A DNA stretch of 64,000 nt, from positions 1 to 64,000 of the IMG/VR virus record IMGVR_UViG_3300042549_002989. One strand, given 5' to 3'. Position 1 is the first letter of the stretch. Every line of letters begins with the position of its first letter. Below, in pieces: positions 1 to 64,000 of this stretch. This DNA comes from a virus. Below the pieces are notes generated by a model. That model saw nothing but the letters and a program-made list of their open reading frames with translations, did not search any database and had not been told where the DNA came from. Both the position numbers and the translations under genes were made by a program.

Positions 1-2
1 GT

Positions 3-179
3 GCTGCTTTGGCTAGAGCACAAATGCAGGAGTGCATGAAGGTTGTTGCAAAGAGAATTGGCGATTATTCAATCGTGGGGGAAGCACAATTCAGAGAATC
101 ATACGAATCTGTATGGGGACCACGCTCTATAAATATAAAACAGAAAAAGAAATATATTAATCCTTTTCTATGGTTATAA
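3..179 (+). CDS. C-terminal fragment of an unknown protein (5' end outside window)
   Basis: An open frame enters from the left edge and stops at 177-179, leaving 58 residues. It begins AALARAQMQECMKVVAKR and ends in a basic stretch, INIKQKKKYINPFLWL. The stop overlaps the start of the next gene by a few bases, which fits an operon. I do not recognise the family. Only the 3' end is visible. Confidence 0.55.
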   Translation, partial: AALARAQMQECMKVVAKRIGDYSIVGEAQFRESYESVWGPRSINIKQKKKYINPFLWL

Positions 180-460
180 AGATGCTGCAAAAAGTAATAC
201 AGGCAACCAAGACAATGTCTCACAAGGGGTATTGGACTAAACCAAACATCGTGGAGGCTTGGGGATTTGCTACCAAAATTGCCATCATCTTTCCTGGTCT
301 GCTTCTTGGTCAACAGTGGTGGTGGGTTTACATCTTCGCTATTGCTTCCAGCATTGCCCTCATTTGGTCATCCACGGAAAAGACGCTCCCCACAATCATT
401 CTTTTTAATGTTGCTTGGGTTATTTTGGCCAGTCTTTCTATCATTAAACACTTCTGGTAG
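170..460 (+). CDS. Small membrane protein, two transmembrane segments
   Basis: A 96-residue protein with a short basic N-terminus (about 30 residues), then hydrophobic segments around residues 36-66 and 73-92 separated by a short polar loop (SSTEKTLP). This gives a helical-hairpin inner-membrane topology. It lies upstream of spike/fibre genes and close to the endolysin at 2096, so a holin-like role is possible, but nothing in the sequence proves it. No clear ribosome site precedes ATG170; an alternative start is ATG182. Confidence 0.65.
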   Translation: MVIKMLQKVIQATKTMSHKGYWTKPNIVEAWGFATKIAIIFPGLLLGQQWWWVYIFAIASSIALIWSSTEKTLPTIILFNVAWVILASLSIIKHFW

Positions 461-480
461 ACCTAATGGTTGGTATGAGT

Positions 481-495
481 TAAACTAGTTTTATG
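481..495 (+). promoter_or_regulatory. Candidate -10 element for a leaderless mRNA
   Basis: TAAACT at 481-486 is followed by exactly six bases and then ATG493. There is no Shine-Dalgarno sequence before this ATG. The spacing from a TANNNT -10 hexamer would put the transcription start at the A of the start codon. The same arrangement recurs before other genes in this window. Confidence 0.5.
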
Positions 496-1047
496 CATCA
501 TCCAATCCACAGGGCACTTGTTACCTACTCCAGTAGTACAACAGGAGAGATCCGTGTAAAAATACCTTCTCTTTTGGGGGTTAACTCAGAAGTAAGTATT
601 TCTTATATTGGTCGTAGTGCACCTTGGTCTGTACCATCTATTGGTACACAAATTGTTGTTACCTCTGATGACGCAAATTTAACTAATGTATTTTGGATGC
701 CTACTAGTGCTGTTAACGGTACTAACGGCACTAACGGCACTAATGGTGATTGGTCAACAGCACAAACAGTGTCTGCATTTACAACAGGGAACCTAACTTC
801 GTCTAGTGTAGGAAGACTTCTTTATAACACTGCTGCTTGTACCCTCACATTGACTGGGTCTACTAATTTTGCTATTGGTCAACGAGTAGACCTTGCTCGC
901 TTAAACGCTGGAGCATTCACCGTTGGCGCAGGCTCTGGAGCAACACTAAGAGGAACCCCTGCATACACACTTCGGGCGCAATATTCGGCTGCATCAATTA
1001 TTTGTATCGCAAGCAATGAATACTTGCTTGTTGGAGACCTTGGGTAA
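493..1047 (+). CDS. Baseplate spike/tail fibre protein with N-terminal OB-like domain
   Basis: 184 residues. The N-terminal ~70 residues (HRALVTYSSSTTGEIRVKIP through IVVTSDDANLTNVFWMP) resemble the gp5/VgrG-type OB fold of baseplate spike proteins: a beta-barrel pattern with a PSIGTQIVV strand. A short NGTNGTNGTNG linker follows, then a Thr/Ser/Gly-rich beta domain typical of fibre tips. The protein probably sits at the tail tip or attaches a fibre to the baseplate. The next gene starts at its stop codon. The domain assignment comes from the pattern only. Confidence 0.6.
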   Translation: MHHPIHRALVTYSSSTTGEIRVKIPSLLGVNSEVSISYIGRSAPWSVPSIGTQIVVTSDDANLTNVFWMPTSAVNGTNGTNGTNGDWSTAQTVSAFTTGNLTSSSVGRLLYNTAACTLTLTGSTNFAIGQRVDLARLNAGAFTVGAGSGATLRGTPAYTLRAQYSAASIICIASNEYLLVGDLG

Positions 1048-1748
1048 TGCCATCAACTGTTGGAATTGTTTCATCAGGTCGTGTTCATCCCGTAGTTTTT
1101 GGTGGAACGCTTACTTCTGATGCTACTTACTATTACAGGACATTTACTGCAAATGGAACATTAGAGAACTCTCTAGCGCCTCTCAGTGTGGATATCTTTG
1201 CGATAGGCGGAGGAGGAGGAGGTGCTGCTGGCTCGTATGTGTACGATGGCTATGAAGGGTACTTTTCATATCAAGGTAGTGGAGGGAATGCTGGCTCGTA
1301 TGTACTTACTAGCGGAACATCTTTGGCTACTGGCGGGTTACATGCTGTTGTTATTGGCTCTGGCGGGGGAGGCAGCAACGGAAACATGTATGGATCCAAC
1401 GGAGGAACACCAGGAGGTGCTGGTTCTGCAACAACAATAACTTCCCTTAGTATCTCTGCAGCAGGTGGTGTGCCCCGTCCATTAGGTGCGGGTGCGGGTT
1501 CAGGTGCGGGTGGTGCTGCTTCAGGAAATACTGGAGGTCCAGGCATATCTGCTTTTGGCACGACTTACGGGGTCGGCGGAGATGGTGGTGCAAGTTATTT
1601 TGGTTACTCCCCTTATAGTGTTAACGGTGCAAATGCAGGACCAAACGGAGGTGGTGGCGGTAATGGCGGTACTGGAATCGCTGGAGGTGGGAGTGGAACT
1701 AGAGGAATTGTTGTTGTGCGTTATTTAAGAAGTGCGGTAGGTGGATAA
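1047..1748 (+). CDS. Glycine-rich tail fibre/tip protein
   Basis: 233 residues with many Gly runs (FAIGGGGGGAAGSY, VIGSGGGGSNG, GPNGGGGGNGGTGIAGGG) and the ending GIVVVRYLRSAVGG. That ending is characteristic of the glycine-rich C-terminal domain of phage tail-tip and fibre proteins, in which polyglycine-II-type helices form a receptor-binding bundle. The first ~60 residues form a beta-rich attachment domain. ATG1047 overlaps the upstream stop, and the stop overlaps the next ATG. The likely role is host recognition. Confidence 0.7.
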   Translation: MPSTVGIVSSGRVHPVVFGGTLTSDATYYYRTFTANGTLENSLAPLSVDIFAIGGGGGGAAGSYVYDGYEGYFSYQGSGGNAGSYVLTSGTSLATGGLHAVVIGSGGGGSNGNMYGSNGGTPGGAGSATTITSLSISAAGGVPRPLGAGAGSGAGGAASGNTGGPGISAFGTTYGVGGDGGASYFGYSPYSVNGANAGPNGGGGGNGGTGIAGGGSGTRGIVVVRYLRSAVGG

Positions 1749-2086
1749 TGGCACATTGGGCTGAAATAGATGAGAATAACATTGTTCTTAGAGTTACTGT
1801 TGGAGACAACAACGAATCTGACGAAGGATACCAGTGGTTGATAGATAACCTTGGTGGTCGCTGGATTCAAACTTCTTACAACAATAATATTCGCAAACAA
1901 TATGCTGGTATCGGGTTTACATATGACGAAGTAAACGATGTATTTGTTTCTCCATTTCCATATCCATCATGGGTTTTAGATGACTCATTTGACTGGCAGC
2001 CACCAATAGCAAAACCAGAAGGTGCATGGGTATGGGATGAAGAACTACTAAATTGGTCTGAACTTACTCCACTTGATTTAGGGTAA
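1748..2086 (+). CDS. Conserved phage tail-fibre-associated protein (MAHWAEIDENNIV family)
   Basis: 112 residues starting MAHWAEIDENNIVLRVTVGD, with IRKQYAGIGFTYDE, PYPSWVLDD and AKPEGAWVWDEELLNW. I recognise this pattern from a structural family that is common in marine and freshwater myoviruses and usually encoded beside fibre genes. Its exact role is unknown; it may be an adaptor or accessory fibre subunit. It is acidic and has no membrane segment. Confidence 0.6.
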   Translation: MAHWAEIDENNIVLRVTVGDNNESDEGYQWLIDNLGGRWIQTSYNNNIRKQYAGIGFTYDEVNDVFVSPFPYPSWVLDDSFDWQPPIAKPEGAWVWDEELLNWSELTPLDLG

Positions 2087-2098
2087 ACTGTAACTATG
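2084..2098 (+). promoter_or_regulatory. Candidate -10 element for a leaderless endolysin mRNA
   Basis: TAAACT at 2084-2089, then six bases, then ATG2096. No Shine-Dalgarno lies at a useful distance. The hexamer is identical to the one before 493 and 52371. Confidence 0.5.
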
Positions 2099-2629
2099 GC
2101 CAGAAAATACTCTTATTACCCAAGTTTTGACGGAAAAAAGGCACAGCCTGGAACTGAGAAACTCGCTGATTTGTGCAAGCGTAGATGGAAAACTACCAAT
2201 ATGGGGATTTATTCCCCAAGATTGATGCGGAACTCCAAAACAGAAGGCAAAAAGATTGGTGACCCTGGTATGGAGAAATACCTCAGCGTTCATGCAACTG
2301 GTGCCGCTGTAGACATCGGCTATACGGATCGCAAGGTTGGCGTTGAAATGTGGAATTGGTTTATCAAATACACCAAGGAACTAGGCATTGAGGAGATTCA
2401 CGACTACGCCTTTGATAAGGATGTCAAGGATGGCAAGCCTGGCTATGGAAGAGGCTTCAGGTGCTCAAGAGGTGAGAACGAGGCAGGGGTAAAAATTTTC
2501 ACCAAGGATGATAACGCTGGTTCTTTTGGGGGCAAGTGGCTCCATTTAGAACTTTCTCCTGAAATGGCTAAAGACGCAGAGAAGTTTGAAGCCGCATGGC
2601 GTGCACTTCCCAAACCAGGTGCCGTTTAA
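2096..2629 (+). CDS. Endolysin, peptidase M15-like (VanY/D-Ala-D-Ala carboxypeptidase fold)
   Basis: 177 residues. Zinc-ligand motifs of the M15/LAS peptidases are visible: SVHATGAAVDIGY around residues 64-76 (H66 and D73) and KWLHLEL (H150). These enzymes cleave peptide bonds in peptidoglycan. There is no signal peptide, so export would need a holin or another route. A short basic N-terminus (MARKYSYYPSFDGKK) precedes the domain and no separate cell-wall-binding domain is present. The start follows a -10 element by six bases with no ribosome site, suggesting its own leaderless transcript. Confidence 0.75.
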   Translation: MARKYSYYPSFDGKKAQPGTEKLADLCKRRWKTTNMGIYSPRLMRNSKTEGKKIGDPGMEKYLSVHATGAAVDIGYTDRKVGVEMWNWFIKYTKELGIEEIHDYAFDKDVKDGKPGYGRGFRCSRGENEAGVKIFTKDDNAGSFGGKWLHLELSPEMAKDAEKFEAAWRALPKPGAV

Positions 2630-2634
2630 TACGC

Positions 2635-2649
2635 TAGAGTGCTCTTATG
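2635..2649 (+). promoter_or_regulatory. Candidate -10 element for a leaderless mRNA
   Basis: TAGAGT at 2635-2640, six bases, then ATG2647. It fits the TANNNT-N6-ATG pattern seen elsewhere and is placed right after the endolysin stop. Confidence 0.4.
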
Positions 2650-2778
2650 GAAATTAACCCACAAGAAGTAATCAAACATCTCTCAAATGAGATTTCTCGT
2701 TTAAATATTGAATTGGCTGTTCTAAAAGCAGCCCTCAATCAACAGGAAGATAATGGCTCCGAGGAAGAGACTAGGTAG
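2647..2778 (+). CDS. Small coiled-coil protein
   Basis: 43 residues, MEINPQEVIKHLSNEISRLN followed by IELAVLKAALNQQEDNG. Leu/Ile heptad spacing predicts a single amphipathic coiled-coil helix. The 3' end overlaps the next gene (start 2753) by 26 bases in another frame. It has a candidate leaderless promoter and no homology that I recognise. Confidence 0.55.
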   Translation: MEINPQEVIKHLSNEISRLNIELAVLKAALNQQEDNGSEEETR

Positions 2779-3340
2779 ATCACCACTAACCGACCTTCTT
2801 GCTGAAGAAGGTCGTATTGGCGCTAATCGTGAGATGCGTCAATTAATACCTCAGACCATCCCTGATAGAGAGGTAGAAGAGTCTCATCTACCTCAATTTG
2901 AGATGTTTGGTACACCACGAGTACCTAAAAGAAACCCCATGGAAATTGGGGAAAATGGTGGACTTACCATTGATTACACTACTCAAACAGTTATTGATGC
3001 AAAGCCACCAAAAGACAATTATAATCAAGGTCCAGGAAAAAGTACACGGGTTGCTTCACACAAGTTTGTACCACATTCACCAGACCGTGAATATCTAATT
3101 GAAAAAGCAGGGGTGGCTACACATACAAACACACTAGGTACTGTGTATGTTAAGTTTCAACCACACCTTAACGGTAGTCGTGCAAACGATGTTTATAAAT
3201 ACTCTCATGTCCCTGAAAGCGTTTATAATAACTTTGCAAACAGTACCTCAAAAGGTCGTTTTATCAATCAATTCCTTAACAACTACAGGTACGGCAGAAT
3301 AGGTTCACGAGATGACAGACTACACACGCAGGATTTATAA
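2753..3340 (+). CDS. KTSC-domain protein of unknown role
   Basis: 195 residues. A polar N-terminal ~110 residues of low complexity precedes a C-terminal KTSC-like domain at about residues 128-185 (GTVYVKFQP, YKYSHVPESVYNNFANSTSK, GRFINQFLNNYRYGRI). KTSC domains are small domains, named after conserved residues, found in phage and bacterial proteins and sometimes linked to lysyl-tRNA synthetase; their function is unclear. It sits between the endolysin and the packaging genes. The gene overlaps its neighbours at both ends. Confidence 0.6.
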   Translation: MAPRKRLGRSPLTDLLAEEGRIGANREMRQLIPQTIPDREVEESHLPQFEMFGTPRVPKRNPMEIGENGGLTIDYTTQTVIDAKPPKDNYNQGPGKSTRVASHKFVPHSPDREYLIEKAGVATHTNTLGTVYVKFQPHLNGSRANDVYKYSHVPESVYNNFANSTSKGRFINQFLNNYRYGRIGSRDDRLHTQDL

Positions 3341-3770
3341 AAAAGTTAGTTATATTTTAGGGTATGGCCCTTTAGTTTTTATGTTGGTGTACTTGTACAT
3401 GACATTGTTTCAACATTTTGCATTTGTCATTCCTTTTTCAACATATGCATGGCTTGTGTTTAGGGGAACAAAAGACACAGTGCAAGGCATTGGTCCAATC
3501 TATTGGATTGTTCGTTCAGACAACCGATTAATTTCTGTTGGTTTTGGAACAATGCATGAATTATCTGAGCCGTGGCGTAAGGGTCGTGGCGTTTATGTTG
3601 CTATGTTTAAGCGCAGTATTCAGATTGGTGTTTGTTATCGTCAAAATCTTGATGACACTGCTGGTACTTTATCTGCTGTACAAGGTCGTTACCTAGACAT
3701 CAGCGCTTCAGAAATTGGAAATTGGAATGATATTCAAAAAAACAACCAAGCAAGAACCACCACGGCCTGA
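3312..3770 (+). CDS. Membrane protein of unknown function
   Basis: 152 residues with a hydrophobic region at about residues 12-50 (VSYILGYGPLVFMLVYLYMT, then FAFVIPFSTYAWLVF), i.e. one long or two closely spaced membrane segments, followed by a ~100-residue soluble domain. It overlaps the previous gene by 29 bases. TAGGTT at 3300-3305 lies six bases before the ATG and matches the leaderless pattern, but it lies inside coding sequence and could be chance. Family not recognised. Confidence 0.6.
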   Translation: MTDYTRRIYKKVSYILGYGPLVFMLVYLYMTLFQHFAFVIPFSTYAWLVFRGTKDTVQGIGPIYWIVRSDNRLISVGFGTMHELSEPWRKGRGVYVAMFKRSIQIGVCYRQNLDDTAGTLSAVQGRYLDISASEIGNWNDIQKNNQARTTTA

Positions 3771-3948
3771 CAGAATTAAAAACATGGATGAAAGTCAACT
3801 GCGTGGTTGGCTTAATGCATGTCTTATGGAACTTGGTGCTTCTTATGATAAATGGGCGTATCACAAGGCAGACCCAGAGGACTTCACCACTATTATGAAT
3901 CTAGTTAAAAACCTTTGGGATGAACTACAGAGCCGTACCCCAGCATGA
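3727..3948 (+). CDS. Small protein immediately upstream of the terminase
   Basis: 73 residues from ATG3727 (MIFKKTTKQEPPRPDR); the frame stays open to a TTG at 3715, and ATG3784 (MDESQLRGWLNACLMELG) is another possible start. The core is helical (LRGWLNACLMELGASYDKWA, then TTIMNLVKNLWDELQSR). Its position directly before the terminase large subunit, with a four-base ATGA overlap, invites a terminase-small-subunit guess. However, it is short and shows no clear helix-turn-helix. Function unassigned. Confidence 0.6.
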   Translation: MIFKKTTKQEPPRPDRIKNMDESQLRGWLNACLMELGASYDKWAYHKADPEDFTTIMNLVKNLWDELQSRTPA

Positions 3949-5507
3949 TTGAACAGGACGATCTTGTTGAACCGTTGGAGGACTTTGGTGACCCCGAAGA
4001 ACTGGACGAGACATCGGCTGAATTCGTTGACCAATTAGTAAAACGAATCATTATCTTTACTGAAGAGTTCTGCGACATTGAATTCTTTCCCTACCAAATC
4101 CCTATTGCATATCGCATTGTTGAATCTGTTGTGTTAGGAGATGGTGATGAGTTGACTGTTGTAGCAACTCGTCAGTCTGGTAAATCAGAAGTTCTTTCAG
4201 CAGTTATGGCTGGCATGATGGTCATCCTTCCCAAGTTGGCTCCTATCTATCCAACATGGTTAGAGAAGTTCAATAAAGGTTTTTGGGTAGGTGTATTTGC
4301 GCCAACAGAAGAACAGGCTGAAACTGTATTCAGTCGTATTGTTTCTAAGTTGACAAGTGATCACGCAATGCAATTCTTGCTTGACCCTGAGATTGATGAC
4401 AAAGCAACAGGTGGTGGTACTCGTGGTCGTGGTCGTCTTATTACTTTGAAGCACGCTGGCTCACTATGCCGTATGCAGACTTGTAACCCCAAGGCAAAGA
4501 TTGAATCTAAGACCTACCACTTTGTCCTTATTGACGAGGCTCAGGAAGCCGATGAGACCATGATTGCTAAGTCAATCAAGCCTATGCTGGCGTTCAACAA
4601 CGGAACAATTGCATTAACAGGAACTGCTAACAGACAGAAATCTTATTTCTATCGTATGATTCAGTACAATAAGCGCCGTTCTGCCAATGGTGGACGAAAG
4701 TTTCGTGAAGCCCATTTTGAGTACGATTACCGTACTGCATCAAAATACAACGATAATTACTCTAAATTCATCTCTAAAGAGAAACTGCGTATTGGTGAAG
4801 ACTCCGATGAATTCCAGATGTCTTACTGTAATAAATTTATTCTTGAAAAAGGAATGTTTGTTACTGAAGAACGCATGGATCGCCTATATGACCAATCTAT
4901 GCCTTTGGTCAAAGAATGGTGGCGCACACCTTGTGTGGCAGGCATAGATGTGGCTCGTTCTAATGACTCCACGGTTGTGACTATTGTGTGGGTTGACTGG
5001 GACCATCCAGATCCATTTGGCTTCTATGAACACCGTGTACTTAACTGGCTTGAGATTAACAACGAAGAATGGGAAGCCCAATATTTCCATATTATTGACT
5101 TCCTTCGCCATTATGACCTGCTTCGTGTAGGAGTGGACTCACAGGGCGTAGGAGGCGCTGTAGCAGAGCGTCTGGCGCTACTTCTACCCGATATTGAGGT
5201 TTTACCCATCTCGTCTGATTCAAAGGCTCAGAACGAGCGCTGGGTGCATCTGACGGAACTTATTCAAAGAGACCAATTGATTCTTCCAGGACATTCTAAG
5301 GCTCGCCGTACTCGTACATGGAAGCGTTTTAACCAGCAGATGTCTGACCTTGAAAAAATCTATAAAGGACCGTACTTATTAGCGGCGGCTCCTAACGAGC
5401 GTGGTGCATTTGACGACTATCCAGATTCTTTGGCTATTGCCTGTTCTTTGACAGTTATGGACACAATGCCACAGGTGCAAGCGTCCAATAGCCCGTTTTT
5501 CAGATAG
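3945..5507 (+). CDS. terL: Terminase large subunit (packaging ATPase/nuclease)
   Basis: 520 residues, a typical TerL length. The N-terminal ATPase has Walker A VATRQSGKSE (about 73-82) and Walker B FVLIDEAQEAD (about 193-203), followed by a motif III-like IALTGTANR. The C-terminal RNase H-like nuclease has GIDVARSND (D335), VGVDSQGVGG and FDDYPDSLAIA as the expected acidic residues. The enzyme pumps DNA into the prohead through the portal and cuts the concatemer. ATG3945 overlaps the stop of the upstream small gene. Confidence 0.95.
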   Translation: MIEQDDLVEPLEDFGDPEELDETSAEFVDQLVKRIIIFTEEFCDIEFFPYQIPIAYRIVESVVLGDGDELTVVATRQSGKSEVLSAVMAGMMVILPKLAPIYPTWLEKFNKGFWVGVFAPTEEQAETVFSRIVSKLTSDHAMQFLLDPEIDDKATGGGTRGRGRLITLKHAGSLCRMQTCNPKAKIESKTYHFVLIDEAQEADETMIAKSIKPMLAFNNGTIALTGTANRQKSYFYRMIQYNKRRSANGGRKFREAHFEYDYRTASKYNDNYSKFISKEKLRIGEDSDEFQMSYCNKFILEKGMFVTEERMDRLYDQSMPLVKEWWRTPCVAGIDVARSNDSTVVTIVWVDWDHPDPFGFYEHRVLNWLEINNEEWEAQYFHIIDFLRHYDLLRVGVDSQGVGGAVAERLALLLPDIEVLPISSDSKAQNERWVHLTELIQRDQLILPGHSKARRTRTWKRFNQQMSDLEKIYKGPYLLAAAPNERGAFDDYPDSLAIACSLTVMDTMPQVQASNSPFFR

Positions 5508-5568
5508 ACCCTTTAAAAAATGGTATTCTTGTAGAAAGTCAATACCCCTTTTATGGAGGAATAACAAA

Positions 5569-5970
5569 GTGCCAGTTTCACCAGTTCCAATGTTCCCAGA
5601 GCGTGGAGAACATATTTTTGAGCGTGGGTTTGCTCCAAGCATTCCAATGAACAAAGGTCCTCTTCGTTTTGAAGAGGGAATCGCCACCGATACCGATGTC
5701 CCTAATGATTTCGCTCAAGGTGCATACATGGACACCGCTCCATCTCCAATGCGTATGAACCACAACAACCCTGAGATGTTCTACAAGCATGCAGAGCAGA
5801 CAATGCAGGAGCGTGCCCATGTGGGTGCAGCATCTTGGATTGAGGCTCCTACTGTTCTCAGCGAGTTTGTTCAAGGTTCAGTTGCAGGCGACTCAATGCC
5901 ATACTTTGAGTACGAGTACAACACGGGTGGACACATGAACCGTCCGAACCCAACTGTCGTTTACGACTGA
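5569..5970 (+). CDS. Unknown protein of the packaging/head module
   Basis: 133 residues starting at GTG5569, preceded by a good ribosome site (TGGAGGAATAACAAA). It is rich in Pro, Met and aromatic residues (FPERGEHIFERGFAPSIPMN, FEYEYNTGGHMNRPNPTVVY) with no clear fold. It follows TerL after a 61-base gap that holds a possible extended -10 (TGGTATTCT). Gene order suggests a minor virion or packaging-associated protein; function unknown. Confidence 0.7.
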   Translation: MPVSPVPMFPERGEHIFERGFAPSIPMNKGPLRFEEGIATDTDVPNDFAQGAYMDTAPSPMRMNHNNPEMFYKHAEQTMQERAHVGAASWIEAPTVLSEFVQGSVAGDSMPYFEYEYNTGGHMNRPNPTVVYD

Positions 5971-5975
5971 TACTC

Positions 5976-6416
5976 GTGGAGGGCGCATCAAACAGCGCTC
6001 CTGCACAGGACAGTAGCGGTCCTACCTCTACGGCTAGTATGCCTATTGCTCCTGTGTATGCAGGAGCCATGGTCTCTTATAACTTCTCACCTGTTTTGCG
6101 TACCAGCAAAAAAGAGTTTATGAGTGAACAATTTTATCAACGACCCGAATATGGGACTGATTACCCTAGCCCATTTGTTCCTACACCAATGGGTCCTCGT
6201 GGTGGTATTGATGTTCAGCGCCATATGTCTGGAATTGGTATCCCTTACACCGATCCTTTAGACAACTTCAAACCAGGTCGTCTGGACATTGATAAGAAGC
6301 AACAGCCAGTGCGCCGTCCTTCCCGACCAGTTGACTCTAGTCGCCAGCGTAAGCGTGGTTCTGCCGCTTATCGTAAGGTAAATAAAGAAAACGCTGATTA
6401 CGGTCAGGAAATGTAA
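5976..6416 (+). CDS. Unknown protein of the packaging/head module
   Basis: 146 residues if GTG5976 is used; no ribosome site precedes it. Internal Met codons at MPIAPVYAGA or MSEQFYQRPEYG are alternative starts. The protein is disordered-looking and Pro/Ser rich, with a basic C-terminus (RRPSRPVDSSRQRKRGSAAY). The stop overlaps the next ATG (TAATG). No family recognised. Confidence 0.6.
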   Translation: MEGASNSAPAQDSSGPTSTASMPIAPVYAGAMVSYNFSPVLRTSKKEFMSEQFYQRPEYGTDYPSPFVPTPMGPRGGIDVQRHMSGIGIPYTDPLDNFKPGRLDIDKKQQPVRRPSRPVDSSRQRKRGSAAYRKVNKENADYGQEM

Positions 6417-7294
6417 TGGCTCGTAAAACTGAAAGTGGATTAGTTGTTTCAGATGAAATGGGACTTTCTTATACTCCACAAACTATGCCTACATCGGCCT
6501 TTAGTCATGCATTTCCAAAAGAACCACATACAAATCCTGAAACTGGTAGGACTACCCAACGCAACAGTATGACGCCTGATTGGGACGCTCTCATGCGTAG
6601 CCCAGAAGTTAGAAGGGGTGCAGAAAATTTAGTTGGACTTTATTCCACTGCTGTTAAAAATCCTGAAATGCTTCAGCAAGGCCGTGAATACTATCCAAAA
6701 GAAAATAGACGACTTACACATATTGGTGAACAGTTTAATGAAGTTCGTGCAAAGCGGGGACTACAAACATACTCAGAAGATGACCCTGCCGTTGCTGGTC
6801 TTCTTTTAGCAGGTGCTTTTAGTCAAAATAACACAGAAGCAAACAGAGAACGACTTATTGATAAAACTATTACTACTGGTGATGTTGCAGCACACTTGGG
6901 TACAGAAACTATAAATAATGCAATTAAAACAGGCACTCACGCCATGGATGTTTTTGCAAATATGGGTCAAAATCAAGGCTTAAAACTATACGATTACAGT
7001 GGTTCTATATACCACCCAGGAGCATGGCGTGGAGATTGGCGTGGAGTTAATCGTGGTCCTGGATATACAATTGATCGTCATCAACACGATGCTGTCATGG
7101 GTCAACCAATGGGTGACTTTCAAAGACCACTTTCTAGTAGTGGAACTAATGCTCGCCGTTATCGTTCTTTTCAAGCGGCTCACCTATTAGCACACCATGG
7201 TCCTGGTGGCGCAGAAGAATTGTATGGTCATGGAGATTCTCCTGATACATTCCAAGCCATCACATGGGGACCTTGGCGTGGAGGTTATACCTGA
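6416..7294 (+). CDS. Unknown protein of the packaging/head module, His/Gly-rich C-terminus
   Basis: 292 residues. The central part is alpha-helical (MRSPEVRRGAENLVGLYSTA, DPAVAGLLLAGAFSQNNTEA) and the C-terminal third contains HQHDAVMG, AAHLLAHHGPGGAEELYGHG and WGPWRGG. I do not recognise a catalytic motif. It starts on the stop of the preceding gene and ends just before a membrane protein. A virion-associated role is inferred from position only. Confidence 0.7.
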   Translation: MARKTESGLVVSDEMGLSYTPQTMPTSAFSHAFPKEPHTNPETGRTTQRNSMTPDWDALMRSPEVRRGAENLVGLYSTAVKNPEMLQQGREYYPKENRRLTHIGEQFNEVRAKRGLQTYSEDDPAVAGLLLAGAFSQNNTEANRERLIDKTITTGDVAAHLGTETINNAIKTGTHAMDVFANMGQNQGLKLYDYSGSIYHPGAWRGDWRGVNRGPGYTIDRHQHDAVMGQPMGDFQRPLSSSGTNARRYRSFQAAHLLAHHGPGGAEELYGHGDSPDTFQAITWGPWRGGYT

Positions 7295-7295
7295 T

Positions 7296-7505
7296 ATGGA
7301 CCCAGCAATCGCTTCTATCATTGTCGCCGTTATTGGTGCATTTGTAACTCTTGTAGGTATTGCAATTAAAGAGTTTAAATCAATGAAACAAACTAACAGT
7401 GTTGACCACGATCAAGTAATGCACAGATTGGACAAAGTGCAGTCCAGTGTTGACCATGTAGGTGTGCGTCTTGACGACCATATTGATTGGCATTTGACGA
7501 AGTAG
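7296..7505 (+). CDS. Small membrane protein, N-terminal anchor plus coiled coil (holin/DUF2746-like)
   Basis: 69 residues: MDPAIASIIVAVIGAFVTLV forms an N-terminal transmembrane helix (about 3-24), followed by a charged coiled-coil-like tail (QVMHRLDKVQSSVDHVGVRL). This layout resembles the DUF2746-type actinophage membrane proteins found near lysis or head genes. ATG7296 is chosen because it follows the previous stop and starts the membrane segment; GGAGG lies about 12 bases upstream. A lysis role is possible but unproven. Confidence 0.65.
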   Translation: MDPAIASIIVAVIGAFVTLVGIAIKEFKSMKQTNSVDHDQVMHRLDKVQSSVDHVGVRLDDHIDWHLTK

Positions 7506-7510
7506 GGTCT

Positions 7511-7539
7511 TAGCATTGTGCGTCAGTTCATGCTACGAT
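7511..7539 (+). promoter_or_regulatory. Candidate sigma70-type promoter
   Basis: An extended -10, TGCTACGAT (TACGAT 7534-7539), lies 18 bases downstream of a TTAGCA -35-like hexamer at 7510-7515. It stands in an 85-base gap before the gene at 7591. Transcription would begin near 7546, at the start of the hairpin described next. Confidence 0.45.
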
Positions 7540-7570
7540 GCACAATAAGTTCTTGAATAGAACTTTGCAT
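7538..7570 (+). promoter_or_regulatory. Interrupted palindrome / 5'-leader hairpin
   Basis: Inner arms AAGTTCT (7547-7553) and AGAACTT (7559-7565) enclose the loop TGAAT. Outer arms ATGCA (7538-7542) and TGCAT (7566-7570) pair across a four-base bulge. It sits between the candidate promoter and the ribosome site (CAGGGAG) of the gene at 7591. It could be an RNA leader structure or a DNA operator. Confidence 0.55.
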
Positions 7571-7590
7571 AGATACCCCAGGGAGTCAAG

Positions 7591-7884
7591 ATGACAAACA
7601 AAGACAAAAGGTCTTTGTATGACGATTTGATGGCACCTCGCTTGAACGCTAACCAAGTTCATTGCAAGTTGTCCGTCATGATGTCAGACATGGAAGAAAA
7701 AGATATTGAGGCTCTTAATAAAGCCATTGAATTGATTAAAGCCGATAGAGGTCAAGGTCGTTCAAAAACTTACAGTGCGTCATGGCTCACACAAAACTTG
7801 CGTAAGCACGGTCATTCCGTCAGCATCAGTACAATTCAACGACACATAAATGGAGAGTGCCCTTGTGAGCGACTTGGCGAGTGA
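7591..7884 (+). CDS. Helix-turn-helix protein, possible terminase small subunit
   Basis: 97 residues with a clear ribosome site upstream. The C-terminal half, SASWLTQNLRKHGHSVSIST followed by IQRHINGECPCERLGE, has the spacing of a helix-turn-helix with a terminal Cys pair; I have seen similar small proteins beside actinophage packaging genes. The N-terminal half is helical (MSDMEEKDIEALNKAIELIK). DNA binding is probable; a terminase-small or regulatory role is an inference from context. It overlaps the next gene. Confidence 0.65.
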   Translation: MTNKDKRSLYDDLMAPRLNANQVHCKLSVMMSDMEEKDIEALNKAIELIKADRGQGRSKTYSASWLTQNLRKHGHSVSISTIQRHINGECPCERLGE

Positions 7885-9013
7885 TCTTAATAAACCAGCA
7901 AACAATGCGAAGGCTCTTGGTAAGTTGCTTGAAGTATTAGAACGACAAAACATTGATATCAATGAAATTGGTTCTGTCAAGCGTGTATCTATTTACCAAT
8001 CTTTAACAAAAGATGCTGACGGTGAAGCACAAATACATGACTTAAGTGCTATTCAGTTCTCACCCAAGTGGGCAGAAGGTCCTGAATGGAATCCTGTTCA
8101 TCAGGGACCAGCAGTTAAGTTGCCACCTGTAAAAGTTACAAAAAGTAACAAGCAAACAGAATGGAACACAGCAGTAGTTCTTCCTGATATGCAGATTGGT
8201 TATTTCCGTAACTCACACGGTGAGTTAGAGCCGATACATGATGAAGCGGCTATTGACATTTGTATTGCAATGATTAAGGATTTGAAGCCTGAAAAAGTTG
8301 TTATGCATGGTGACAACTTGGATTTTGCTGAGTTTGGTAAATACCGACTTAGTCCTGCTTATGCATTGACGACTCAAAAGTCCATTGATTACGCCACTAT
8401 TTTGTGTGCTCGCCTTCGTGCAGTAGCACCTGATGCTGAAATTGTTTGGCTTGCAGGTAACCACGAAGAACGACTTGTTAACTACACATTGGACAATGCT
8501 AAGGCTTCGTTTGGTCTGAGGCGTGGAGACACCCCAGATAACTGGCCTGTGTTATCTGTTCCATTCTTGTGTCGTTTTGATGACTTTAATGTTAAGTATG
8601 TTCCTGGCTACCCTGCTGGTTACTACTGGATTAACCAGAAGTTGAAAGTTATCCACGGTACTCGTGTTAAGAGCAATGGCTCTACAGCACACATGTATTT
8701 GGCTAATGAGAAGACATCAGTTCTTTATGGACATATTCATCGCCGTGAATGGGCTGAAGTAACTCGTGAAGACTACGATGGTCGCAAAACTATTCTTGCC
8801 GCCTCCGCTGGTTGTCTTGCTCGTGTAGATGGTGTTGTACCTTCCACTAAGGGTGGTATTGACCTTGATGGTCGTCCAATGACTATCACTGAGAATTGGC
8901 AACAAGGTCTCTGTGTGGTGACATACAAAGACGGTGACGCCGAATTCAATCTTGAGATGATCCCTATTCGTGATGGTTGGGCGATGTACCACAACAAGGA
9001 ATACAAAGCATAA
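7865..9013 (+). CDS. Calcineurin-like metallophosphoesterase
   Basis: 382 residues from GTG7865 (GGAGAG lies 8 bases upstream; ATG7850 is the alternative). An N-terminal ~90-residue extension precedes the phosphoesterase core, whose metal-binding motifs appear in order: VVLPDMQIG, VMHGDNLDFAE, WLAGNHEER, VIHGTRV and LYGHIHRREWAE. This family includes Mre11/SbcD-type nucleases and phosphatases. In the head module it may trim or repair DNA during packaging. The stop overlaps the next ATG. Confidence 0.85.
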   Translation: MSDLASDLNKPANNAKALGKLLEVLERQNIDINEIGSVKRVSIYQSLTKDADGEAQIHDLSAIQFSPKWAEGPEWNPVHQGPAVKLPPVKVTKSNKQTEWNTAVVLPDMQIGYFRNSHGELEPIHDEAAIDICIAMIKDLKPEKVVMHGDNLDFAEFGKYRLSPAYALTTQKSIDYATILCARLRAVAPDAEIVWLAGNHEERLVNYTLDNAKASFGLRRGDTPDNWPVLSVPFLCRFDDFNVKYVPGYPAGYYWINQKLKVIHGTRVKSNGSTAHMYLANEKTSVLYGHIHRREWAEVTREDYDGRKTILAASAGCLARVDGVVPSTKGGIDLDGRPMTITENWQQGLCVVTYKDGDAEFNLEMIPIRDGWAMYHNKEYKA

Positions 9014-9630
9014 TGACAACTATCGTAGGTATTCAGGGTGACAACTACGCTGTTATTTGTACTGACAGTCGTATATCGTCTTTTGACGAATCAGGTATGG
9101 CATATCAAGTAACTACACTTGGGGCAGGTTCTAGCAAGATTGCCGCAAATGGTAAATACATTCTTGGAGCCGCAGGTGATGTGAGAGCCATCAACATCCT
9201 TCATCACGCTTTCACACCACCTCCTCCACCCTTGCATGCCTACGGTAAAAAGTTAGACCAGTTCATTACCCGACAGTTCATCCCAGCATTACGAACTTGC
9301 TTTGACGAACAGGGGTACTCCGTCCCAGAGCGTGAAGGATCTGAGCATATGGCTGAACATGGGTCCACCATTATTTTGGTGGTTCATGGAACCCTCTATA
9401 TTATTGACGGAGACTACTCGTGGACATCGGACACGGCTGGAATCTATGCCATTGGTACAGGGTCTTCCTATGCTCTTGGTGCCCTACAGACCCTTGCAGG
9501 GGGTAAGAAACTGAGTGCGCAACAGGCAAAAACTATTGCTAACAAGGCTCTTGCTGTAGCCAGCAAATTTGACCCATATACGGGTTCACCCTTCCAAGCC
9601 TTTACGCAAGAACGAGAAGTAAAAAAATAG
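9013..9630 (+). CDS. Proteasome beta/HslV-like Ntn hydrolase, candidate capsid maturation protease
   Basis: 205 residues from ATG9013. It begins MTTIVGIQGDNYAVICTDSR: removal of Met would expose Thr1, and Asp17 with Arg19 match the D-x-R of proteasome beta subunits. A Lys (residue 41 from Thr1, after an insertion) takes the place of Lys33. Later motifs GAAGDVRAI, IYAIGTGSSYALGALQTL and SAQQAKTIANKALAVASKFD match HslV helix and loop patterns. No HslU-type ATPase is nearby. Only metallophosphoesterase, membrane, portal, scaffold and capsid genes surround it, and no S14, S78 or U35 protease is visible. Fold assignment is strong; the maturation role is inferred. Confidence 0.8.
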   Translation: MTTIVGIQGDNYAVICTDSRISSFDESGMAYQVTTLGAGSSKIAANGKYILGAAGDVRAINILHHAFTPPPPPLHAYGKKLDQFITRQFIPALRTCFDEQGYSVPEREGSEHMAEHGSTIILVVHGTLYIIDGDYSWTSDTAGIYAIGTGSSYALGALQTLAGGKKLSAQQAKTIANKALAVASKFDPYTGSPFQAFTQEREVKK

Positions 9631-9661
9631 TATCATTAAGTGACCCATTTAAGGAGCACTA

Positions 9662-9985
9662 ATGGCTACAAAGAACCAGCAGGTCGCAGACCAGACTCTA
9701 AAAGGTGCCGTTGTCGGCGCACTTTCGTTTTTTCTTGCTAAGGCAAATATTGACCCAGGCGCACAGGCTGCAATCATGCCTCTTGTTATCACAGGTCTTG
9801 CCTATGCAAGCACCATGATCGGTGACAGGGGTACAGCAAACTTTCTTGCCAAGGCTTCGGAAGAACTTCCAGAACTTGTAGAAGAAGTTCAGGCAGAAGT
9901 GGCTAAAAAGAAAGCCACTGCTAAAAAGGCTTCTGCTAAGAAAGTGGCTCCTGCTAAGAAAGCGGCTTCAAAGGCTGGCAATTAA
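9662..9985 (+). CDS. Membrane protein with histone-like Lys/Ala-rich tail
   Basis: 107 residues behind a good ribosome site (TAAGGAGCACTA). Two hydrophobic segments lie at about residues 14-28 (GAVVGALSFFLAKA) and 33-53 (GAQAAIMPLVITGLAYAST). They are followed by an acidic helix (EELPELVEEVQAEVA) and a tail of KKATAKKASAKKVAPAKK type. The tail resembles the nucleic-acid-binding arms of histone H1-like proteins. A holin with a charged tail or a DNA-tethering membrane protein are both possible. Confidence 0.65.
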   Translation: MATKNQQVADQTLKGAVVGALSFFLAKANIDPGAQAAIMPLVITGLAYASTMIGDRGTANFLAKASEELPELVEEVQAEVAKKKATAKKASAKKVAPAKKAASKAGN

Positions 9986-10665
9986 TGCCCGCTGATGAAA
10001 TTGTTAATCCTGACAGTTTTGAATACAACAAGGTTAACAAGGTTAACCCTAGCACAGTAGCCGAAACTACCAAAAAATATGGTGGGTCTACTACTTTTGC
10101 ATTAACAGGTGAGCCTGCTGAATCGGGAACTTCTGTATCACTTGGTGGCTTTGAAGACCGTGTTCCTGTAGATGACTTTGGTGTGAGTGATGTTACCCGC
10201 TATATGCATACTCCAGAACACCACGCCGCTTTGACAGGCCGTCCACATAGAGCACTTGGCACTTGGATTGACGAAGACGAGAACGAAACTCCACAGGTTT
10301 TCCTAGATGTTTCTAAAGTGTACCCAGAAACTTCTCAAGGAAACAAGGAAGCCCGTGGTGCTACTGTTGCTGGGAATCAGATGGGTAATTTTAACCTTCG
10401 TACATTTACTACTGAATATAACCCATTACACCCCGATGTACTAAAGCGTGCAGGTGGTAATGTGGAGTTACAACCAGGTGAAGCAGAACGATATACTACT
10501 TCTGACGCACCTATTGGTGATGAAGTAGTATTTGGAAACACAACAGAACGACAAACTTTTTCCCGTGGTCGTGGTAAGAAAAAGGCAGTGGTGCCAGCAG
10601 GTCAAGGAAACTTTATTTTTCTTGGAACTGGTAGTCAATTGAAACCACCACCAAAGAAAAAGTAG
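9985..10665 (+). CDS. Unknown protein upstream of the portal
   Basis: 226 residues starting on the stop of the previous gene (TAATG). A central region, ALGTWIDEDENETPQVFLDV through MGNFNLRTFTTEYNP, looks folded and mixed alpha/beta. The C-terminus is basic and Pro-rich (LKPPPKKK). Similar proteins occur next to portal genes in actinophages, but I know of no assigned function. A minor head protein is the likeliest guess. Confidence 0.65.
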   Translation: MPADEIVNPDSFEYNKVNKVNPSTVAETTKKYGGSTTFALTGEPAESGTSVSLGGFEDRVPVDDFGVSDVTRYMHTPEHHAALTGRPHRALGTWIDEDENETPQVFLDVSKVYPETSQGNKEARGATVAGNQMGNFNLRTFTTEYNPLHPDVLKRAGGNVELQPGEAERYTTSDAPIGDEVVFGNTTERQTFSRGRGKKKAVVPAGQGNFIFLGTGSQLKPPPKKK

Positions 10666-10678
10666 TAAGGTCTAACTT

Positions 10679-12367
10679 ATGGCAATGGACTTTTGGTCCC
10701 CATCTTATAGAGCGGCATCTAGCGACCTTACAGTTGCTATTTCTCCTCTTGGATTGGTAGAACTCGCAGACGAAGAATTTGAGGTTCATGGCCCACGCCT
10801 GAACCGTTACTCTGCGGCATGGGCTTGGTACCTTGGTCACCACTGGTCATATCGCCGTGAGATGGGTGAATCTCAGTTCTACATGAACTATGTCCGTGTA
10901 ATGTCGGACTACATCACCAACTTCTGCTTTGGTAAAGGTATTCAATTCCGTTGTCCTGAGCAAAATGCCGCAATTATTCCACATCTATTGGCTCAAGTAT
11001 GGGAAAACCATAACTCAAAGCATTATGTTCTTTGGGAAATGGGTCAATTAGCATCTGTAACTGGTGACTGTTTTGTCAAAGTTGCTTATGAAGAGCCTTA
11101 TGTGGACTCCGTAGGTGTTCCCATTGAAGGAAGAATTCGTATTATTCCTTTGAACCCAGCGCATTGTTTTCCTGAGTATCACCCACATGACCGTGATCGT
11201 TTGTTGCGCTTTAAACTTAAATACCGTTTCTGGGGTACCTCTCCTGAAGGAACTCGTCAGGTATATACCTTCACTGAAATCCTTTCTGACGACATGATTC
11301 AACAGTTCATCAATGACGAATTGATTGACCAATATCCAAATGCTTTGGGCACAATTCCTGTTGTACATATTCCAAATACTTCTATCTCATCATCTCCTTG
11401 GGGTCAGTCAGACATCTGGGACATCATCCCATTGAACCGTGAACTTAACGAAAAGATGGTTGAAGTTTCTGACATCATCAACTACCACGCCGCACCTGTC
11501 ACTATCATCACTGGTGCTAAGGCTTCCCAGTTGGAGCGTGGACCTAAAAAAGTGTGGGCAGGTCTTCCTAAAGATGCCAGCGTTTTCAACCTTGAGTCTC
11601 GTGGTGAGATGTCAGGAGCCTTGGAGTACATCCAGTTCCTAAAGCGCACTATGCACGAAATGACTGGTGTTCCTGAAACTGCACTTGGTCAATTCCAGCC
11701 CGTGTCTAACACATCTGGCGTTGCTTTGGCTATTCAATACCAGCCAATGATGAACCGTTTTATGATGAAAAAGGTTCACTTTACTAAGGGTCTTGAGCGT
11801 GTCAACGAAATTGTTATCCGTACAGCGGCTGTATTTGAGCCACAAATGCTCCAGTACAACCCAAGCAAATCGGCTATGCCTGAGCGTGACCAAGCAACTC
11901 AATTAGATCCTGCTGACCCTTTGACCTATAAGACAACTGTCCACTGGCCTGAGCCATTGCCTGTTGACCAACTTATTAAACTCAATGAGGTTCAAGCAAA
12001 GATGGCACTTGGTTTGGAATCCAAGCGTGGTGCCTTGCGTATTCTTGGCGAAGAATTCCCGAATGAAAAGATGGACGAAATCTTTGAGGAATTGCAAGAT
12101 GACGCTATGGATCAAGGCGCTCTTGACATGCTAAATGCTCAAATCCAGATGGCAGTAATGCTTGCCACTGGTATGGTTCCAGGACCTGACGGTCCTGAAA
12201 TGACTTCGGCTGGAGGTGCTAGTGTATCTTCAGCAGGAGGCTCTCCTGATGGGGGACCAATGCCTGGTCCAGTCATTACCCCCCAAGAAGAGCAGATGGT
12301 AAATCAACTTGTAAGCAAGGCATACGGAGCAAGGTTCGCCCAGCGCCGTGTGCCTGACGAAGAATAA
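10679..12367 (+). CDS. Portal protein
   Basis: 562 residues, the usual portal length. The N-terminal part holds Trp-rich helices (AWAWYLGHHWSYRREMGE), the wing region is beta-rich, and the clip/stem region includes IIPLNRELNEKMVEVSDIIN and MHEMTGVPETALGQFQPVSN, a motif typical of portals. The C-terminus is Gly/Pro-rich and disordered. The dodecameric ring docks the terminase and the neck. It lies directly before the scaffold and capsid genes. A TAAGGT hexamer lies seven bases before ATG10679, so a separate near-leaderless transcript is possible. Confidence 0.9.
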   Translation: MAMDFWSPSYRAASSDLTVAISPLGLVELADEEFEVHGPRLNRYSAAWAWYLGHHWSYRREMGESQFYMNYVRVMSDYITNFCFGKGIQFRCPEQNAAIIPHLLAQVWENHNSKHYVLWEMGQLASVTGDCFVKVAYEEPYVDSVGVPIEGRIRIIPLNPAHCFPEYHPHDRDRLLRFKLKYRFWGTSPEGTRQVYTFTEILSDDMIQQFINDELIDQYPNALGTIPVVHIPNTSISSSPWGQSDIWDIIPLNRELNEKMVEVSDIINYHAAPVTIITGAKASQLERGPKKVWAGLPKDASVFNLESRGEMSGALEYIQFLKRTMHEMTGVPETALGQFQPVSNTSGVALAIQYQPMMNRFMMKKVHFTKGLERVNEIVIRTAAVFEPQMLQYNPSKSAMPERDQATQLDPADPLTYKTTVHWPEPLPVDQLIKLNEVQAKMALGLESKRGALRILGEEFPNEKMDEIFEELQDDAMDQGALDMLNAQIQMAVMLATGMVPGPDGPEMTSAGGASVSSAGGSPDGGPMPGPVITPQEEQMVNQLVSKAYGARFAQRRVPDEE

Positions 12368-12421
12368 ATAGTCATATCAATTAAGACCCTAAAAGCCAAA
12401 CTAACAAAGTAGGTAACACTC

Positions 12422-13225
12422 ATGGCAAAGAACAGTAGTCCCGAAGGGGACATTATTTCCGTCCCAATGGATGCTCCAATGGTGGAGCAATTTGTAGAAG
12501 ACGCAATGTCTAAAACAAATGGAAAAGTATTTTCTGAGGACGATGTTGAAAACATCCGCAAACAGGAAAAAGACAAGATGTACAAGCGTCTTGAAGAAGC
12601 AGATACCCGTGTAAAAAGCATGGAAGAGCAAATGGCTGTTATTGCCGCAGAGCGTGAAGCCGCTCGCAAAGAAGCAGAATTGCGTGCCAACAAAGAGGCA
12701 GAAATCATCCGTCAGCGTGAAATTGACGAAATGAGCGCAAAAGAACTTCTTCTAAAGAAAGAAGACGAGTTCAATCAGCGCATTAACTCTGTTGAGGCAG
12801 AGTGGCAGGAACGCCTTAATGTCATTGAACAACAGCGCCAAGCACAGGAAGCACTTCTTGATAAAGAGCGCCAAATGCAGGCTTTGATCCATTATCGCAA
12901 CAACAGACTCCAAGCAGAGCAGGAAGCCATCATTCCTGAACTCATTGACTTGGTGTCAGGAAACAGCGAGGAAGAGATTGAGCAATCAATTGCTGTACTT
13001 CGTGAGCGTTCATCTGCTATTATTGAATCAATCCAACAAGCGACTGCGCAACAGCAAGGTCGTTTGCGGGGGGCGCCAGTAACGGCTCCTCCTGTTGGGC
13101 CAATGGAAACTCAGACGGAATATCAACAGTTAAATGCGGATGACATCCGCAATATGTCAATGGATCAGTATTCAAAAATGCGGGACAGGCTCCTAAATGC
13201 ACGGTCTTCACGAGGCCGTTTCTAA
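12422..13225 (+). CDS. Capsid scaffolding protein
   Basis: 267 residues, highly charged and Glu/Lys/Gln-rich. A long coiled coil spans about residues 40-170 (EDDVENIRKQEKDKMYKRLE, then EEQMAVIAAEREAARKEAEL and so on). A Gln-rich linker and a short C-terminal capsid-binding-like helix (IRNMSMDQYSKMRDRLLNAR) follow. Position between portal and major capsid protein and composition fit a scaffold, which directs prohead assembly and then leaves or is degraded. Confidence 0.85.
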   Translation: MAKNSSPEGDIISVPMDAPMVEQFVEDAMSKTNGKVFSEDDVENIRKQEKDKMYKRLEEADTRVKSMEEQMAVIAAEREAARKEAELRANKEAEIIRQREIDEMSAKELLLKKEDEFNQRINSVEAEWQERLNVIEQQRQAQEALLDKERQMQALIHYRNNRLQAEQEAIIPELIDLVSGNSEEEIEQSIAVLRERSSAIIESIQQATAQQQGRLRGAPVTAPPVGPMETQTEYQQLNADDIRNMSMDQYSKMRDRLLNARSSRGRF

Positions 13226-13264
13226 AAACCCATACAAACCCCTATCCACGGAGGATAATAAATC

Positions 13265-14347
13265 ATGGCCCTTCCAGGTCCCGCAGGTGGTGCAGTAACA
13301 ACGGCAGGTGCAACAAGTGCAACTGGCTATACCGTTGGAGGCACCGCTCTCTCCCCAGCAATCCAGACTATCTGGTCCAAAGAAATCCTTTTCCAAGCGA
13401 TGCCAGTGCTTCGCTTTGAGCAGTTTGCCGTCAAGAAGACGGAACTGGGCGTTATGCCAGGTCTCACTATCAACTTCATGCGTTACAACAACCTTGCAAC
13501 TGACGAATCAGCAGGCGCTGAATTGACAGAAGGTACCCGTATGGAGCCAGTGGCTTTGTCCGCTAGTCAAATCCAGATCACCGTTAAAGAGCAGGGTAAG
13601 GCAGTTTCGGTTACCGAACTTCTTCTCAACGCTTCGTTTGACGATGTTATGGCATCATCTTCTCGCCTTCTTGGTCGTCACATGGCACAGTCTATGGACA
13701 TCCAGGCTCGCAACACGCTTTACCAGGCTGGTGTTCCTTTTGGTGGCGGCGCTGCCGTTGCACCATCGGTTGTCTTCGGACGCACTGCTCCTTCTACTCG
13801 TGGTCCTCGTGCTCCTTATGAGTATGCAGCCGCTGGTAACTCAGGTGCTCCTGGCTACATGTCACCTGCAACCGTTAAGGACGCAGTTGAGATCTTGGCT
13901 AACCAGAACATCCCACGCCTTGGTGATACCTATGTGTGCTTCGTTCACCCATCACAGAGCCGTTCCATCCGTGACTGGCCAGAGTTCATTGAAGTAACGA
14001 AGTATGCCGCTCCAGGTAACTTCATGCTTGGTGAAATTGGTCGCTTGTACGATGTGGTCTTCATTGAAACCACTCAGGTCAAGTCAGGTCTCGGCAAGGT
14101 TGACTCCAACCCAGCAACAAGTACCCAAGACGCAGTTCTTAGCAACTCGTACTCATCCATCATGATCGGTGATAACGCCTTCGGACAAGCCATTGCATTG
14201 CCAGTGGAACTCCGTGACGGTGGAGTCATTGACTTTGGTCGTGAGCACGGCTTGTCATGGTACGCAATCTGGGGCTTCGGTGTAATCACACACGAATCTC
14301 GTGTCATCATCAACACCCTCGGTGGCGCCGTACCTGTTGCGGCCTAA
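13265..14347 (+). CDS. Major capsid protein (HK97 fold, N4 gp56-like)
   Basis: 360 residues after a strong ribosome site (CACGGAGGATAATAAATC). Recognisable segments are ILFQAMPVLRFEQFAVKKTE, GLTINFMRYNNLATDE, AELTEGTRMEPVALSASQIQ, KAVSVTELLLNASFDDVM and the C-terminal HGLSWYAIWGFGVITHESRV, all matching the N4-gp56-type branch of HK97-fold capsid proteins. The first ~25 residues are Gly/Ala/Thr-rich with no long delta domain. Codons are relatively GC-richer than in many neighbours, consistent with high expression. A strong hairpin follows the gene. Confidence 0.9.
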   Translation: MALPGPAGGAVTTAGATSATGYTVGGTALSPAIQTIWSKEILFQAMPVLRFEQFAVKKTELGVMPGLTINFMRYNNLATDESAGAELTEGTRMEPVALSASQIQITVKEQGKAVSVTELLLNASFDDVMASSSRLLGRHMAQSMDIQARNTLYQAGVPFGGGAAVAPSVVFGRTAPSTRGPRAPYEYAAAGNSGAPGYMSPATVKDAVEILANQNIPRLGDTYVCFVHPSQSRSIRDWPEFIEVTKYAAPGNFMLGEIGRLYDVVFIETTQVKSGLGKVDSNPATSTQDAVLSNSYSSIMIGDNAFGQAIALPVELRDGGVIDFGREHGLSWYAIWGFGVITHESRVIINTLGGAVPVAA

Positions 14348-14366
14348 TCCACTACTATAACTTCCT

Positions 14367-14399
14367 AGTGGGGGAACGGCGAAAGCCTAGTACCCCACT
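14367..14399 (+). terminator. Two-tiered hairpin after the capsid gene
   Basis: AGTGGGG (14367-14373) pairs with CCCCACT (14393-14399). Inside, GGC (14378-14380) and GCC (14385-14387) close a GAAA tetraloop. TTAAGTTGTTTTTC follows, a broken U-tract. It may be a partial intrinsic terminator or an mRNA-stabilising 3' structure for the abundant capsid transcript. CCTAGTG and CCTAGTA repeat on either side of the inner stem. Confidence 0.65.
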
Positions 14400-14436
14400 T
14401 TAAGTTGTTTTTCAATCACTACCAAAAGGAGTAGCC

Positions 14437-14706
14437 ATGGCTACAAAGAAAACAAATGTTACAACCACAGACATCTTCTCAGAGCCAGAGGAAACAACCA
14501 CAGAGGTTGTAGAGACAGAAGTACCTGCAAAGGCTTCTGTTGTCGCTCCTGGAGCACCTGAGTCCAAGAAAGGCCGTGTTAAAGGCACTTGGAAAATGTA
14601 CTGGGGTCAAGACACTTTTGATTTTGAAGATGGGAAGACATACACGCTTCCTGTAGGTCTCTATGACCACCTCAAAAACCACGGGAACATCTACGACACT
14701 CTTTAA
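14437..14706 (+). CDS. Small head-associated protein
   Basis: 89 residues behind an AAAGGAGTAGCC ribosome site. The N-terminal ~50 residues are acidic and disordered (Thr/Glu/Val-rich). The C-terminal domain, KGTWKMYWGQDTFDFEDGKT followed by YTLPVGLYDHLKNHGNIYDT, is compact and resembles small proteins often coded right after capsid genes. A head decoration or stabilising role is likely from context only. Confidence 0.65.
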   Translation: MATKKTNVTTTDIFSEPEETTTEVVETEVPAKASVVAPGAPESKKGRVKGTWKMYWGQDTFDFEDGKTYTLPVGLYDHLKNHGNIYDTL

Positions 14707-14713
14707 GGAATAA

Positions 14714-16123
14714 ATGTCTGGCTTTACAATTCCAAACACGCCTGATTCATTCAATCAAAATCAGGCAGAGCCAGACTCCCTAGACTTCCAAATTTTAGGA
14801 AATCAAAGAAGTGGTGTAGTCAGTGGCTGTGCTGTTAGCACTAATGCTACTGCTCAAAAAGTAACTGTTGCCGCTGGTGAGGTACTCATCAATGGCTCGT
14901 ACTACCCATACGCTGGTGGAGTAGTTGATTTAACTGCTTACACATCACCTGCCTTCTTTGATGTTATATACGCCCGTTTATCGGGATCAACCGTTACTTG
15001 TTATGCAGTTGCCCCTGCAACTGGTAGCACAAACCCTAGATTCCCATCATCTGGTTCTGGTGCAAACCAAGTAAACCTTGACACGACAGATGTTGTATTG
15101 GCGTCTGTATACCGTGTTGATAATAGTGTTGTAGATTCAGGAGCCATCGTTGACAAGCGTGTCTTTGTGCGTTCTACCACAAACCGTACCCTTGGGGATA
15201 CTGTCTCTGCTAACAGAGGTTCTGCTGGTGACACCTTCGTCAATACTTCATGGACACCTGGAAGCACGACTGCTTCTCCGTTTTCAGTAAAAGTTGGGGC
15301 AACTTGGTACAACCTTGCATACTGGACGGCTAACAGTAACATCTCTACTTCTGGCACCATTACAGCAGGTTCTTTTGTAGGACCACTGTCAGGTAATGCA
15401 ACTACTGCTACAAGTGCCACAAGCGCTACAAGTGCAGGCACCGTTCCTTGGTCGGGTGTTTCTGGAAAACCATCTCTAGTAGAAAATAACAATGGAACTT
15501 ATTCCATTAACATCAGTGGTTCTGCTGGTTATGCTTCTAATGCTGGTTATGCTAATTCTACAAATCTTGCTGCAACTGCTTCAAGACTTCAATATGGTAC
15601 CACCCTCTTTATGGCGCAAAACTATCCGAATCACAATGGGAATGATTTCTGGGATGTTTTTGGTGACATGGATTTGAATGGAACCGTTTTCTATATAAAC
15701 CCAGGACCGTCTTCAGTGACAGAGGGCATAGTTCGTACTTCTACAGGCGAGTTAAAAAAGAACAGCGCTTCTGGAGTTTCTCTTCGTGACTACAAAGAAG
15801 ACATTGTTCCAATGGAAAACGCCTTGGCTAAATTGTCATTGCTTCAACCAAGAAACTTCAGATTTAAAGAAGAAATATTGGTTCCAAATGAACCATATGA
15901 TATTTTTAATAGGCGCACACAACTTCAATATGGTTTTGTCATGGAAGAAGTACAGGAGTCTGTACCTGACTTGGTGATGCACAAATCATCTGATGGCATA
16001 AACCACGAGGCAATGTACTGGAAAGAGCCTGGCATGATTGCTTTGGCTATTGGAGCAATACAAGAATTGTTAGCGAAAGTTGATTTACTAGAAGCACGAG
16101 TTGAAGCCTTAGAGGGTAAATGA
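14714..16123 (+). CDS. Fibre-like protein with C-terminal S74 intramolecular chaperone
   Basis: 469 residues. The N-terminal two thirds are beta-rich (SQVNLDTTDVVLASVYRVDN-like repeats, Ser/Thr/Ala tracts such as TTATSATSATSAGT). From about residue 355, VSLRDYKEDIVPMENALAKL, YGFVMEEVQESVPDLVMHKS and IALAIGAIQELLAKVDLLEA match the peptidase S74 / endosialidase-chaperone domain, which trimerises fibres and then cleaves itself; the Ser and Lys of SLRDYK match the catalytic dyad. It stands, unusually, between head and neck genes, far from the other fibre genes. Confidence 0.8.
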   Translation: MSGFTIPNTPDSFNQNQAEPDSLDFQILGNQRSGVVSGCAVSTNATAQKVTVAAGEVLINGSYYPYAGGVVDLTAYTSPAFFDVIYARLSGSTVTCYAVAPATGSTNPRFPSSGSGANQVNLDTTDVVLASVYRVDNSVVDSGAIVDKRVFVRSTTNRTLGDTVSANRGSAGDTFVNTSWTPGSTTASPFSVKVGATWYNLAYWTANSNISTSGTITAGSFVGPLSGNATTATSATSATSAGTVPWSGVSGKPSLVENNNGTYSINISGSAGYASNAGYANSTNLAATASRLQYGTTLFMAQNYPNHNGNDFWDVFGDMDLNGTVFYINPGPSSVTEGIVRTSTGELKKNSASGVSLRDYKEDIVPMENALAKLSLLQPRNFRFKEEILVPNEPYDIFNRRTQLQYGFVMEEVQESVPDLVMHKSSDGINHEAMYWKEPGMIALAIGAIQELLAKVDLLEARVEALEGK

Positions 16124-16278
16124 GTGAAGAACCACGCCCTCTACCCACACCAACAGGGTCGGTAACTGACATCACTCGTGTGCGTTCTGTTATGTCCCAC
16201 AGACACCGTGAACAACAGCCACAAGTCAACCAACCATACCAAGACACCCTTCCAGGTGCGGGTTCAGGAGATCAATAA
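16120..16278 (+). CDS. Small Pro-rich protein between fibre and neck genes
   Basis: 52 residues, MSEEPRPLPTPTGSVTDITR then VRSVMSHRHREQQPQVNQ. It starts in an ATGA overlap with the S74 fibre gene and ends in a TAATG overlap with the next gene, so it fits the operon exactly. It is probably disordered. No family recognised. Confidence 0.6.
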   Translation: MSEEPRPLPTPTGSVTDITRVRSVMSHRHREQQPQVNQPYQDTLPGAGSGDQ

Positions 16279-17096
16279 TGGCGTCTACAACTAGCACTGG
16301 ATTAACAGTCCTTGAACATACCATTCAATTGGCTCGCAACTACCTTCGTGATTTCCCTAAGTTCTTTCAAGTATCGTTTGACACTATTGGTCGCACCTAC
16401 GAGTTGGGTCAAGTAAACATTGACCCAGACAGCATTTGGGTGGCTACAGTTACCAGCAATGTTGTTACCCAATTAACCACGGCGCAATACAGCCTTGACC
16501 ACCGTAATGGAATTATGCGCCTTGCCAGCACCCCTGCGGCTAATACCACCATAATGATTGAAGGGTATTACTACGAGTGGGTTCTTCCTGAAGATTTACA
16601 GTTTTACGCAGAGCGTTCAATTAACTTCCATAAACCTACTATTGACATTCCTTTAGAGCAGGCTAACCAAGCAGTATTGGATGTAATCGGCTTAGGCGCT
16701 CTTATAGAGGCTCTACAAGCCCTTATGACAGAGTACGCCCGTGATATTGATGTCATGACATCAGAATCCATCCACATACCTGGATCTCAGCGTTTCCGTA
16801 TGCTCCAGAGCCTGTGCCAGCAATGGGAGGTTGAGTACCACAAGCACGCCAATAACCTCAACATTGGTCCTGAGCGTATTTCTCAATTCAGCCTTCGCCG
16901 TATTTCTCGCACAACCAATCGTTATGTACCTCTATACAAGGGTAAGGAAATTGGCGAATATGGTCCAATTGAGCGTATCTTTATTGAAGATACGGAAGGA
17001 CATATCCTTATTACAGAGGCGGATGAGCCACTGCGTGAAGATGTGTTTATTGACGGTGAACCCCCAACTGCTTACTCAAGCAACGCTTTTTACTAA
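16278..17096 (+). CDS. Head-tail connector (neck) protein candidate
   Basis: 272 residues, mixed alpha/beta: TVLEHTIQLARNYLRDFPKF, a beta region to about residue 100, then helices (ANQAVLDVIGLGALIEALQA, FRMLQSLCQQWEVEYHKHAN) and a basic RISRTTNRYVPLY stretch. Position after the capsid genes and before the sheath is where myoviruses code neck proteins (T4 gp13/gp14 or adaptor type). No diagnostic motif is visible, so the role is inferred from order. Confidence 0.6.
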   Translation: MASTTSTGLTVLEHTIQLARNYLRDFPKFFQVSFDTIGRTYELGQVNIDPDSIWVATVTSNVVTQLTTAQYSLDHRNGIMRLASTPAANTTIMIEGYYYEWVLPEDLQFYAERSINFHKPTIDIPLEQANQAVLDVIGLGALIEALQALMTEYARDIDVMTSESIHIPGSQRFRMLQSLCQQWEVEYHKHANNLNIGPERISQFSLRRISRTTNRYVPLYKGKEIGEYGPIERIFIEDTEGHILITEADEPLREDVFIDGEPPTAYSSNAFY

Positions 17097-17632
17097 TGGA
17101 AATCCGCAGAGAACTAGGAAACATTAGAAAGCACTACCGTAGGTACCAGCAAGCCTATGGTGAGTCTGTGGTCTGGTTTGAGTTCACTCCACTAGGCACA
17201 AACACCTCAACCCAGTCCGTGTATGACGATGTGTACGATGAAGGCGTTCCTGGTACTGGTGGACGCAGATACAAAAATGGTGTTGTAGTCCCTATCTTGA
17301 TGGTTACTGAGGCTGAAGACCAAAAGCGTGCTATTCCAGAAGGCCGTCAGGCTGTGGAATTGGCTAACTTTGTGGCGTCTATCCAAGACTTCCGAGAGGC
17401 TGGGGTTACCTCCCCATACGAATATAAAAGCCATTTAAATGATATGTTTTTATATGACGGGCGCTACTTTTCAGTGGTGTCCTACCGTGTCCGTGGACGA
17501 GCCTCTGACGATGTTATTGTCGTGGTTGAAGGTATTGAAGTCTATATTAATCAAGAAATGCCTTTTGATGTGGGACCAGCAGCGACCTCTTCACAGAACC
17601 TTCCTTGGCCTTCTGCGTTACCTCAACTCTGA
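17096..17632 (+). CDS. Head completion/neck protein candidate
   Basis: 178 residues starting in a TAATG junction. The N-terminus is basic (MEIRRELGNIRKHYRRYQQA). Beta segments (VVPILMVTEAEDQKR, YDGRYFSVVSYRVRGRASDD VIVVVEGIEVYI) follow and the C-terminus is disordered. Size and place fit a stopper or adaptor protein. Family uncertain. Confidence 0.55.
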   Translation: MEIRRELGNIRKHYRRYQQAYGESVVWFEFTPLGTNTSTQSVYDDVYDEGVPGTGGRRYKNGVVVPILMVTEAEDQKRAIPEGRQAVELANFVASIQDFREAGVTSPYEYKSHLNDMFLYDGRYFSVVSYRVRGRASDDVIVVVEGIEVYINQEMPFDVGPAATSSQNLPWPSALPQL

Positions 17633-17664
17633 TAAACTGTATATAACCTTAGTAAGCACTAAGG
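17633..17664 (+). promoter_or_regulatory. Candidate promoter with a leader hairpin before neck/tail genes
   Basis: TAAACT (17633-17638) matches the -10 hexamer used upstream of 493, 2096 and 52371. Shortly after the predicted start, CCTTAGT (17647-17653), AAGC loop and ACTAAGG (17658-17664) form a perfect 7-bp hairpin. The 64-base gap between 17632 and 17697 therefore holds a promoter-like element plus leader. A ribosome site (GGGAGAAGTA) precedes ATG17697. Confidence 0.5.
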
Positions 17665-17696
17665 GGTACAACGCCTAGAGTCCCGTGGGAGAAGTA

Positions 17697-18098
17697 ATGA
17701 CTTCTGCACAACTGCATACATCCAAGGACTCTAAGGGTATTATTCACGGTGAGTTTCCTTTTATTTTTGCTCTAGAAACCCTTGTGGCAAAATACCCAGA
17801 AGCCGTAGCGGAAGCAGTCGCTGAGACCCTAAGCAATGAACAAACTCATTTATCTAATGTGATGTCTGACCACCCAGACTGGGCGCATTTATCTGACAAA
17901 GCACAAGTCAGTATTTCTGATGGCAGTTTAGAATATGGTGTAAATGAACCATCTGATGAAACAAACATGCTTGAATTTGGTGATCCTAGTAAGAGAGTAG
18001 TGGCTACTGGTCTCCTTCGTTCTACAGCGTTTAAGCGCTCACAAGATATTAAAAAACAACTTACTGAGGCTGTATCCCGTAAGTTGGGTGGCTTCTAA
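17697..18098 (+). CDS. Neck/tail completion protein, HK97 gp10-like candidate
   Basis: 133 residues from ATG17697; a GTG at 17685 is in frame but overlaps the ribosome site that clearly serves the ATG. Features are IHGEFPFIFALETLVAKYPE, a helical region, then LEYGVNEPSDETNMLEFGDP and GLLRSTAFKRSQDIKKQLTE. The pattern of a short beta core between long helices is like HK97-gp10-type tail-completion proteins. Similarity is weak, and gene order supports the call. Confidence 0.55.
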   Translation: MTSAQLHTSKDSKGIIHGEFPFIFALETLVAKYPEAVAEAVAETLSNEQTHLSNVMSDHPDWAHLSDKAQVSISDGSLEYGVNEPSDETNMLEFGDPSKRVVATGLLRSTAFKRSQDIKKQLTEAVSRKLGGF

Positions 18099-18778
18099 TG
18101 CCAAATAAGGGTTTCCTTCTTGCTGAAGATGCGGCTCTTAAAGCACGCTTTTCTACTTTGACAGTATCCGATGACCGTAATGGCGCTCGTCCTGTACAAG
18201 TGTTCTACCGTTATCCAGAGGCAGAAACTGAGCGTGCTTATCCTTTCATGACTATTGAAATGATTGACCTAGTCCACGCTAAAAATCGTCAGCATTCTGA
18301 AAATCAATTGGTGTATGCAAAGCCTGGGGTACCACAACGCAGTAGATTCAACAATGGTCCTACCTCTATGAACTACTGGCCTAGCCGTCTTTCTGACATG
18401 AGCACTATTACAAACATTGGCACAAACGAGTTTGTAGTCAGTAACGAATTTGTACCTGTAGACCTTTTATACCAAGTTTCTACATTTACTCGTAGTGCTC
18501 TCCATGATCGCCAACTTAGCAGTCAAATGTTGAGTACAATTGTTCCATTCCGAAAGGGCTTTATTGAAGTCCCAGAGGATGGCACAATGCGGAGATTAGA
18601 TCTTTTGGATTGGACAACTGCGGACCTTTTGGACTCTGAGTCTGGATACCGTAAGCGTATTTTCCGAAAGATTTACACACTTCAAATGTCGGCTGAGATA
18701 CCCTCACTTGACATGTTTGGTCTACAACAAATCACTTCAATTGTTCCAACAGTTGAACCAATCACAAGTAACTCGTAA
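18098..18778 (+). CDS. Tail terminator/completion protein candidate
   Basis: 226 residues, starting on the stop of the previous gene. Beta/alpha composition with VQVFYRYPEAETERAYPFMT, IEMIDLVHAKNRQH, FVPVDLLYQVSTFTRSALHD and IYTLQMSAEIPS. The pattern of a DNA-position-like loading domain just upstream of the sheath fits tail terminators (T4 gp15 type), which cap the tail and join it to the neck. Assigned from location and general fold pattern. Confidence 0.6.
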   Translation: MPNKGFLLAEDAALKARFSTLTVSDDRNGARPVQVFYRYPEAETERAYPFMTIEMIDLVHAKNRQHSENQLVYAKPGVPQRSRFNNGPTSMNYWPSRLSDMSTITNIGTNEFVVSNEFVPVDLLYQVSTFTRSALHDRQLSSQMLSTIVPFRKGFIEVPEDGTMRRLDLLDWTTADLLDSESGYRKRIFRKIYTLQMSAEIPSLDMFGLQQITSIVPTVEPITSNS

Positions 18779-18804
18779 CCCCCGTTTATTGCTAAGGAGC
18801 AACA

Positions 18805-20388
18805 ATGGCAACATATACTCGCCCAGGTGTATACATCACCGAAGGTCCATTTTCTACAGCCACAGCAGTTGGTACTGAGGTAACGCCCACAGCGTTCCTT
18901 GGTACTGTATCTCGTGGACCAATTGTCCCAACACGAATTGATTCGTGGGGTCAATACAAGACACTTTACGGTGACCTAACCAACTCATCTGACCTTGGTT
19001 ACGCTGTTTACCACTTCTTTTCAAACGGTGGTCGCACTGCTTATGTCAACCGTGTTGCACATACAACAACCACAGGTGGAGCCGCTGATCTCAAAGCAAA
19101 ATCTGGGTCAATTACAGGAACCATTGCTGGTGGTGCTAACACAACATTGTTCAGAGTACAAGCAAAAAATGTTGGTACTTGGGCAAACTATGCAGCCGCT
19201 ACAGGAACCACCACTGAAGTTGGTCTTAAAGTAATTATCACTGCGGGATTGCGTAATGGTGTTGCTGAAAGCATTGGTGGAACAGGTGCACCTCTTACTT
19301 TCAACCTTGCTGTTGTGTTTAACGGTTCTGAAGTAGAGCGCTGGAATGAAGTATCCCTTGATCCAGACTCCCCACAGTACATCACTACTATTGTTAACTC
19401 TTATTCAACTTTTGTAGATGTTTATGAAGTAGATGCCACACTTGTTGCTGGCGTGGTTTACACCATCACTGCTGCAACATACCCTCTAGGAGTCACTGCG
19501 GGAACCAACGGCACTGTTGTAGATGGCGACTGGACAGCCGCTATTGATACATTAGAAAGTGTTGAAGGTGCCTTGTTGATCAACCTTGTTGGTCAATCAA
19601 CTGCTTCACGAGTTAACTATGCCCTTACCTACGCTGAAACTCGTGGAAATGGTTTTGTCATTATTGATCCAGACCCAACACAACTTTTGACTGCTGGTAT
19701 TACTGGTATTACCAACACTTATAACAAGTCTTCCTATGGTGCTGTGTACTACCCAATGATCAAGATGCCAGACCCTGCTCGTTCAGGAACTGCCACCCTT
19801 CGTAATACCTATCCAGGTGGGGCAGTCGCTGGATTGTTTACTCGTGTTGAGGCAGAGCGTTCAGTTGGCAAAGCCCCAGCAGGGTACGCCTATGATGTTC
19901 GTGGTTCTTATGGTCTTGCCAAGAACTTTACTAACACTGAGACAGGATTGTTGTATGACGCACATGTCAACAGCCTAAAGAACATTCCTGGCGGTGGAGT
20001 CATTATCAATGGCTCTCGTACTCTCAAGCGCACCGATATCACAAAGTATGTTCCTGTTCGCCGTACCTTGAACTATGTCAAGTCCAATGTTGAAAACATT
20101 GCACAATACGCATTGTTTGAACCAAACGGTGAGCGTACATGGACACAACTTAATAGCCGTCTTTCACGCTTCCTTTCGGACTTGTGGGGAGCAGGCGCTC
20201 TCAAGGGACGCAACGCTGTTGAGTCGTTCTACATTATTTGTGATGCCACAAACAATCCTGATTATGCAGTACAAAATGGTGAACTTCATGTAGAGGTAGG
20301 TGTAGCACTACAAGCACCTGCTGAATTTATCGTTATCAATATCAGCCAGTTCTCTGGCGGAACCAACACCACCGTAGAAACGGTTTAA
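18805..20388 (+). CDS. Contractile tail sheath protein
   Basis: 527 residues behind TAAGGAGCAACA. The start MATYTRPGVYITEGPFSTAT is the classic sheath N-terminus. The C-terminal domain has RRTLNYVKSNVENIAQYALF, ERTWTQLNSRLSRFLSDLWG, GAGALKGRNAVESFYIICDA and EVGVALQAPAEFIVINISQF, the conserved sheath core and handshake region. It polymerises around the tube and contracts on infection. It establishes myovirus morphology. The tube gene follows after 13 bases. Confidence 0.95.
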   Translation: MATYTRPGVYITEGPFSTATAVGTEVTPTAFLGTVSRGPIVPTRIDSWGQYKTLYGDLTNSSDLGYAVYHFFSNGGRTAYVNRVAHTTTTGGAADLKAKSGSITGTIAGGANTTLFRVQAKNVGTWANYAAATGTTTEVGLKVIITAGLRNGVAESIGGTGAPLTFNLAVVFNGSEVERWNEVSLDPDSPQYITTIVNSYSTFVDVYEVDATLVAGVVYTITAATYPLGVTAGTNGTVVDGDWTAAIDTLESVEGALLINLVGQSTASRVNYALTYAETRGNGFVIIDPDPTQLLTAGITGITNTYNKSSYGAVYYPMIKMPDPARSGTATLRNTYPGGAVAGLFTRVEAERSVGKAPAGYAYDVRGSYGLAKNFTNTETGLLYDAHVNSLKNIPGGGVIINGSRTLKRTDITKYVPVRRTLNYVKSNVENIAQYALFEPNGERTWTQLNSRLSRFLSDLWGAGALKGRNAVESFYIICDATNNPDYAVQNGELHVEVGVALQAPAEFIVINISQFSGGTNTTVETV

Positions 20389-20401
20389 GGAGTAAATAAA
20401 A

Positions 20402-21019
20402 ATGACAATTGCACAACGCACCGACCCACTTCGTAACTTTAAGTTTCAAGTAACAATTGAGCCTAATGGGTCTGCTTTAAAAACAATGACCCCTAATATT
20501 GCACAACTTGGGTTTTCCACCATGAGTGGTTTAAGTGTTACCAACGATTTGCTTGCATATCGTGAAGGTGGTATGAACACTCACACACATAAAATGGTTG
20601 GTCTATCTGACTTTAGCGCCGTATCGTTTGTTCGTGGTGTTTTTGCTGAAGGAAACGAACTATGGAAATGGCAACAGTTTATCCATTCATGGGAAAGTGG
20701 TGTACCTAACGGTAGCAAAGGCACAGATTCAGGACACGATTATCGTTGTGACATCACTGTTGCTGTGTATGACCACCCAACAACTTCAAATGCGTACACC
20801 TACTCAAATGGTGAGAGCCTGAACACAACATCTTCAAAAGCAATTGGTAACAAGCGCTTAATGATGAAACTGTTTAACTGCTGGCCTGGAGCATTCAACC
20901 TTGGTGGTTTGAGTGCTGGAGACAGTGGTCTTATGGTACAAGAACTTACAGTTCACCATGAAGGATTTGTGTTAGCATTCTCCGCAGCAGAGGCTTCTAA
21001 TTACTCTCTGATTTGGTAA
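20402..21019 (+). CDS. Tail tube protein (T4 gp19-like)
   Basis: 205 residues. Features are DPLRNFKFQVTIEPNGSA, LGFSTMSGLSVTNDLLAYRE, GGMNTHTHKMVGLSDFSAVS, WQQFIHSWESG, the beta hairpin YRCDITVAVYDH and the end LTVHHEGFVLAF, all matching the gp19-type tube fold. Hexamers stack inside the sheath. A ribosome site (AAGGAGTAAATAAAA) is present. Confidence 0.9.
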   Translation: MTIAQRTDPLRNFKFQVTIEPNGSALKTMTPNIAQLGFSTMSGLSVTNDLLAYREGGMNTHTHKMVGLSDFSAVSFVRGVFAEGNELWKWQQFIHSWESGVPNGSKGTDSGHDYRCDITVAVYDHPTTSNAYTYSNGESLNTTSSKAIGNKRLMMKLFNCWPGAFNLGGLSAGDSGLMVQELTVHHEGFVLAFSAAEASNYSLIW

Positions 21020-21040
21020 AACTAAAAGAAAGATTACAAA

Positions 21041-21841
21041 ATGTCAGACAACTTATCCTCACTTGTACAAAGTGCAAACGCCGCTCTTGAAGACCCAGCA
21101 CCATTTATTGACTCAACTCCACCGACTGATGTTCAGTTGATTAAAGGTTTATTTAATGAAGAAACACGGGAATGGGAAACAACGGCAGTTGTAAGAGAAC
21201 TAACGGGAGAAGACGAGGAAGCCTTAGCAACTTTTGACGCAAAGGAAGATATTACTTATGGTGAATATCTAGTCCATCTTCTTCAGCGTGCTGTAGTAAG
21301 CATTGGTTCACAAGAAGTAAAGAACAACAAAGACATCATTGATAAGTTAATTATTGGTGATCGTGATGTTCTATTCTTGGCAGTAATTCGTGCAACATAC
21401 GGTAGGACTCGTGAAGTTCAATTAACATGTGGAAATTGTGGTGGAAGTAATGATGTCACAATTGATTTAGAAGAAGACTTCAAAATGGAAAAAACAGACA
21501 GAGATTTGTCTGCTCCATTTGTTGTCACTTTAAAAAATGGAAAAGTTGCATCTTTTAATATGCCAACTACTGGTGACAGTCGTTATGCATCTAAAAAGGG
21601 TAAGACTGCGGCAGAACAAAATACATGCATCATTGCCCGATGTTTACAACTTGATGAGGGTAACCACCTTTCTCGTGAAGATTGGGCAAAGAAACTAAGT
21701 GTTGCAGATCGTAAAAAGATTATAAAAGAAATTACCTCGGTACAACCAGGTCCTCGTATGGGGGAGGTGGAGACTCAGTGTGCCCATTGTGAACAAGAAT
21801 TAATAGTGGTGTTGGATTGGGTCTCACTTTTATTCAGTTAA
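21041..21841 (+). CDS. Tail/baseplate-hub assembly chaperone with zinc ribbon (T4 gp26/gp51-like)
   Basis: 266 residues. An acidic N-terminus is followed by VQLIKGLFNEETREWETTAV, RELTGEDEEALATFD and a metal-binding pair CGNCGG (about residue 130) with CAHCEQ (about 249). The two CxxC knuckles and general pattern match the T4 baseplate-hub chaperone family. Its place between tube and tape measure is that of frameshifted tail chaperones, and an overlapping downstream reading frame (21807-21974) supports this. It would bind the tape-measure protein during assembly. Confidence 0.75.
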   Translation: MSDNLSSLVQSANAALEDPAPFIDSTPPTDVQLIKGLFNEETREWETTAVVRELTGEDEEALATFDAKEDITYGEYLVHLLQRAVVSIGSQEVKNNKDIIDKLIIGDRDVLFLAVIRATYGRTREVQLTCGNCGGSNDVTIDLEEDFKMEKTDRDLSAPFVVTLKNGKVASFNMPTTGDSRYASKKGKTAAEQNTCIIARCLQLDEGNHLSREDWAKKLSVADRKKIIKEITSVQPGPRMGEVETQCAHCEQELIVVLDWVSLLFS

Positions 21842-21974
21842 TCTGAAGTTTATTTATTGGGAATATGAAAAGATTGCCTCTGCGTACAGAGGCTTTGGTC
21901 TAAATGACCTTAAGTCAATGTCCGTGCGTCAGCGTGCCTACTGGTTTGGTATGGCAAAGTGGCGTAATAAATAA
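21807..21974 (+). CDS. Downstream frame of the tail chaperone, probably reached by ribosomal frameshift
   Basis: This frame is +1 (equivalently -2) relative to the upstream gene. It opens after a TAG at 21804-21806 and stops at 21972-21974. It encodes KFIYWEYEKIASAYRGFGLN then DLKSMSVRQRAYWFGMAKW, a compact domain. No start codon with a ribosome site is seen. Overlap with the upstream gene is 35 bases and includes the T-rich CTTTTATTC. The domain position matches the G-T extension of other phages. Confidence 0.6.
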   Translation, partial: WCWIGSHFYSVNLKFIYWEYEKIASAYRGFGLNDLKSMSVRQRAYWFGMAKWRNK

Positions 21975-21988
21975 AGAAATAATAAATA

Positions 21989-24313
21989 ATGGCTCCAAGA
22001 ATCCCAGATAATCAAGGTGGTGAAGTTCCACTTGACCGTACAGGTAACCCGTCATCGGGTGCCGCTGGGCGTACTTCTCTTGGACTAGATGCTCGTGAAG
22101 TTGATCGTCTTGTATCTGGTATTGACAAAATCACTAGTGCTGTTACCAGACTTAAGGACACAGCCACAGGAGCCGTTAAAGCACTAGGTGGTATTGGTAG
22201 CAACACTGTCGGTGGTGGTGGTGGTGTAGGTGGTTCACCAACTTCTAGAGGCTCTGTTGGTGGCTCTATGTCTTCAGCCATGGGTCTTATGGCAAACGCT
22301 CGTGGTGGTAGTGCCGCCCGTGGTGGTGGTGGCGGTGGTAGTGCCATCCCTACAAGCACAGGTGGTGCTGGAGGAGGAGGGGGTGGTGGTAGCGGTCTTG
22401 GCGCAAGTGCCATGAAGTTAATAAACACTATGGGACAGCCAGCACAGGATTTTTCAAATTACATGAGTAGCCGTATTGGTCAAGGTGCTGATTACTCATT
22501 ACAAGCAGACAGAATGTCTACTCAACTACAACAGATGTATGGTATGTCTAATAGTCAAGTGCGCAACCAGATGCGTATGCCGTTGACTAGTCATTACCTT
22601 TTGGGTGGTGGCACAGCCATTAATGATTTGTTAGGAATGCAAGCAAACACAGGGTTGTCTGCATCCAAGAATGCTTCGTCTGTAGAGGCTATGCGTGCTG
22701 TATCTGGGTTCTCATATGGCTCAGGTGACATTACCAAAATGCTTTCTACAATGGGTTCCCCTGATGTAGCCAACCGTATGTTCATGATGGGTGGCACAGG
22801 CATGTACAAAATGGGTGGAGAACAACGCTCAGGAATGCAGAGTATCCAAGACATAGTACGCCGTACTGGATTAACAAACCCTGAAGCCCTTAAGGGTGCT
22901 CTTCAGCAAGGTTCTAACACACGACAGCGACTAAACGCTATGGGTGTTCCACAGGACATGCAAGACATGGTTATTCAATATGCCATGCAAAACTCTCAAT
23001 TTCAGAAAAAGACTGGTGGGGAAACAATGTATGACCCATCAGTTGAAGCAGACCGTAAGACTATGGGTATTGAAGACAACTATGCAGTGTCCCATGAAAA
23101 GACTTCGGGAGAACGAATTAAGCGTGAAGAAAAATTCTATGGTCGTCAAACAGATAACTTTTCACGGTTTGAAAAAAACCTTAGAACTTCTACAAAAATG
23201 CTTTCAATGTTTGAAGATGCATTGTCAGGCATTATTGGATTAGGTATTTCTGCAAAAGGACATCCAATTACTAACACCGTTTCATACGGTATGAACGCTT
23301 TTAAAAATTTTCAGATGGCTGCTCTTGAAACAGGAATAGATGCCGCTGCTGCTATGGGTCCTGGTGGTGACCCTGTGGATTCTAAAAAATCAACAGGGAC
23401 ATCAGCAAATGTTGGCTCTAGTGGTTCTGCACAAAATGTTAAATTAAATAAAGAGGACGAATCAAAACTAGCAACTCTTGATCCTCGGTTGGCTGTGCCA
23501 CTACGCAGAATGATGGAAGCAAATCCCAATCTTCATATCGGTGATGCTCGCCGTTCTACTGCGCAACAAGAACAAGGTTTTAGAGATAGATATCGCCCTA
23601 CTAACAAACCTGTATCTGAAAAAGGTGAAACAGATAGAATCTGGAAGGGTGTTGTATGGGAAATGAAACCAGGAGAAAAAAGACCACCAATGGCTCCTCC
23701 AGGACAATCTTTCCATGAACGAGGACTAGCAGTTGACTTGTCTCAATCGGAAAGTGAATGGCTTAGGAACAACGCATCTAGGTTTGGCTTAGAAACAGGT
23801 GCTACTACTAAGGGTGCCCGAAGTGATGAACCATTCCACATTCAGCCAGCAGGAACCTTGGGGTACTCAGGACCAAACTCAGCGTCTAGTTCTGCAAAAG
23901 CGGCATCTGGTGCAGGTGTATCAAAATCATCCGTGCGTAAATTGAGTTCTGTTGTTTCACCTCTTGCAACAAATAGTTTAACAAGTGCCCCAGCAACCCT
24001 TAAAAATGCTGGTTCAATGGCTAGTGAATTTCTGCGTAGTGGTGGTTGGAAGACCGAAAGTTCTTCCATTGGATCAACAGAAAAAATTGGAACACTAAGC
24101 AACTATGGCAACTCTGTTGCCCAAGGTGGTGACCCTGTAGACCGTGGTAATTACTCTATGGGCGGCTCACAAGGAGCAGGGTCCATTGTTATTTCTCCAA
24201 ATATCTATCTGAATGGAGGACAAGATATGACATCTGATTTACGCCGTATTGCAAAAGAAGTAGGTGCCCTACTTGAGCAAGAAGTTAAATTGAAAATGAT
24301 GAGGACCTCATAA
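21989..24313 (+). CDS. Tape-measure-like protein with internal M15 peptidase domain
   Basis: 774 residues. Residues about 60-145 are Gly/Ser-rich; a helical, Met/Gln-rich region follows (SLQADRMSTQLQQMYGMSNS, GALQQGSNTRQRLNAMGVPQ). At about 500-620, HIGDARRSTAQQEQGFRDRY, GQSFHERGLAVDLS (H about 576) and EPFHIQPAG carry the zinc-ligand pattern of M15/VanY peptidases, which degrade peptidoglycan. The C-terminus has ISPNIYLNGGQDMTSDLRRI. Placement after the chaperone suggests tape measure or hub. The peptidase would open the wall locally during DNA entry. Confidence 0.75.
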   Translation: MAPRIPDNQGGEVPLDRTGNPSSGAAGRTSLGLDAREVDRLVSGIDKITSAVTRLKDTATGAVKALGGIGSNTVGGGGGVGGSPTSRGSVGGSMSSAMGLMANARGGSAARGGGGGGSAIPTSTGGAGGGGGGGSGLGASAMKLINTMGQPAQDFSNYMSSRIGQGADYSLQADRMSTQLQQMYGMSNSQVRNQMRMPLTSHYLLGGGTAINDLLGMQANTGLSASKNASSVEAMRAVSGFSYGSGDITKMLSTMGSPDVANRMFMMGGTGMYKMGGEQRSGMQSIQDIVRRTGLTNPEALKGALQQGSNTRQRLNAMGVPQDMQDMVIQYAMQNSQFQKKTGGETMYDPSVEADRKTMGIEDNYAVSHEKTSGERIKREEKFYGRQTDNFSRFEKNLRTSTKMLSMFEDALSGIIGLGISAKGHPITNTVSYGMNAFKNFQMAALETGIDAAAAMGPGGDPVDSKKSTGTSANVGSSGSAQNVKLNKEDESKLATLDPRLAVPLRRMMEANPNLHIGDARRSTAQQEQGFRDRYRPTNKPVSEKGETDRIWKGVVWEMKPGEKRPPMAPPGQSFHERGLAVDLSQSESEWLRNNASRFGLETGATTKGARSDEPFHIQPAGTLGYSGPNSASSSAKAASGAGVSKSSVRKLSSVVSPLATNSLTSAPATLKNAGSMASEFLRSGGWKTESSSIGSTEKIGTLSNYGNSVAQGGDPVDRGNYSMGGSQGAGSIVISPNIYLNGGQDMTSDLRRIAKEVGALLEQEVKLKMMRTS

Positions 24314-25914
24314 TGGGAGTATCACCCCCTTCCCGTGACCCCTTTCTTACCGATGCGGAAGCGCAACGCATAGTAAATGAAGAACGGTCAAGACTTCTCC
24401 AAAGATCAATGGGACAGTCATTTGCAACAGATCAATTTTTTGGAATTACTGACAATGAACCATTTTATTTAGCACATAGGGATGTAGACAACCCTAAATT
24501 TGCTTGGCCTTCTAAACAATACACAGATATTGAGGGAACAACTCATAGAGTTCAGCGTGGGTACATGCGCAGTTTAATTACTGACCCCAATGTAGACCCT
24601 TATGCAAAAAATCGTAGATTGTTTTTTCAATTTAACCCTACGGTACTTGTTCGTCAAGTACAACAAACTCCAGGAGCAATGCTTCCACTATTGCAAAGTC
24701 CTGAACAATTACTGCAACCAGTTCCAGGTACTGCTACATTTGGGTTTGAATTAATGTTTAACAGAGAACATGAAGTAAACACTGGAGATAATCCTCCTGA
24801 TGTATTGCAAGAGACCTTGTTATTACCAAATAATCAAAAAGGATTTGTGTCTGAAGTAGGGGTGCTGGCTGACATTATGGTGCTAGACCTTATTACAGGT
24901 CAAGGAATTTCACAAGACTTATTGGCTACTTTAGCCAAGCGTCAATCTGAATTTATCCTAAAACAAGACGCTGAGGAACAAAAATACATTGATTCATTAG
25001 TAGGGGAAGAAGGGGAAAAAATTAGAGAGTCATATATCCCTACATATGACGAAAGTGATTCTAATCAAGCAAACCTTGCAGAAATTTTTACAAAACAAAT
25101 AGGAAACTCTGCATTTCTTAACCCGTTACCATTCCGAGTAATGTTTTCTTCATTATTTATGGTTGAAGGAATTGCAACAAGTGTTGATGTAAAATTTACA
25201 AAATTTAGTCAAAAGATGGTACCTGTGCAATGTACAGTCACTATCAATATGTATGCGTTGTACATTGGTTTTGCAAAAAAGAATACATTTTTGTATGACA
25301 ATCTTGTTCAAGGTGCTATTGATGATAAAACACAACAAGTAAAAGATGAAGAAGTTGCCAACAAATTAAAGGCTGGATTAGATAAAGTTGTCTTTGATTC
25401 TACTACTTTTGGTGGCACCCTTCGCTATGCTAATACAACTGGAAAAAATGCTTTTAAAGTAACTATTAATGCAGACCGCACATCTACTTTTACAAAACAA
25501 ATAGAAAAAAAAGAAATTACAGATGTAATACTTCGTGTAAAAATGGAATATGCTTTTACTACAGGAACCTCAACAGAACCTACATTTTTAAAAGACAACC
25601 ATGTTTATTTAATGTATAAAGATAGCGCTGATATTCCATTAGAAAAGGTTACTGAAAAAATTAACGAGGGGTTGAGTGCTCCTGATCTTGTAAATTTGCT
25701 TCTTACTGAAAGCAAAAAACCAGGTGGAGAACAAAAACAATATTTAAGTTACAGGTATGTTGTAGAAATTGCAGGAAAAGGAGACAATGGTTCAGTAGTT
25801 GCATCTCCGTCACCATTTAACAGTGAAACAAAAAAATTTGCACAGGTGCTAAACCTAGAAGAAGAAAAGTATGAAAGACTTACTGCTAACAATCCTTTTA
25901 AAAACAAAGAGTAA
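24313..25914 (+). CDS. Baseplate/tube adaptor protein (CIS-tube-like N-terminal domain)
   Basis: 533 residues. An N-terminal segment ends in RLFFQFNPTVLVRQVQQTPG and TFGFELMFNREHEV, with IMVLDLITGQG; the FNP and FELxFNxE motifs are like the N-terminal domain of contractile-injection-system tube-adaptor proteins that join the tube to the hub, often with a LysM neighbour. Codons are very AT-rich here. The remainder is charged and helical. The next gene is a LysM protein. Confidence 0.65.
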   Translation: MGVSPPSRDPFLTDAEAQRIVNEERSRLLQRSMGQSFATDQFFGITDNEPFYLAHRDVDNPKFAWPSKQYTDIEGTTHRVQRGYMRSLITDPNVDPYAKNRRLFFQFNPTVLVRQVQQTPGAMLPLLQSPEQLLQPVPGTATFGFELMFNREHEVNTGDNPPDVLQETLLLPNNQKGFVSEVGVLADIMVLDLITGQGISQDLLATLAKRQSEFILKQDAEEQKYIDSLVGEEGEKIRESYIPTYDESDSNQANLAEIFTKQIGNSAFLNPLPFRVMFSSLFMVEGIATSVDVKFTKFSQKMVPVQCTVTINMYALYIGFAKKNTFLYDNLVQGAIDDKTQQVKDEEVANKLKAGLDKVVFDSTTFGGTLRYANTTGKNAFKVTINADRTSTFTKQIEKKEITDVILRVKMEYAFTTGTSTEPTFLKDNHVYLMYKDSADIPLEKVTEKINEGLSAPDLVNLLLTESKKPGGEQKQYLSYRYVVEIAGKGDNGSVVASPSPFNSETKKFAQVLNLEEEKYERLTANNPFKNKE

Positions 25915-25919
25915 CTATA

Positions 25920-26174
25920 ATGATTCAAGTTCTTTCTAGATACACAATTACTTCAGAAGAGCGTGATGGTAATGTTGCCATTATCGCCGTGCGCAAATCT
26001 GCACCAACTACTAGTTACAGTAGTCACCGTGCTCGTAATGGAGACACCTTTGAAAACCTTGCGGCTCGCTACCTTGGGTCTTCTTTGTTCTATTGGAAAA
26101 TTGCAGATTTAAATCCTCAAGTACCTTTTCCAGACTACATTCCAGCAGGAACAAACATCCGTATCCCTAGATGA
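25920..26174 (+). CDS. LysM/tail protein X-like
   Basis: 84 residues. RNGDTFENLAARYLGSSLFY followed by WKIADLNPQVPFPDYIPAGTNI and IRIPR is a LysM-type fold of the gpX class, which in contractile tails caps or anchors the hub-adaptor. It begins five bases after the previous gene and overlaps the hub gene by four bases. Confidence 0.8.
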   Translation: MIQVLSRYTITSEERDGNVAIIAVRKSAPTTSYSSHRARNGDTFENLAARYLGSSLFYWKIADLNPQVPFPDYIPAGTNIRIPR

Positions 26175-27331
26175 TTACTACAGGTGCGTCCCCTCTTGAT
26201 ATTCGCTTTGAGGTTGTAGTCAATGGTATGTACCTTGATTACGCCTCAGTCAAGCGTGTCAACATTGAGTTGCAAGAGAATATGCACAACCTTGCTGTAT
26301 TAGAGGTTGGTGGTATACCACCACATAATTTAACTGATTTTATTGACCTTCCTATTTCTATTAAAATTAGTGTTGGACAAATCCGTATGTACGGTTTTGC
26401 TGGGTACATTACATACTTGGAACCAGAGTCAATTAATAAGAATGGTCTTATTGATAAAAGTCCATTTCAACTTACTCGCATCCATTGCCTTGGTGCGTCC
26501 TACCCAATGCGTAGTCGTAAAACAAAGGTATGGAACAATAGAACCCTTGCGCAAATTGCAACTGAGATTGCAAAAGACTACTCATTGACGGTATCTGTTC
26601 CAAATGATCCTTATGTATTTCCACGCTTGGTTCAATCAGGTAAATCAGACTGGGAACTTCTCACAAATGCCGCTAACTACCTTGGTTATCAAGTTCTTGT
26701 GCGTGGTGTACACATAGATATTTGGGACCCATTTGCTGTTTTTAGTCGTACTGGTTCAATACCTTTATATGCAATGTCTGGTAACAGGGGTCGGTTAAAC
26801 GCTTCACCTGGACAAGTTATTAAGTTTCATGGTGTCATTGGGGCTGTAACACCACTGTCCGCACGCACCACTGAAACAGTGCATTCACTGGTTGGTAACC
26901 AAATTGTAACAACAAGTCTAAGCACATCTACTGGATACGGCGAAACTGTGGAGTCTATATTCCAAGATGAGGTTGGGGCAAACGCCCAATCAGTTGAAAT
27001 GGCTAATGCTTTACTACAAGGTCGTAGTCGTAAAAAACTTCCTTATATTGCTCATGTAGATGTTGTGGGTGACCCTGTGATACAGCCTGGGATGGCAGTT
27101 AAGATTGATAGGTACAATTCAGCGTTAGATGGTTTATGGATTGTGCAAGCAGTTCGCCATGAAGTCTCTCGTGGAATGGCAATGTCCTACTTAACTTTGG
27201 CAAAAGACTCCAATGATATTGACTCAATTAATAGCACCGTAAGGGCTGCTGTCATGCCTGAGTTAACAGAACCAGTTCTTAAAAATAACCGTTGGGTGAC
27301 AGGTACGGAAATGGTACATGTATATGCATAA
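26171..27331 (+). CDS. Baseplate hub protein (gp27/gpD-like)
   Basis: 386 residues. Motifs SPLDIRFEVVVNGMYLDYAS, MHNLAVLEVGGIPPHN, a middle beta domain with RIHCLGASYPMRSRKTKVWN, TLAQIATEIAKDY and SGKSDWELLTNAANYLGYQV, then PGMAVKIDRYNSALDGLWIV QAVRHEVSRG, are typical for late-control gpD/gp27 hub proteins. A trimer forms the central hub on which tube and spike sit. It shares a four-base overlap with the LysM gene. Confidence 0.85.
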   Translation: MITTGASPLDIRFEVVVNGMYLDYASVKRVNIELQENMHNLAVLEVGGIPPHNLTDFIDLPISIKISVGQIRMYGFAGYITYLEPESINKNGLIDKSPFQLTRIHCLGASYPMRSRKTKVWNNRTLAQIATEIAKDYSLTVSVPNDPYVFPRLVQSGKSDWELLTNAANYLGYQVLVRGVHIDIWDPFAVFSRTGSIPLYAMSGNRGRLNASPGQVIKFHGVIGAVTPLSARTTETVHSLVGNQIVTTSLSTSTGYGETVESIFQDEVGANAQSVEMANALLQGRSRKKLPYIAHVDVVGDPVIQPGMAVKIDRYNSALDGLWIVQAVRHEVSRGMAMSYLTLAKDSNDIDSINSTVRAAVMPELTEPVLKNNRWVTGTEMVHVYA

Positions 27332-27343
27332 AGGAATTATCTA

Positions 27344-27754
27344 ATGAAATCTATCTCTATACCTTTTCGCTTTGAGAATGGAAAAATAGCCGATACTACA
27401 GATCTTGGTACTATTGCTCGCCAACGCATTGGGGATGTTTTGGCTACTAGAGGGTATGAACGAGTCATGCAACCTGGATATGGTGCTGGTATCAGTGAAC
27501 TTTTGTTTGAACCCCTTGACCCACTTGTGTTTGCTGATTACAAGGTAGATGCTTTGAGTGCTATCAACGATAATGTTAGTGTTGCTACTATTAATGATAT
27601 GCGTGTTCAAGCAGGCGATTCTTTACAGTACAATGATGAGGGGCAATCTACATTAAAGGTTTCTGTTGTGTATTCTGTTCCAAACTTAGGAACGGCTACT
27701 TACACAGTAACTGTAAACACAAATAAGATCTTGACAGAGGAAAGCGCTTTTTAA
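27344..27754 (+). CDS. Baseplate wedge protein (T4 gp25-like)
   Basis: 136 residues. The sequence IARQRIGDVLATRGYERVMQ then PGYGAGISELLFEPLDPLVF matches the gp25/lysozyme-like wedge family, where a conserved E-P-R/gp25 core nucleates sheath assembly. The EP in LLFEPLD is visible. A ribosome site (AAAGGAATTATCTA) precedes it. It precedes the J gene as usual. Confidence 0.85.
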   Translation: MKSISIPFRFENGKIADTTDLGTIARQRIGDVLATRGYERVMQPGYGAGISELLFEPLDPLVFADYKVDALSAINDNVSVATINDMRVQAGDSLQYNDEGQSTLKVSVVYSVPNLGTATYTVTVNTNKILTEESAF

Positions 27755-27756
27755 TC

Positions 27757-29328
27757 ATGGCTACATTTGACTACACCAGCAGAGACTATCTGTCTATCCG
27801 ACAGGACTTGCTTAACCGTGCGGCTAAGACCATCCCAGAGTGGAATGGCACAGACACCTCAGAGTTTGCCAACATGTTTGTTGACTTGTGGGCGTATATG
27901 GGAGATGTTTTGCACTTTTATGTAGACCGTGCCGCTGGTGAAACTTTTTTAGATACAGCCACACAGCGCTCGTCTGTTTTAGCCATTGCTAACTTGTTGG
28001 ATTATATCCCAGCATCTCCTCGTGCGGCCCGTGGTCTTGTGACTATCCAACTAAACTCATTACCCTCTGGTGAAACAAGTTATGTAGTTCCTCAGTACAC
28101 AACATTTAAAGGTTTTGATGCAGATAATAATTCATATGATTACTATTTGTTAAATGATTCTCCTGCTCTTGATCTAACAACAACGACACAATCAACAGGT
28201 ACAGTCGTTCAAGGAACCTTAGTGTTTAATGAAGTGGTTGGGACAAGCGCAGGATTTACAAATCAAAACTTTACATTGTTTAATTCAAGTGTAGATATTG
28301 ACAGTATTACAGTCCTTGTATATGAGGGACCACTAAGTAGTGGCGCTCCTACCGCAGTTGAATATCAATATGTTGCCCAATTGTCTAATGCAACTTACAC
28401 AGATAAAGTATTTACTGCTCGTACAACATCTAGTGGTTATACACAACTTATTTTTGGTAATGGTTTTAATGGAACTGTGCCTACAACTAACGCAAGTATT
28501 ACAGCATCGTATCGTACTACTGTTGGTTCATTAGGAAACATACCCGCCAACGGTATTAAATTAGTGGCATCATCTCCACAGTCAACGCATATTAGTGTTG
28601 TGTCATCTGGAACTATGGGTGGTGGAGCAAACACTGAATCTATTGATTCTATTAAGAGTAATGTGTCCCGCTTGTACCGTACACAAGATAGAGCAGTATC
28701 TCTTCAAGATTACAAAGACCTTACTCTCCAAATACCTGGAGTTAGCAAAGCCACTGCTACATACAGCGACCCAACAGTAACTCTGTACCCAGTTCCTTAC
28801 CAAAGCACTTATCCACCTGCACCCATTACTTCTGGTACACAAAAGGTTGTGATTGAAATACCTACATCAATGGTTGAATCTATTGAAAGTTATTTTTCTA
28901 CACGATCAATGCTAGGAGTAACAGCAAGTGTTGTTAATCCTGCTAACCATGGGTCTATTGATAAGTACATTGAGTGCACACCTATTTATGTAGGTATTCA
29001 AGTATATGTAAAAAGTACATATGTACAAAGTTGGGTACAAGCACAAGTAAACATTGCTATTCGTGCACTTTTATCATTTGACAAAGTATCGTTTGGACAA
29101 ATTGTTACGGTTGGTGAGGTCTACCGAGCGGCTCTTTCAGTAGAGGGTGTTGATTATGTTATATTGACAAACTTAAGCACTACTTATGATGCAACACCAG
29201 CAACAGTAAGCACTGTGGCAAATGTGTCCGTAGCGTCAACAAAGTTGCCATGCTTTACTGACCTTATGACATCTGCACCAACGGCAGTGAACTTTGATAT
29301 GGTCGGTGGATTGACTGGTAGTAACTAA
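27757..29328 (+). CDS. Baseplate protein J (gp6-like wedge)
   Basis: 523 residues. The J family start FDYTSRDYLSIRQDLLNRAA, EFANMFVDLWAYMGDVLHFY, FLDTATQRSSVLAIANLLDY, the middle TQLIFGNGFNGTVPT, SIDSIKSNVSRLYRTQDRAV and SLQDYKDLTLQIPGVSKATA are highly diagnostic. It forms the wedge ring around the hub. Confidence 0.9.
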   Translation: MATFDYTSRDYLSIRQDLLNRAAKTIPEWNGTDTSEFANMFVDLWAYMGDVLHFYVDRAAGETFLDTATQRSSVLAIANLLDYIPASPRAARGLVTIQLNSLPSGETSYVVPQYTTFKGFDADNNSYDYYLLNDSPALDLTTTTQSTGTVVQGTLVFNEVVGTSAGFTNQNFTLFNSSVDIDSITVLVYEGPLSSGAPTAVEYQYVAQLSNATYTDKVFTARTTSSGYTQLIFGNGFNGTVPTTNASITASYRTTVGSLGNIPANGIKLVASSPQSTHISVVSSGTMGGGANTESIDSIKSNVSRLYRTQDRAVSLQDYKDLTLQIPGVSKATATYSDPTVTLYPVPYQSTYPPAPITSGTQKVVIEIPTSMVESIESYFSTRSMLGVTASVVNPANHGSIDKYIECTPIYVGIQVYVKSTYVQSWVQAQVNIAIRALLSFDKVSFGQIVTVGEVYRAALSVEGVDYVILTNLSTTYDATPATVSTVANVSVASTKLPCFTDLMTSAPTAVNFDMVGGLTGSN

Positions 29329-31121
29329 TGGCTTTAGTTTCCTTTACAGTTCGTAATACTATTGCTAATGGTGGCTCGGCTCTTCGCCGTACCAATGTCA
29401 CACAAAACTCAGGAACACCTGGTGGGTCTGGCACAGCCGTATATGACAGTGCTCTTCGTGCTGACGGATATTTTCCTCCTGCACCCCAGGCTTATCTTCA
29501 GTCTAGTTTTTCCGCAAATATTTATGTGCGTGGAGAAATTGAATTGCAATGGGAACTAGAAACTGCTTTAGTAAGTATTGTTTCTGGATCAGATTTTGAA
29601 CCTGTTGAATTACTAATCCGTGCGTCTGAAGATGGTGAACCAGTAACCCCAGCAGATGGATTTGAAATAGTGCGCCTAACGGCTGACTCAGACCCGTACT
29701 TTGAGTCGTACATAGATGTGGCTGGACCATCACGCCCCTATATCGCAGAGGGCAAGTGGGCTTACTATTCTTTGTTTATTAAGTATGCCAATAACACTGG
29801 TGATTCTTATTACGAAAATTTGGCTGACTTGTCTGTACAAACTCCTATTAACTTTGGGTCTACAGAAGAATTATGGAAACATATTCCTGAGTATTACCGA
29901 CAAACAGATGAAGAGTACATGCTTGCAACAGAGAACTACTCATATGACAACGGCCCTTTGTATCGTTTCATAGAACTTTTTGGTTGGGAACTTGACAAAA
30001 TGCGTACAACTATCTATGACACAATGCGGATTAATGACCCTTCTGTAGTGCATAGTTCAGCAATTGACTCACTGGCTAACCAAACTGGTGTTGAATTTAA
30101 CAAGTCTGCTTTAGGTACTGCCAAACTTCGTGCCATTCTTAATAACATTGGTTATTTGCGCCGTACTAAAGGAACAATTAATAGTATTGAAGCGTACATT
30201 TCAGCAATGTCTGGTTGTGGTGTAACCACCAATACTGCCGTATCACCCATAGAGTTTAATGTGCACCCAATGCGTGTCAACTTGTTTAGTGATCCATTTT
30301 TTGCACAGAGTTCTACTACAACTGACACAACAGGAGTAATTAGAAGAAAGTTTGGCGCATACAATGCCAGTGGTCGTCAATACGGTTGGGGTGTGTTCTC
30401 TAACCAACCCGCTGGGATTGCTACAGGAAACATTATTGATGTAACAGACGGCGTAGTTACAGTTACATTAGCGGCTGGTAGTGGTACAAGTAATATATAC
30501 ATTTACAGCCGTGGTGCATTTACATACAATAATAATTTGACATACTACGCTTCTGCTCAATCTTCACATGACTTTGTTACTCGTTTTACTACTGCGGCTA
30601 ATATGCTTTCAATTTTAGAAACAGCATCTGATAGCAGTACCACTGACTTTGTAGCCTTTGATGACTGGAATGATGTAGCAGTTGCTAGTGCATTCCCTAC
30701 TTTTTTAAATCCAGGGGATACAACACGAAAAATTACTGCAAGTATTCCTAATACCACAACTGTTTCCCCTACTTCTGTAGTAGGTGTATTTAAATTGTCT
30801 GTGGCACACCCTGCATCTGGTACTACTACCATTACTTTTTCAAAGCCACTATTTGAGTATAAAAACTCTAGTGGTGTATTCTTTACTGGTAGTGAACCTA
30901 TGGGTGGATTTATTCCACGAGCAGGGGTTGCGGGAGATGGTCTATACGACTACCACTGGGGATCAAACGCAGTCAGTTCTCTCAATACAGACTTTTCATA
31001 TTACACACTTGATTATCACCGCACTAAAGTAATTACTGACAACATTGTCACAAATTATGTTGCACCAGTTACTTTGGTGTATGGTGTGGACTACGAAATC
31101 AATTGGGAAGTCCTTGAGTGA
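29328..31121 (+). CDS. Tail protein I-like baseplate wedge with fibre-attachment region
   Basis: 597 residues. The core at about 205-310 (PLYRFIELFGWELDKMRTTI, SSAIDSLANQTGVEFNKSAL, LRAILNNIGYLRRTKGTINS) matches P2 gpI / gp7-type wedge proteins. The N-terminal ~190 residues are a beta domain and the C-terminal ~280 are beta-rich carbohydrate-binding-like (TTFSKPLFEYKNSSGVFFTG). It joins the J ring to outer fibres. Confidence 0.8.
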   Translation: MALVSFTVRNTIANGGSALRRTNVTQNSGTPGGSGTAVYDSALRADGYFPPAPQAYLQSSFSANIYVRGEIELQWELETALVSIVSGSDFEPVELLIRASEDGEPVTPADGFEIVRLTADSDPYFESYIDVAGPSRPYIAEGKWAYYSLFIKYANNTGDSYYENLADLSVQTPINFGSTEELWKHIPEYYRQTDEEYMLATENYSYDNGPLYRFIELFGWELDKMRTTIYDTMRINDPSVVHSSAIDSLANQTGVEFNKSALGTAKLRAILNNIGYLRRTKGTINSIEAYISAMSGCGVTTNTAVSPIEFNVHPMRVNLFSDPFFAQSSTTTDTTGVIRRKFGAYNASGRQYGWGVFSNQPAGIATGNIIDVTDGVVTVTLAAGSGTSNIYIYSRGAFTYNNNLTYYASAQSSHDFVTRFTTAANMLSILETASDSSTTDFVAFDDWNDVAVASAFPTFLNPGDTTRKITASIPNTTTVSPTSVVGVFKLSVAHPASGTTTITFSKPLFEYKNSSGVFFTGSEPMGGFIPRAGVAGDGLYDYHWGSNAVSSLNTDFSYYTLDYHRTKVITDNIVTNYVAPVTLVYGVDYEINWEVLE

Positions 31122-31372
31122 ATTATCTGATAAGTGCACTAGCCGTATACAAAGTGATGCAGTTTTTAAACATCATGACCCCAAAGGAAGCGATGCCTTG
31201 GGTTAAGGTTCTTGTAGGAATACTGTTAGGTTACAGTGTGTCCTTCGTCACAAATTTGCCTGATAAGTGGGTATCTGGATTAGTGGTTGCTACACTCGCT
31301 AGTGCCTGCCACGGTGTCCTACGAATCATTACACTTCATGGAGATTTAGCGGCTCGCAAAACACTTAAATAA
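31118..31372 (+). CDS. Small membrane protein, possible holin
   Basis: 84 residues from GTG31118 in an overlap with the upstream stop. Hydrophobic segments lie at about residues 28-45 (WVKVLVGILLGYSVSFVT) and 51-70 (WVSGLVVATLASACHGVLRI), with a charged end (HGDLAARKTLK). Two short helices plus a basic tail fit class II holins. Several other small membrane proteins in the window are equal candidates. Confidence 0.6.
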   Translation: MNYLISALAVYKVMQFLNIMTPKEAMPWVKVLVGILLGYSVSFVTNLPDKWVSGLVVATLASACHGVLRIITLHGDLAARKTLK

Positions 31373-31384
31373 CAGGAGCAACAC

Positions 31385-32167
31385 ATGAAGTATGGCATTC
31401 TTGGCAGTGGTACTGCCAACTCAAAGGTAACACAAGACGGTTTAATAGACATTAGGGAAAATGATCCCAAGGCAATTTTTGTTGTTCACGCTCGCCGTGC
31501 ACCACAAGGTTCAGTAAGTGATGTATACGATTTTTTAGTAGACAATGAAGTGCCATTTATTGCTGTAACTCGTGTAGATGACAAGGCACCAAAAGCGCTA
31601 GTTAATTGCGCCATTGATGTTGTTACTACAGACGATCCTGCCAAAGAAATCTTGGCACAATGTGACATAGTTTTGTTACTGTGGGACGAAGAAAATGAAG
31701 AGTCATCTAACCGTCTAGCCACTATGTCACACGATGCAGGAAAAGGAATTAAAGATTTAACTATGGCGCTTACACCAATCATTGTTGAGGGTGCTGAACC
31801 AGTGGAAGAAGTAGTGCCTGTAAAAGTTGGCACTGAGGAAGAGTACGCCATCGTTGGTTTTACTCGTGACGAACTACTGAACATGAACATTGGTGTTCTT
31901 CGCCGTCAGGCTAAATCACTTGGTGTTGAGAATGTTGGTAAGACCAAGCAAGAAATTGTTGACAGCATCTGTGCAATAAGCAATGACAACAGAGAAGTTG
32001 ACATTGATACAGACATGTCTGGGGAGTTTGTTGTGGCTACAGATGTGCACAACCCCAGTGATATTGGTAACGGTTTCTTTACATGGCTTGAAAATGGTGA
32101 AGTACAGTGCCACCCACTCCCACCAATTATGGTCAAGTGGCTTATAGAGGAACTAAAAACCGCTTAG
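31385..32167 (+). CDS. Possible SLOG-type nucleotide-binding protein with SAP-like motif
   Basis: 260 residues behind AACAGGAGCAACAC. The N-terminus MKYGILGSGTANSKVTQDGL, with FVVHARRAPQGSVSDVYDFL, FIAVTRVDD and CDIVLLLWDEENEESSNRLA, looks like a Rossmann-like LOG/SLOG fold. Residues about 160-195 (TRDELLNMNIGVLRRQAKSL then GVENVGKTKQEIVDSI) match the SAP pattern of two DNA-binding helices. Such a fusion could sense a nucleotide and bind DNA. This is pattern recognition only and needs a profile search. It is the last plus-strand gene before a minus-strand island. Confidence 0.5.
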   Translation: MKYGILGSGTANSKVTQDGLIDIRENDPKAIFVVHARRAPQGSVSDVYDFLVDNEVPFIAVTRVDDKAPKALVNCAIDVVTTDDPAKEILAQCDIVLLLWDEENEESSNRLATMSHDAGKGIKDLTMALTPIIVEGAEPVEEVVPVKVGTEEEYAIVGFTRDELLNMNIGVLRRQAKSLGVENVGKTKQEIVDSICAISNDNREVDIDTDMSGEFVVATDVHNPSDIGNGFFTWLENGEVQCHPLPPIMVKWLIEELKTA

Positions 32168-32605
32168 TTATTTAGTGGAGGCAGTGAGTTGCCAGCGCCA
32201 CTTCTTATGCATGTCATCACGACTTGCTAAGAAATCCATAATGCCTTGTTCGCCTGCTTTTTCGGCAGACTTAAAAGCCTTGTTGATTGTTTCAATAACA
32301 CCATCGTTGACTTTCAACAGGGCTTTTGCCATTGCTTTAGGTTCTGGCTTAACCTCTACTGACTCAACAGTGCGAAGGTCAATGAACTTGCTAAGGGTAA
32401 ACGGAGCGTATTCATCCAACTTGCGAAGACCTTCTGCAATGGTGTCAAGGCTCCCATAAACATCTTCGTAAATATCAGCAAATAGGTTGTGATATTGAGA
32501 GAAATCAGGACCTTCAACATTCCAATGATAACCATGTGCCACAAAGTACATTGTGACAACATCGGACATTAGTGTCTTTAGATCATTTGTGAGAGTGCTC
32601 ACCAT
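32168..32605 (-). CDS. dps: Dps/ferritin-like protein
   Basis: 145 residues from the ATG at 32605, with AAGGA five bases upstream; the frame stays open upstream to a TTG. The ferroxidase pattern of Dps is present: YFVAHGYHWNVEGPDFSQYH, NLFADIYEDVYGSLDTIAEG, with HW, YH, FAD and LDxxxE in the canonical order. A basic C-terminus (DDMHKKWRWQLTASTK) may bind DNA. Dps oxidises Fe(II) and protects DNA. ATG overlaps the upstream stop (ATGGTGA). Convergent with the plus-strand gene ending at 32167. Confidence 0.8.
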   Translation of the reverse strand: MVSTLTNDLKTLMSDVVTMYFVAHGYHWNVEGPDFSQYHNLFADIYEDVYGSLDTIAEGLRKLDEYAPFTLSKFIDLRTVESVEVKPEPKAMAKALLKVNDGVIETINKAFKSAEKAGEQGIMDFLASRDDMHKKWRWQLTASTK

Positions 32606-32865
32606 TTTTCCTTGTTGGCCCAATAAGCAGCACTCATTTTTCCTTTAGCAATATTTTTTGCATGGCGAGCCTTAAAGGAATCATTTCGTGCAGAACCATC
32701 AGGAGAACCTTGTACACCCTGTTGACCAAAGCGAATAGTTTTAATCTTGTCGCCTTCTTTGGCAACAACAATATGTGATTTGGTTGGATGGTCAGGTGTT
32801 GCTTTTGGTTTGTTGAAACCCGATACACCTGCACGCTCTAGGCGTGGGTCTTTTTTACTAGCCAT
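32599..32865 (-). CDS. DUF6321-like conserved phage protein
   Basis: 88 residues: KDPRLERAGVSGFNKPKATP, HPTKSHIVVAKEGDKIKTIR, FGQQGVQGSP and SFKARHAKNIAKGKMSAAYW. This is a strongly conserved family of myoviruses of marine and freshwater bacteria (DUF6321 as I recall). It is basic and may bind nucleic acid; function is unknown. Its start overlaps the stop of the upstream minus gene (TAATG) and its end overlaps dps. Confidence 0.75.
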   Translation of the reverse strand: MASKKDPRLERAGVSGFNKPKATPDHPTKSHIVVAKEGDKIKTIRFGQQGVQGSPDGSARNDSFKARHAKNIAKGKMSAAYWANKEKW

Positions 32866-33032
32866 TACTTTTTGCCTTTCTTAGAAACTGCCATATTGTC
32901 CACTAGATTTGGATAAGGACGACCTGCTTTTTTAGCACGGGCTTTTGCTTCTGATTTTTGGTCAGGCGTCAACTTCTTGTCTTTTTTGGATGGGTCTGGT
33001 GTATCCCAGACTTCTTTTTTCTTTGTAGCCAT
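32865..33032 (-). CDS. Small basic protein heading the Dps operon
   Basis: 55 residues: MATKKKEVWDTPDPSKKDKK, LTPDQKSEAKARAKKAGRPY and PNLVDNMAVSKKGKK. Lys-rich and probably disordered; the AGRPYPNLVDN core recurs in myovirus proteins beside DUF6321. No ribosome site; the start is preceded by a -10 hexamer six bases upstream, so it probably starts a leaderless transcript. It likely interacts with nucleic acid. Confidence 0.7.
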   Translation of the reverse strand: MATKKKEVWDTPDPSKKDKKLTPDQKSEAKARAKKAGRPYPNLVDNMAVSKKGKK

Positions 33033-33044
33033 AGAATCATTTTA
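33033..33044 (-). promoter_or_regulatory. Candidate leaderless promoter for the minus-strand Dps operon
   Basis: On the minus strand TAAAAT (33039-33044) is followed by six bases and the ATG at 33032. Same pattern as on the plus strand. Confidence 0.5.
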
Positions 33045-33060
33045 CCCTATAAACGACTAA

Positions 33061-33084
33061 TGCTGGAGGCGTTAACCCCCAGCA
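33061..33084. repeat. Inverted repeat in the divergent intergenic region
   Basis: TGCTGG (33061-33066) and CCAGCA (33079-33084) enclose AGGCGTTAACCC, and CTAA flanks both arms with one mismatch in the extended pairing. It lies in the 141-base gap between the minus-strand Dps operon and the replication genes. It could be an operator or a weak transcription stop. Another part of the gap (33128-33139, TATAGTGTATCC) has possible -10 elements for the plus strand. Confidence 0.45.
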
Positions 33085-33173
33085 CTAATCTAAGCAACCA
33101 ACACAAGGACGACCAAGTATTGAATTTATAGTGTATCCTCTAAACCCCAACCAATCAACACACGGAGCAACAT

Positions 33174-33674
33174 ATGTCAACAAAATTTGGCGGTCCTTTC
33201 CTAGCCTTTCCCCGATGGGTACTGCCCTACCTTCAGGGAGATTCCACGGCAAAAGCAGTCCTTTTGGAGTTGTTGACTTATATGAAAGCCGAGTCCCAGA
33301 GCACCACCACCTCGTACAAATACATTGCTGATCAGGTGGGGTGTGACCGAAGGACTGTCATTCGTGCTATCGCCCGTCTAGAGGCCACAGGAGTGCTCAT
33401 ACGGCGTCATAGAGGCACCAATGGTCACAATATGACCAATAGGTTCATAATCAACTTTAACAACCCTGCTGTGCTTTTGGCTGAGGAGGTAGTGTCACCC
33501 ATGACACTAGGTGGTGACACCCATGACACTACCCCTAGTGACACCAGTGACACTACCCCTAGTGTCACCCATGACACCCAAATAAGAACTAATAACAAGA
33601 GTTATAAAAAGAGTAACCATAACAAGAGACCGATTCAGGACTATGAAGACCTAGAGGTGGATAATCGGATATGA
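33174..33674 (+). CDS. Winged-helix replication initiator-like protein
   Basis: 166 residues behind CGGAGCAACAT. The N-terminal ~100 residues form a winged helix-turn-helix: STAKAVLLELLTYMKAESQS, YIADQVGCDRRTVIRAIARL, EATGVLIRRHRG. The C-terminal ~60 residues are polar with a repeated D-T/H-D-T pattern, coded by the DNA repeat cluster at 33491-33577. First gene of the replication operon. Initiators of theta phages and plasmids often carry the origin within their gene, which fits the repeat cluster. Confidence 0.65.
   Translation: MSTKFGGPFLAFPRWVLPYLQGDSTAKAVLLELLTYMKAESQSTTTSYKYIADQVGCDRRTVIRAIARLEATGVLIRRHRGTNGHNMTNRFIINFNNPAVLLAEEVVSPMTLGGDTHDTTPSDTSDTTPSVTHDTQIRTNNKSYKKSNHNKRPIQDYEDLEVDNRI
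33491..33577. repeat. Iteron-like repeat cluster, candidate replication origin
   Basis: Eight TGACAC or GTGTCA boxes occur in 87 bases: inverted at 33491-33497 and 33561-33567, direct at 33502, 33515, 33524, 33539, 33548 and 33572. The intervals alternate (13, 9, 15, 9 bases). AGTGTCA CCCA TGACACT forms a perfect palindrome. An A/T-rich stretch (33578-33630) follows at once, a plausible unwinding element. Confidence 0.65.
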
Positions 33675-34084
33675 AGGCTCGCCCCGAAGATGATTGGGGT
33701 AAGCCGTTGGGGTCAGACCCCGATGCACCAGCCCCAGTTGCCAAGAAGAAACCCGTCCGTCAAGAAACCTTGACAAGTCTTATTTATTACTTCAACGACA
33801 TTCTCCCACAAGATGTTTGGGGAAACCTTAACTCTCCCGTAAATGCAAAAGCATTGTTGGTTGGATTGCGCAAACTAAAAAATGCTGGGCATAGTATTGC
33901 TGACATCAAGTCAATGATGAATTCATTTGTTGCTGGCTTACAAGTAAAACCATTACCAGTTGGTGTTGCACCATGGCGTGGATTTCTTGCTAATCTTGAC
34001 GCTCTCGCCTCAAAGGTGCAAGCAACCAGTCTTAAGGAGCCTGACACATATGATGACCTCCAACCAGATACACGAATTGTCTAA
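33671..34084 (+). CDS. Replication-operon protein of unknown function
   Basis: 137 residues, ATGA overlap with the initiator-like gene. Acidic/Pro-rich N-terminus, then a helical domain (TLTSLIYYFNDILPQDVWGN, AKALLVGLRKLKNAGHSIAD, IKSMMNSFVAGL) and VAPWRGFLANLDALASKV. Could be a helicase-loading or initiator-partner protein from position. No catalytic motif. Confidence 0.6.
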   Translation: MKARPEDDWGKPLGSDPDAPAPVAKKKPVRQETLTSLIYYFNDILPQDVWGNLNSPVNAKALLVGLRKLKNAGHSIADIKSMMNSFVAGLQVKPLPVGVAPWRGFLANLDALASKVQATSLKEPDTYDDLQPDTRIV

Positions 34085-34099
34085 CAAGGACTTATTGCG

Positions 34100-34753
34100 A
34101 TGAGCGAGTTGCGTAGTCAAAAATACTGGCGTAACCGTGATCCTGAAGAGCGTGTGCGTAACACACACATACCTAAACGCTTTCGCCAAGACACACTAGA
34201 CAACTACAAGACCACAGCAAACAATGCGACCACCTTGCAGTTGATTAACAAATGGCTGGAGTCTGTAGAAACTTATGTTGAAGACGGACAAGGTTTATAC
34301 ATTGTTGGTGGTAGTGGTTCGGGTAAGACACACTTAGCACAAGCAGTTCTTAAGCGTGCTGTGTACAAATACAACTTGTCAGGAATGTTCATTACTGCTG
34401 ACAAGTACATCCAGATGGCATACAACGAAATCAAGTTTGGTGATGAACTTCCTGAAGGTTACGAAGACCCAAACACAATGAAGTACCTACAAGAGACTTT
34501 TGACATTGTGGTTATTGACTCACTTGGTTCAGAGCGACCAACTGACTTTACAAAGCGCACAATTATTTCTTTGATTGAAAGTCGTTACCACGAGAAGTTA
34601 ACCACCATTGTTACAACAACAATGAAACCATCAGCACTTGAACAGATGTATAGCGCAAGTGTTGCGTCAATTATTAAATCATGTTGTTATGTTGCCCCAC
34701 TTAAAGGAGATGACTACCGCATTAGTCAGTGGATTGAAGAGAATGCAGGGTAA
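34100..34753 (+). CDS. DnaC-like helicase loader ATPase
   Basis: 217 residues. A short N-terminal extension (RNRDPEERVRNTHIPKRF) leads to an AAA+ domain: Walker A LYIVGGSGSGKTHLA (about 67-81), Walker B FDIVVIDSLGSERPTDFTKR, a sensor-like TTIVTTTMKPSALEQMY and a C-terminal DYR. The short Leu-Gly-Ser pattern after Walker B is typical of DnaC/IstB-type loaders. It would load the DnaB-like helicase coded at 35183. Confidence 0.85.
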   Translation: MSELRSQKYWRNRDPEERVRNTHIPKRFRQDTLDNYKTTANNATTLQLINKWLESVETYVEDGQGLYIVGGSGSGKTHLAQAVLKRAVYKYNLSGMFITADKYIQMAYNEIKFGDELPEGYEDPNTMKYLQETFDIVVIDSLGSERPTDFTKRTIISLIESRYHEKLTTIVTTTMKPSALEQMYSASVASIIKSCCYVAPLKGDDYRISQWIEENAG

Positions 34754-35183
34754 CGACATATCAGAATTTGCATCCATTGCACAAGGCGTTGTTTTTGATG
34801 GGCTACTTGCGTCACCACCAGAAGGTGGTAGAGCATTTCTTGAATCAGTGCAACGCAGGCGCAACAACTGGGACGCAGTTATTCGTATGTGGGAACCTAA
34901 TGACATGCCATTGAAAGCATTGTCTGATTGTGTTAACCGTTTAGGTCTTGGCACAGATGTTTACACTTTTACACATCCAGATGCTGTGGATGCAATTGAT
35001 CGGTGGTTAATACGCAAAGGTATTAATTGCCCAGTGTATTATTATGAATCACCAGAAATGTTGGAATACGACTTGCGTTTTCAAAGAGCAGTGCGTATCA
35101 TCTACACCTCTGATGAAGAAATTGCTCGCACCCTGGGAATTAGGTCCACTGTTGTTAGCCCTGACAAAGCATGGACACCATAA
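34743..35183 (+). CDS. Unknown replication-operon protein
   Basis: 146 residues from ATG34743 (MQGNDISEFASIAQGVVFDG), which overlaps the end of the loader gene and has GAAGAG upstream. Mixed alpha/beta content (TDVYTFTHPDAVDAIDRWLI, NCPVYYYESPEMLEYDLRFQ, VRIIYTSDEEIARTLGIRST) is like HAD-type folds lacking the catalytic DxD. Function unknown. Confidence 0.6.
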   Translation: MQGNDISEFASIAQGVVFDGLLASPPEGGRAFLESVQRRRNNWDAVIRMWEPNDMPLKALSDCVNRLGLGTDVYTFTHPDAVDAIDRWLIRKGINCPVYYYESPEMLEYDLRFQRAVRIIYTSDEEIARTLGIRSTVVSPDKAWTP

Positions 35184-36439
35184 TGGCAAGTAGCGAGCAT
35201 CTTCTCTTAAGCAAGATAATTCAAACAGCAAGCCTGTCTGAAGTTATTGATGCAGGAGTTCGCCCCGACCATTTCAACTCAGATCTTGCAAATGTATTTA
35301 TTTGGGTGCTTAGTTACTGGCGTGAGTACAGCGCTGTTCCTACACCCCGTGTCATTAAGCAAGAGTACGCAGACCTTCAATTACTAAACGCTGAGGCAGA
35401 ACCATTCCCACGACTCATTGATGAGTTGTTCATGGCATACAAGCACAAGCATCTTGTACTTGCAGTAACTGCGGCTACGCCATCACTTAACAATCAGCAC
35501 ACAGATGAAGCCGCAAAGATTCTTTCTGAAGGATTACAAAAAGCGGCTCTTGAAGTTGCACACCTTCGTGATGTTGACATTATTCAAACTTGGGAAAAGC
35601 GTATGGAGCGTTATCGCATTATGCGAGATACCCCAAACTCATTGCGAGGAATACCATCTGGCTTTGGTGGGCTAGACAAAATTACAGCAGGGTTTCGCCC
35701 ACAGCAGTTGATTACCTTTGTTGGTGAAGCAAAGAAAGGTAAGTCATTGATGACACTCATCATGGCTAATGCGGCTCACAACCACGGCATTACGCCTATG
35801 TATGTTTCTTTTGAAATGAGTATTGAAGAGCAAGAGGCTCGCTATGACGCCATCGTTGCTGGCGTATCCCACACAAGAATTATGCGTGGCGATTTAAGCA
35901 TGCAAGAACTAGAACGAATTGAAAAAGCCATTAAGGTTCGCAAAAACATGCACCCATTTATCATGACCGAAGATGCTTCGTCATTGACAACGGTCAGCGC
36001 AATCGCAGGGAAGATTCAGCAATACCGACCAGGTTTGGTAATTGTTGACGGTGTGTACTTGATGGATGATGAGAACGGTGAACCAAAAGGAAGCCCACAA
36101 GCGCTTACCAATATTACTCGTTCGCTTAAGCGCCTAGCACAGAAGTTTGATGTCCCACTTATCGGAACCACACAGGTACTATCGTGGAAACTTGGCAACA
36201 AGAAGTCTCGTCAGATATCTGCCGATTCAATTGGTTACACATCATCATTTGCTCAAGACTCAGATTTAATCTTGGGTGTTGAGTCAGACCCAGATATTGA
36301 TAACCAAGCAATCGTGCGTGTAGTTCTCGCAAGAACTGCACCTAAAGGTGAGATTCGTATTAAATGGGATTGGGACACAATGGACTTCACTGAAGTCGGA
36401 GAGGAAGGCAAGGATGGCAATGATGGCTGGTACTACTGA
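35183..36439 (+). CDS. Replicative DNA helicase (DnaB-like)
   Basis: 418 residues from ATG35183 (TAATG junction; ATG35171 also in frame). N-terminal helical domain (HLLLSKIIQTASLSEVIDAG) as in DnaB. The RecA-like core has GIPSGFGGLDKITAGFRPQQ, Walker A FVGEAKKGKSLMTL (the Gly-Glu-Ala-Lys-Lys-Gly-Lys-Ser form), MYVSFEMSIEEQEARYDAIV, Walker B LVIVDGVYLMDD and IGTTQVLSW. Hexameric 5'-3' unwinding at the fork. Confidence 0.9.
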   Translation: MASSEHLLLSKIIQTASLSEVIDAGVRPDHFNSDLANVFIWVLSYWREYSAVPTPRVIKQEYADLQLLNAEAEPFPRLIDELFMAYKHKHLVLAVTAATPSLNNQHTDEAAKILSEGLQKAALEVAHLRDVDIIQTWEKRMERYRIMRDTPNSLRGIPSGFGGLDKITAGFRPQQLITFVGEAKKGKSLMTLIMANAAHNHGITPMYVSFEMSIEEQEARYDAIVAGVSHTRIMRGDLSMQELERIEKAIKVRKNMHPFIMTEDASSLTTVSAIAGKIQQYRPGLVIVDGVYLMDDENGEPKGSPQALTNITRSLKRLAQKFDVPLIGTTQVLSWKLGNKKSRQISADSIGYTSSFAQDSDLILGVESDPDIDNQAIVRVVLARTAPKGEIRIKWDWDTMDFTEVGEEGKDGNDGWYY

Positions 36440-37313
36440 TCTTGGAGACTTTCTACTATCTATCGGAGTAGATGTTCGTAGAGCAGGTCAAGAAATTTCT
36501 GCTCGGTGTCCTGTACACCTAGCACGCACAGGTAAAGAAGATAACTCCCCTTCGTGGTCTATGAACGCTGAGACAGGTCTATGGATTTGTTACTCGTGTG
36601 GTGCACGAGGCACTTTGCCACAACTCATTATGGAACTAACAGGTAAAGAAGATTTTGCTGTTACTGAAATGATTATGAACAACAATGTCCAACGGTTGCA
36701 GATGCCTGAATGGGAGCGCCGACCTGAAGTTGACCACCAGATGTACTTGCACTACCCAGAGGTTCCTAAAAACCGTTTAGCAAGTCGCAACATCACAGCA
36801 GAAGCGGCTCGTAAACATGGTCTGCGTTGGAATGATAAAAACAACTCGTGGATTATCCCAATGGTTTCTTCCGAGGGAGATCTATTGGGCTGGCAAGAAA
36901 AAGGATTGAACTCCACATACAACCACCCAACAGGGGTACGCAAAGGTGACACCTTGTTCGGTATTGAACAGTTCAAGAGCACAACAGCAATACTCGTGGA
37001 ATCACCATTAGATGTTGTTCGCTTTGCATCATCCTTTTCTGGCATTCAATGTCTAGGAACTTTTGGCGCACAAATTACAAAGAACCAATTACAACTGGCG
37101 TACAGTGTTGCAGACAAAGTAATTGTTGCGATGGACAATGATGAAGCAGGTATTGCCAGCGCAAAAAAGATATTTAAAGATATGCCATTACTTAAAGGTG
37201 GTGTCTACTGGCTTCACTATGGTCATACAAAAGCAAAAGACCTTGGTGACATGACAGATGACGAGATTGAAATAGCAGTGGTTAACGCTTCCGTAATACC
37301 TTGGTGGCTGTAA
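36414..37313 (+). CDS. DnaG-type primase
   Basis: 299 residues from ATG36414, 8 bases after GAGGAAGG. A CHC2 zinc finger (C32, H35, C59, C62) lies at the N-terminus (RCPVHLARTG, GLWICYSCGARGTLPQLIM). The TOPRIM core has AILVESPLDVVRF (E196) and VIVAMDNDEAG (D241, D243). It makes RNA primers for the polymerase. Shorter than bacterial DnaG: no helicase-interaction domain. Overlaps the helicase and the next gene. Confidence 0.85.
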   Translation: MAMMAGTTDLGDFLLSIGVDVRRAGQEISARCPVHLARTGKEDNSPSWSMNAETGLWICYSCGARGTLPQLIMELTGKEDFAVTEMIMNNNVQRLQMPEWERRPEVDHQMYLHYPEVPKNRLASRNITAEAARKHGLRWNDKNNSWIIPMVSSEGDLLGWQEKGLNSTYNHPTGVRKGDTLFGIEQFKSTTAILVESPLDVVRFASSFSGIQCLGTFGAQITKNQLQLAYSVADKVIVAMDNDEAGIASAKKIFKDMPLLKGGVYWLHYGHTKAKDLGDMTDDEIEIAVVNASVIPWWL

Positions 37314-38857
37314 TGTTTACAGGAAACTTATACCCATTTCAAGAAGAAGCCAGCCAGCGTATGGTTGACAAAGGACAGATGCTTTTAGCCATGGTTATGG
37401 GTGCTGGTAAAACAGTTACCACTATCTCTGCTTTAGAAGAATTGTTTGATTTAGGTGAGTTGGACAGAGTATTGATTGTTGTTCCAAGCAGTCTCAAGTA
37501 TCAGTGGTTACGAGAAATTAAAAAGTTTACAAACTCGTCAGCCTGCGTTATTGACGGCCCACCTAAGCACCGTGAAATTATTTGGCGTTCAGCATTGCGC
37601 TGTAAGTATGTCATTGTCAACCCAGAGACACTTCTTAACGATCAAACTTACTTGACACATCTTGGTGCAAACGCCATAGTAATTGACGAAGCCACCATCA
37701 TTAAGTCTCCTCGTGCCAAGCGTTCTAAGATGCTAAAGAAACTAGGAAAGAAGTTTCAATACAGATTTGCACTTACAGGTCAACCTATTGAAAACAAGCC
37801 AGAAGAACTATTTTCAATAATGGAATTTGTTGACCCCAATGTGCTGGGTCGCTTTGATATCTTTGACCGTACTTTTATTGTGAGGAATCACTACGGCGCT
37901 CCAATTCGTTATCGCAATTTAAGTTCTTTAAATGATTCTCTTTCTGAAGTGATGGTTCGCAAAACTCGTGAAGACATTCAAGACCAACTACCCAATGTGA
38001 TTACGCAGGTAGTGCCCATTCGGTTTGATACTGCTGGTGCGGCAATCTATGAGAAAATATGTAAAGACTTAATTGATGAAATCAATAAAGCAATAACAAG
38101 TCACGGTCAAGGGTTTGACTTGTGGTCACACTACAACGGCGCAGGAGGTAATGATGCGCAAGGTCAAATCATGGCTAGGCTTACTGTACTTCGCATGCTT
38201 TGCGATAATCCTCAGTTGGTGTTGGAATCTGCTAAGGCATATGATGATCCTTCACAGACGACAGAAGGTAGTCAGTACGCTTCAAACATTGTCAAAGCAG
38301 GCTGGCTCCCCCAGACCGTTAAGGCACCCAAACTAGACGCAGTCATAACCTACATTAAGGATGTATTAGATGAAGACCCGAATAACAAAGTGGTTCTATT
38401 CTCGTTCTTTAAAAAGAACCTACGGCTTATCCAGAAAGCAACTGAAGGATTTACGCAAAGCGTACTCTTCATGGGTGGTATGGACGCAAGCCAGAGAGAC
38501 CTTGCCAAGCAAAGATTTGCCACCGATCCTGATGTTCGGCTCTTTCTATCGTCTGATGCGGGAGGTTATGGCGTGGACTTACCACAGGCCAATTACCTTA
38601 TCTCTTACGACCTCCCTTGGTCGGCTGGAAAACTGGACCAAAGAGAAGCCCGAATAATCAGATTATCTTCAACACACCCCCATGTCACAATTACAGCATT
38701 CGTAATGAAGGGATCTATTGAAGAAAGGCAGTATGAAATGCTGATGCAAAAGCGTGGAATTAACTCTGCATTCCTTGATGGAAATTATGACAATCAAGGT
38801 AAGTTTGAACTCTCATTGGGCACCTTGTCCGATTTTTTAAAAAACACAGAGGTATAA
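37313..38857 (+). CDS. SNF2/DEAD-type helicase
   Basis: 514 residues from ATG37313 (TAATG). Superfamily 2 motifs in order: Q-like LYPFQEEASQRM, I MGAGKTVTT, Ia LIVVPSSLKYQWLREIKKF, II VIDEATIIKSPRAKR, III ALTGQPIENKPEELFSIMEF, V VRLFLSSDAGGYGVDLPQAN and VI DLPWSAGKLDQREARIIRL. Phages carry similar enzymes for fork remodelling or recombination. It directly follows primase. Confidence 0.9.
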   Translation: MFTGNLYPFQEEASQRMVDKGQMLLAMVMGAGKTVTTISALEELFDLGELDRVLIVVPSSLKYQWLREIKKFTNSSACVIDGPPKHREIIWRSALRCKYVIVNPETLLNDQTYLTHLGANAIVIDEATIIKSPRAKRSKMLKKLGKKFQYRFALTGQPIENKPEELFSIMEFVDPNVLGRFDIFDRTFIVRNHYGAPIRYRNLSSLNDSLSEVMVRKTREDIQDQLPNVITQVVPIRFDTAGAAIYEKICKDLIDEINKAITSHGQGFDLWSHYNGAGGNDAQGQIMARLTVLRMLCDNPQLVLESAKAYDDPSQTTEGSQYASNIVKAGWLPQTVKAPKLDAVITYIKDVLDEDPNNKVVLFSFFKKNLRLIQKATEGFTQSVLFMGGMDASQRDLAKQRFATDPDVRLFLSSDAGGYGVDLPQANYLISYDLPWSAGKLDQREARIIRLSSTHPHVTITAFVMKGSIEERQYEMLMQKRGINSAFLDGNYDNQGKFELSLGTLSDFLKNTEV

Positions 38858-38862
38858 GAAAT

Positions 38863-39090
38863 ATGAATACGCTTTCAACACACGAATATCCAGAAGTTCT
38901 TAGGGATTTGTCCGATTGGTTGGACGAAAGTCAAACCGCAGAACTCTTTGATTTGGATACACCAGAACTTCCACATTCCAAAGAAATCATTCTTGAAGTT
39001 CTTACAGAACTTGTTTGCCAAGTGTATGGTTCAGTATCAATCGCTACAGAACATGACGGTTCCTTTACTTTGGTAGGTTCAGCAGAATGA
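38863..39090 (+). CDS. Small acidic protein
   Basis: 75 residues, rich in Glu/Asp/Leu: LSTHEYPEVLRDLSDWLDES and ILEVLTELVCQVYGSVSIAT. It might inhibit or bind a helicase, because it lies between helicase and exonuclease-type genes, but no motif supports a role. GAGG lies 14 bases upstream, a long gap. The stop overlaps the next start. Confidence 0.6.
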   Translation: MNTLSTHEYPEVLRDLSDWLDESQTAELFDLDTPELPHSKEIILEVLTELVCQVYGSVSIATEHDGSFTLVGSAE

Positions 39091-39473
39091 CTACTCCAGA
39101 CTATTACGAGAAACTTGCACAAGAGTTTAAGAAGTCTAAAGAAGCAATTGATAACTTAACCAAGCGTCAGAATGCTATGAAGGCAGAACTCATTGATGCC
39201 ATCCAAACAAACGGCTACGAAGACAACAAGGGTCACAAGTGGTTCAAAGTTGGAGACTTGGAGTTGAAATATGAACGCCGTGTTTCTCGCTCGTTTGATA
39301 TGGATGAAGCAACTGCTTGGGCAAAAGAAAATGGTCATTGGGATGCAATCAAAGAAGTTGTAGAAATGCTGAGTGAAGACAAACTTCTAGGACTTGCTTG
39401 GAACAACAAAGAATTAGAAGAAGTGATTCAAGGTTTTTATTACGAAAAAGAATCTTGGGCTTTTAAAGCATGA
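39087..39473 (+). CDS. Coiled-coil replication-region protein
   Basis: 128 residues. N-terminal coiled coil (YYEKLAQEFKKSKEAIDNLT KRQNAMKAEL), then a compact domain GHKWFKVGDLELKYERRVSR with SFDMDEATAWAKENGHWDAI and a tail. A similar arrangement (coiled coil then small beta unit) occurs in the protein at 56911-57330. Function unknown; may be a nuclease inhibitor-like or ssDNA-associated protein. Confidence 0.6.
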   Translation: MTTPDYYEKLAQEFKKSKEAIDNLTKRQNAMKAELIDAIQTNGYEDNKGHKWFKVGDLELKYERRVSRSFDMDEATAWAKENGHWDAIKEVVEMLSEDKLLGLAWNNKELEEVIQGFYYEKESWAFKA

Positions 39474-39919
39474 AAGATGTTCTTGATCTTTTTGGGGAAC
39501 TTCCAGATTTTCCTGGAAAAACTAAACCAAAAAATAGACCTGAAGGTATTCCAAAGAAAGCAATGGATGACCCATTCGTGGGTGTTCCTAAAAAGACAGC
39601 AGTTATTAATGGTAAAACAATTGATTTGTACACCATTGGAGCGCTTGCAAGTATTGTTGGGCGCAAGTCACAAACAGTACGCAAATGGGAACGCAAAGGT
39701 TGGATTCCTTCACCGACATATCGGACATCAAAAGCATCTGGTGCCGAGTTGTTAAACACAGATCGTAAGGGCTATCGTCTTTACTCCCGTGAACAAGTTG
39801 AAACAGTGCTTGAAGCACTAGAACTTAACGGGCTACTAGGTACTCGCAATGGGAGTTGGCAAGAAGCCAATAACTGGGTATCTTTCATATCACACATACA
39901 GGCCAACTGGCCAAAATAA
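39470..39919 (+). CDS. MerR-type helix-turn-helix regulator
   Basis: 149 residues. A 40-residue polar N-terminus, then LYTIGALASIVGRKSQTVRK WERKGWIPSPTYR, a MerR/excisionase winged helix with the characteristic TVRKWERKGWIP element, and YSREQVETVLEALELNG. DNA binding is likely and it may regulate the replication operon. It overlaps the previous gene by four bases. Confidence 0.7.
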   Translation: MKDVLDLFGELPDFPGKTKPKNRPEGIPKKAMDDPFVGVPKKTAVINGKTIDLYTIGALASIVGRKSQTVRKWERKGWIPSPTYRTSKASGAELLNTDRKGYRLYSREQVETVLEALELNGLLGTRNGSWQEANNWVSFISHIQANWPK

Positions 39920-39939
39920 TAAACACAGGAGAGCAAACA

Positions 39940-40671
39940 ATGCCAAACTTAGATAACACAAAGGGAAGATGGGATGACGAATTTGAGGACGATGAGCAAG
40001 AGTTCACCGCACCAGCAAAAGCGCCACAATCAACTGGGCTAACACGCACAGCACGACCAGAATCAACAGATTCCGATGAACAAGCGCCACGCAAAGTTGT
40101 GCGCAGTGGTTGGGGCAGTGCAGACCGTACTTCTTCAAGCAGTGATGAGTTTGCAAAGCGTCTTAAAGTTACTGATGAGATTCAAATCATTAAGTTCATT
40201 GAAGACCAACCATACGCTCGTTACCGTCAGCATTGGGTAGAGCGCAAAGGACAGATGTCGTTTACTTGCATTTCCGATGCAGACACCACATGCCCACTCT
40301 GCGAAGCAGGGAATCGCCCATCATGGCGCTTCAACTTCAATGTGGTTCTCTTGACCCCAGGAGAAGAGCCAGTGCTTCGTTCATACGAAGTTGGTGCACG
40401 AGTAATTGACTCACTTAAGAACTTCAACGATCACCCAGCAATGGGACCACTCTCTAAGCACTACTGGACAGTGTCTCGTAGTGGTAAGGGTGCAACCACC
40501 TCAACCAACCACCAGATGGTGCGTGAGACTGACTTGGGTGATTGGAGCCTTGAGGCGCTAACTAAAGAGGAACTTAAGCATTTCTCTGGTACTGCCTACA
40601 CAGACGACATCATCAGAACGCCATCTCGTAAGACATTGGCAGAAGTGGCTCTTGAAGTCCAGTCTGACTGA
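39940..40671 (+). CDS. Single-stranded DNA-binding protein candidate
   Basis: 243 residues behind ACAGGAGAGCAAACA. Acidic/low-complexity N-terminus to about residue 75; a core with YARYRQHWVERKGQMSFTCI, TTCPLCEAGNRPSWRFNFNV and LRSYEVGARVIDSLKNF. The Cys cluster (C...CPLC) plus aromatic strands resembles the zinc-stabilised OB core of T4 gp32-like and actinophage ssDNA-binding proteins. It directly precedes the DNA polymerase. Confidence 0.7.
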   Translation: MPNLDNTKGRWDDEFEDDEQEFTAPAKAPQSTGLTRTARPESTDSDEQAPRKVVRSGWGSADRTSSSSDEFAKRLKVTDEIQIIKFIEDQPYARYRQHWVERKGQMSFTCISDADTTCPLCEAGNRPSWRFNFNVVLLTPGEEPVLRSYEVGARVIDSLKNFNDHPAMGPLSKHYWTVSRSGKGATTSTNHQMVRETDLGDWSLEALTKEELKHFSGTAYTDDIIRTPSRKTLAEVALEVQSD

Positions 40672-42716
40672 TGAACTACAGCGTTGTTAAAACGCTTGAT
40701 GAAGTACGGGAAGCCGTAGCCGTTATTCAAGCCCACGGGTCTTTTGCATTTGATGTGGAGACCCGTGGTAACTTGGAGCGACACCCCGATCTCATTGAGT
40801 TTGTGGACAAGGAGTGGAAAGAACACTTGTCCAAGTTAAAGAGTCCTACACCTGAAATTGCACGAAAGGCTCGTGACATTGTAGAGGCTCGCTACCGTGG
40901 CAATCTTGCCCTTGACCCAAAGCGTAATGAAGTCTTTTGGATTGCATTAGCCACACATGGTCATTCATGGGCAATACCTATGGGTCATAATCTTGGTGTC
41001 ATTTTGATACCAGAAGAAGTTGGTGACGGTACAACTATTCCACCTGTGGGCTACCGTAAGTTGCTTAAAAACGGTGAAGAATCAATAGCGAAATCTCGTT
41101 ATGTGATTCCTGCTGTACATGATGAACCACCAGAGCAGTTAAACCGAACAGAAGTTTTAGAGGTACTGCGTCCTTTGTTCTTTAGCGATCTTATAAAAAT
41201 TGGGCACAATGTTAAGTTTGATGCTCGTTCCATTGGTAAGTATTACGGAGAACTACCACACGGACCATTTGCTGACACTATCTTGATGCAACACATCCTT
41301 GACGAAAACCTAATGAGTTACTCAATGGAACAGGTTGTCAAGAATGTCTACAAGACTAACTCCCATGGTCGTGAAGGCAAGTTGGGCGCAATTATTGACA
41401 GAGTTCCTTTTGACAAAGCGGCTAGGTATGTACACCTTGACGCTCGTTGGACATGGTTGTTGTACACCCACTTATGGCGTGGAATTGCTAACCAAGAAGA
41501 TTTACTGTCAGCATTTGAACTTGACTCAAAGGTGCTTCGTGTCCTCATGGAGATGGAAGATAACGGCATCTTGGTTGACAGTCGTGCCCTTAAGAAATTG
41601 GGTAAGGAACTAGACACAAAACTTCGTGAAATTATCTTGGGCATCAGCGAGTATGCCTTTATTGGTTTTAACCCTGACTCCAACCCACACAAGCAAGCAC
41701 TGTTGTTTAACAAGAAGCGTGAAGGTGGCTTGGCACTAAAGCCAGTTAAGAAGACTGCTAAGGGTGCACCATCTGTAGATGAAGAATCACTACAGAAGTT
41801 AAAGACACATCACCCAGTAGTTCCATTGTTGTTGGAATACTCTGAAACTCAAAAACTAAAAACAACATATGTAGAAAGCCTTATACCAAAGTTAAACCAA
41901 AGCAGGCTTCACCCATCATTTCACCTGCATCGCACTGCTACAGGTCGCTTGTCCTCAAGTAACCCAAACCTTCAGAACATCCCACGATCATCTAGCATTC
42001 GCAGTTTGTTTGTGGCACCTGAAGGACACCAGTTGCTAGTGGCTGACTATGACCAAATTGAACTTCGTGTAATGGCAATGTTCTCACAAGATAAACAAAT
42101 GGTGCGTATCTTTAATAACAATGAAGACATTCACACAGGAGCCGCCGCTCTGTTGTTTAAGAAGACCCAGTCGGAAGTAACTGACGAAGAGCGCCAGATT
42201 GGTAAGGGAGTTAACTTCTTAACAGCGTATGGTGGTGGACCACATAAGTTAGCCAACCTCACAGGAATTGAGGTAGATGATGCTCGCAACATGATTGACC
42301 AGTATTACAAACAGTTTTCTGGGTTGACAGAATGGAAACGGCGCATTATTGAGACAGGTCGCAGAACAGGTTATGTATCCACCATTTCAGGACGCAGACG
42401 CAGATTGACAGACTTGAGTTCATCAGATGATTTCACCCGTTCTCGTGCAGAGCGCCAAGCAGTTAACGCTGTAGTGCAGGGATCAGCGGCTGATATCTGT
42501 AAACAAGCAATGATTGACATTGCAGAGATGTTGAAAGGAACTGGTGCTAACCTTCTAGTACAAGTGCATGACGAACTGGTGGTATCTGTGCCTGAAGACA
42601 TTCTTGAAGACCTTAAGCCAAAGTTCATTACGGCTATGGGACATGACCGAATCATTGATGGCGTGCCATTACTTGTGTCTTGTGACTCTGCCTACAGTTG
42701 GGCAGATGCCAAGTGA
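40671..42716 (+). CDS. polA: DNA polymerase I family A with 3'-5' exonuclease domain
   Basis: 681 residues. Exonuclease motifs FAFDVETRG (D28, E30), IGHNVKFDARSI and HLDARWTWLLY are intact, so proofreading is expected. Polymerase motif A VADYDQIELRVMAMF (about 457), motif B RQIGKGVNFLTAYGGGPHKL with Phe at the O-helix position, motif C VQVHDELVVSV (about 632). There is no 5' nuclease domain. It is the replicative polymerase of this phage. Overlaps the next gene. Confidence 0.95.
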   Translation: MNYSVVKTLDEVREAVAVIQAHGSFAFDVETRGNLERHPDLIEFVDKEWKEHLSKLKSPTPEIARKARDIVEARYRGNLALDPKRNEVFWIALATHGHSWAIPMGHNLGVILIPEEVGDGTTIPPVGYRKLLKNGEESIAKSRYVIPAVHDEPPEQLNRTEVLEVLRPLFFSDLIKIGHNVKFDARSIGKYYGELPHGPFADTILMQHILDENLMSYSMEQVVKNVYKTNSHGREGKLGAIIDRVPFDKAARYVHLDARWTWLLYTHLWRGIANQEDLLSAFELDSKVLRVLMEMEDNGILVDSRALKKLGKELDTKLREIILGISEYAFIGFNPDSNPHKQALLFNKKREGGLALKPVKKTAKGAPSVDEESLQKLKTHHPVVPLLLEYSETQKLKTTYVESLIPKLNQSRLHPSFHLHRTATGRLSSSNPNLQNIPRSSSIRSLFVAPEGHQLLVADYDQIELRVMAMFSQDKQMVRIFNNNEDIHTGAAALLFKKTQSEVTDEERQIGKGVNFLTAYGGGPHKLANLTGIEVDDARNMIDQYYKQFSGLTEWKRRIIETGRRTGYVSTISGRRRRLTDLSSSDDFTRSRAERQAVNAVVQGSAADICKQAMIDIAEMLKGTGANLLVQVHDELVVSVPEDILEDLKPKFITAMGHDRIIDGVPLLVSCDSAYSWADAK

Positions 42717-43063
42717 GCGCCTTAGACAAGAGAATGTACTACCTCATGCTTTCACCAGCGTTAGGACAGTCTTTTGCAAACAGTGCTGGGTTCTCTATTC
42801 CTTCTGAAGAAGTACAGGAAGCAGAAACCTACGAAGTTATTTCCCGTTGGGCATTACTCACATCAATGGGATTACTTGAAAGTATAATTCAAGCGTCTGA
42901 TTGGTTTTGCGAACTACGAGAACTTAGTGATGTACCACTAGATGACAAAGAAGAATTTCATCGCACTTTGGTGTCACATGGTGTTTCTTTAGTTAATAAT
43001 TTATTGGATTCCGAAAAAGTTATTTTAGTAATGGAAATAGACGAGGAGATTGACGATGAGTGA
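42713..43063 (+). CDS. Unknown acidic protein after the polymerase
   Basis: 116 residues from GTG42713 in a GTGA overlap; ATG42731 is the alternative. Helical: YEVISRWALLTSMGLLESII, WFCELRELSDVPLDDKEEFH and a C-terminus with EIDEEIDDE. No motif recognised. Confidence 0.6.
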   Translation: MSALDKRMYYLMLSPALGQSFANSAGFSIPSEEVQEAETYEVISRWALLTSMGLLESIIQASDWFCELRELSDVPLDDKEEFHRTLVSHGVSLVNNLLDSEKVILVMEIDEEIDDE

Positions 43064-43448
43064 CTGGTGGTCAAAAAAACTTGTTGGGCAACAACCAACA
43101 CCACAGAGGACTTACCAAACTCCACCTGTATCCCCACCGATGACCATACCTATGCAATCACCTCAACAACAGGCGCCTGCACAGCAACAGTCTGGTAGAC
43201 AAGACCTTCTTGATCCGTCAAGAGCACCCACGGACAACATCACTATGGGTGAAGCACTTCGTTTGTGGCAAGGTGGGGAAGCGATGCGCAAAGAAGGTAA
43301 CATGTCCTGCCCTGACTGTGGAAGCATTTATGTATTCTCCCGTACAGGCAGGGGACACAACACAATGGTTAACGGAGCCAGTCCAGCACCACGCTGTTAT
43401 GAGTGTGGTTGGAATGGAATGTATGACCAAGCACAACCAAGAGGATAA
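43056..43448 (+). CDS. Zinc-ribbon protein
   Basis: 130 residues from ATG43056. A Pro/Gln-rich disordered N-terminus (TPPVSPPMTIPMQSPQQQAP) is followed by two knuckles, MSCPDCGSIYVF and RCYECGWNGMYD, in a zinc ribbon. It lies between polymerase and RecA; a DNA- or protein-binding adaptor is likely. It overlaps the previous gene by eight bases. Confidence 0.6.
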   Translation: MSDWWSKKLVGQQPTPQRTYQTPPVSPPMTIPMQSPQQQAPAQQQSGRQDLLDPSRAPTDNITMGEALRLWQGGEAMRKEGNMSCPDCGSIYVFSRTGRGHNTMVNGASPAPRCYECGWNGMYDQAQPRG

Positions 43449-43449
43449 A

Positions 43450-44469
43450 ATGGCAGACTACGAATCACTACAATCAATAATTGCATCTATTAACAAGAAG
43501 AGTGGGGCAGGAAGCATTGTCCGTGGCTCTGACATTCGTGAGATGATCCCTCGCATTACAACAGGTGTATTGTCATACGACCTTATGCTTGGGGGTGGCT
43601 GGCCTGTAAACCAATGGAGTGAAATCATTGGTGAAGAGTCATCAGGTAAGACTGCTATGGCATACAAGACAATTGCGGCTAACCAAGCACTTGACCCTGA
43701 GTTCTGCGCTTTATGGATTGCGGCTGAAGACTTCGTGCCTGACTATGCAAAATCAATTGGTGTAGACCTTGACCGTCTTTGGATTGTTGAGAACAACATC
43801 ATGGAGCAGGTGTATGACCTTGCTATTCGTGCATTGGACAACCGTGCTGTTGACATGATTGTTATTGACTCATTGCCTGCTCTTATTCCAGACGCAGAAG
43901 CAGAGAAGATGATGGAAGAGTTCACCATGGGTCTTGGTGCTCGTCTTACTGGAAAGTTCTTCCGTAAGTCCTCTAAGTCACAGAAGCGCTCTCTTGTTGA
44001 TGAAGATCGTGGGTGTACAGGTCTTATCATTAACCAATGGCGTGAGAAGATTGGTGTCATGTGGGGAGACAATCGCACAACACCAGGTGGCAAGGCAAAG
44101 AACTTCCATTACTTCTGCCGTGTAGAAGTTAAGCGTGATGAGTGGCTCAAAGAGAAAGACGAAACTGTGGGTCAAACCATCAAGGGTCGTACTATTAAGA
44201 ACAAGACACACCGTCCTCAACAGAGTGCCGTTGTTGACTTCTACTTCACAGATTCAGAACACTTTTCATTTGGTTCATTTGATGTTATTAAAGACATGGT
44301 GAATATTGGTATTGCATCTGGTCTCATTGAGCGTGCAGGTGCATTTTACTCGTATGACGGACAACGCTGGCAAGGTAAAGAAAAAGTGCTAGACGGTATC
44401 CGTGAGGATCTTGACTTACAAGCCAAACTACACGATGAAGTGTTTAACAAATACGGTATTGAATCATGA
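43450..44469 (+). CDS. recA: RecA-like recombinase
   Basis: 339 residues from ATG43450, close behind GAGGATAAA. Core: Walker A EIIGEESSGKTAMAYK (61-68), FCALWIAAEDFVPDYAKSIG, MIVIDSLPALIPDAEAEKMM, a loop region LGARLTGKFFRK and TGLIINQWREKIGVMWGDNR with a Gly/Thr-rich L2-like segment NRTTPGGKAKNF. It catalyses strand exchange for recombination-dependent replication and repair. Confidence 0.9.
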   Translation: MADYESLQSIIASINKKSGAGSIVRGSDIREMIPRITTGVLSYDLMLGGGWPVNQWSEIIGEESSGKTAMAYKTIAANQALDPEFCALWIAAEDFVPDYAKSIGVDLDRLWIVENNIMEQVYDLAIRALDNRAVDMIVIDSLPALIPDAEAEKMMEEFTMGLGARLTGKFFRKSSKSQKRSLVDEDRGCTGLIINQWREKIGVMWGDNRTTPGGKAKNFHYFCRVEVKRDEWLKEKDETVGQTIKGRTIKNKTHRPQQSAVVDFYFTDSEHFSFGSFDVIKDMVNIGIASGLIERAGAFYSYDGQRWQGKEKVLDGIREDLDLQAKLHDEVFNKYGIES

Positions 44470-44798
44470 CATTCGGCGCTGATGAAAAGCGCAGTATCAT
44501 GAAGCAATCTAAGAAGCAGGAACAGCGTACTGCCAACACTTACAAAGGTAGTCGCAATGCTGGTTCAGGTAGTGGTTGGTTGCGAAAGAATGATGTTCGT
44601 TCTATAGAGTTTTTATTTGAAAACAAACTGACTATTAATAAGAAATCAATTACCTTAAAAGAAATTGACCTTCGTGAATTAATAGCGCGAGCCATTACAG
44701 AAGACCGTACCCCTGTGTTGCAGTTTGATCTTGCTGGGCGTAGGTATGTTGTTTTAACCGAAGACGACTTTGTAGAAATGATTGGTAAAAATGATTAA
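44466..44798 (+). CDS. Holliday-junction resolvase-like nuclease
   Basis: 110 residues. SKKQEQRTANTYKGSRNAGS, GSGWLRKNDVRSIEFLFENK and VLQFDLAGRRYVVLTEDDFV match a phage family of small PD-(D/E)XK endonucleases; D of NDVRS and E-x-K of FENK are the expected catalytic residues. Many phages code this beside recA. It overlaps recA by four bases and the next gene by eight. Confidence 0.7.
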   Translation: MTFGADEKRSIMKQSKKQEQRTANTYKGSRNAGSGSGWLRKNDVRSIEFLFENKLTINKKSITLKEIDLRELIARAITEDRTPVLQFDLAGRRYVVLTEDDFVEMIGKND

Positions 44799-45690
44799 GC
44801 CAGAGGACATGAAGCGCCTATTAAACAGCCCCTACAGGCTCCTAGCGCCCGTAGAACGCCTTCTGTTGGAGAACAACGCTAGAACCACTGACGAGCGTGA
44901 CAGCCTCCACCTACACCCTTCTGAGATCTGTAAGAAGGATTGGTGCCCTCGTTCATCATGGTACAAAATCAAGGGCTACCCAGAACCTATTGAGTCGTTC
45001 ACTCTTCAACGATTAAACATCTTTGCTGAAGGTCATCTTATTCACCAGAAGTGGCAGAACTGGTTGACTGAAGCAGGTGTAATGGAAGCCGTTGAAGTTC
45101 CTGTGATTGATGAAGACCATTTGATTATGGGACACGCTGATGGAATCATTAGCGACAAGAATGGTCGTGCAGTTCTTGAGATTAAAAGTCTTGGCGTAGG
45201 AACCATCCGTATGGAAGATTACGGATTGTTTGCTCCTTACGGTAAAAAAGAAATAACCATTGATGAATTGTGGAATCGCATTAAGAAACCGTTTGATTCA
45301 CATGTTCGTCAAACACAGTTGTACATGCACTGTCTCGGTATACATGAAGCATTGATTTTGTACGAATGGAAAGCAACTCAAGATGTCAAAGAGTTTTCTA
45401 TTCAGTTCCAACCCGATATAGTTGATGGCATCCTTGCTTCGTGCCACACAGTGGTTCGTGCATTAGAAGATAAAGCACCACCAGAGAGACCTACATGGTT
45501 GTCTCAGGATCATCGTGTTTGTAAAAATTGTAAATTCAAGAAGGAGTGTTGGAGTGACACGAATAGTACCGATGAATCGTCCAGTAGACCCCGTGGTAGC
45601 GAAGTTCCAACAGAAGTTCGGGTTACCAGAGCGTCCAGTGTCGGAGATTCCGTCACTTCCCAATTTCCTAGACGAGTTACCAGACAATAA
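44791..45690 (+). CDS. Cas4/RecB-like exonuclease
   Basis: 299 residues from ATG44791. PD-(D/E)XK core: IFAEGHLIHQKWQNWL, IMGHADGIISDKNGRAVLEI KSLG (Asp, Glu-x-Lys) and QTQLYMHCLGIHEALILYEW. Cysteines SEICKKDWC at the N-terminus and CKNCKFKKECW at the C-terminus fit a 4Fe-4S cluster as in Cas4/AddB-type nucleases. It probably resects DNA ends for RecA. The last ~40 residues are disordered and overlap the next gene. Confidence 0.8.
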   Translation: MIKPEDMKRLLNSPYRLLAPVERLLLENNARTTDERDSLHLHPSEICKKDWCPRSSWYKIKGYPEPIESFTLQRLNIFAEGHLIHQKWQNWLTEAGVMEAVEVPVIDEDHLIMGHADGIISDKNGRAVLEIKSLGVGTIRMEDYGLFAPYGKKEITIDELWNRIKKPFDSHVRQTQLYMHCLGIHEALILYEWKATQDVKEFSIQFQPDIVDGILASCHTVVRALEDKAPPERPTWLSQDHRVCKNCKFKKECWSDTNSTDESSSRPRGSEVPTEVRVTRASSVGDSVTSQFPRRVTRQ

Positions 45691-46054
45691 GTTAATGTCT
45701 TTGTACAGTGAGTTTATGGCGTGGGTTTCTTACGCCAAGGCTGACTATGTGCAGGCAGAGATTGCCGAAGAGCGTGCGGCTAACCAGTTGCGCATTACTG
45801 AATCTATGGTGTTGATCACACAGTGGGGAACTAAAGAAAAGGGTGACACAGTCACTTTGGCTAAAGCACACCGTGACATCAACCCAGAAGTGATTGAAGC
45901 ACAAACTGTATACAGTGAATGTAGGGCATATCGCAAGTTGGTTGAGTCTGTCTTTGAGCGTTGCGAGCGTGGTGCTCAAGTGTTGAGTCGTGAGTTAAGT
46001 CGCCGTATTGGTTTGGCACCAAAAGAATACAAACAAGCACGGTACATCTCATGA
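45554..46054 (+). CDS. Unknown helical protein of the recombination region
   Basis: 166 residues from GTG45554, seven bases after AAGGAG; this start is preferred over ATG45575. Coded in a different frame over the disordered end of the exonuclease (137-base overlap). Helical coiled coil: LPDNKLMSLYSEFMAWVSYA, KADYVQAEIAEERAANQLRI, RAYRKLVESVFERCERGAQV and a basic end SRRIGLAPKEYKQ. I have seen similar proteins in actinophages without assigned function. Confidence 0.65.
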   Translation: MTRIVPMNRPVDPVVAKFQQKFGLPERPVSEIPSLPNFLDELPDNKLMSLYSEFMAWVSYAKADYVQAEIAEERAANQLRITESMVLITQWGTKEKGDTVTLAKAHRDINPEVIEAQTVYSECRAYRKLVESVFERCERGAQVLSRELSRRIGLAPKEYKQARYIS

Positions 46055-46311
46055 TAAAACCACCACGAATAACCTATGGTGGTGCGGCTCACTGTGCTCT
46101 ACGGTACGCCACTATGAAAAAGAAGTCTGTAACGGCTGAAGAAATGCTGACTATGTTTCCTCACAAGTTCCGTAACTTGTCTCGTGTAAAAGAAGTTATG
46201 GTCATGCTTGCAAAGTACCAACTTCTAACTACCACACCAACTGGTTGGAAGATTAACTATTTTGGGTCTGAGTACCTCCGAGTAACTGCAAAAGGTTACA
46301 GAGGCGACTAA
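46051..46311 (+). CDS. Small winged-helix-like protein
   Basis: 86 residues: CALRYATMKKKSVTAEEMLT, RNLSRVKEVMVMLAKYQLLT, TTPTGWKINYFGSEYL. Three helices and a beta wing suggest winged HTH DNA binding. Starts on the previous stop (ATGA) and ends in TAATG with the next gene. Confidence 0.6.
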   Translation: MIKPPRITYGGAAHCALRYATMKKKSVTAEEMLTMFPHKFRNLSRVKEVMVMLAKYQLLTTTPTGWKINYFGSEYLRVTAKGYRGD

Positions 46312-46439
46312 TGGGGGATGATGAGAAGCCAGCACCAGATCCACGCACTACCCTTAAATATTGGGTAGACCTCTGTAGAAAACTACAAGAAGAAAATGAA
46401 AGGTTAAAGGAAAAAATTAGAGCCTTTTATGGTCACTAA
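46311..46439 (+). CDS. Micro-ORF, coiled-coil peptide
   Basis: 42 residues: MGDDEKPAPDPRTTLKYWVD then LCRKLQEENERLKEKIRAFY. The last ~25 residues form a leucine-zipper-like helix. TAATG junction with the previous gene supports translation. Confidence 0.6.
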   Translation: MGDDEKPAPDPRTTLKYWVDLCRKLQEENERLKEKIRAFYGH

Positions 46440-46489
46440 TTTTAAAAACCCCGATAAAGTGGTTTTCCAACCAACCAAAGGAGTACCCC

Positions 46490-46585
46490 ATGGGTGACTT
46501 TATAGTCCAAATAATTATGCTTACAGCAGTTTTTCTCTGTGGCGTGTTAATTGCAGATTCATACCACACGAAGAGGAAACCATAA
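46490..46585 (+). CDS. Micro-ORF, single transmembrane peptide
   Basis: 31 residues with a perfect ribosome site (AAAGGAGTACCCC) in front. FIVQIIMLTAVFLCGVLIAD is a single membrane helix, followed by a basic SYHTKRKP tail. The TAATG junction leads to the next gene. Such peptides can be lysis or superinfection factors, but nothing decides it. Confidence 0.65.
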   Translation: MGDFIVQIIMLTAVFLCGVLIADSYHTKRKP

Positions 46586-46845
46586 TGGTCAAGTTTAAAT
46601 GTGTAGATGAATGCTCGGCATCATCTTTAAATGAAAAGTTAATACAAGCCCTATCAGAGCGAGATGAGTTAAAAAAGAAACTTGAATCTGTGCAATCTGA
46701 ATTAGATGTGACTCGTAAAGAAGTAGGCGTTTGGCGTAACGAAGCCAAGAGAGAAGAAGCCAATGCAAAGCGTTGGTATCGGGAATGGTCTCATGTACTA
46801 GACCTGTACAACAACTTGACAAATAAGAGTACCGTCAATGGCTGA
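46585..46845 (+). CDS. Coiled-coil protein
   Basis: 86 residues. Acidic/basic heptads, LNEKLIQALSERDELKKKLE and SVQSELDVTRKEVGVWRNEA, then KRWYREWSHVLDLYNNL. One long coiled coil. No function known. Confidence 0.6.
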   Translation: MVKFKCVDECSASSLNEKLIQALSERDELKKKLESVQSELDVTRKEVGVWRNEAKREEANAKRWYREWSHVLDLYNNLTNKSTVNG

Positions 46846-47068
46846 AGGATCTGTTCCGTACTCTCAACACCTACAAGTTGTGACTGACCGTGACCGTCTT
46901 GAAAGGACAGTGAAGTCTATGAGAGAGACCAGTCACGAAAGCGACCTTCTAATGAGAGATTTAGATACGCAAGTTGAAAACCTTCTAAACGAGCGCACTC
47001 GCTTGCAAACCACGATTAAGTCTCTTGAAGCAGAGATTTCACGGTTAGAACACTTGACCTATGGGTAA
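46838..47068 (+). CDS. Coiled-coil protein
   Basis: 76 residues with uninterrupted helix: HLQVVTDRDRLERTVKSMRE, LLMRDLDTQVENLLNERTRL, QTTIKSLEAEISRLEHL. It overlaps the previous coiled-coil gene by eight bases; the two may form a heteromer. Confidence 0.6.
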   Translation: MAEGSVPYSQHLQVVTDRDRLERTVKSMRETSHESDLLMRDLDTQVENLLNERTRLQTTIKSLEAEISRLEHLTYG

Positions 47069-47426
47069 CAAGGCTAAAGCCAAGGGAACTTCTTTTGAGG
47101 TACTTGTAAGAGACTATTTAATCAATAAAGGTTTTATACACGCTCACAGACCTGCCCTGTCAGGTGGAAACGACACTGGAGATGTCAACGGTCTTGCCCG
47201 AAAGTCTGACATGCGAAAAGTAGCCGTCCAGTGCAAAAATCAAAAAGCCTTCCAACTGAGCCAATGGCTTAATGACACAGTAGAGCAAGCCAAGCGTTTG
47301 GGTGACGCAGTTCCTGTGCTGGTTGTCAAAAGGGCAGGTAAAGGTGAAAAAGCGTTAGGTGAGTCTTACGCCGTACTTCGGTTAGATGATTTGGTTCAAC
47401 TGCTAGAAGACGCTGGTTTCAACTAG
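47061..47426 (+). CDS. Holliday-junction resolvase/restriction-like PD-(D/E)XK nuclease
   Basis: 121 residues: AKAKGTSFEVLVRDYLINKG (Glu), GGNDTGDVNGLARKSDMRKV (Asp) and AVQCKNQKAFQLSQWLND (Q-x-K in place of E-x-K), then VPVLVVKRAGKGEKALGESY. This is the Hjc/VRR-like pattern. It is the second resolvase candidate beside the one at 44466; the Glu to Gln change may lower activity. Confidence 0.7.
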   Translation: MGNKAKAKGTSFEVLVRDYLINKGFIHAHRPALSGGNDTGDVNGLARKSDMRKVAVQCKNQKAFQLSQWLNDTVEQAKRLGDAVPVLVVKRAGKGEKALGESYAVLRLDDLVQLLEDAGFN

Positions 47427-47460
47427 AATAGGTGTACAACTTATAACAAGGAGTACAACT

Positions 47461-47751
47461 GTGTCACAAGAATTGAACACAACTATTGACGATGTCCTGA
47501 AGGTATCGGGGTCTAGTAACCCCCAATCCGTGGGATCACTACTGGCTCGTGCTATTAACGCTGGTCAATTGCCTAAAATGCGTGCTATTGGCGCATCGGC
47601 AGTAAACCAAGCCGCAAAAGCAGCCGCAATTGCCCGTGGGTTTGTTGCGCCTCGTGGGACTGACCTGTCATTCATTATTGGTTTTGACGACATTGTGGGG
47701 GAAAACGGAGAAACCATTTCTGCGATATCATTTAAACCAGTAATTAAATAA
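47461..47751 (+). CDS. spoVS: SpoVS-family (Alba-like) protein
   Basis: 96 residues from GTG47461 behind AAGGAGTACAACT. The SpoVS signature is nearly complete: LKVSGSSNPQSVGSLLARAI, MRAIGASAVNQAAKAAAIAR, GFVAPRGTDLSFIIGFDDI and TISAISFKPVI. SpoVS proteins bind nucleic acid with an Alba-like fold and control sporulation in Bacillus and Streptomyces relatives. A phage copy may bind RNA or DNA or modulate host development. It heads the micro-gene region. Confidence 0.85.
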   Translation: MSQELNTTIDDVLKVSGSSNPQSVGSLLARAINAGQLPKMRAIGASAVNQAAKAAAIARGFVAPRGTDLSFIIGFDDIVGENGETISAISFKPVIK

Positions 47752-47759
47752 GGAGATTT

Positions 47760-48020
47760 ATGCCTTTACCATTAGCCGCATTAGCCGCTGGAAGCGCAGG
47801 AGCAGGAGCAACTGCTGGCGCAGGAGCCGCAACTGGTGCTAGAGCACTTGCTGGTAATTTGCTTAAATCCTCTGTAAAAAACTACGCTGTAAGACAAGTG
47901 GTAAACCGTTCCGCTGAGAGCAACGGACACAGTGTCAGTAGTTCACAGTTCCCTGTTTCTTCTCCTGACTTTGCCCCCTCTCCAAATAATTATGTTGACA
48001 ACGAAACGGCACGGTGGTAA
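47760..48020 (+). CDS. Ala/Gly-rich small protein
   Basis: 86 residues behind AAGGAGATTT. The N-terminal LAALAAGSAGAGATAGAGAA is Ala/Gly-rich and possibly membrane-inserting. A short basic helix (LLKSSVKNYAVRQVVNRSAE) and a disordered Ser/Pro-rich end follow. Not recognised. Confidence 0.6.
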   Translation: MPLPLAALAAGSAGAGATAGAGAATGARALAGNLLKSSVKNYAVRQVVNRSAESNGHSVSSSQFPVSSPDFAPSPNNYVDNETARW

Positions 48021-48022
48021 AA

Positions 48023-48385
48023 ATGGCTACTGAATCTTATGAAGTTAGAGATGGCAAAAAAGTAATTAATCTTACTGATGGCATCCCTGAACGACCAGAG
48101 ATGAGTAAGCGCCAAGCAAAGCGCCAAGAGCGTGCATGGAATAATCTTCGTAGTGAAGGTACGGCTATCCGTGGACGCCTTGCAGGTGCAGATTATGCCA
48201 CAGCAAAGCATGCCGAGCAGATTATGTCAGGTGCATTTGGCACTAAAGGCAAGAAGTTTGAAAGACATATTGACGAGTTTGTTAGAAACTCTGGTATGCA
48301 CCCCAGCACTGCCGTAGCCCGATTTATGCAATATGGTCATTTGGGCACAGCATCAAACATTGAGATTACTGGTGGTGAAGAATAA
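48023..48385 (+). CDS. Basic helical small protein
   Basis: 120 residues from ATG48023. Basic motif PEMSKRQAKRQERAWNNLRS and GAFGTKGKKFERHIDEFV, then RNSGMHPSTAVARFMQYGHL. Looks nucleic-acid binding. Family not recognised. Ends in TAATG with the next gene. Confidence 0.6.
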   Translation: MATESYEVRDGKKVINLTDGIPERPEMSKRQAKRQERAWNNLRSEGTAIRGRLAGADYATAKHAEQIMSGAFGTKGKKFERHIDEFVRNSGMHPSTAVARFMQYGHLGTASNIEITGGEE

Positions 48386-48663
48386 TGCCAAGTTATAACG
48401 GACAGAAAGTATTTCGGCGTCAAGGATCTACTAGAAACCAGCCAGACACAGAATGGTCTAAAACGGCTTCTAAGGCTATTTCACAGGGCGCTAAGGTATT
48501 TCAGGACGATTCAGGCGCACAGCACCTTGTAAGCCCTTCTGGAGCGCACTGGGGTACATATAAGCGCCGTGAAGGACTCTACGAAGGTGGAACATTGAGT
48601 AAGTTTAATCCTGATGACTCAGCACAAGACATTACGAACGCTTACACTCAAAATGGCTACTAA
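48385..48663 (+). CDS. Small protein (MPSYNGQKVFRR type)
   Basis: 92 residues, MPSYNGQKVFRRQGSTRNQP, SKAISQGAKVFQDDSGAQHL and LVSPSGAHWGTYKRREGLYE. The N-terminus M-P-S-(Y/F)-x-G-x-x-V resembles the gene at 50355, suggesting paralogy. Overlaps the next gene. Confidence 0.6.
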   Translation: MPSYNGQKVFRRQGSTRNQPDTEWSKTASKAISQGAKVFQDDSGAQHLVSPSGAHWGTYKRREGLYEGGTLSKFNPDDSAQDITNAYTQNGY

Positions 48664-48808
48664 AAAGAACCCTCGTTCTAAATCACGAACAAGCCAACGC
48701 TACGAGCGTAAAAAAGCAATTACTCGTTCTGCACGCCCTGTTTCCACTATTGGTGGAGGTGGTGGCGTACTAGGTCCATCTATGTCAGCAGGAGGTATGT
48801 GGGGATAA
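48653..48808 (+). CDS. Small basic/Gly-rich protein
   Basis: 51 residues from ATG48653: MATKKNPRSKSRTSQRYERK then KAITRSARPVSTIGGGGGVL. Strongly basic N-terminal half, Gly-rich C-terminal half; likely disordered nucleic-acid or capsid binding. TAATG to the next gene. Confidence 0.55.
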   Translation: MATKKNPRSKSRTSQRYERKKAITRSARPVSTIGGGGGVLGPSMSAGGMWG

Positions 48809-49305
48809 TGGCACAGCAAACACCTACATTCACATCATGGAATAGCCCAGCGCAAGCCCCTGGAGTTGGTACTGCCGTCACCATGGGTCCTGAGCCAGTA
48901 TTTCGCAACGGTAAAGACGCACAACTTTCAGGTTTTCGCACAGCAGTAGACGCTCAATACCCAGACGGTTATCTTGGAACAATGGACGCCAACAGGCGTC
49001 AAGACAAGGTTCTGGGCACTCTTAGCCGTATGAACGCACGCCAATACAGCCGTGGTGTTCACAAAGGCGAAAGAGTTAATACAAGTGATTACTTCTGGCC
49101 TGAAGAGTTCAACCTGTACACAGCACTAGAAATGGAAGCACAAGGTAAGAAGTTCGCTCCTGTAGGAGCAGAGCCTGTGCGCCTCACCAACGATGGTAAA
49201 GTCGGTCCTCGTGGTATCCCACGGGGTGATGAACCCAATCAGGCTACACAAATCAGCCCTGAGCGCCGTTCTCAACTAAAATCACTGGCTCCACGCTGGC
49301 GCTAA
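48808..49305 (+). CDS. Unknown protein of the micro-gene array
   Basis: 165 residues from ATG48808. FTSWNSPAQAPGVGTAVTMG, YLGTMDANRRQDKVLGTLSR, YFWPEEFNLYTALEMEAQGK. It contains RMNARQYSRGVHKGERV, in a style shared with the array proteins downstream. No motif recognised. This is the largest gene of the array. Confidence 0.6.
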   Translation: MAQQTPTFTSWNSPAQAPGVGTAVTMGPEPVFRNGKDAQLSGFRTAVDAQYPDGYLGTMDANRRQDKVLGTLSRMNARQYSRGVHKGERVNTSDYFWPEEFNLYTALEMEAQGKKFAPVGAEPVRLTNDGKVGPRGIPRGDEPNQATQISPERRSQLKSLAPRWR

Positions 49306-49311
49306 ATGAAG

Positions 49312-49326
49312 TAAAATATTTGTATG
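49312..49326 (+). promoter_or_regulatory. Candidate -10 element for a leaderless mRNA
   Basis: TAAAAT at 49312-49317, six bases, then ATG49324. No ribosome site is present. Identical geometry to the other leaderless candidates. Confidence 0.5.
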
Positions 49327-49743
49327 GCTTACCGTTGGCAACCAGAAGAATATAGAAAACCACACAACGGTCAGAGCGTTTTTGGTGGAGGGATGATCCC
49401 TACTATTAAACACCCTGACACTACACAGGCTGACTGGCGTACACCAGTTTCAATGGGTAATCAGGGTTCTCAACACAGTCGTCTATCATCAGCCCCTGTG
49501 TATATGCAACCATGGAGTGGAGAAGATGAAACGGGTAACTTCACACAAATTGGTGCAAATAAACAGTACACCTTTACAAAACCTACTCCAAAGAGTCCTT
49601 ACCTTGACACCGAGAATGACGGTGACGGACCAGACGATGATTTTAAGCCACTAGGTGGCTCAACTGTCCCTCGCAAACCAAAACCCAATCCCAAGTCACC
49701 CTCTGGTGGCATGGCATTACCACTTCCACAGAAAGTAAAGTGA
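49324..49743 (+). CDS. Disordered Pro/Gly-rich protein of the array
   Basis: 139 residues, MAYRWQPEEYRKPHNGQSVF, QPWSGEDETGNFTQIGANKQ, YLDTENDGDGPDDDFKPLGG, then TVPRKPKPNPKSP. Acidic then basic low-complexity. Starts a new, probably leaderless, transcript of the array. Unknown function. Confidence 0.6.
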   Translation: MAYRWQPEEYRKPHNGQSVFGGGMIPTIKHPDTTQADWRTPVSMGNQGSQHSRLSSAPVYMQPWSGEDETGNFTQIGANKQYTFTKPTPKSPYLDTENDGDGPDDDFKPLGGSTVPRKPKPNPKSPSGGMALPLPQKVK

Positions 49744-49750
49744 ATATCTA

Positions 49751-50077
49751 ATGGCACATGACCACCGCATGAACCCAATTGCAGACCCATACATCAATCA
49801 GCGTAATGCAACAATGCGCCAAATGGAACAATTAGCATACATTCAAAATTATGATGCTGACAGCGTTCGTACTGCGTTAGGTATGCATTCAACTAACTCA
49901 CCAGGTCTTGAAGGTCGTAGCAATATGCAAGACGACTATGACGATAACGAAGAACAAGGCACTATAACTGATGCTGACCTTATGCCAGATACCAACATTC
50001 CGATTAATCCAGCAATTCGTGCATTCCAAGGGTCTGGACATGGCGTTCAGATTAAAAAGGGTAAAGAAGGTCAGTAA
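49751..50077 (+). CDS. Array protein, MAHxHR family (copy 1)
   Basis: 108 residues. The N-terminus MAHDHRMNPIADPYINQRNA TMRQMEQLA matches the N-terminus of the next gene (MAHNHRGQYIADPFINMRND), so the two are tandem paralogues. The C-terminal part is acidic and unique. TAATG links them. No known function. Confidence 0.65.
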   Translation: MAHDHRMNPIADPYINQRNATMRQMEQLAYIQNYDADSVRTALGMHSTNSPGLEGRSNMQDDYDDNEEQGTITDADLMPDTNIPINPAIRAFQGSGHGVQIKKGKEGQ

Positions 50078-50355
50078 TGGCACATAACCATAGGGGACAG
50101 TACATTGCTGACCCATTCATCAATATGCGCAATGACATGATTGCTCAACAAGAAATGCTTGCACAGCGCAATGCAGGTCTTCGTGGCATCAATTATGACC
50201 CTGAACAGTCAGACTATGATGAGGCGTATGGTCCTGCTGACCGTACACGCCGTACCGTACCTAGTGGTGGTGTAACTGGTGGGGTACCTAGCGAGAGCGA
50301 ATACAACGATCAACAGACTATTGCGCAAGAGCGCCGTGTAAGAGGACAAAACTAA
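50077..50355 (+). CDS. Array protein, MAHxHR family (copy 2)
   Basis: 92 residues, MAHNHRGQYIADPFINMRND followed by MIAQQEMLAQRNAGLRG. Shared residues with copy 1: MAH-HR----IADP-IN-RN-----Q--LA. The rest is divergent and acidic. TAATG junctions on both sides. Confidence 0.65.
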   Translation: MAHNHRGQYIADPFINMRNDMIAQQEMLAQRNAGLRGINYDPEQSDYDEAYGPADRTRRTVPSGGVTGGVPSESEYNDQQTIAQERRVRGQN

Positions 50356-50537
50356 TGCCAAGTTTTAGAGGTAAAAGAGTAACTCACAAAGGTTATTTTT
50401 CACCACCAAAGGGAACTCCATTAAGTGATGAATCAGCAAGAATCATGGACGAGAAGCGCATGGGCATGAAGCGCATGCCCGATGGTGGCAAAGAACAACC
50501 ACCAAACCTTGACGAGTACCCACGGGGGAACAACTAA
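50355..50537 (+). CDS. Array protein, MPSxxG family
   Basis: 60 residues: MPSFRGKRVTHKGYFSPPKG, then DESARIMDEKRMGMKRMPDG. Basic and probably disordered. N-terminus resembles the protein at 48385. Confidence 0.6.
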   Translation: MPSFRGKRVTHKGYFSPPKGTPLSDESARIMDEKRMGMKRMPDGGKEQPPNLDEYPRGNN

Positions 50538-50824
50538 TGCCTAATGGACAAGATACCCGTTTCCACTCAGGTCGCTTAGTAGGTCGTGAATATCGGGCTA
50601 TGACTAGGGGCACGCTTGCTCAAAACCAACAAGATGGTTACACCCATCCAACAGGTCCAACTACCATTTTTGGAGAAGAAGGCGCAGGAATGGCTCGTAG
50701 GTTATACCGTCAATCCCGTAGGACTGGAGCAAACGAGCAGGACGCCAGATCTCTTGCTATCCGTTATTCCATTATCGGCGCTCGTGATTCCTCTCAAGGT
50801 GCAAAAGGCTACGGAGGTAGATAA
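50537..50824 (+). CDS. Array protein, MPNGQDTRFHSGR family (copy 1)
   Basis: 95 residues starting MPNGQDTRFHSGRLVGREYR AMTRGTLAQ. The N-terminal ~28 residues are shared with the next two genes. The C-terminal half has ARRLYRQSRRTGANEQDARS and IIGARDSSQGAKGYGG. Function unknown. Confidence 0.65.
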   Translation: MPNGQDTRFHSGRLVGREYRAMTRGTLAQNQQDGYTHPTGPTTIFGEEGAGMARRLYRQSRRTGANEQDARSLAIRYSIIGARDSSQGAKGYGGR

Positions 50825-51036
50825 TGGCTCGTGGAGAAGATACTCGCTTTCACTCAGGTCGTGGTGTAAGTCGTGGCGCATATGCCCAACTTGCTCGTGA
50901 ACTTTCTAAAGGGTTTCCACAGATGAGTGATAATGATGGTCCTCGCCCTACAACGCATGGGTGTAATTCGTGTAACGAACCAACCTCCACAGATCATGGT
51001 ATTTGCGCTGACTGTCGTTCAAAAGGTTACAAATAA
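50824..51036 (+). CDS. Array protein, MARGEDTRFHSGR family (copy 2) with zinc knuckles
   Basis: 70 residues: MARGEDTRFHSGRGVSRGAY AQLARELS, then a C-terminal HGCNSCNEP and GICADCRSKG Cys pair. The first part is paralogous to copies 1 and 3; the zinc knuckles are unique to this copy. Confidence 0.65.
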   Translation: MARGEDTRFHSGRGVSRGAYAQLARELSKGFPQMSDNDGPRPTTHGCNSCNEPTSTDHGICADCRSKGYK

Positions 51037-51413
51037 TGCCTCGTGGACAAGATACTAGTAAGCACCCTAATCGTGGTGTAGACCGTGGAGCATTTGCACG
51101 ACTTGGTCGCTCTGACCTTCCTCGGCTTTCGGAAGCCCTTGCAAATCATTTAAATGATTCTTTAGAAGGAATGAAGGAAGACTACGAAGACAGCGACACC
51201 GTTGAAGACGAGTTTGTCATGAGTCACTCCATGCCTAGCCTTATTAGAAAACCTTTTACGGGCAATAATTCCTACACCCAACCTTTTTCTGAAGGTGACG
51301 CATCTAACGCTCTTCAGGCATATCGCCAACGCCGTGATTCAGGAAAAATGGATTCTGACGATAAAGAGTTGTACGGAAACGATATTAAAGAAGCATACAG
51401 GAATAGGGGTTAA
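51036..51413 (+). CDS. Array protein, MPRGQDTSKHPNR family (copy 3)
   Basis: 125 residues: MPRGQDTSKHPNRGVDRGAF ARLGRSDLP, then an acidic helix (LANHLNDSLEGMKEDYEDSD) and a DALQAYRQRRDSGKMDSDDK-type end. Divergent third copy of the DT-H-R-V-R family. Confidence 0.65.
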   Translation: MPRGQDTSKHPNRGVDRGAFARLGRSDLPRLSEALANHLNDSLEGMKEDYEDSDTVEDEFVMSHSMPSLIRKPFTGNNSYTQPFSEGDASNALQAYRQRRDSGKMDSDDKELYGNDIKEAYRNRG

Positions 51414-51415
51414 CC

Positions 51416-51724
51416 ATTCCTCAATATCCGAATAAGCCGTGGCAGTCACGCCAAGAGATGCTTGTTGACCAAGCACTCAAGTCTGCTATTTCCACGCCTG
51501 AAGATATACGCAAGATTCGTCCTGTAGTTCCACAAGGATTGTTTCCACAAACTCGTGGTATTAAAAAGCAACCAATGAGTGTGTCCGATTGTTTAACACT
51601 AGATCGTAACTTCCCGACATACCGTTCGTGGATGTCTGGCGCTCCTGTGATGTTTCGTGATGGATTCATGGAAGCAAACTCAGAAGCAACAAGTCGTTAC
51701 TCAATGCAAGGATTGTGGACATAA
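51416..51724 (+). CDS. Array protein, possibly starting at ATT
   Basis: 102 residues if read from ATT51416; the first ATG in frame is 51458 (89 residues). ATT lies six bases after AGGGG and three bases after the previous stop, like all the other tightly packed starts of the array, and would give MPQYPNKPWQSRQ at the N-terminus. The rest (QALKSAISTPEDIRKIRPVV, FPTYRSWMSGAPVMFRDGFM) is folded-looking. AUU is a rare but known start. TAATG to the next gene. Confidence 0.55.
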   Translation: MPQYPNKPWQSRQEMLVDQALKSAISTPEDIRKIRPVVPQGLFPQTRGIKKQPMSVSDCLTLDRNFPTYRSWMSGAPVMFRDGFMEANSEATSRYSMQGLWT

Positions 51725-52083
51725 TGGCAAGGTACCAACAAGGTATTGGCATACCAGAAACTCTCGGACCAAAACTTGGTGTGTGGAAAGAGCCAACAGC
51801 ACCTGCATTTAAACCGTTTGCTATGCCAAACATTACTGCTGGCACAAACCGTAACTACGGTGATGCACCACAGTATGTAGACACTTGGAAAAGCCGTTGG
51901 GAACCCAAGCAAGGTGACTTGATGGCTCCCACAGGACGAACCAAGGCGTGGGGTCGTTCACAAGCACGAGCAAGTAGTCGTGGTACTGACCCCGATGAAC
52001 CTGTCACACGACCACCAACAAGCCGTACATTTAGCCGTGACCCTGCACACTCTCCAGATACTCGGAGAAGCATGTGGGACTAG
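51724..52083 (+). CDS. Array protein with SRTxxR...PDxRRxxW tail (copy 1)
   Basis: 119 residues from ATG51724. C-terminal tail SRTFSRDPAHSPDTRRSMWD resembles a segment in the next gene. N-terminal half has ETLGPKLGVWKEPTAPAFKP. Basic and disordered. Confidence 0.6.
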   Translation: MARYQQGIGIPETLGPKLGVWKEPTAPAFKPFAMPNITAGTNRNYGDAPQYVDTWKSRWEPKQGDLMAPTGRTKAWGRSQARASSRGTDPDEPVTRPPTSRTFSRDPAHSPDTRRSMWD

Positions 52084-52352
52084 ATAAACCAATTCGCCGT
52101 GCTGGTAGCACAGGTTCTGAACCTATCACTACTGCCCCACGGTCTCGCACACATGACCGTGCCAGCAATCCTGATATTCGCCGTGCTCTATGGGGTGCAC
52201 CACAACCAGTATCTGATGTTTCTCCAATGTGGACAGATGTACAGCGCCAGCGCCGAGAAGTTTGGACACAACAACCCAAAGAAAAAAGCAGTTATGGTTC
52301 TCCTGTTGAGACCTTTGCACAGCGCAGACATCGTGAAGTCTGGGAAGACTAA
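52074..52352 (+). CDS. Array protein with SRTxxR...PDxRRxxW segment (copy 2)
   Basis: 92 residues from GTG52074, preceded by CGGAGAAGCAT. It contains SRTHDRASNPDIRRALWG, paralogous to the tail of the previous gene, and an internal repeat QRQRREVW / QRRHREVW. The 10-base overlap with the previous gene lies in its last codons. Function unknown. Confidence 0.6.
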   Translation: MGLDKPIRRAGSTGSEPITTAPRSRTHDRASNPDIRRALWGAPQPVSDVSPMWTDVQRQRREVWTQQPKEKSSYGSPVETFAQRRHREVWED

Positions 52353-52358
52353 ATAAGG

Positions 52359-52373
52359 TAAACTGTATATATG
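52359..52373 (+). promoter_or_regulatory. Candidate -10 element for a leaderless mRNA
   Basis: TAAACT at 52359-52364, six bases, then ATG52371. The same hexamer precedes 493 and 2096, and the downstream GTATAT also follows the 17633 element. Confidence 0.5.
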
Positions 52374-52577
52374 GCTGTTAATGATTCACGCTCAATGAAC
52401 CGAGACCTTCGTCTTGGTACAACCGATGGTAAGTTTAAGTCGCTTACCCCAGACCGTGGTGGTGAGGTTGACCCAACTTCTGCTACTGCTCGTATGGCTG
52501 TCACTAAGTCATTGTTCCCAACTGGTGAGGTTTACTCTTTTACTGACCGTCACCCACTCGCTGACGCTGGTCTGTAA
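52371..52577 (+). CDS. Small unknown protein, leaderless candidate
   Basis: 68 residues: MNRDLRLGTTDGKFKSLTPD, RGGEVDPTSATARMAVTKSL, FPTGEVYSFTDRHPLADAGL. No ribosome site upstream. No motif recognised. Confidence 0.6.
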   Translation: MAVNDSRSMNRDLRLGTTDGKFKSLTPDRGGEVDPTSATARMAVTKSLFPTGEVYSFTDRHPLADAGL

Positions 52578-52579
52578 CT

Positions 52580-52852
52580 ATGTTTGGTGCAAATAAAACA
52601 CCAAAAGAAAACCCCACAACGGCAAAAAATCCGTGGTCGTTGGAGCGAGTTGGACACCCACACCAAAATATTACGATACGACATTTTGACGATATTGGTG
52701 TTTCTCAAGTTTTTTCGGATGACAAACTAGTTGGACATTTTGCAGGCACAAACTCTCAACAGGAAGCACGGCGTCATGCGTGGGTTACATCTTCGTCTAG
52801 TTACAAGACAAAGGGAAATCCTAACGGTGACGAGTACAGCCGTCAATTCTGA
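52580..52852 (+). CDS. Small unknown protein
   Basis: 90 residues: NPWSLERVGHPHQNITIRHF, DDIGVSQVFSDDKLVGHFAG. A small beta domain resembles phage proteins with a HFAGT-like motif, but no family is named. Starts two bases after the previous stop. Confidence 0.55.
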   Translation: MFGANKTPKENPTTAKNPWSLERVGHPHQNITIRHFDDIGVSQVFSDDKLVGHFAGTNSQQEARRHAWVTSSSSYKTKGNPNGDEYSRQF

Positions 52853-52863
52853 TTAAAAATATG

Positions 52864-52872
52864 TGCTAGGCT
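52864..52872 (+). promoter_or_regulatory. Possible extended -10 promoter
   Basis: TGCTAGGCT (TAGGCT -10 at 52867-52872 with TG extension) lies in the 47-base gap before the gene at 52900, which has a good ribosome site (TAAGGAGTACCAA). No convincing -35 is seen. Confidence 0.35.
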
Positions 52873-52899
52873 CCCTAGTAACTATCTAAGGAGTACCAA

Positions 52900-53364
52900 A
52901 TGGCTGAAACCGACTTTGACCGAATCCTCGTGTGTAAAACACACGGTGTGATGTGGAAACTGCGTCCCTATGACGGACCTCCTGAGTACGACCAAGAGTT
53001 AATTGAACTGTGTAATCGTCACAACGCTCAAGTACCTGACCCTGATAATTGTCGTGCATCTATTTTCCGTACTGATCCTGAAACAGCATCTAAATTGGAT
53101 ATGGAAACAGTCCTTAAGAATGAACTTAAAGAAATGGATGTGTACATCCGTGACTTCCGTGATGAACTTAAAGTAGACGCTCTTAAATGCTTCAACAAAC
53201 ATGACCGACCTAAAGGTGGTTGTGGTGATTGGTGCACAGAGGAAAAAACTATTGGTCGCAAGATTGGTGTCCCACCAAATAAGCGCCAATATCTCTGCAT
53301 GTACTGCCCCGTTGGTTCATGGGTTGCAGAACAAGAACGCATCCAAATGGGTATGTATAAGTAA
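52900..53364 (+). CDS. Cys-rich unknown protein
   Basis: 154 residues. Cys residues LVCKTHG, NCRASIF, LKCFNKHDRPKGGCGDWCTE and LCMYCPVGSWVAEQERIQMG in a helical frame suggest metal binding (zinc or an Fe-S cluster). Coiled region KLDMETVLKNELKEMDVYIR precedes. I have seen similar actinophage proteins without function. Ends in TAATG. Confidence 0.65.
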   Translation: MAETDFDRILVCKTHGVMWKLRPYDGPPEYDQELIELCNRHNAQVPDPDNCRASIFRTDPETASKLDMETVLKNELKEMDVYIRDFRDELKVDALKCFNKHDRPKGGCGDWCTEEKTIGRKIGVPPNKRQYLCMYCPVGSWVAEQERIQMGMYK

Positions 53365-53840
53365 TGGTTGTCATTACCTTTGATGTTCTTGCACAAGAAG
53401 GCGAAGAACTTGGAGCACGACAACCACTTATAGAAGGTAAAAAAATATGGAACATGTTATTTTCTGCATACGAAGGACGCATATGTGTACTTGCCACAGG
53501 AATAGAGAACAACAAAACACCTATACTTATGGAGTGGCTAAAGCGTGAAGGCTACAGAGCAGGATCAATTGATTTAACTTATGAAACATCTGCCGATGCC
53601 AAACTGGAGCGTATTCGTAGTATCCAAGCAGGATATGGACGAGTTGAATGGTTCGTTGACAACGATCCATCCACCATTGCTAAAACCCTTCATGAAGGAG
53701 TTGCATCCCTCCTTGTCTCTTCCCCTAGAATTGCCCGACCAGAGTGGACTGACGGAAGAGTCATCAAAGGATGGGACGAACTTTCTAAAGAAATTAATGC
53801 CCAAGCACTTGCAAAAGCAGAAAGAGTTTGGCATGATTGA
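53364..53840 (+). CDS. HAD-like phosphatase fold, possibly non-catalytic
   Basis: 158 residues: VVITFDVLAQEGE, ICVLATGIENNKTPILMEWL, VEWFVDNDPSTIAKTLHEGV. HAD-like order, but the leading DxD nucleophile motif is not intact (FDVL), so activity is doubtful. It overlaps the next gene by eight bases. Confidence 0.5.
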   Translation: MVVITFDVLAQEGEELGARQPLIEGKKIWNMLFSAYEGRICVLATGIENNKTPILMEWLKREGYRAGSIDLTYETSADAKLERIRSIQAGYGRVEWFVDNDPSTIAKTLHEGVASLLVSSPRIARPEWTDGRVIKGWDELSKEINAQALAKAERVWHD

Positions 53841-54105
53841 TTTTATGAAAGAAATTGATTTTGACACTTGGATGGAAATTGGGCTAGAAAAAGGATGGTG
53901 TGGACCTCCTGTATGTTATGTCCACGATGGGTTGCCCATGTCAGAAGAAGAGTGGATAGAAGAAGAAGCCAACGGCGAGCCTCCTTGTATGCATATTATT
54001 CGCTTGTATGAAGATGACGAGCACCGTCTAGAGATTGAAGAGTCACACTCTCCATCCATCTGGAGAAAGCCCTACAATATGAGGGATAATTCTTCAGAGA
54101 AATGA
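53833..54105 (+). CDS. Conserved small actinophage protein
   Basis: 90 residues from ATG53833: MIDFMKEIDFDTWMEIGLEK, GWCGPPVCYVHDGLPMSEEE, PPCMHIIRLYEDDEHRLEIE, SHSPSIWR. The WCGPPVCYxHDGLP...HSPSxWR signature is very common in actinophage genomes; function not known to me. Confidence 0.75.
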   Translation: MIDFMKEIDFDTWMEIGLEKGWCGPPVCYVHDGLPMSEEEWIEEEANGEPPCMHIIRLYEDDEHRLEIEESHSPSIWRKPYNMRDNSSEK

Positions 54106-54112
54106 GTACCTC

Positions 54113-54292
54113 GTGGCAAGCCGTCCTTTCATTAATCAGGTTCGTATAGCGTTAGTTATTACGCAGTCTTTATTGCGCAAAGCGATCCAAGACAGGGACA
54201 TACCTGTTAATGAAGGTGATGCTGTGTTAACTCATCTTGACGATTCTTTGGATATTATTCGTCCACACATTAAGAAACAGGACAAGATTTGA
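54113..54292 (+). CDS. Small helical protein
   Basis: 59 residues from GTG54113: VASRPFINQVRIALVITQSL, LRKAIQDRDIPVNEGDAVLT, HLDDSLDIIRPHIKK. Two amphipathic helices. The stop overlaps the TTG start of the next gene. An ATG at 54102 in another frame stops after 15 codons. Confidence 0.6.
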   Translation: MASRPFINQVRIALVITQSLLRKAIQDRDIPVNEGDAVLTHLDDSLDIIRPHIKKQDKI

Positions 54293-55728
54293 AAGTATTT
54301 TTTGGTGGAGCCGAAAAGGGTTCTTACCGTTCACTGCTTCTGAGTGCAGGGGTGGATAAGTTTGCTATTAACCTAACCCACTACGCTGTTCCTAAGCGCA
54401 AAGTTCTTGATCTCGCAACGGTGTTTCAGGGGCATGATATCATCCTCTACACATCAGAGAATGACGAAGACCTATCTCGGTACGACTCATTTGTTCGTGA
54501 ACACATTGATAGTTTGACTTATGTGATTGGACGCCCAGACTACGATGGGGCATGGATGGGTGACAAGTATGTGCCCATCTGGAATGACGGCTCTGACCTA
54601 GAGAGACTGACATGGCTATGTCAGAAGTATGGTCGTGTAGCGATTAGTGACAAGGCAATTACAGGTCGCAATGTGGCTCGTATCGGTCAGATTGCCTTGC
54701 GTTGGGGAACCAACCTCATTGGGCTTACATCCAAGCCAGACATCATTGAGCGTGTCGGCTGGGAGGCTGTAGTAGTGGGTTCATGGTCTAGTGCCGTGCG
54801 CTATGGAGAGACACAGGTGTGGGATGGTCACGCCTTACACAGATACCCAGCACAACAAAAAGAAACTGCCCGTAAGAGACACAGAGCAGACATACAGCGC
54901 TTAGGTGTGGACTACGATGGCGTCATCAACGATGAAGTTGGTGCAGTCGCACACCTTGCTATCCAGTCATGGAAAGCATGGGAAACTAAAAACTTTGGGG
55001 GCTATGACCTTATGAATGACGATGACGAGACAGAGTTTGATGACTCTTCAGAAAGCCAAATCATTATGATTTCGGGTGATAGCGATAGTACCCCAAGTGT
55101 GGCACCAAGGGGTACCAACATTGTTACTAACCCCCCCAACAGACGGCACGCAAACGAAAAAACATTGCTCCCGATTATGGGTATTGACACCATCACTTCA
55201 ATGGGTACTCAAACAGCAGATGAGCACGGAAATGCAATAGAAATTGACCCTGAACAGGTACCAGTTCTTCGCTATAACGCTAACCCATTACGCCAATGCA
55301 ATCATTGTTACTTGGCAAGCCGTTGTCCCCAGTTTCAAGAAAATAGTGAGTGTGCGTTTTCTTTGCCTATTGAGATTCGCACAAAGGATCAACTTCAGTC
55401 TGCACTGCGTGCTCTTGTAGAGATGCAAGTAGGTCGTGTGATGTTTGCTCGCTTCGCAGAAGAACTAGAAGGACAGGGTCTTGACTCCACTCTTTCTGGT
55501 GAGATTGACCGTCTGTTTAATCTAGTTGAGCGCTTTAAGAGCATCAATGACAACAGAGATCTTGTGCGCTTTGAAGTTGAGGCACGAGGCTCTAGTGGCG
55601 TGCTGTCTCGTCTGTTTGGAGCCAAGGCTGGAGACCAAGCACGAATGCTTCCCAATGGTGGTCTAGACCAATCTGGTGCTGACGCCATGTACGCAGACAT
55701 TATTGATTTATCTGACGACACTCGTTGA
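54289..55728 (+). CDS. Large unknown protein with a Cys cluster
   Basis: 479 residues from TTG54289. The N-terminal ~200 residues have a Rossmann-like pattern (MKVFFGGAEKGSYRSLLLSA, DIILYTSENDEDLSRYD, AISDKAITGRNVARIGQIAL). An acidic linker follows, then CNHCYLASRCPQFQENSECA (three Cys plus one) and a helical C-terminus (RVMFARFAEELEGQGLDSTL). The Cys cluster could hold zinc or Fe-S. A DNA- or packaging-related role is open; I do not assign one. Confidence 0.65.
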   Translation: MKVFFGGAEKGSYRSLLLSAGVDKFAINLTHYAVPKRKVLDLATVFQGHDIILYTSENDEDLSRYDSFVREHIDSLTYVIGRPDYDGAWMGDKYVPIWNDGSDLERLTWLCQKYGRVAISDKAITGRNVARIGQIALRWGTNLIGLTSKPDIIERVGWEAVVVGSWSSAVRYGETQVWDGHALHRYPAQQKETARKRHRADIQRLGVDYDGVINDEVGAVAHLAIQSWKAWETKNFGGYDLMNDDDETEFDDSSESQIIMISGDSDSTPSVAPRGTNIVTNPPNRRHANEKTLLPIMGIDTITSMGTQTADEHGNAIEIDPEQVPVLRYNANPLRQCNHCYLASRCPQFQENSECAFSLPIEIRTKDQLQSALRALVEMQVGRVMFARFAEELEGQGLDSTLSGEIDRLFNLVERFKSINDNRDLVRFEVEARGSSGVLSRLFGAKAGDQARMLPNGGLDQSGADAMYADIIDLSDDTR

Positions 55729-55754
55729 CATAGGTACTACTTAGGGCGTACAAT
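55725..55754 (+). promoter_or_regulatory. Strong consensus sigma70 promoter
   Basis: TTGACA (55725-55730), 18-base spacer, TACAAT (55749-55754). The gene at 55780 follows after a short leader with AAGGAG. It is the best -35/-10 pair seen in the window and lies inside the preceding coding end. Confidence 0.75.
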
Positions 55755-55779
55755 GAGCGCCTAACAAGAAGGAGCGCAT

Positions 55780-55953
55780 ATGGAAAACGATTATGTTGAT
55801 TACATCGTTGTTGATATGGGTAATGCTGAATGGATTATTGCCCGTTCTTACCGTATAGGGTCAACCTCTTACGACAGGATTGCTACTTGTCGCAGTTATC
55901 CAGAAGCCTGTGATATAGCAAACATTCTAAACAAACACGAGGGTGCCAAATGA
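55780..55953 (+). CDS. Small unknown protein under the strong promoter
   Basis: 57 residues: MENDYVDYIVVDMGNAEWII, ARSYRIGSTSYDRIATCRSY, PEACDIANILNKHEGAK. A small beta-alpha fold, highly acidic N-terminus. Ribosome site AGAAGGAGCGCAT. Its ATGA overlaps the HAD gene, so the two are probably cotranslated. Confidence 0.65.
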   Translation: MENDYVDYIVVDMGNAEWIIARSYRIGSTSYDRIATCRSYPEACDIANILNKHEGAK

Positions 55954-56561
55954 TTACCGATGTTGCTGTAGACATTGATGGAGTTCTCTTTGACTTCGCT
56001 ACAACTGTTCAGAAACATTTTTCTGAGTATTTCCAAACAGAGTTTCCCAGACCAACTAATTGGGAGTTTTACGAGCAGTGGAACTTGTCTGCCAAAAAGT
56101 TTTATGACACCCTAGATATTTTGACTTACGAGCGTGACTTGTTTAATGATTCTGCCCCACTGCCAAAGACAATGGTTGGTTGGCAGGCATTGCGTGAACA
56201 GGGACTTCGTATCCACATCATCACACACCGTTCTCCTACAGCCTATGCCCAGACCATTAAGTGGCTGGAGCGCTACAGGCTCACTCCTGACACACTTCAT
56301 TTCAGTGGTCAGAAAGCAGACATCATCAATGCACTGGCAGTAGATGAGTGCGCTTCCATTGATGACCATGTCTTCCAATACAACGAGTATCGGGACGCTG
56401 GTGTCCACGGATACCTATACACACAGCCATGGAACGCTCAATACGCAGGTCGGCGTGTAAATACACTTCCTGAGTTTGCGAACATCATTAAGACTCACAA
56501 CGAGTATTGGCAAATGGAACACAACAACACACTCATGGAAATAGGCAACGGTGTCAGATAA
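55950..56561 (+). CDS. HAD-family phosphatase / 5'-nucleotidase-like
   Basis: 203 residues. Motif I VAVDIDGVLFDFA (DxDGV) is complete; motif II IHIITHRSP and motif III/IV with DECASIDDHVFQYNEYRDAG follow. Cap helices lie between. This is the deoxyribonucleotidase-type HAD of phages, which may recycle nucleotides or act on 3'/5' phosphates. Overlaps the next gene by 11 bases. Confidence 0.75.
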   Translation: MITDVAVDIDGVLFDFATTVQKHFSEYFQTEFPRPTNWEFYEQWNLSAKKFYDTLDILTYERDLFNDSAPLPKTMVGWQALREQGLRIHIITHRSPTAYAQTIKWLERYRLTPDTLHFSGQKADIINALAVDECASIDDHVFQYNEYRDAGVHGYLYTQPWNAQYAGRRVNTLPEFANIIKTHNEYWQMEHNNTLMEIGNGVR

Positions 56562-56931
56562 CTACAGAACTTCTATTTTAGAAGAAGCAATTCAACTTAT
56601 TAATGGTGACCGTAACGATGCTTACGGCGATCCTGTGGACGACTTTAAGACCACAGCATCACTGTGGCAAACATACTTGTCTCGCACTATGGAGGCACGA
56701 GGTCATTTGGTATTGATGCCACATGACATAGCAGTCATGATGGACTTGTTAAAGATTGCACGAATCTCGTGGTCTCCTGAAAAAAGAGACCATTGGGCTG
56801 ACCTTGGGGGATACACAGGTCTTGGCTGGGATTGCGTTAATCGCCAAGAGGTACCCATCGCCTGCTTCTACTGCGACAACGGGTACCTCTGTGACTGTGG
56901 TGGGGCTGAATCAGCGCAGGAACGGCTTTGA
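56551..56931 (+). CDS. DUF6378-like protein
   Basis: 126 residues from GTG56551. The family core EEAIQLINGDRNDAYGDPVD, DFKTTASLWQTYL, MPHDIAVMMDLLKIARISWS and RDHWADLGGYTGLGWDCVNR matches DUF6378, a widespread phage domain of unknown role. The C-terminus has CFYCDNGYLCDCGG, a Cys group not typical of the family. Its 3' end overlaps the minus-strand gene 56911-57330 by 21 bases. Confidence 0.75.
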   Translation: MSDNYRTSILEEAIQLINGDRNDAYGDPVDDFKTTASLWQTYLSRTMEARGHLVLMPHDIAVMMDLLKIARISWSPEKRDHWADLGGYTGLGWDCVNRQEVPIACFYCDNGYLCDCGGAESAQERL

Positions 56932-57330
56932 TTGCTTGATTGACTTAGCGACATCCACTTCGTCTTCGCTGATGCGTCCAACGAGTAGTTCTGCTTCAAG
57001 TCGTGTTTTGTCAACCTTCTCAACAACAATGCGTTTCCATTGAGCAGGCTTCAGGAGTCCTTTAAGGACTTCCTCATTCCACGCAACGGTGTTGGACTGC
57101 ACAAGATTGAGTTTGCCGATCTCGGTCTCAACCTTTGTGAGACCAGCAGACTGAAACTCAGCAATGATGATGGAGTCAAGAGATTTAAGTCTCTCGGTAA
57201 GTTGCTCAAGTTCATCCTTCATACGGATGCGCTCAGAAACGATGGTGGACAGGGACGGGTTGACTTCCGTAATACGGTCAGTCGTTGGGTTAGTTGCCAT
57301 AGGAGCAACCTTATCTGGGGAGTGTGTCAT
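56911..57330 (-). CDS. Minus-strand coiled-coil protein inserted in the plus-strand block
   Basis: 139 residues from the ATG at 57330, 7 bases after GTGAGG; the ATG at 57300 (MATNPTTDRI) is an alternative. A coiled coil (SERIRMKDELEQLTERLKSL DSIIIAEFQ) leads into a small domain TKVETEIGKLNLVQSNTVAW NEEVLKGLL. It is similar in layout to the protein at 39087. Its stop lies inside the convergent DUF6378 gene. Confidence 0.7.
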   Translation of the reverse strand: MTHSPDKVAPMATNPTTDRITEVNPSLSTIVSERIRMKDELEQLTERLKSLDSIIIAEFQSAGLTKVETEIGKLNLVQSNTVAWNEEVLKGLLKPAQWKRIVVEKVDKTRLEAELLVGRISEDEVDVAKSIKQSKPFLR

Positions 57331-57361
57331 TACACAACCTCACTTTCTATTTGGAGATTTA

Positions 57362-57766
57362 ATGGATACAGAATGGCGTAGAGAGGCTCTATGCCTTAAG
57401 AGGAACAATGTGTTTTGGTTTCCACCTGTTGAGGCAGAGGCACCAGAGCACTATTACGCCGTAGCACGAGAGGTCTGTAAGCACTGCCCTGTGTGGAAAC
57501 TGTGTCTAGAAGACGGTCAGAACGAACGCTGGGGCATGTGGGGTGGTCTAACGCCCAAAGATAGGCAGGGAGTCAAAGACAACAAACAGTCGTTGCTGAA
57601 GGCTCATGGATCGTGGGTGCGCTATCGCCAAGGCTGTGGCTGTGAATTATGCACTAACGACCACAATGAACAAATGGAGAATGTAAAACTGAACATGTCG
57701 TGTATTCCGTACATGAATGAGCCAGTGGAAGATATATCAACAGTTAGGTATGGGCTTCTCTACTAA
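57362..57766 (+). CDS. whiB: WhiB-like transcription factor
   Basis: 134 residues from ATG57362 after TTTGGAGATTTA. Cys ligands C11, C39, C42 and C48 (EVCKHCPVWKLC) and the signature WGMWGGLTPKDRQ are those of WhiB-like Fe-S proteins, which regulate transcription with the principal sigma factor in Actinobacteria. The C-terminal extension QGCGCELCTNDHNE has further Cys and is unusual. Supports an actinobacterial host. Confidence 0.9.
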   Translation: MDTEWRREALCLKRNNVFWFPPVEAEAPEHYYAVAREVCKHCPVWKLCLEDGQNERWGMWGGLTPKDRQGVKDNKQSLLKAHGSWVRYRQGCGCELCTNDHNEQMENVKLNMSCIPYMNEPVEDISTVRYGLLY

Positions 57767-57785
57767 ACCCCTATAGACTTGATAC

Positions 57786-57845
57786 AGAGACCCATACCAA
57801 GGCTTTACCCCTGAGCACCCCCCTGCTCTCTTGGTGTGGGTCTCT
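57786..57845 (+). terminator. Long inverted repeat with nested hairpin
   Basis: Arms AGAGACCCATACCAAG (57786-57801) and CTTGGTGTGGGTCTCT (57830-57845) pair over 16 positions with a single T-G wobble. Between them GAGCA (57813-57817) and TGCTC (57824-57828) form an inner stem with a loop of six C. It lies in the 108-base gap after WhiB. TGTTAT follows, a poor U-tract, so it could be a terminator or a structured RNA. Confidence 0.7.
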
Positions 57846-57874
57846 TGTTATATCCACCGACATAGGAGTCTTCA

Positions 57875-58459
57875 TTGCTGTTTGTTCGTTTAGGTTTAAT
57901 CGCCACACTTTCTCTACCCACTATTCCAGTTTCTCTGGATGCTGAACCCGTAGAACAAGAGGTGATAGCCGTAACGACAACGACAACGACAGTACCTACT
58001 GACCTAGCAAACAAGGTCAAAGCAATGAGCCTAGAGGTGTTACCAGAAGAGTTACAGACTCAAATGCGTAAGAAGAAGACAATGCCTATTGCATACTGGG
58101 AGGCAGTTGCTGTGTGCGAGACAGATGCAGGCAGGCGTGGATGGACGGACAAAGGTAAGTGGGCTGGTGGTCTAGGTATCTATGTTGGTACATGGAATAA
58201 CTGGGGTGGTCGTCAGTTTGCACCAACACCTGACAAGGCAACTAAGCACGAGCAAATTATTGTTGCGAACAGAATCAGTGTCTTTGGGTTTCAAACAAAG
58301 AATAAGTTTCGGACACTTGATGACAGGATCAATAACCGTCCGTGGTTCCAACATAAAGTTGGATATTTTGGGTGGGGTTGTATAGCGAACAACCGATACT
58401 TACACCCTGAAGTGTGGAAGAAAAACCACAGCAAAAAGAAAGTACACTCTAATAAGTGA
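57875..58459 (+). CDS. Exported Rpf-like transglycosylase
   Basis: 194 residues from TTG57875, preceded by AGGAG. N-terminal signal peptide (FVRLGLIATLSLPTIPVS LDAE), Thr-rich linker, then MPIAYWEAVAVCETDAGRRG, WAGGLGIYVGTWNNWGGRQF and HEQIIVANRIS, the resuscitation-promoting factor / transglycosylase-like lysozyme fold with the Glu of AVCET as catalytic candidate. Basic C-terminus (KKNHSKKKVHSNK). It would cleave actinobacterial peptidoglycan from outside or as a lysis helper. Follows the big hairpin. Confidence 0.8.
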   Translation: MLFVRLGLIATLSLPTIPVSLDAEPVEQEVIAVTTTTTTVPTDLANKVKAMSLEVLPEELQTQMRKKKTMPIAYWEAVAVCETDAGRRGWTDKGKWAGGLGIYVGTWNNWGGRQFAPTPDKATKHEQIIVANRISVFGFQTKNKFRTLDDRINNRPWFQHKVGYFGWGCIANNRYLHPEVWKKNHSKKKVHSNK

Positions 58460-58674
58460 GCACAGAGAGCATACTTATATCAGACATACTGGGCACCTCA
58501 GAGGTTGCCACAGTTCTCGGTGTGAGTAAGCAACGCATCCACTCACTGAGGAAGATGGCAGAGTTTCCAGAACCATTCGTGACTCTTGCGTCAACCCCTT
58601 TGTGGAATCGTATAGAGATTGTAGAGTTCTTGACGCAATGGCGTCCTTGGAAGGTTCTAGGTAATGAAGTTTGA
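58456..58674 (+). CDS. AlpA/excisionase-like HTH protein
   Basis: 72 residues from GTG58456 in a GTGA overlap. SDILGTSEVATVLGVSKQRI HSLRKMAEFPEPF and PLWNRIEIVEFLTQWR are a MerR/excisionase-type helix-turn-helix. A small DNA-binding regulator. Confidence 0.75.
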   Translation: MSTESILISDILGTSEVATVLGVSKQRIHSLRKMAEFPEPFVTLASTPLWNRIEIVEFLTQWRPWKVLGNEV

Positions 58675-58816
58675 GCGATACACATGTCCTGACTGTCGTC
58701 AGTTTGTAGAGGTCGGCGTAAAGTTAGTGGCACCACCAACACACAAGTGCCCACGACACGCCAACAAGGTGCGTGTAATGACTCCAGTGACAGAAGAAAA
58801 GCCCCCCACCGATTAG
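58664..58816 (+). CDS. Mini zinc-ribbon protein
   Basis: 50 residues: MKFERYTCPDCRQFVEVGVK LVAPPTHKCPRHANK. Ligands CPDC and CPRH form one zinc site. It overlaps the HTH gene by 11 bases, and its final codons form the left arm of the terminator. Confidence 0.65.
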   Translation: MKFERYTCPDCRQFVEVGVKLVAPPTHKCPRHANKVRVMTPVTEEKPPTD

Positions 58817-58826
58817 GCAGGGGGCT
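58800..58826 (-). terminator. Terminator between convergent operons
   Basis: AGCCCCC (58800-58806) pairs with GGGGGCT (58820-58826), loop 13 bases. On the minus strand the stem is followed by TTTTCTTC, so it best ends the minus-strand WhiB operon; the plus-strand genes also end here. Confidence 0.8.
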
Positions 58827-58841
58827 ACTTCTTGTAGTGGG

Positions 58842-59219
58842 TTAATCAATGCTGTCGGGTAATGGTGATAGTCGTGGAGAGTCACTAGACACAAAGAAGT
58901 CAACACCACCCCAGACGCCATATCTGAGGTCGTTTTTTCTTGCGAAGTTGTAGCACTCTTTACGAACATCACACTTACTACATAGTTTCTGTACCTCTGC
59001 AATCATCATCGCTCGTGTGTTACTGCGATTGGCATTTTCGGTAAAGAACAATGAAAGCAAGTGTGGTTGACCTTTGCAAAACGCTTTGTCCCTCCATTGA
59101 CCACCATCGTCATACTTGAGATGTGGTAGTTCAATAAAGTTCGTAGTGTCGTAGTCAGTTAGTCGTTGTCCACGGGAAACGAGGGGCTTTACGCCCCCCG
59201 TTACCTCCACCTGTTCCAT
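58842..59219 (-). CDS. whiB: WhiB-like transcription factor (minus strand)
   Basis: 125 residues. Ligands C48, C80, C83 and C89 (LCSKCDVRKEC) and YGVWGGVDF define the WhiB fold. An N-terminal extension of ~45 residues is longer than usual. It overlaps the DUF932 gene at its start (ATGA) and lies last in the minus-strand operon. Confidence 0.9.
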   Translation of the reverse strand: MEQVEVTGGVKPLVSRGQRLTDYDTTNFIELPHLKYDDGGQWRDKAFCKGQPHLLSLFFTENANRSNTRAMMIAEVQKLCSKCDVRKECYNFARKNDLRYGVWGGVDFFVSSDSPRLSPLPDSID

Positions 59220-60265
59220 CAGGCTGGTACCAACTGCTTGATTGCCTCAAGCACTTGACGATCATTGTCTTGTGTCTTTCCGAGGACACCATTCAACTTG
59301 TTGCGCTCTGAACGGTTTGTATCCGTACCAGCGAACCAGTGGTTGTAGGTGTTCCATGCTTGCAGTACACCAAGAGATGTGCCCTTCCATGGCGAGACAC
59401 GAGGGTCATTCTTGTAGATGTGGTTGATGAGTTCCTGCTTGTTGTTAATACGAGCCTGAACCTGTGGACGCACATTCACTTCCAACGATGGTGGTACAAG
59501 ACGGTCAACGATTAACTTGAACTGAGTGTCGGTGACAACCTGTGTTGACAAGCGCTCAAGTTCAAGAGTTAATTCATCGGTGTACTCATGCACCAGAGTC
59601 AGTGCATCACGGACGCTCTGAATCTTGTCAATGGAATGCTTGCTGTGACGCACCTTGTGCTGTGGTGTCTGCTCACCGAGAGCACCAGCAAGCGTGTTGT
59701 CACACACCACGATGGTTGAGACCAACTGGTAGGTGGTTGACAGCGTGCCGTCATGCGAGGTGCAAGCAAGCAAGTGTGGTCGGATGTCAAACCCTGACGG
59801 TGTCTTGACAGTTTCAGGCAACTCAATGGTCACATAAGCCTTACCACCTTGACGCAAGAGACCAGCAGTACCGATGGCAAGATCGCTGTCGTCAATGATG
59901 TTGGCAACATTCTTGAGCAACCATTCTTGGTACTGGTGTACTTGGTATCCAGACTTGAACACTGAGAACACAACACTTGGGTCATCGCTACGCACGATGG
60001 ACTTGCGTGATGGGTCATCAATGTAACGAGATGTTCCGTCACCGTTCGGGAACTTGATAGCGCTTCCTGCTTCAACAGCGTTCCAGAAGAACAGACGGCG
60101 AAGGACATCGTCTACTGGGATGGCGTGTGGGTAGTGGTTGTTCTCAAGACCGAGAGACTCACGCAACGATGGGTTGTCGTGCCATGCATTGCCCCGACCA
60201 TAGGTGGGGTCGGTGTATCCGATGAGTTGGTCTCGGTTGAGTACGAGGTTGGTTTCTTTTGACAT
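59219..60265 (-). CDS. DUF932 family protein
   Basis: 348 residues from the ATG at 60265, 6 bases after AAGGAGA. Segments ESLGLENNHYPHAIPVDDVL, RSDDPSVVFSVFKSGYQVHQ, TIELPETVKTPSGFDIRPHL, LLACTSHDGTLSTTYQLVST and IVVCDNTLAGAL are typical of DUF932/LGT_TIGR03299 proteins, which are widely coded by plasmids and phages near replication or transfer genes. No enzyme activity is known to me. Confidence 0.8.
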   Translation of the reverse strand: MSKETNLVLNRDQLIGYTDPTYGRGNAWHDNPSLRESLGLENNHYPHAIPVDDVLRRLFFWNAVEAGSAIKFPNGDGTSRYIDDPSRKSIVRSDDPSVVFSVFKSGYQVHQYQEWLLKNVANIIDDSDLAIGTAGLLRQGGKAYVTIELPETVKTPSGFDIRPHLLACTSHDGTLSTTYQLVSTIVVCDNTLAGALGEQTPQHKVRHSKHSIDKIQSVRDALTLVHEYTDELTLELERLSTQVVTDTQFKLIVDRLVPPSLEVNVRPQVQARINNKQELINHIYKNDPRVSPWKGTSLGVLQAWNTYNHWFAGTDTNRSERNKLNGVLGKTQDNDRQVLEAIKQLVPA

Positions 60266-60323
60266 GTAATGTCTCCTTTGGTTGTTTTGTTTGTGGGGTG
60301 TAGTGCGTTGTCCCACACCAGTA

Positions 60324-60352
60324 AAACTACAGGTGTAGAGTACAACTCACAA
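60324..60352 (-). promoter_or_regulatory. Minus-strand promoter with palindromic operator
   Basis: On the minus strand TTGTGA (60347-60352), 17 bases, TAGTTT (60324-60329). The palindrome CTACAGGTGTAG (60327-60338, plus strand) sits across the -10 and spacer, a typical repressor-site position. It drives DUF932 and WhiB. The 92-base gap 60266-60357 also contains GTGGG/CCCAC complementary segments. Confidence 0.5.
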
Positions 60353-60357
60353 CTTGA

Positions 60358-60717
60358 TTAAGGGTTTTGATTTTGTAGTGTTTCCATTACAGGTGGAATG
60401 AGTTCCCTCAACTCAATCCACAGTAACGCAAGGTCTAGGGGTTCAAGCACCTGACGGGTGTACGCCCCCTTAGAAGCCTCTGTGAAGGCTTCTAAGAGGT
60501 CTTCACCGTGGGTGTCAAAGGTTAGGTAGCGATTACAGCCACCGTTACCATCGTTCTCCACAGCGAAGGACGCACCATTGTCTCCGTAGACGATTGCAGA
60601 GAACCCAACACCAGCGTCCTCTACTTGCCATTCATCCGTAATTTCTACAGAGAATGTAAGTAACAACTCTGGCTTGTCGGGTAAAGACGCAGAAACTGGA
60701 TCGTTGTTCTCGGTCAT
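60358..60717 (-). CDS. Acidic small protein
   Basis: 119 residues: ELLLTFSVEITDEWQVEDAG, VGFSAIVYGDNGASFAVEND, LEPLDLALLWIELRELIPPV. Beta-rich N-terminal half and acidic overall. Ribosome site AAGGACAATAA; ATGA overlap with the upstream gene. Not recognised; acidic phage proteins of this sort can be antirestriction-type DNA mimics, but this is only speculation. Confidence 0.6.
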   Translation of the reverse strand: MTENNDPVSASLPDKPELLLTFSVEITDEWQVEDAGVGFSAIVYGDNGASFAVENDGNGGCNRYLTFDTHGEDLLEAFTEASKGAYTRQVLEPLDLALLWIELRELIPPVMETLQNQNP

Positions 60718-60938
60718 TTATTGTCCTTCTTTCCTTGTTTAGCGTCCCATTCGTATATGCCTACTGCACCAAACACCAACAGAATAAAAATAATTCCTGT
60801 AACGGGCTTTCCATAGTAGAAGATATTTGCAAAGACGCCGACATACGCACAGAATGCAAAGTAGACGAACATTGACGGGACAAAGACTCTCTTTCGGAAT
60901 CGTGTGTAGTTGCTGATACGGATGTTTTTCATTGGCAT
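60714..60938 (-). CDS. Small membrane protein, two helices
   Basis: 74 residues with membrane helices FVPSMFVYFAFCAYVGVFAN and VTGIIFILLVFGAVGIYEWD and a Lys-rich tail. N-terminus basic (MPMKNIRISNYTRFRKR). Overlaps both neighbours by ATGA-type junctions. Function unknown. Confidence 0.65.
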   Translation of the reverse strand: MPMKNIRISNYTRFRKRVFVPSMFVYFAFCAYVGVFANIFYYGKPVTGIIFILLVFGAVGIYEWDAKQGKKDNK

Positions 60939-61219
60939 TGGTTCCTGCTTTCGTGTATGAAGTCAACAAATGCTTCAAGGTGCCATGATTCAACTGCATT
61001 GAATGCTCGTACAGTGTTCTCCTTACGCCATGTAACACCTGCTGGTAATTCAAGGACAAGGCTGTCTTCACCATTGACCACGGCGTGGATGGCGTCAAGA
61101 GCCAAGGGAACCATGTTCAAGGGCACTGGTGGATAGCAGTTGTAAGAGAAGTGAACCTCTAACGACTTCTCCAAGTCATTTGTTGCTAATAGTTGGTCGT
61201 ATGTACTTGTGTAACCCAT
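60929..61219 (-). CDS. Small unknown protein
   Basis: 96 residues behind AAGGAGGACAACAAC. EKSLEVHFSYNCYPPVPLNM, VPLALDAIHAVVNGEDSLVL, ESWHLEAFVDFIHESRNQ. I recognise a phage family that often has this LNMVPLALxAIxAVxxG helix. No known role. Confidence 0.65.
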   Translation of the reverse strand: MGYTSTYDQLLATNDLEKSLEVHFSYNCYPPVPLNMVPLALDAIHAVVNGEDSLVLELPAGVTWRKENTVRAFNAVESWHLEAFVDFIHESRNQCQ

Positions 61220-61232
61220 GTTGTTGTCCTCC

Positions 61233-61463
61233 TTAGAACAGTGTTGTTTCGGGTGAAATTACTTTGGCGTCAATTAACTGACTGATGAGAGCCAGTACAG
61301 ATTCTTGAGCCTCAGTCAATGAGAATGCATCTACTGGAATGGTCACAACGATGCTGTGCCTTTCCAAGACATTGGGTGTGCCACATGAGCACACACCTTT
61401 GTCATCAAATGATTCGTATGAGTTGTCGCATTCACGACACCAGAGTGGTAGTTGGTTGAGCAT
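61233..61463 (-). CDS. Zinc-ribbon small protein
   Basis: 76 residues from the ATG at 61463 with AAGGAGAAACCA in front. WCRECDNSYESFDDKGVCSC holds C-x2-C and C-x-C ligands for zinc; a helical C-terminus (TEAQESVLALISQLIDAKVI) follows. Confidence 0.65.
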   Translation of the reverse strand: MLNQLPLWCRECDNSYESFDDKGVCSCGTPNVLERHSIVVTIPVDAFSLTEAQESVLALISQLIDAKVISPETTLF

Positions 61464-61473
61464 TGGTTTCTCC

Positions 61474-61719
61474 TTAGAGGTATTCAGCATCGTTGATGCC
61501 AAGGTGTGTGATGTCGGGGTCTTCGGGGTCTGTGTCAAACAAACCCCACTCAGACCGTTCTAATGGTGTTGTGGACAGTTCTACGGTTAGTTCCCCTTTA
61601 CCTTTACCGAAGTGGTCAATGATGGTTCCTGCGTAGATGAGTTCAAATGCTTCGTCTTCGTCTATCGCTTCCACAGATATGTCAGCGACCCACTGGACTT
61701 CAAAGTTGAATGTAGCCAT
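61474..61719 (-). CDS. Small acidic protein
   Basis: 81 residues: MATFNFEVQWVADISVEAID EDEAFELIYAGTI and an acidic tail DTDPEDPDITHLGINDAEYL. Net strongly negative. Unknown function. Confidence 0.6.
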   Translation of the reverse strand: MATFNFEVQWVADISVEAIDEDEAFELIYAGTIIDHFGKGKGELTVELSTTPLERSEWGLFDTDPEDPDITHLGINDAEYL

Positions 61720-61721
61720 GA

Positions 61722-62468
61722 TTATTTTGCTTCCTTCTCGTATCCGTCAAACCATTCGCCCTCTTTACGAGTGTCCTCACGCCTACAGTGCGCCTTAGCC
61801 TCTTGCAAAGTAAGACCTTCCAAGATCACTTTTGAACTGCGTCCAGTGTTTGGATGGTAGTTGCGCACGACTTTGTAGGTGTACACATCCACGGGAATGT
61901 GAACCTCATACTCTTGGTCGTAACTAGGGGTGCCATTGACTACTGGGTAGGCGTAGCAGTTCCAGTTCTGCGTGTCTTCGTCCAGAACAAAGTTCAAGTC
62001 AACACGGTTATTGAATGAATGGAAGATGTCTTCGTCCTTAGATGGCTCGTTGCTAATAAATGACCGAGCGAACTCGGTGATGGCATCAATGTTCTGCTTG
62101 ATGTACGCAGTAGTGACTTCGTAGTCACTGATGATTGTGTTGGTCATTGGTTTCTCTTTCTGTTGGTTGATTGGTGTTGGGTACTCGGCGCTGAACTCTT
62201 CTTCGGTGAGAAGACGCTCAGGTGCGTACCAATCCTCATGGGTACGCACTCGGTCAGGTGTACGAAGACGGACACAGGCAAAGGAACCACGGAATTGTGA
62301 CTCTTTGTACTGTTTGTCCATCCACGCAAGTGCTTCTAACCCACTGGAAAATACGCCGTAGTAATGACGATCTCCATCGGGCATAGTTACAAATACAAAA
62401 CACTGACCATACTCTTTGATGTACTCAGTAGTTGGTGGATAGTGAGTGTCTTCAATTTGCTCAGTCAT
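61722..62468 (-). CDS. Unknown protein, possible fusion of two genes
   Basis: 248 residues from the ATG at 62468 (GAGGAGGAATACTA in front, TAATG junction). Residues 1-107 (YGQCFVFVTMPDGDRHYYGV, FSSGLEALAWMDKQYKESQF) are alpha/beta. At residue 108 the in-frame ATG (62147) is preceded by AAAGAGAAACCA, almost the ribosome site used by the gene at 61463. Residues 108-248 (MTNTIISDYEVTTAYIKQNI) look like a separate domain. Either a fusion or an internal start is likely. Confidence 0.6.
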   Translation of the reverse strand: MTEQIEDTHYPPTTEYIKEYGQCFVFVTMPDGDRHYYGVFSSGLEALAWMDKQYKESQFRGSFACVRLRTPDRVRTHEDWYAPERLLTEEEFSAEYPTPINQQKEKPMTNTIISDYEVTTAYIKQNIDAITEFARSFISNEPSKDEDIFHSFNNRVDLNFVLDEDTQNWNCYAYPVVNGTPSYDQEYEVHIPVDVYTYKVVRNYHPNTGRSSKVILEGLTLQEAKAHCRREDTRKEGEWFDGYEKEAK

Positions 62469-62656
62469 TAGTATTCCTCCTCTAATAATGCAACTTCCCA
62501 TGGGCTGTCCCAGCCCACAGAGCCGTCTGAGTCTTCTGACTTCAGTTGGTCATCATCGTAAGAGTAATAAACTGCCTCGGCTTCTTCGGCTGAGTTTGCT
62601 TCAACCACATACATGTGGTTAACAGTTTCACTTACATATATTGCGTATTTGGGCAT
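62468..62656 (-). CDS. Small acidic protein
   Basis: 62 residues: MPKYAIYVSETVNHMYVVEA, NSAEEAEAVYYSYDDDQLKS. A beta-alpha-beta unit with an acidic end. Ribosome site AAAGGAGACACAAC. Start of TAATG chain. Confidence 0.6.
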   Translation of the reverse strand: MPKYAIYVSETVNHMYVVEANSAEEAEAVYYSYDDDQLKSEDSDGSVGWDSPWEVALLEEEY

Positions 62657-62668
62657 GTTGTGTCTCCT

Positions 62669-63226
62669 TTATGACAATGCTTTTTGTAGTTCATCAAGTT
62701 CTAGACCAAGCCAGTTCTTGAAAGTTTCCAGATTCTCTGGCTTTACCTCAATGCTCACTGAGGTAGAGAACAGGTTTGATGTCGGGTCAAAGACCAAACA
62801 AATTGGGAACTCCAACCATGGTGTGTTCTCAATAAGTTCCTCCAACCAATCGTTGAACACTGCCTTACGGTTTGCAATGGGGTCACCCCAAGAGCCTGTA
62901 GTCCAGCCTCCAATGACAGATGTGAACCCGTCAATGGTGGTCTCGTAGTGACCACGCCATCCGTCAGTTGAAACATACTTACGCTCAAACTTGATGTCTG
63001 GTGTGTCTCCGTACTCATTAATGGCAAACGCATCCCCGACTTGGTGTTTCTGTTTCTCACCGTGCTGAATAAACCACACGGTAGACGAGTGGTCAAGGTC
63101 GCTGGAATAGCACTCATCGCAGAACCAGTCTCCCTTTATCTCAGAGAACTGTCCTTCATTTTGGTTGTCAAATGTGCTTTGGCATTCTGCACATTCGCTA
63201 GTTGTATCTGTTGTTATATCTGACAT
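62669..63226 (-). CDS. Unknown protein with N-terminal zinc knuckle
   Basis: 185 residues from the ATG at 63226, preceded by GGAGATAACC. SECAECQSTFDNQNEGQF and WFCDECYSSD form a zinc ribbon. The C-terminal part (YVSTDGWRGHYETTIDGFTS, NRKAVFNDWLEELIENTPWL, EVKPENLETFKNWLGLELDE) is a mixed fold seen in phage proteins with unassigned function. Confidence 0.65.
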   Translation of the reverse strand: MSDITTDTTSECAECQSTFDNQNEGQFSEIKGDWFCDECYSSDLDHSSTVWFIQHGEKQKHQVGDAFAINEYGDTPDIKFERKYVSTDGWRGHYETTIDGFTSVIGGWTTGSWGDPIANRKAVFNDWLEELIENTPWLEFPICLVFDPTSNLFSTSVSIEVKPENLETFKNWLGLELDELQKALS

Positions 63227-63228
63227 GG

Positions 63229-64000
63229 TTATCTCCATACTTTCTTGCTGAATTGTTCCAGCACTTTTAATTTGATTTCTTTGGGAATGCGTTGTTCCCA
63301 ATCTTGTAACACTGCTTGAACTGTAAAGGCGTATGCCTCAACTGCTGTGTACACCCGTACATCCTTATCTACATGCATACGAAACCCACGAGGGTCATGG
63401 ATGTCCACAGTTGTTTTATGCAGGTAATTTCTCATGTACACAGCGCACCATGCAACACCAGCCTTGATTGCATTATCAAAATGATCTTCTGTTGATGCAG
63501 GTGAATCAAGTTCATGCGCTAGTTTTTCAATGGTTTCTTCTGCTAGTTGTTCAAAATAATTCTTTGTGAGATTGAACGCAGTGAGTGCCTCTACTTTTAG
63601 TTTGTTGAGTTCCTTCTCTCGTTCAATGTCTTCCTTTCGGCTCACAATCAATCGTTTAATTTGTTCTAACTGTTGACCATTGTCCCACTGGTTGTTAACC
63701 CAACGGTACTTCTCTCGGTCGGCATTCTCTAATGAGAAGTGCCAAGACGGTGCGACCACTTCGTAGGGCGTCCTCACAATCTCACCATCAACCAGTTCAA
63801 CTTTGTGACCTGCAAAGTACAGCGCCTTGTCACTAACAACCTCAACGATTACTTCGCTAGATAGGTACACAACCTCACCTGACAGGTGCACATACTCATC
63901 AACCAATGTTTGGGGTTGAGTACCAGTGAGTGATAACTGGGTGTACCAAGTTGTCCGTGCGTATGAATCACTGGGGGTGACTTGGTAGAACACATCAGTC
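63229..64000 (-). CDS. Unknown helical protein, 5' end at or beyond window edge
   Basis: At least 254 residues from GTG63993; the frame stays open to position 64000, so the true start may lie outside. N-terminal beta domain (TQLSLTGTQPQTLVDEYVHL, YLSSEVIVEVVSDKALYFAG), a coiled coil (QIKRLIVSRKEDIEREKELN), then KTTVDIHDPRGFRMHVDKDV and AYAFTVQAVLQDWEQRIPKE. Not recognised. It precedes the zinc-knuckle gene by two bases. Confidence 0.6.
   Translation of the reverse strand, partial: TDVFYQVTPSDSYARTTWYTQLSLTGTQPQTLVDEYVHLSGEVVYLSSEVIVEVVSDKALYFAGHKVELVDGEIVRTPYEVVAPSWHFSLENADREKYRWVNNQWDNGQQLEQIKRLIVSRKEDIEREKELNKLKVEALTAFNLTKNYFEQLAEETIEKLAHELDSPASTEDHFDNAIKAGVAWCAVYMRNYLHKTTVDIHDPRGFRMHVDKDVRVYTAVEAYAFTVQAVLQDWEQRIPKEIKLKVLEQFSKKVWR

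Follow-up and report, generated by a model that had tools for sequence, protein, structure and literature searches.

The initiator gene and its neighborhood

The window analyzed here, a stretch of 64,000 nucleotides, is part of a 69,194-bp IMG/VR virus record that lacks a terminal repeat and is possibly incomplete. At 33174..33674 on the + strand lies an initiator gene encoding 166 aa. It heads a + strand run that continues with a gene of unknown family (33671..34084; 137 aa), whose product has neither a PHROG nor a Pfam match, and, separated from the initiator by this one small gene, a DnaC-like helicase loader (34100..34753; phrog_50, 2.7e-34; IstB_IS21). Behind these follow a DnaB-like replicative helicase (35171..36439; phrog_19, 4e-58; DnaB_C, 2e-29), a DnaG-like primase (36348..37313; phrog_47, 3e-37; Toprim plus CHC2 zinc finger) and a family A DNA polymerase, PolA (40671..42716; DNA_pol_A, 5e-111), all on the + strand. 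An SNF2-type helicase (37301-38857) belongs to the same run: it stands directly behind the primase, with a slight overlap of the two open reading frames. The initiator gene is thus the first of a replication operon, as a reading made from the sequence alone (hereafter the sequence-only reading) had proposed. Elsewhere in the window, a Cas4-domain exonuclease-like protein (44782-45690) adjoins a UvsX-like recombinase (43210-44469), the two probably forming a phage recombination pair, and a 479-aa protein (54289-55728) matches queuine tRNA-ribosyltransferase (phrog_887, 4e-34), a similarity that points to a possible role in deazaguanine modification of DNA or tRNA.

The initiator matches the Pfam family HTH_36 (PF13730) at 1.1e-10, with 41.5 bits against a curated cut-off of 25. 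Matches to the replication initiation (O-like) families phrog_270, phrog_428 and phrog_391 range from 7e-17 to 3e-14, and O-like PHROGs matched by the protein include 391, 678, 8540 and 345. RepA_N (PF06970) is absent from its Pfam matches at E 0.01: here the similarity is one of fold only. In an AlphaFold2 model (25 relatives) pLDDT is approximately 75-94 over residues 11-100 and below 50 over residues 104-149, which divides the protein into a winged helix (approximately residues 11-100), a disordered linker (104-149) for which the repeats described below code, and a short basic tail. The winged helix claimed for this product by the sequence-only reading is supported both by the HTH_36 match and by the confident prediction. 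Among solved structures, Foldseek matched the model to CodY and MarR-type winged helices and to RepA initiator and Rep-DNA structures (4pt7, 4pql and 5kbj, all among the top solved matches); the top matches among models of viral proteins include the O replication protein of phage Min27. Whole-chain TM-scores are modest, and disorder takes up a third of the chain. A sequence search of the PDB with the initiator returned CodY-type winged helices only.

An array of four dyads within the initiator gene

A sequence scan places eight TGACAC/GTGTCA boxes between 33492 and 33577, in agreement with the eight boxes in 87 bases reported earlier. The boxes make up four 16-bp dyad units that start at 33492, 33514, 33538 and 33562 (spacings of 22, 24 and 24 bp), each laid out as a half-site GTGTC or GTGAC, six bases, and GACAC. 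Iteron 1 (33492..33507; GTGTCACCCATGACAC) lies in reading frame 0 of the initiator gene, while iteron 2 (33514..33529; GTGACACCCATGACAC), iteron 3 (33538..33553; GTGACACCAGTGACAC) and iteron 4 (33562..33577; the same 16-mer as iteron 1) lie in frame 1; no strand is assigned to any of the four. The sequence-only reading had described perfect palindromes at both ends of the array. Iterons 1 and 4 are indeed palindromic, but the palindromes are interrupted, with arms of 7 bp and 6 bp around CCCA; iterons 2 and 3 are imperfect dyads. The array occupies nt 319-404 of the 501-nt gene, where the part coding for the HTH domain stops at approximately nt 300. Across the 69,194-bp record it is the densest cluster of any 6-mer within approximately 90 bp, with eight copies, the runner-up being five copies of CATTGA at 66279.

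Immediately 3' of the array lies the A/T-rich stretch noted previously, a candidate DNA unwinding element (33578..33634, + strand) with 30% GC and, on the + strand, 31 A and 9 T. Its GC content falls in the lowest 2.2% of 57-bp windows and its excess of A over T on the + strand in the top 0.08%. Inside it are three ATAACAAGAG-type repeats (33592..33628, + strand, starting at 33592, 33604 and 33619). Repeats in the AT-rich tract of plasmid RK2 are bound as single strands by the initiator (PMC4081077), and the ATAACAAGAG-type repeats may possibly be single-strand initiator contacts of this kind. Across 34 relatives of the initiator (see below) the 60 nt past the array average 34% GC with an A minus T of 21, and contain 85 copies of CAAGA compared to 27 expected (maximum 42) under synonymous shuffling. 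Repeats of 11-12 nt, of the GAACCATCA / GAACCGTCC / GAACCAGTCA type, were also seen behind the iterons of many initiator genes (loci L209, L130, L107, L202 and L170, and the named phages L252-L270), and these are possibly a common second origin element.

Selection acts on the DNA of the array

The identical 16-mer of units 1 and 4 is read in two frames, as V-S-P-M-T in unit 1 and as V-T-H-D-T in unit 4. The D-T/H-D-T translation given by the sequence-only reading therefore fits part of the array only: it describes units 2 and 4 (DTHDT and VTHDT), and not unit 1, where the frame differs. Over 55 non-redundant HTH genes with at least three boxes, a given box occurs in more than one frame in 48, and each of the five stop-free combinations of box and frame is used. 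When the codons of the initiator gene were shuffled synonymously the best box cluster averaged 2.5, and a cluster of eight was reached in none of 400 shuffles. The 34 non-redundant relatives together contain 133 dyads, compared to a mean of 18.8 and a maximum of 31 in 200 synonymous shuffles. Together with the retention of the array in relatives retrieved without sight of the repeats (34 of 36), these data show that selection acts on the array at the level of DNA, which the sequence-only reading had called plausible.

Conservation in relatives and across collections

Relatives were retrieved with an alignment of the repeat-free N-terminus alone. At least three dyads are present in 34 of 36 non-redundant relatives so obtained (45-100% identity); most have exactly four, spaced 22/24/24, 24/22/24 or 22/24/23, with a common core of GTGTC or GTGAC, six bases, and GACAC or GTCAC. 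The remaining two have fewer than three, one of them on a short ORF. Absence of the repeats from close relatives had been named as an observation that would count against an origin; since 34 of 36 relatives keep the array, the origin reading survives this comparison.

A search that begins with the motif leads to the same proteins. In 2.9 million viral contigs (IMG/VR) the 16-mer GTGTCACCCATGACAC was found in 91 stretches, compared to seven for a permuted palindrome of equal composition. Of 51 non-redundant ORFs beneath the 16-mer (the window's own entry left out), 33 match HTH_36 and 34 match replication-initiator PHROGs; none of the seven control loci has an HTH_36 or replication-initiator ORF. 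A tighter two-unit pattern gave six loci in 85,000 species genomes, five with an HTH ORF: Ensifer, Sinorhizobium, Streptomyces, a Lysobacteraceae MAG and a Planctomycetaceae MAG. Iterons of the GTGTC type turn up in phages of several phyla: they are present at loci from Actinomycetota and from alpha- and gammaproteobacteria, in a planctomycete MAG and in freshwater phages. A scan for three TGACAC in a row served as a source of loci only, because it mixed initiators with low-complexity repeat genes, and a pan-family HTH alignment proved too diverse for scanning the collection. Some loci are arranged otherwise: at L149, L180, L185 and L231 the 16-mer falls within a short ORF that lies some hundred bases from the gene of a 102-aa HTH protein, possibly a split or out-of-gene version of the origin, and at L249 (approximately 6485-6680; a Nitrospira MAG) a TGACAC/GTGTCA cluster occurs in a locus in which no HTH_36 ORF was found, and is possibly a different kind of site.

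Arrays of other sequence are also found in this position. A rule taken from the array – look directly behind the HTH_36 domain – revealed in-gene arrays, of varied sequence, in most of approximately 20 named phages found by protein similarity, whose hosts are Bifidobacterium, Gordonia, Halomonas, Mesorhizobium, Pseudomonas, cyanobacteria and enterobacteria. GTGTCA/GTGACA arrays are present in Bifidobacterium PMBT6, Gordonia DatBoi, E. coli mEp013, Mesorhizobium P1, Halomonas QHHSV-1, Psychrobacter Y8A and Vibrio D77, a share that is biased upward because the search queries themselves carried TGACAC arrays. Pseudomonas D14B has GTGCAA iterons, Pseudanabaena Pam5 has GGGGTCA, and further named phages have GTGAA, ATGGCA, CTGTGC, CCGTGTC and others. 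Among 53 HTH_36 matches in two bacterial phyla, 19 have a significant array of some sequence; two have TGACAC arrays, both in genomes chosen for the motif. Many HTH_36 initiators therefore carry iterons other than GTGTC, and TGACAC as the universal iteron of these initiators was rejected.

Covariation of the recognition helix and the half-site

HTH domains were aligned to that of the initiator, whose recognition helix reads D58-R59-R60-T61. Of 31 genes with GTGNC dyads, 29 have R or S at residue 60, compared to none of seven with GTATC dyads, a contrast for which p = 2.9e-6, a value that ignores kinship and follows an R/S grouping picked after the data were seen. In the GTATC genes residue 60 is P, V, L or N (I in locus L335); R64 is conserved in both groups. 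GTATC half-sites occur in approximately five lineages, each with a recognition helix that differs at R60. The half-site changes five times on the tree, and residue 60 changes in the same direction in three supported independent pairs (sign test not significant). At L335 every half-site has changed together to GTATC/GATAC. Whole GTATC arrays with an altered recognition helix were observed at L335:1785-1985, L440, L443, L446 and L452, and when the predicted GTATC array was sought at a spacing of 23-25 bp, 30 contigs were returned, in 12 of which the array lies behind an HTH domain.

It is possible, although we advance the idea tentatively, that the HTH_36/O-like initiators found in phages and prophages all belong to a single large class, in which the origin is an in-gene array directly behind the winged helix and the iteron can be read from the helix (R or S at residue 60 for GTGNC; P, V, L, I or N for GTATC). 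If so, a small code linking helix to site would predict origins, and origin incompatibility, in many uncultured phages from sequence alone. The covariation also opens the long-standing question of what determines replicon specificity in phages of the lambda type to a direct test, the swap of one residue and one base.

The array as a probable origin of replication

The array, the constraint on its DNA, its conservation, the predicted winged helix, the order of genes and the covariation of helix and site are in evidence, and the layout matches that of oriLambda. The case is strong that the array consists of the iterons of a lambda-O-type origin inside the initiator gene, in line with the candidate origin put forward by the sequence-only reading. 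What we infer is activity: binding, dimerization, melting, recruitment of the loader and firing at the array. According to this model a dimer of the winged-helix N-terminus would occupy each 16-bp dyad, with one subunit on either GTGNC half-site and the recognition helix around D58-R64 (R60, R64) reading the half-site. Four such dimers, approximately two helical turns apart, would wrap the DNA into an O-some, which would melt the A-rich tract on its 3' side (33578-33634); handover to the DnaC-like loader (34100) would allow loading of the phage DnaB helicase (35171), after which primase and PolA would act. Since the origin codes for a disordered linker, its DNA would be free to follow the binding code. 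The C-terminal part of the initiator is much shorter than that of lambda O (299 aa), and for this reason a loader-binding part is not recognizable.

Nucleotide skew, suggested earlier as a check, adds little. There is no GC-skew turning point at 33.5 kb, the skew is uninformative on the origin, and it was dropped as a marker. AT skew has a minimum at 33,050, but this coincides with a boundary between gene modules and, being confounded by the change of module, was not used.

Other functions can be envisaged for the repeats. Given that iteron initiators often autoregulate, and that the array lies within the first gene of the operon, the initiator might bind its own gene as an operator, shutting down transcription of the replication operon or controlling copy number, with replication starting elsewhere. 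However, the array lies 318-404 nt inside the gene and not at a promoter; in most relatives it is followed by an A-rich, GC-poor tract with DNA-level repeats of its own, for which an operator would have no need; and the equivalent position and spacing in lambda correspond to the mapped origin. We consider an operator very unlikely. Palindromic repeat arrays also serve as centromeres, for example parS of mycobacterial prophages (PMC7157519), and a partition or other nucleoprotein site (parS-like, packaging or recombination), recognized by a different protein, might by chance have come to lie in an initiator gene. However, the array accompanies HTH_36 initiators in unrelated phages and in prophage loci, with differing neighbors, and its sequence covaries with the initiator's own recognition helix; we consider this explanation highly improbable.

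Because the repeats encode a disordered linker of low complexity, one may ask whether they lack any function at the level of DNA, and either reflect protein selection for a linker rich in D-T/V-T or are a neutral tandem repeat. But a single DNA unit is read in different frames, dyads exceed those of synonymous shuffles (133 vs. 18.8), and half-sites switch in concert while the peptide does not stay constant. With frame switching and synonymous shuffling both against it, this reading was rejected and has a negligible chance of being correct. An origin inside the initiator gene is thus the reading we prefer. For an uncultured phage group represented by sequence only, this locates the probable origin to within 150 bp.

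Comparison with known origins

Lambda, the shiga toxin (Stx) phages and certain plasmids provide precedents: given lambda O, P27, pPR9 and pSK41, the kind of origin is already known. The literature searched yielded no description of the phage group, its iteron or the covariation, nor of a GTGTC iteron shared among phage initiators. The TGACACC repeats of plasmid pWTY27 mark a transfer site, to which TraA binds, rather than an origin.

The closest parallel is lambda O, in which four annotated ori iterons lie at nt 349-433 (spacings of 20, 24 and 23) ahead of an A-rich tract. Shared with lambda are an N-terminal DNA-binding domain, four interrupted palindromic iterons within the gene approximately 22 bp apart, the A-rich tract on the 3' side, and a loader gene downstream. 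The differences lie in the iteron (GTGNC-N6-GACAC compared to the ATCCCTCAAAACGAGGGA type of lambda), in the initiator (166 aa with an HTH_36 domain, compared to 299 aa) and in the loader, which is DnaC-like here and P in lambda; the phage described here also has its own DnaB, primase and PolA. The arrangement of lambda thus appears in a distant, uncultured phage group whose origin had not been mapped before. The Stx phages P27 and 933W have the lambda-like in-gene layout with six iterons, and in P27 plasmid replication is abolished by silent changes to the iterons in the O gene, which do not alter the O protein (PMC7466680).

Among plasmids, the staphylococcal Rep proteins of pPR9 and pUSA03 share the Pfam family of the DNA-binding domain, and in these the domain and the origin lie together in rep and are exchanged as a unit; in pPR9 the pfam13730 HTH and in-gene origin form a swappable block that replicates (PMC5703833). 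They differ in being plasmids, with a C-terminus of the pSK41 Rep type (PMC5703833). RepA_N plasmids, of which pSK41 has four Rep boxes placed centrally in rep (PMC5703833), have in common with the phage initiator a winged-helix N-terminus, an in-gene origin that encodes the linker, and four boxes, and 4pt7, 4pql and 5kbj are its fold neighbors; they belong to another Pfam family, and their C-terminal domain contacts host DnaG. The iteron plasmids RK2 and F are alike in having iterons together with repeats in an adjacent AT-rich tract (PMC4081077), but their origin lies outside the rep gene, and the single-strand binding known there is proposed here by analogy.
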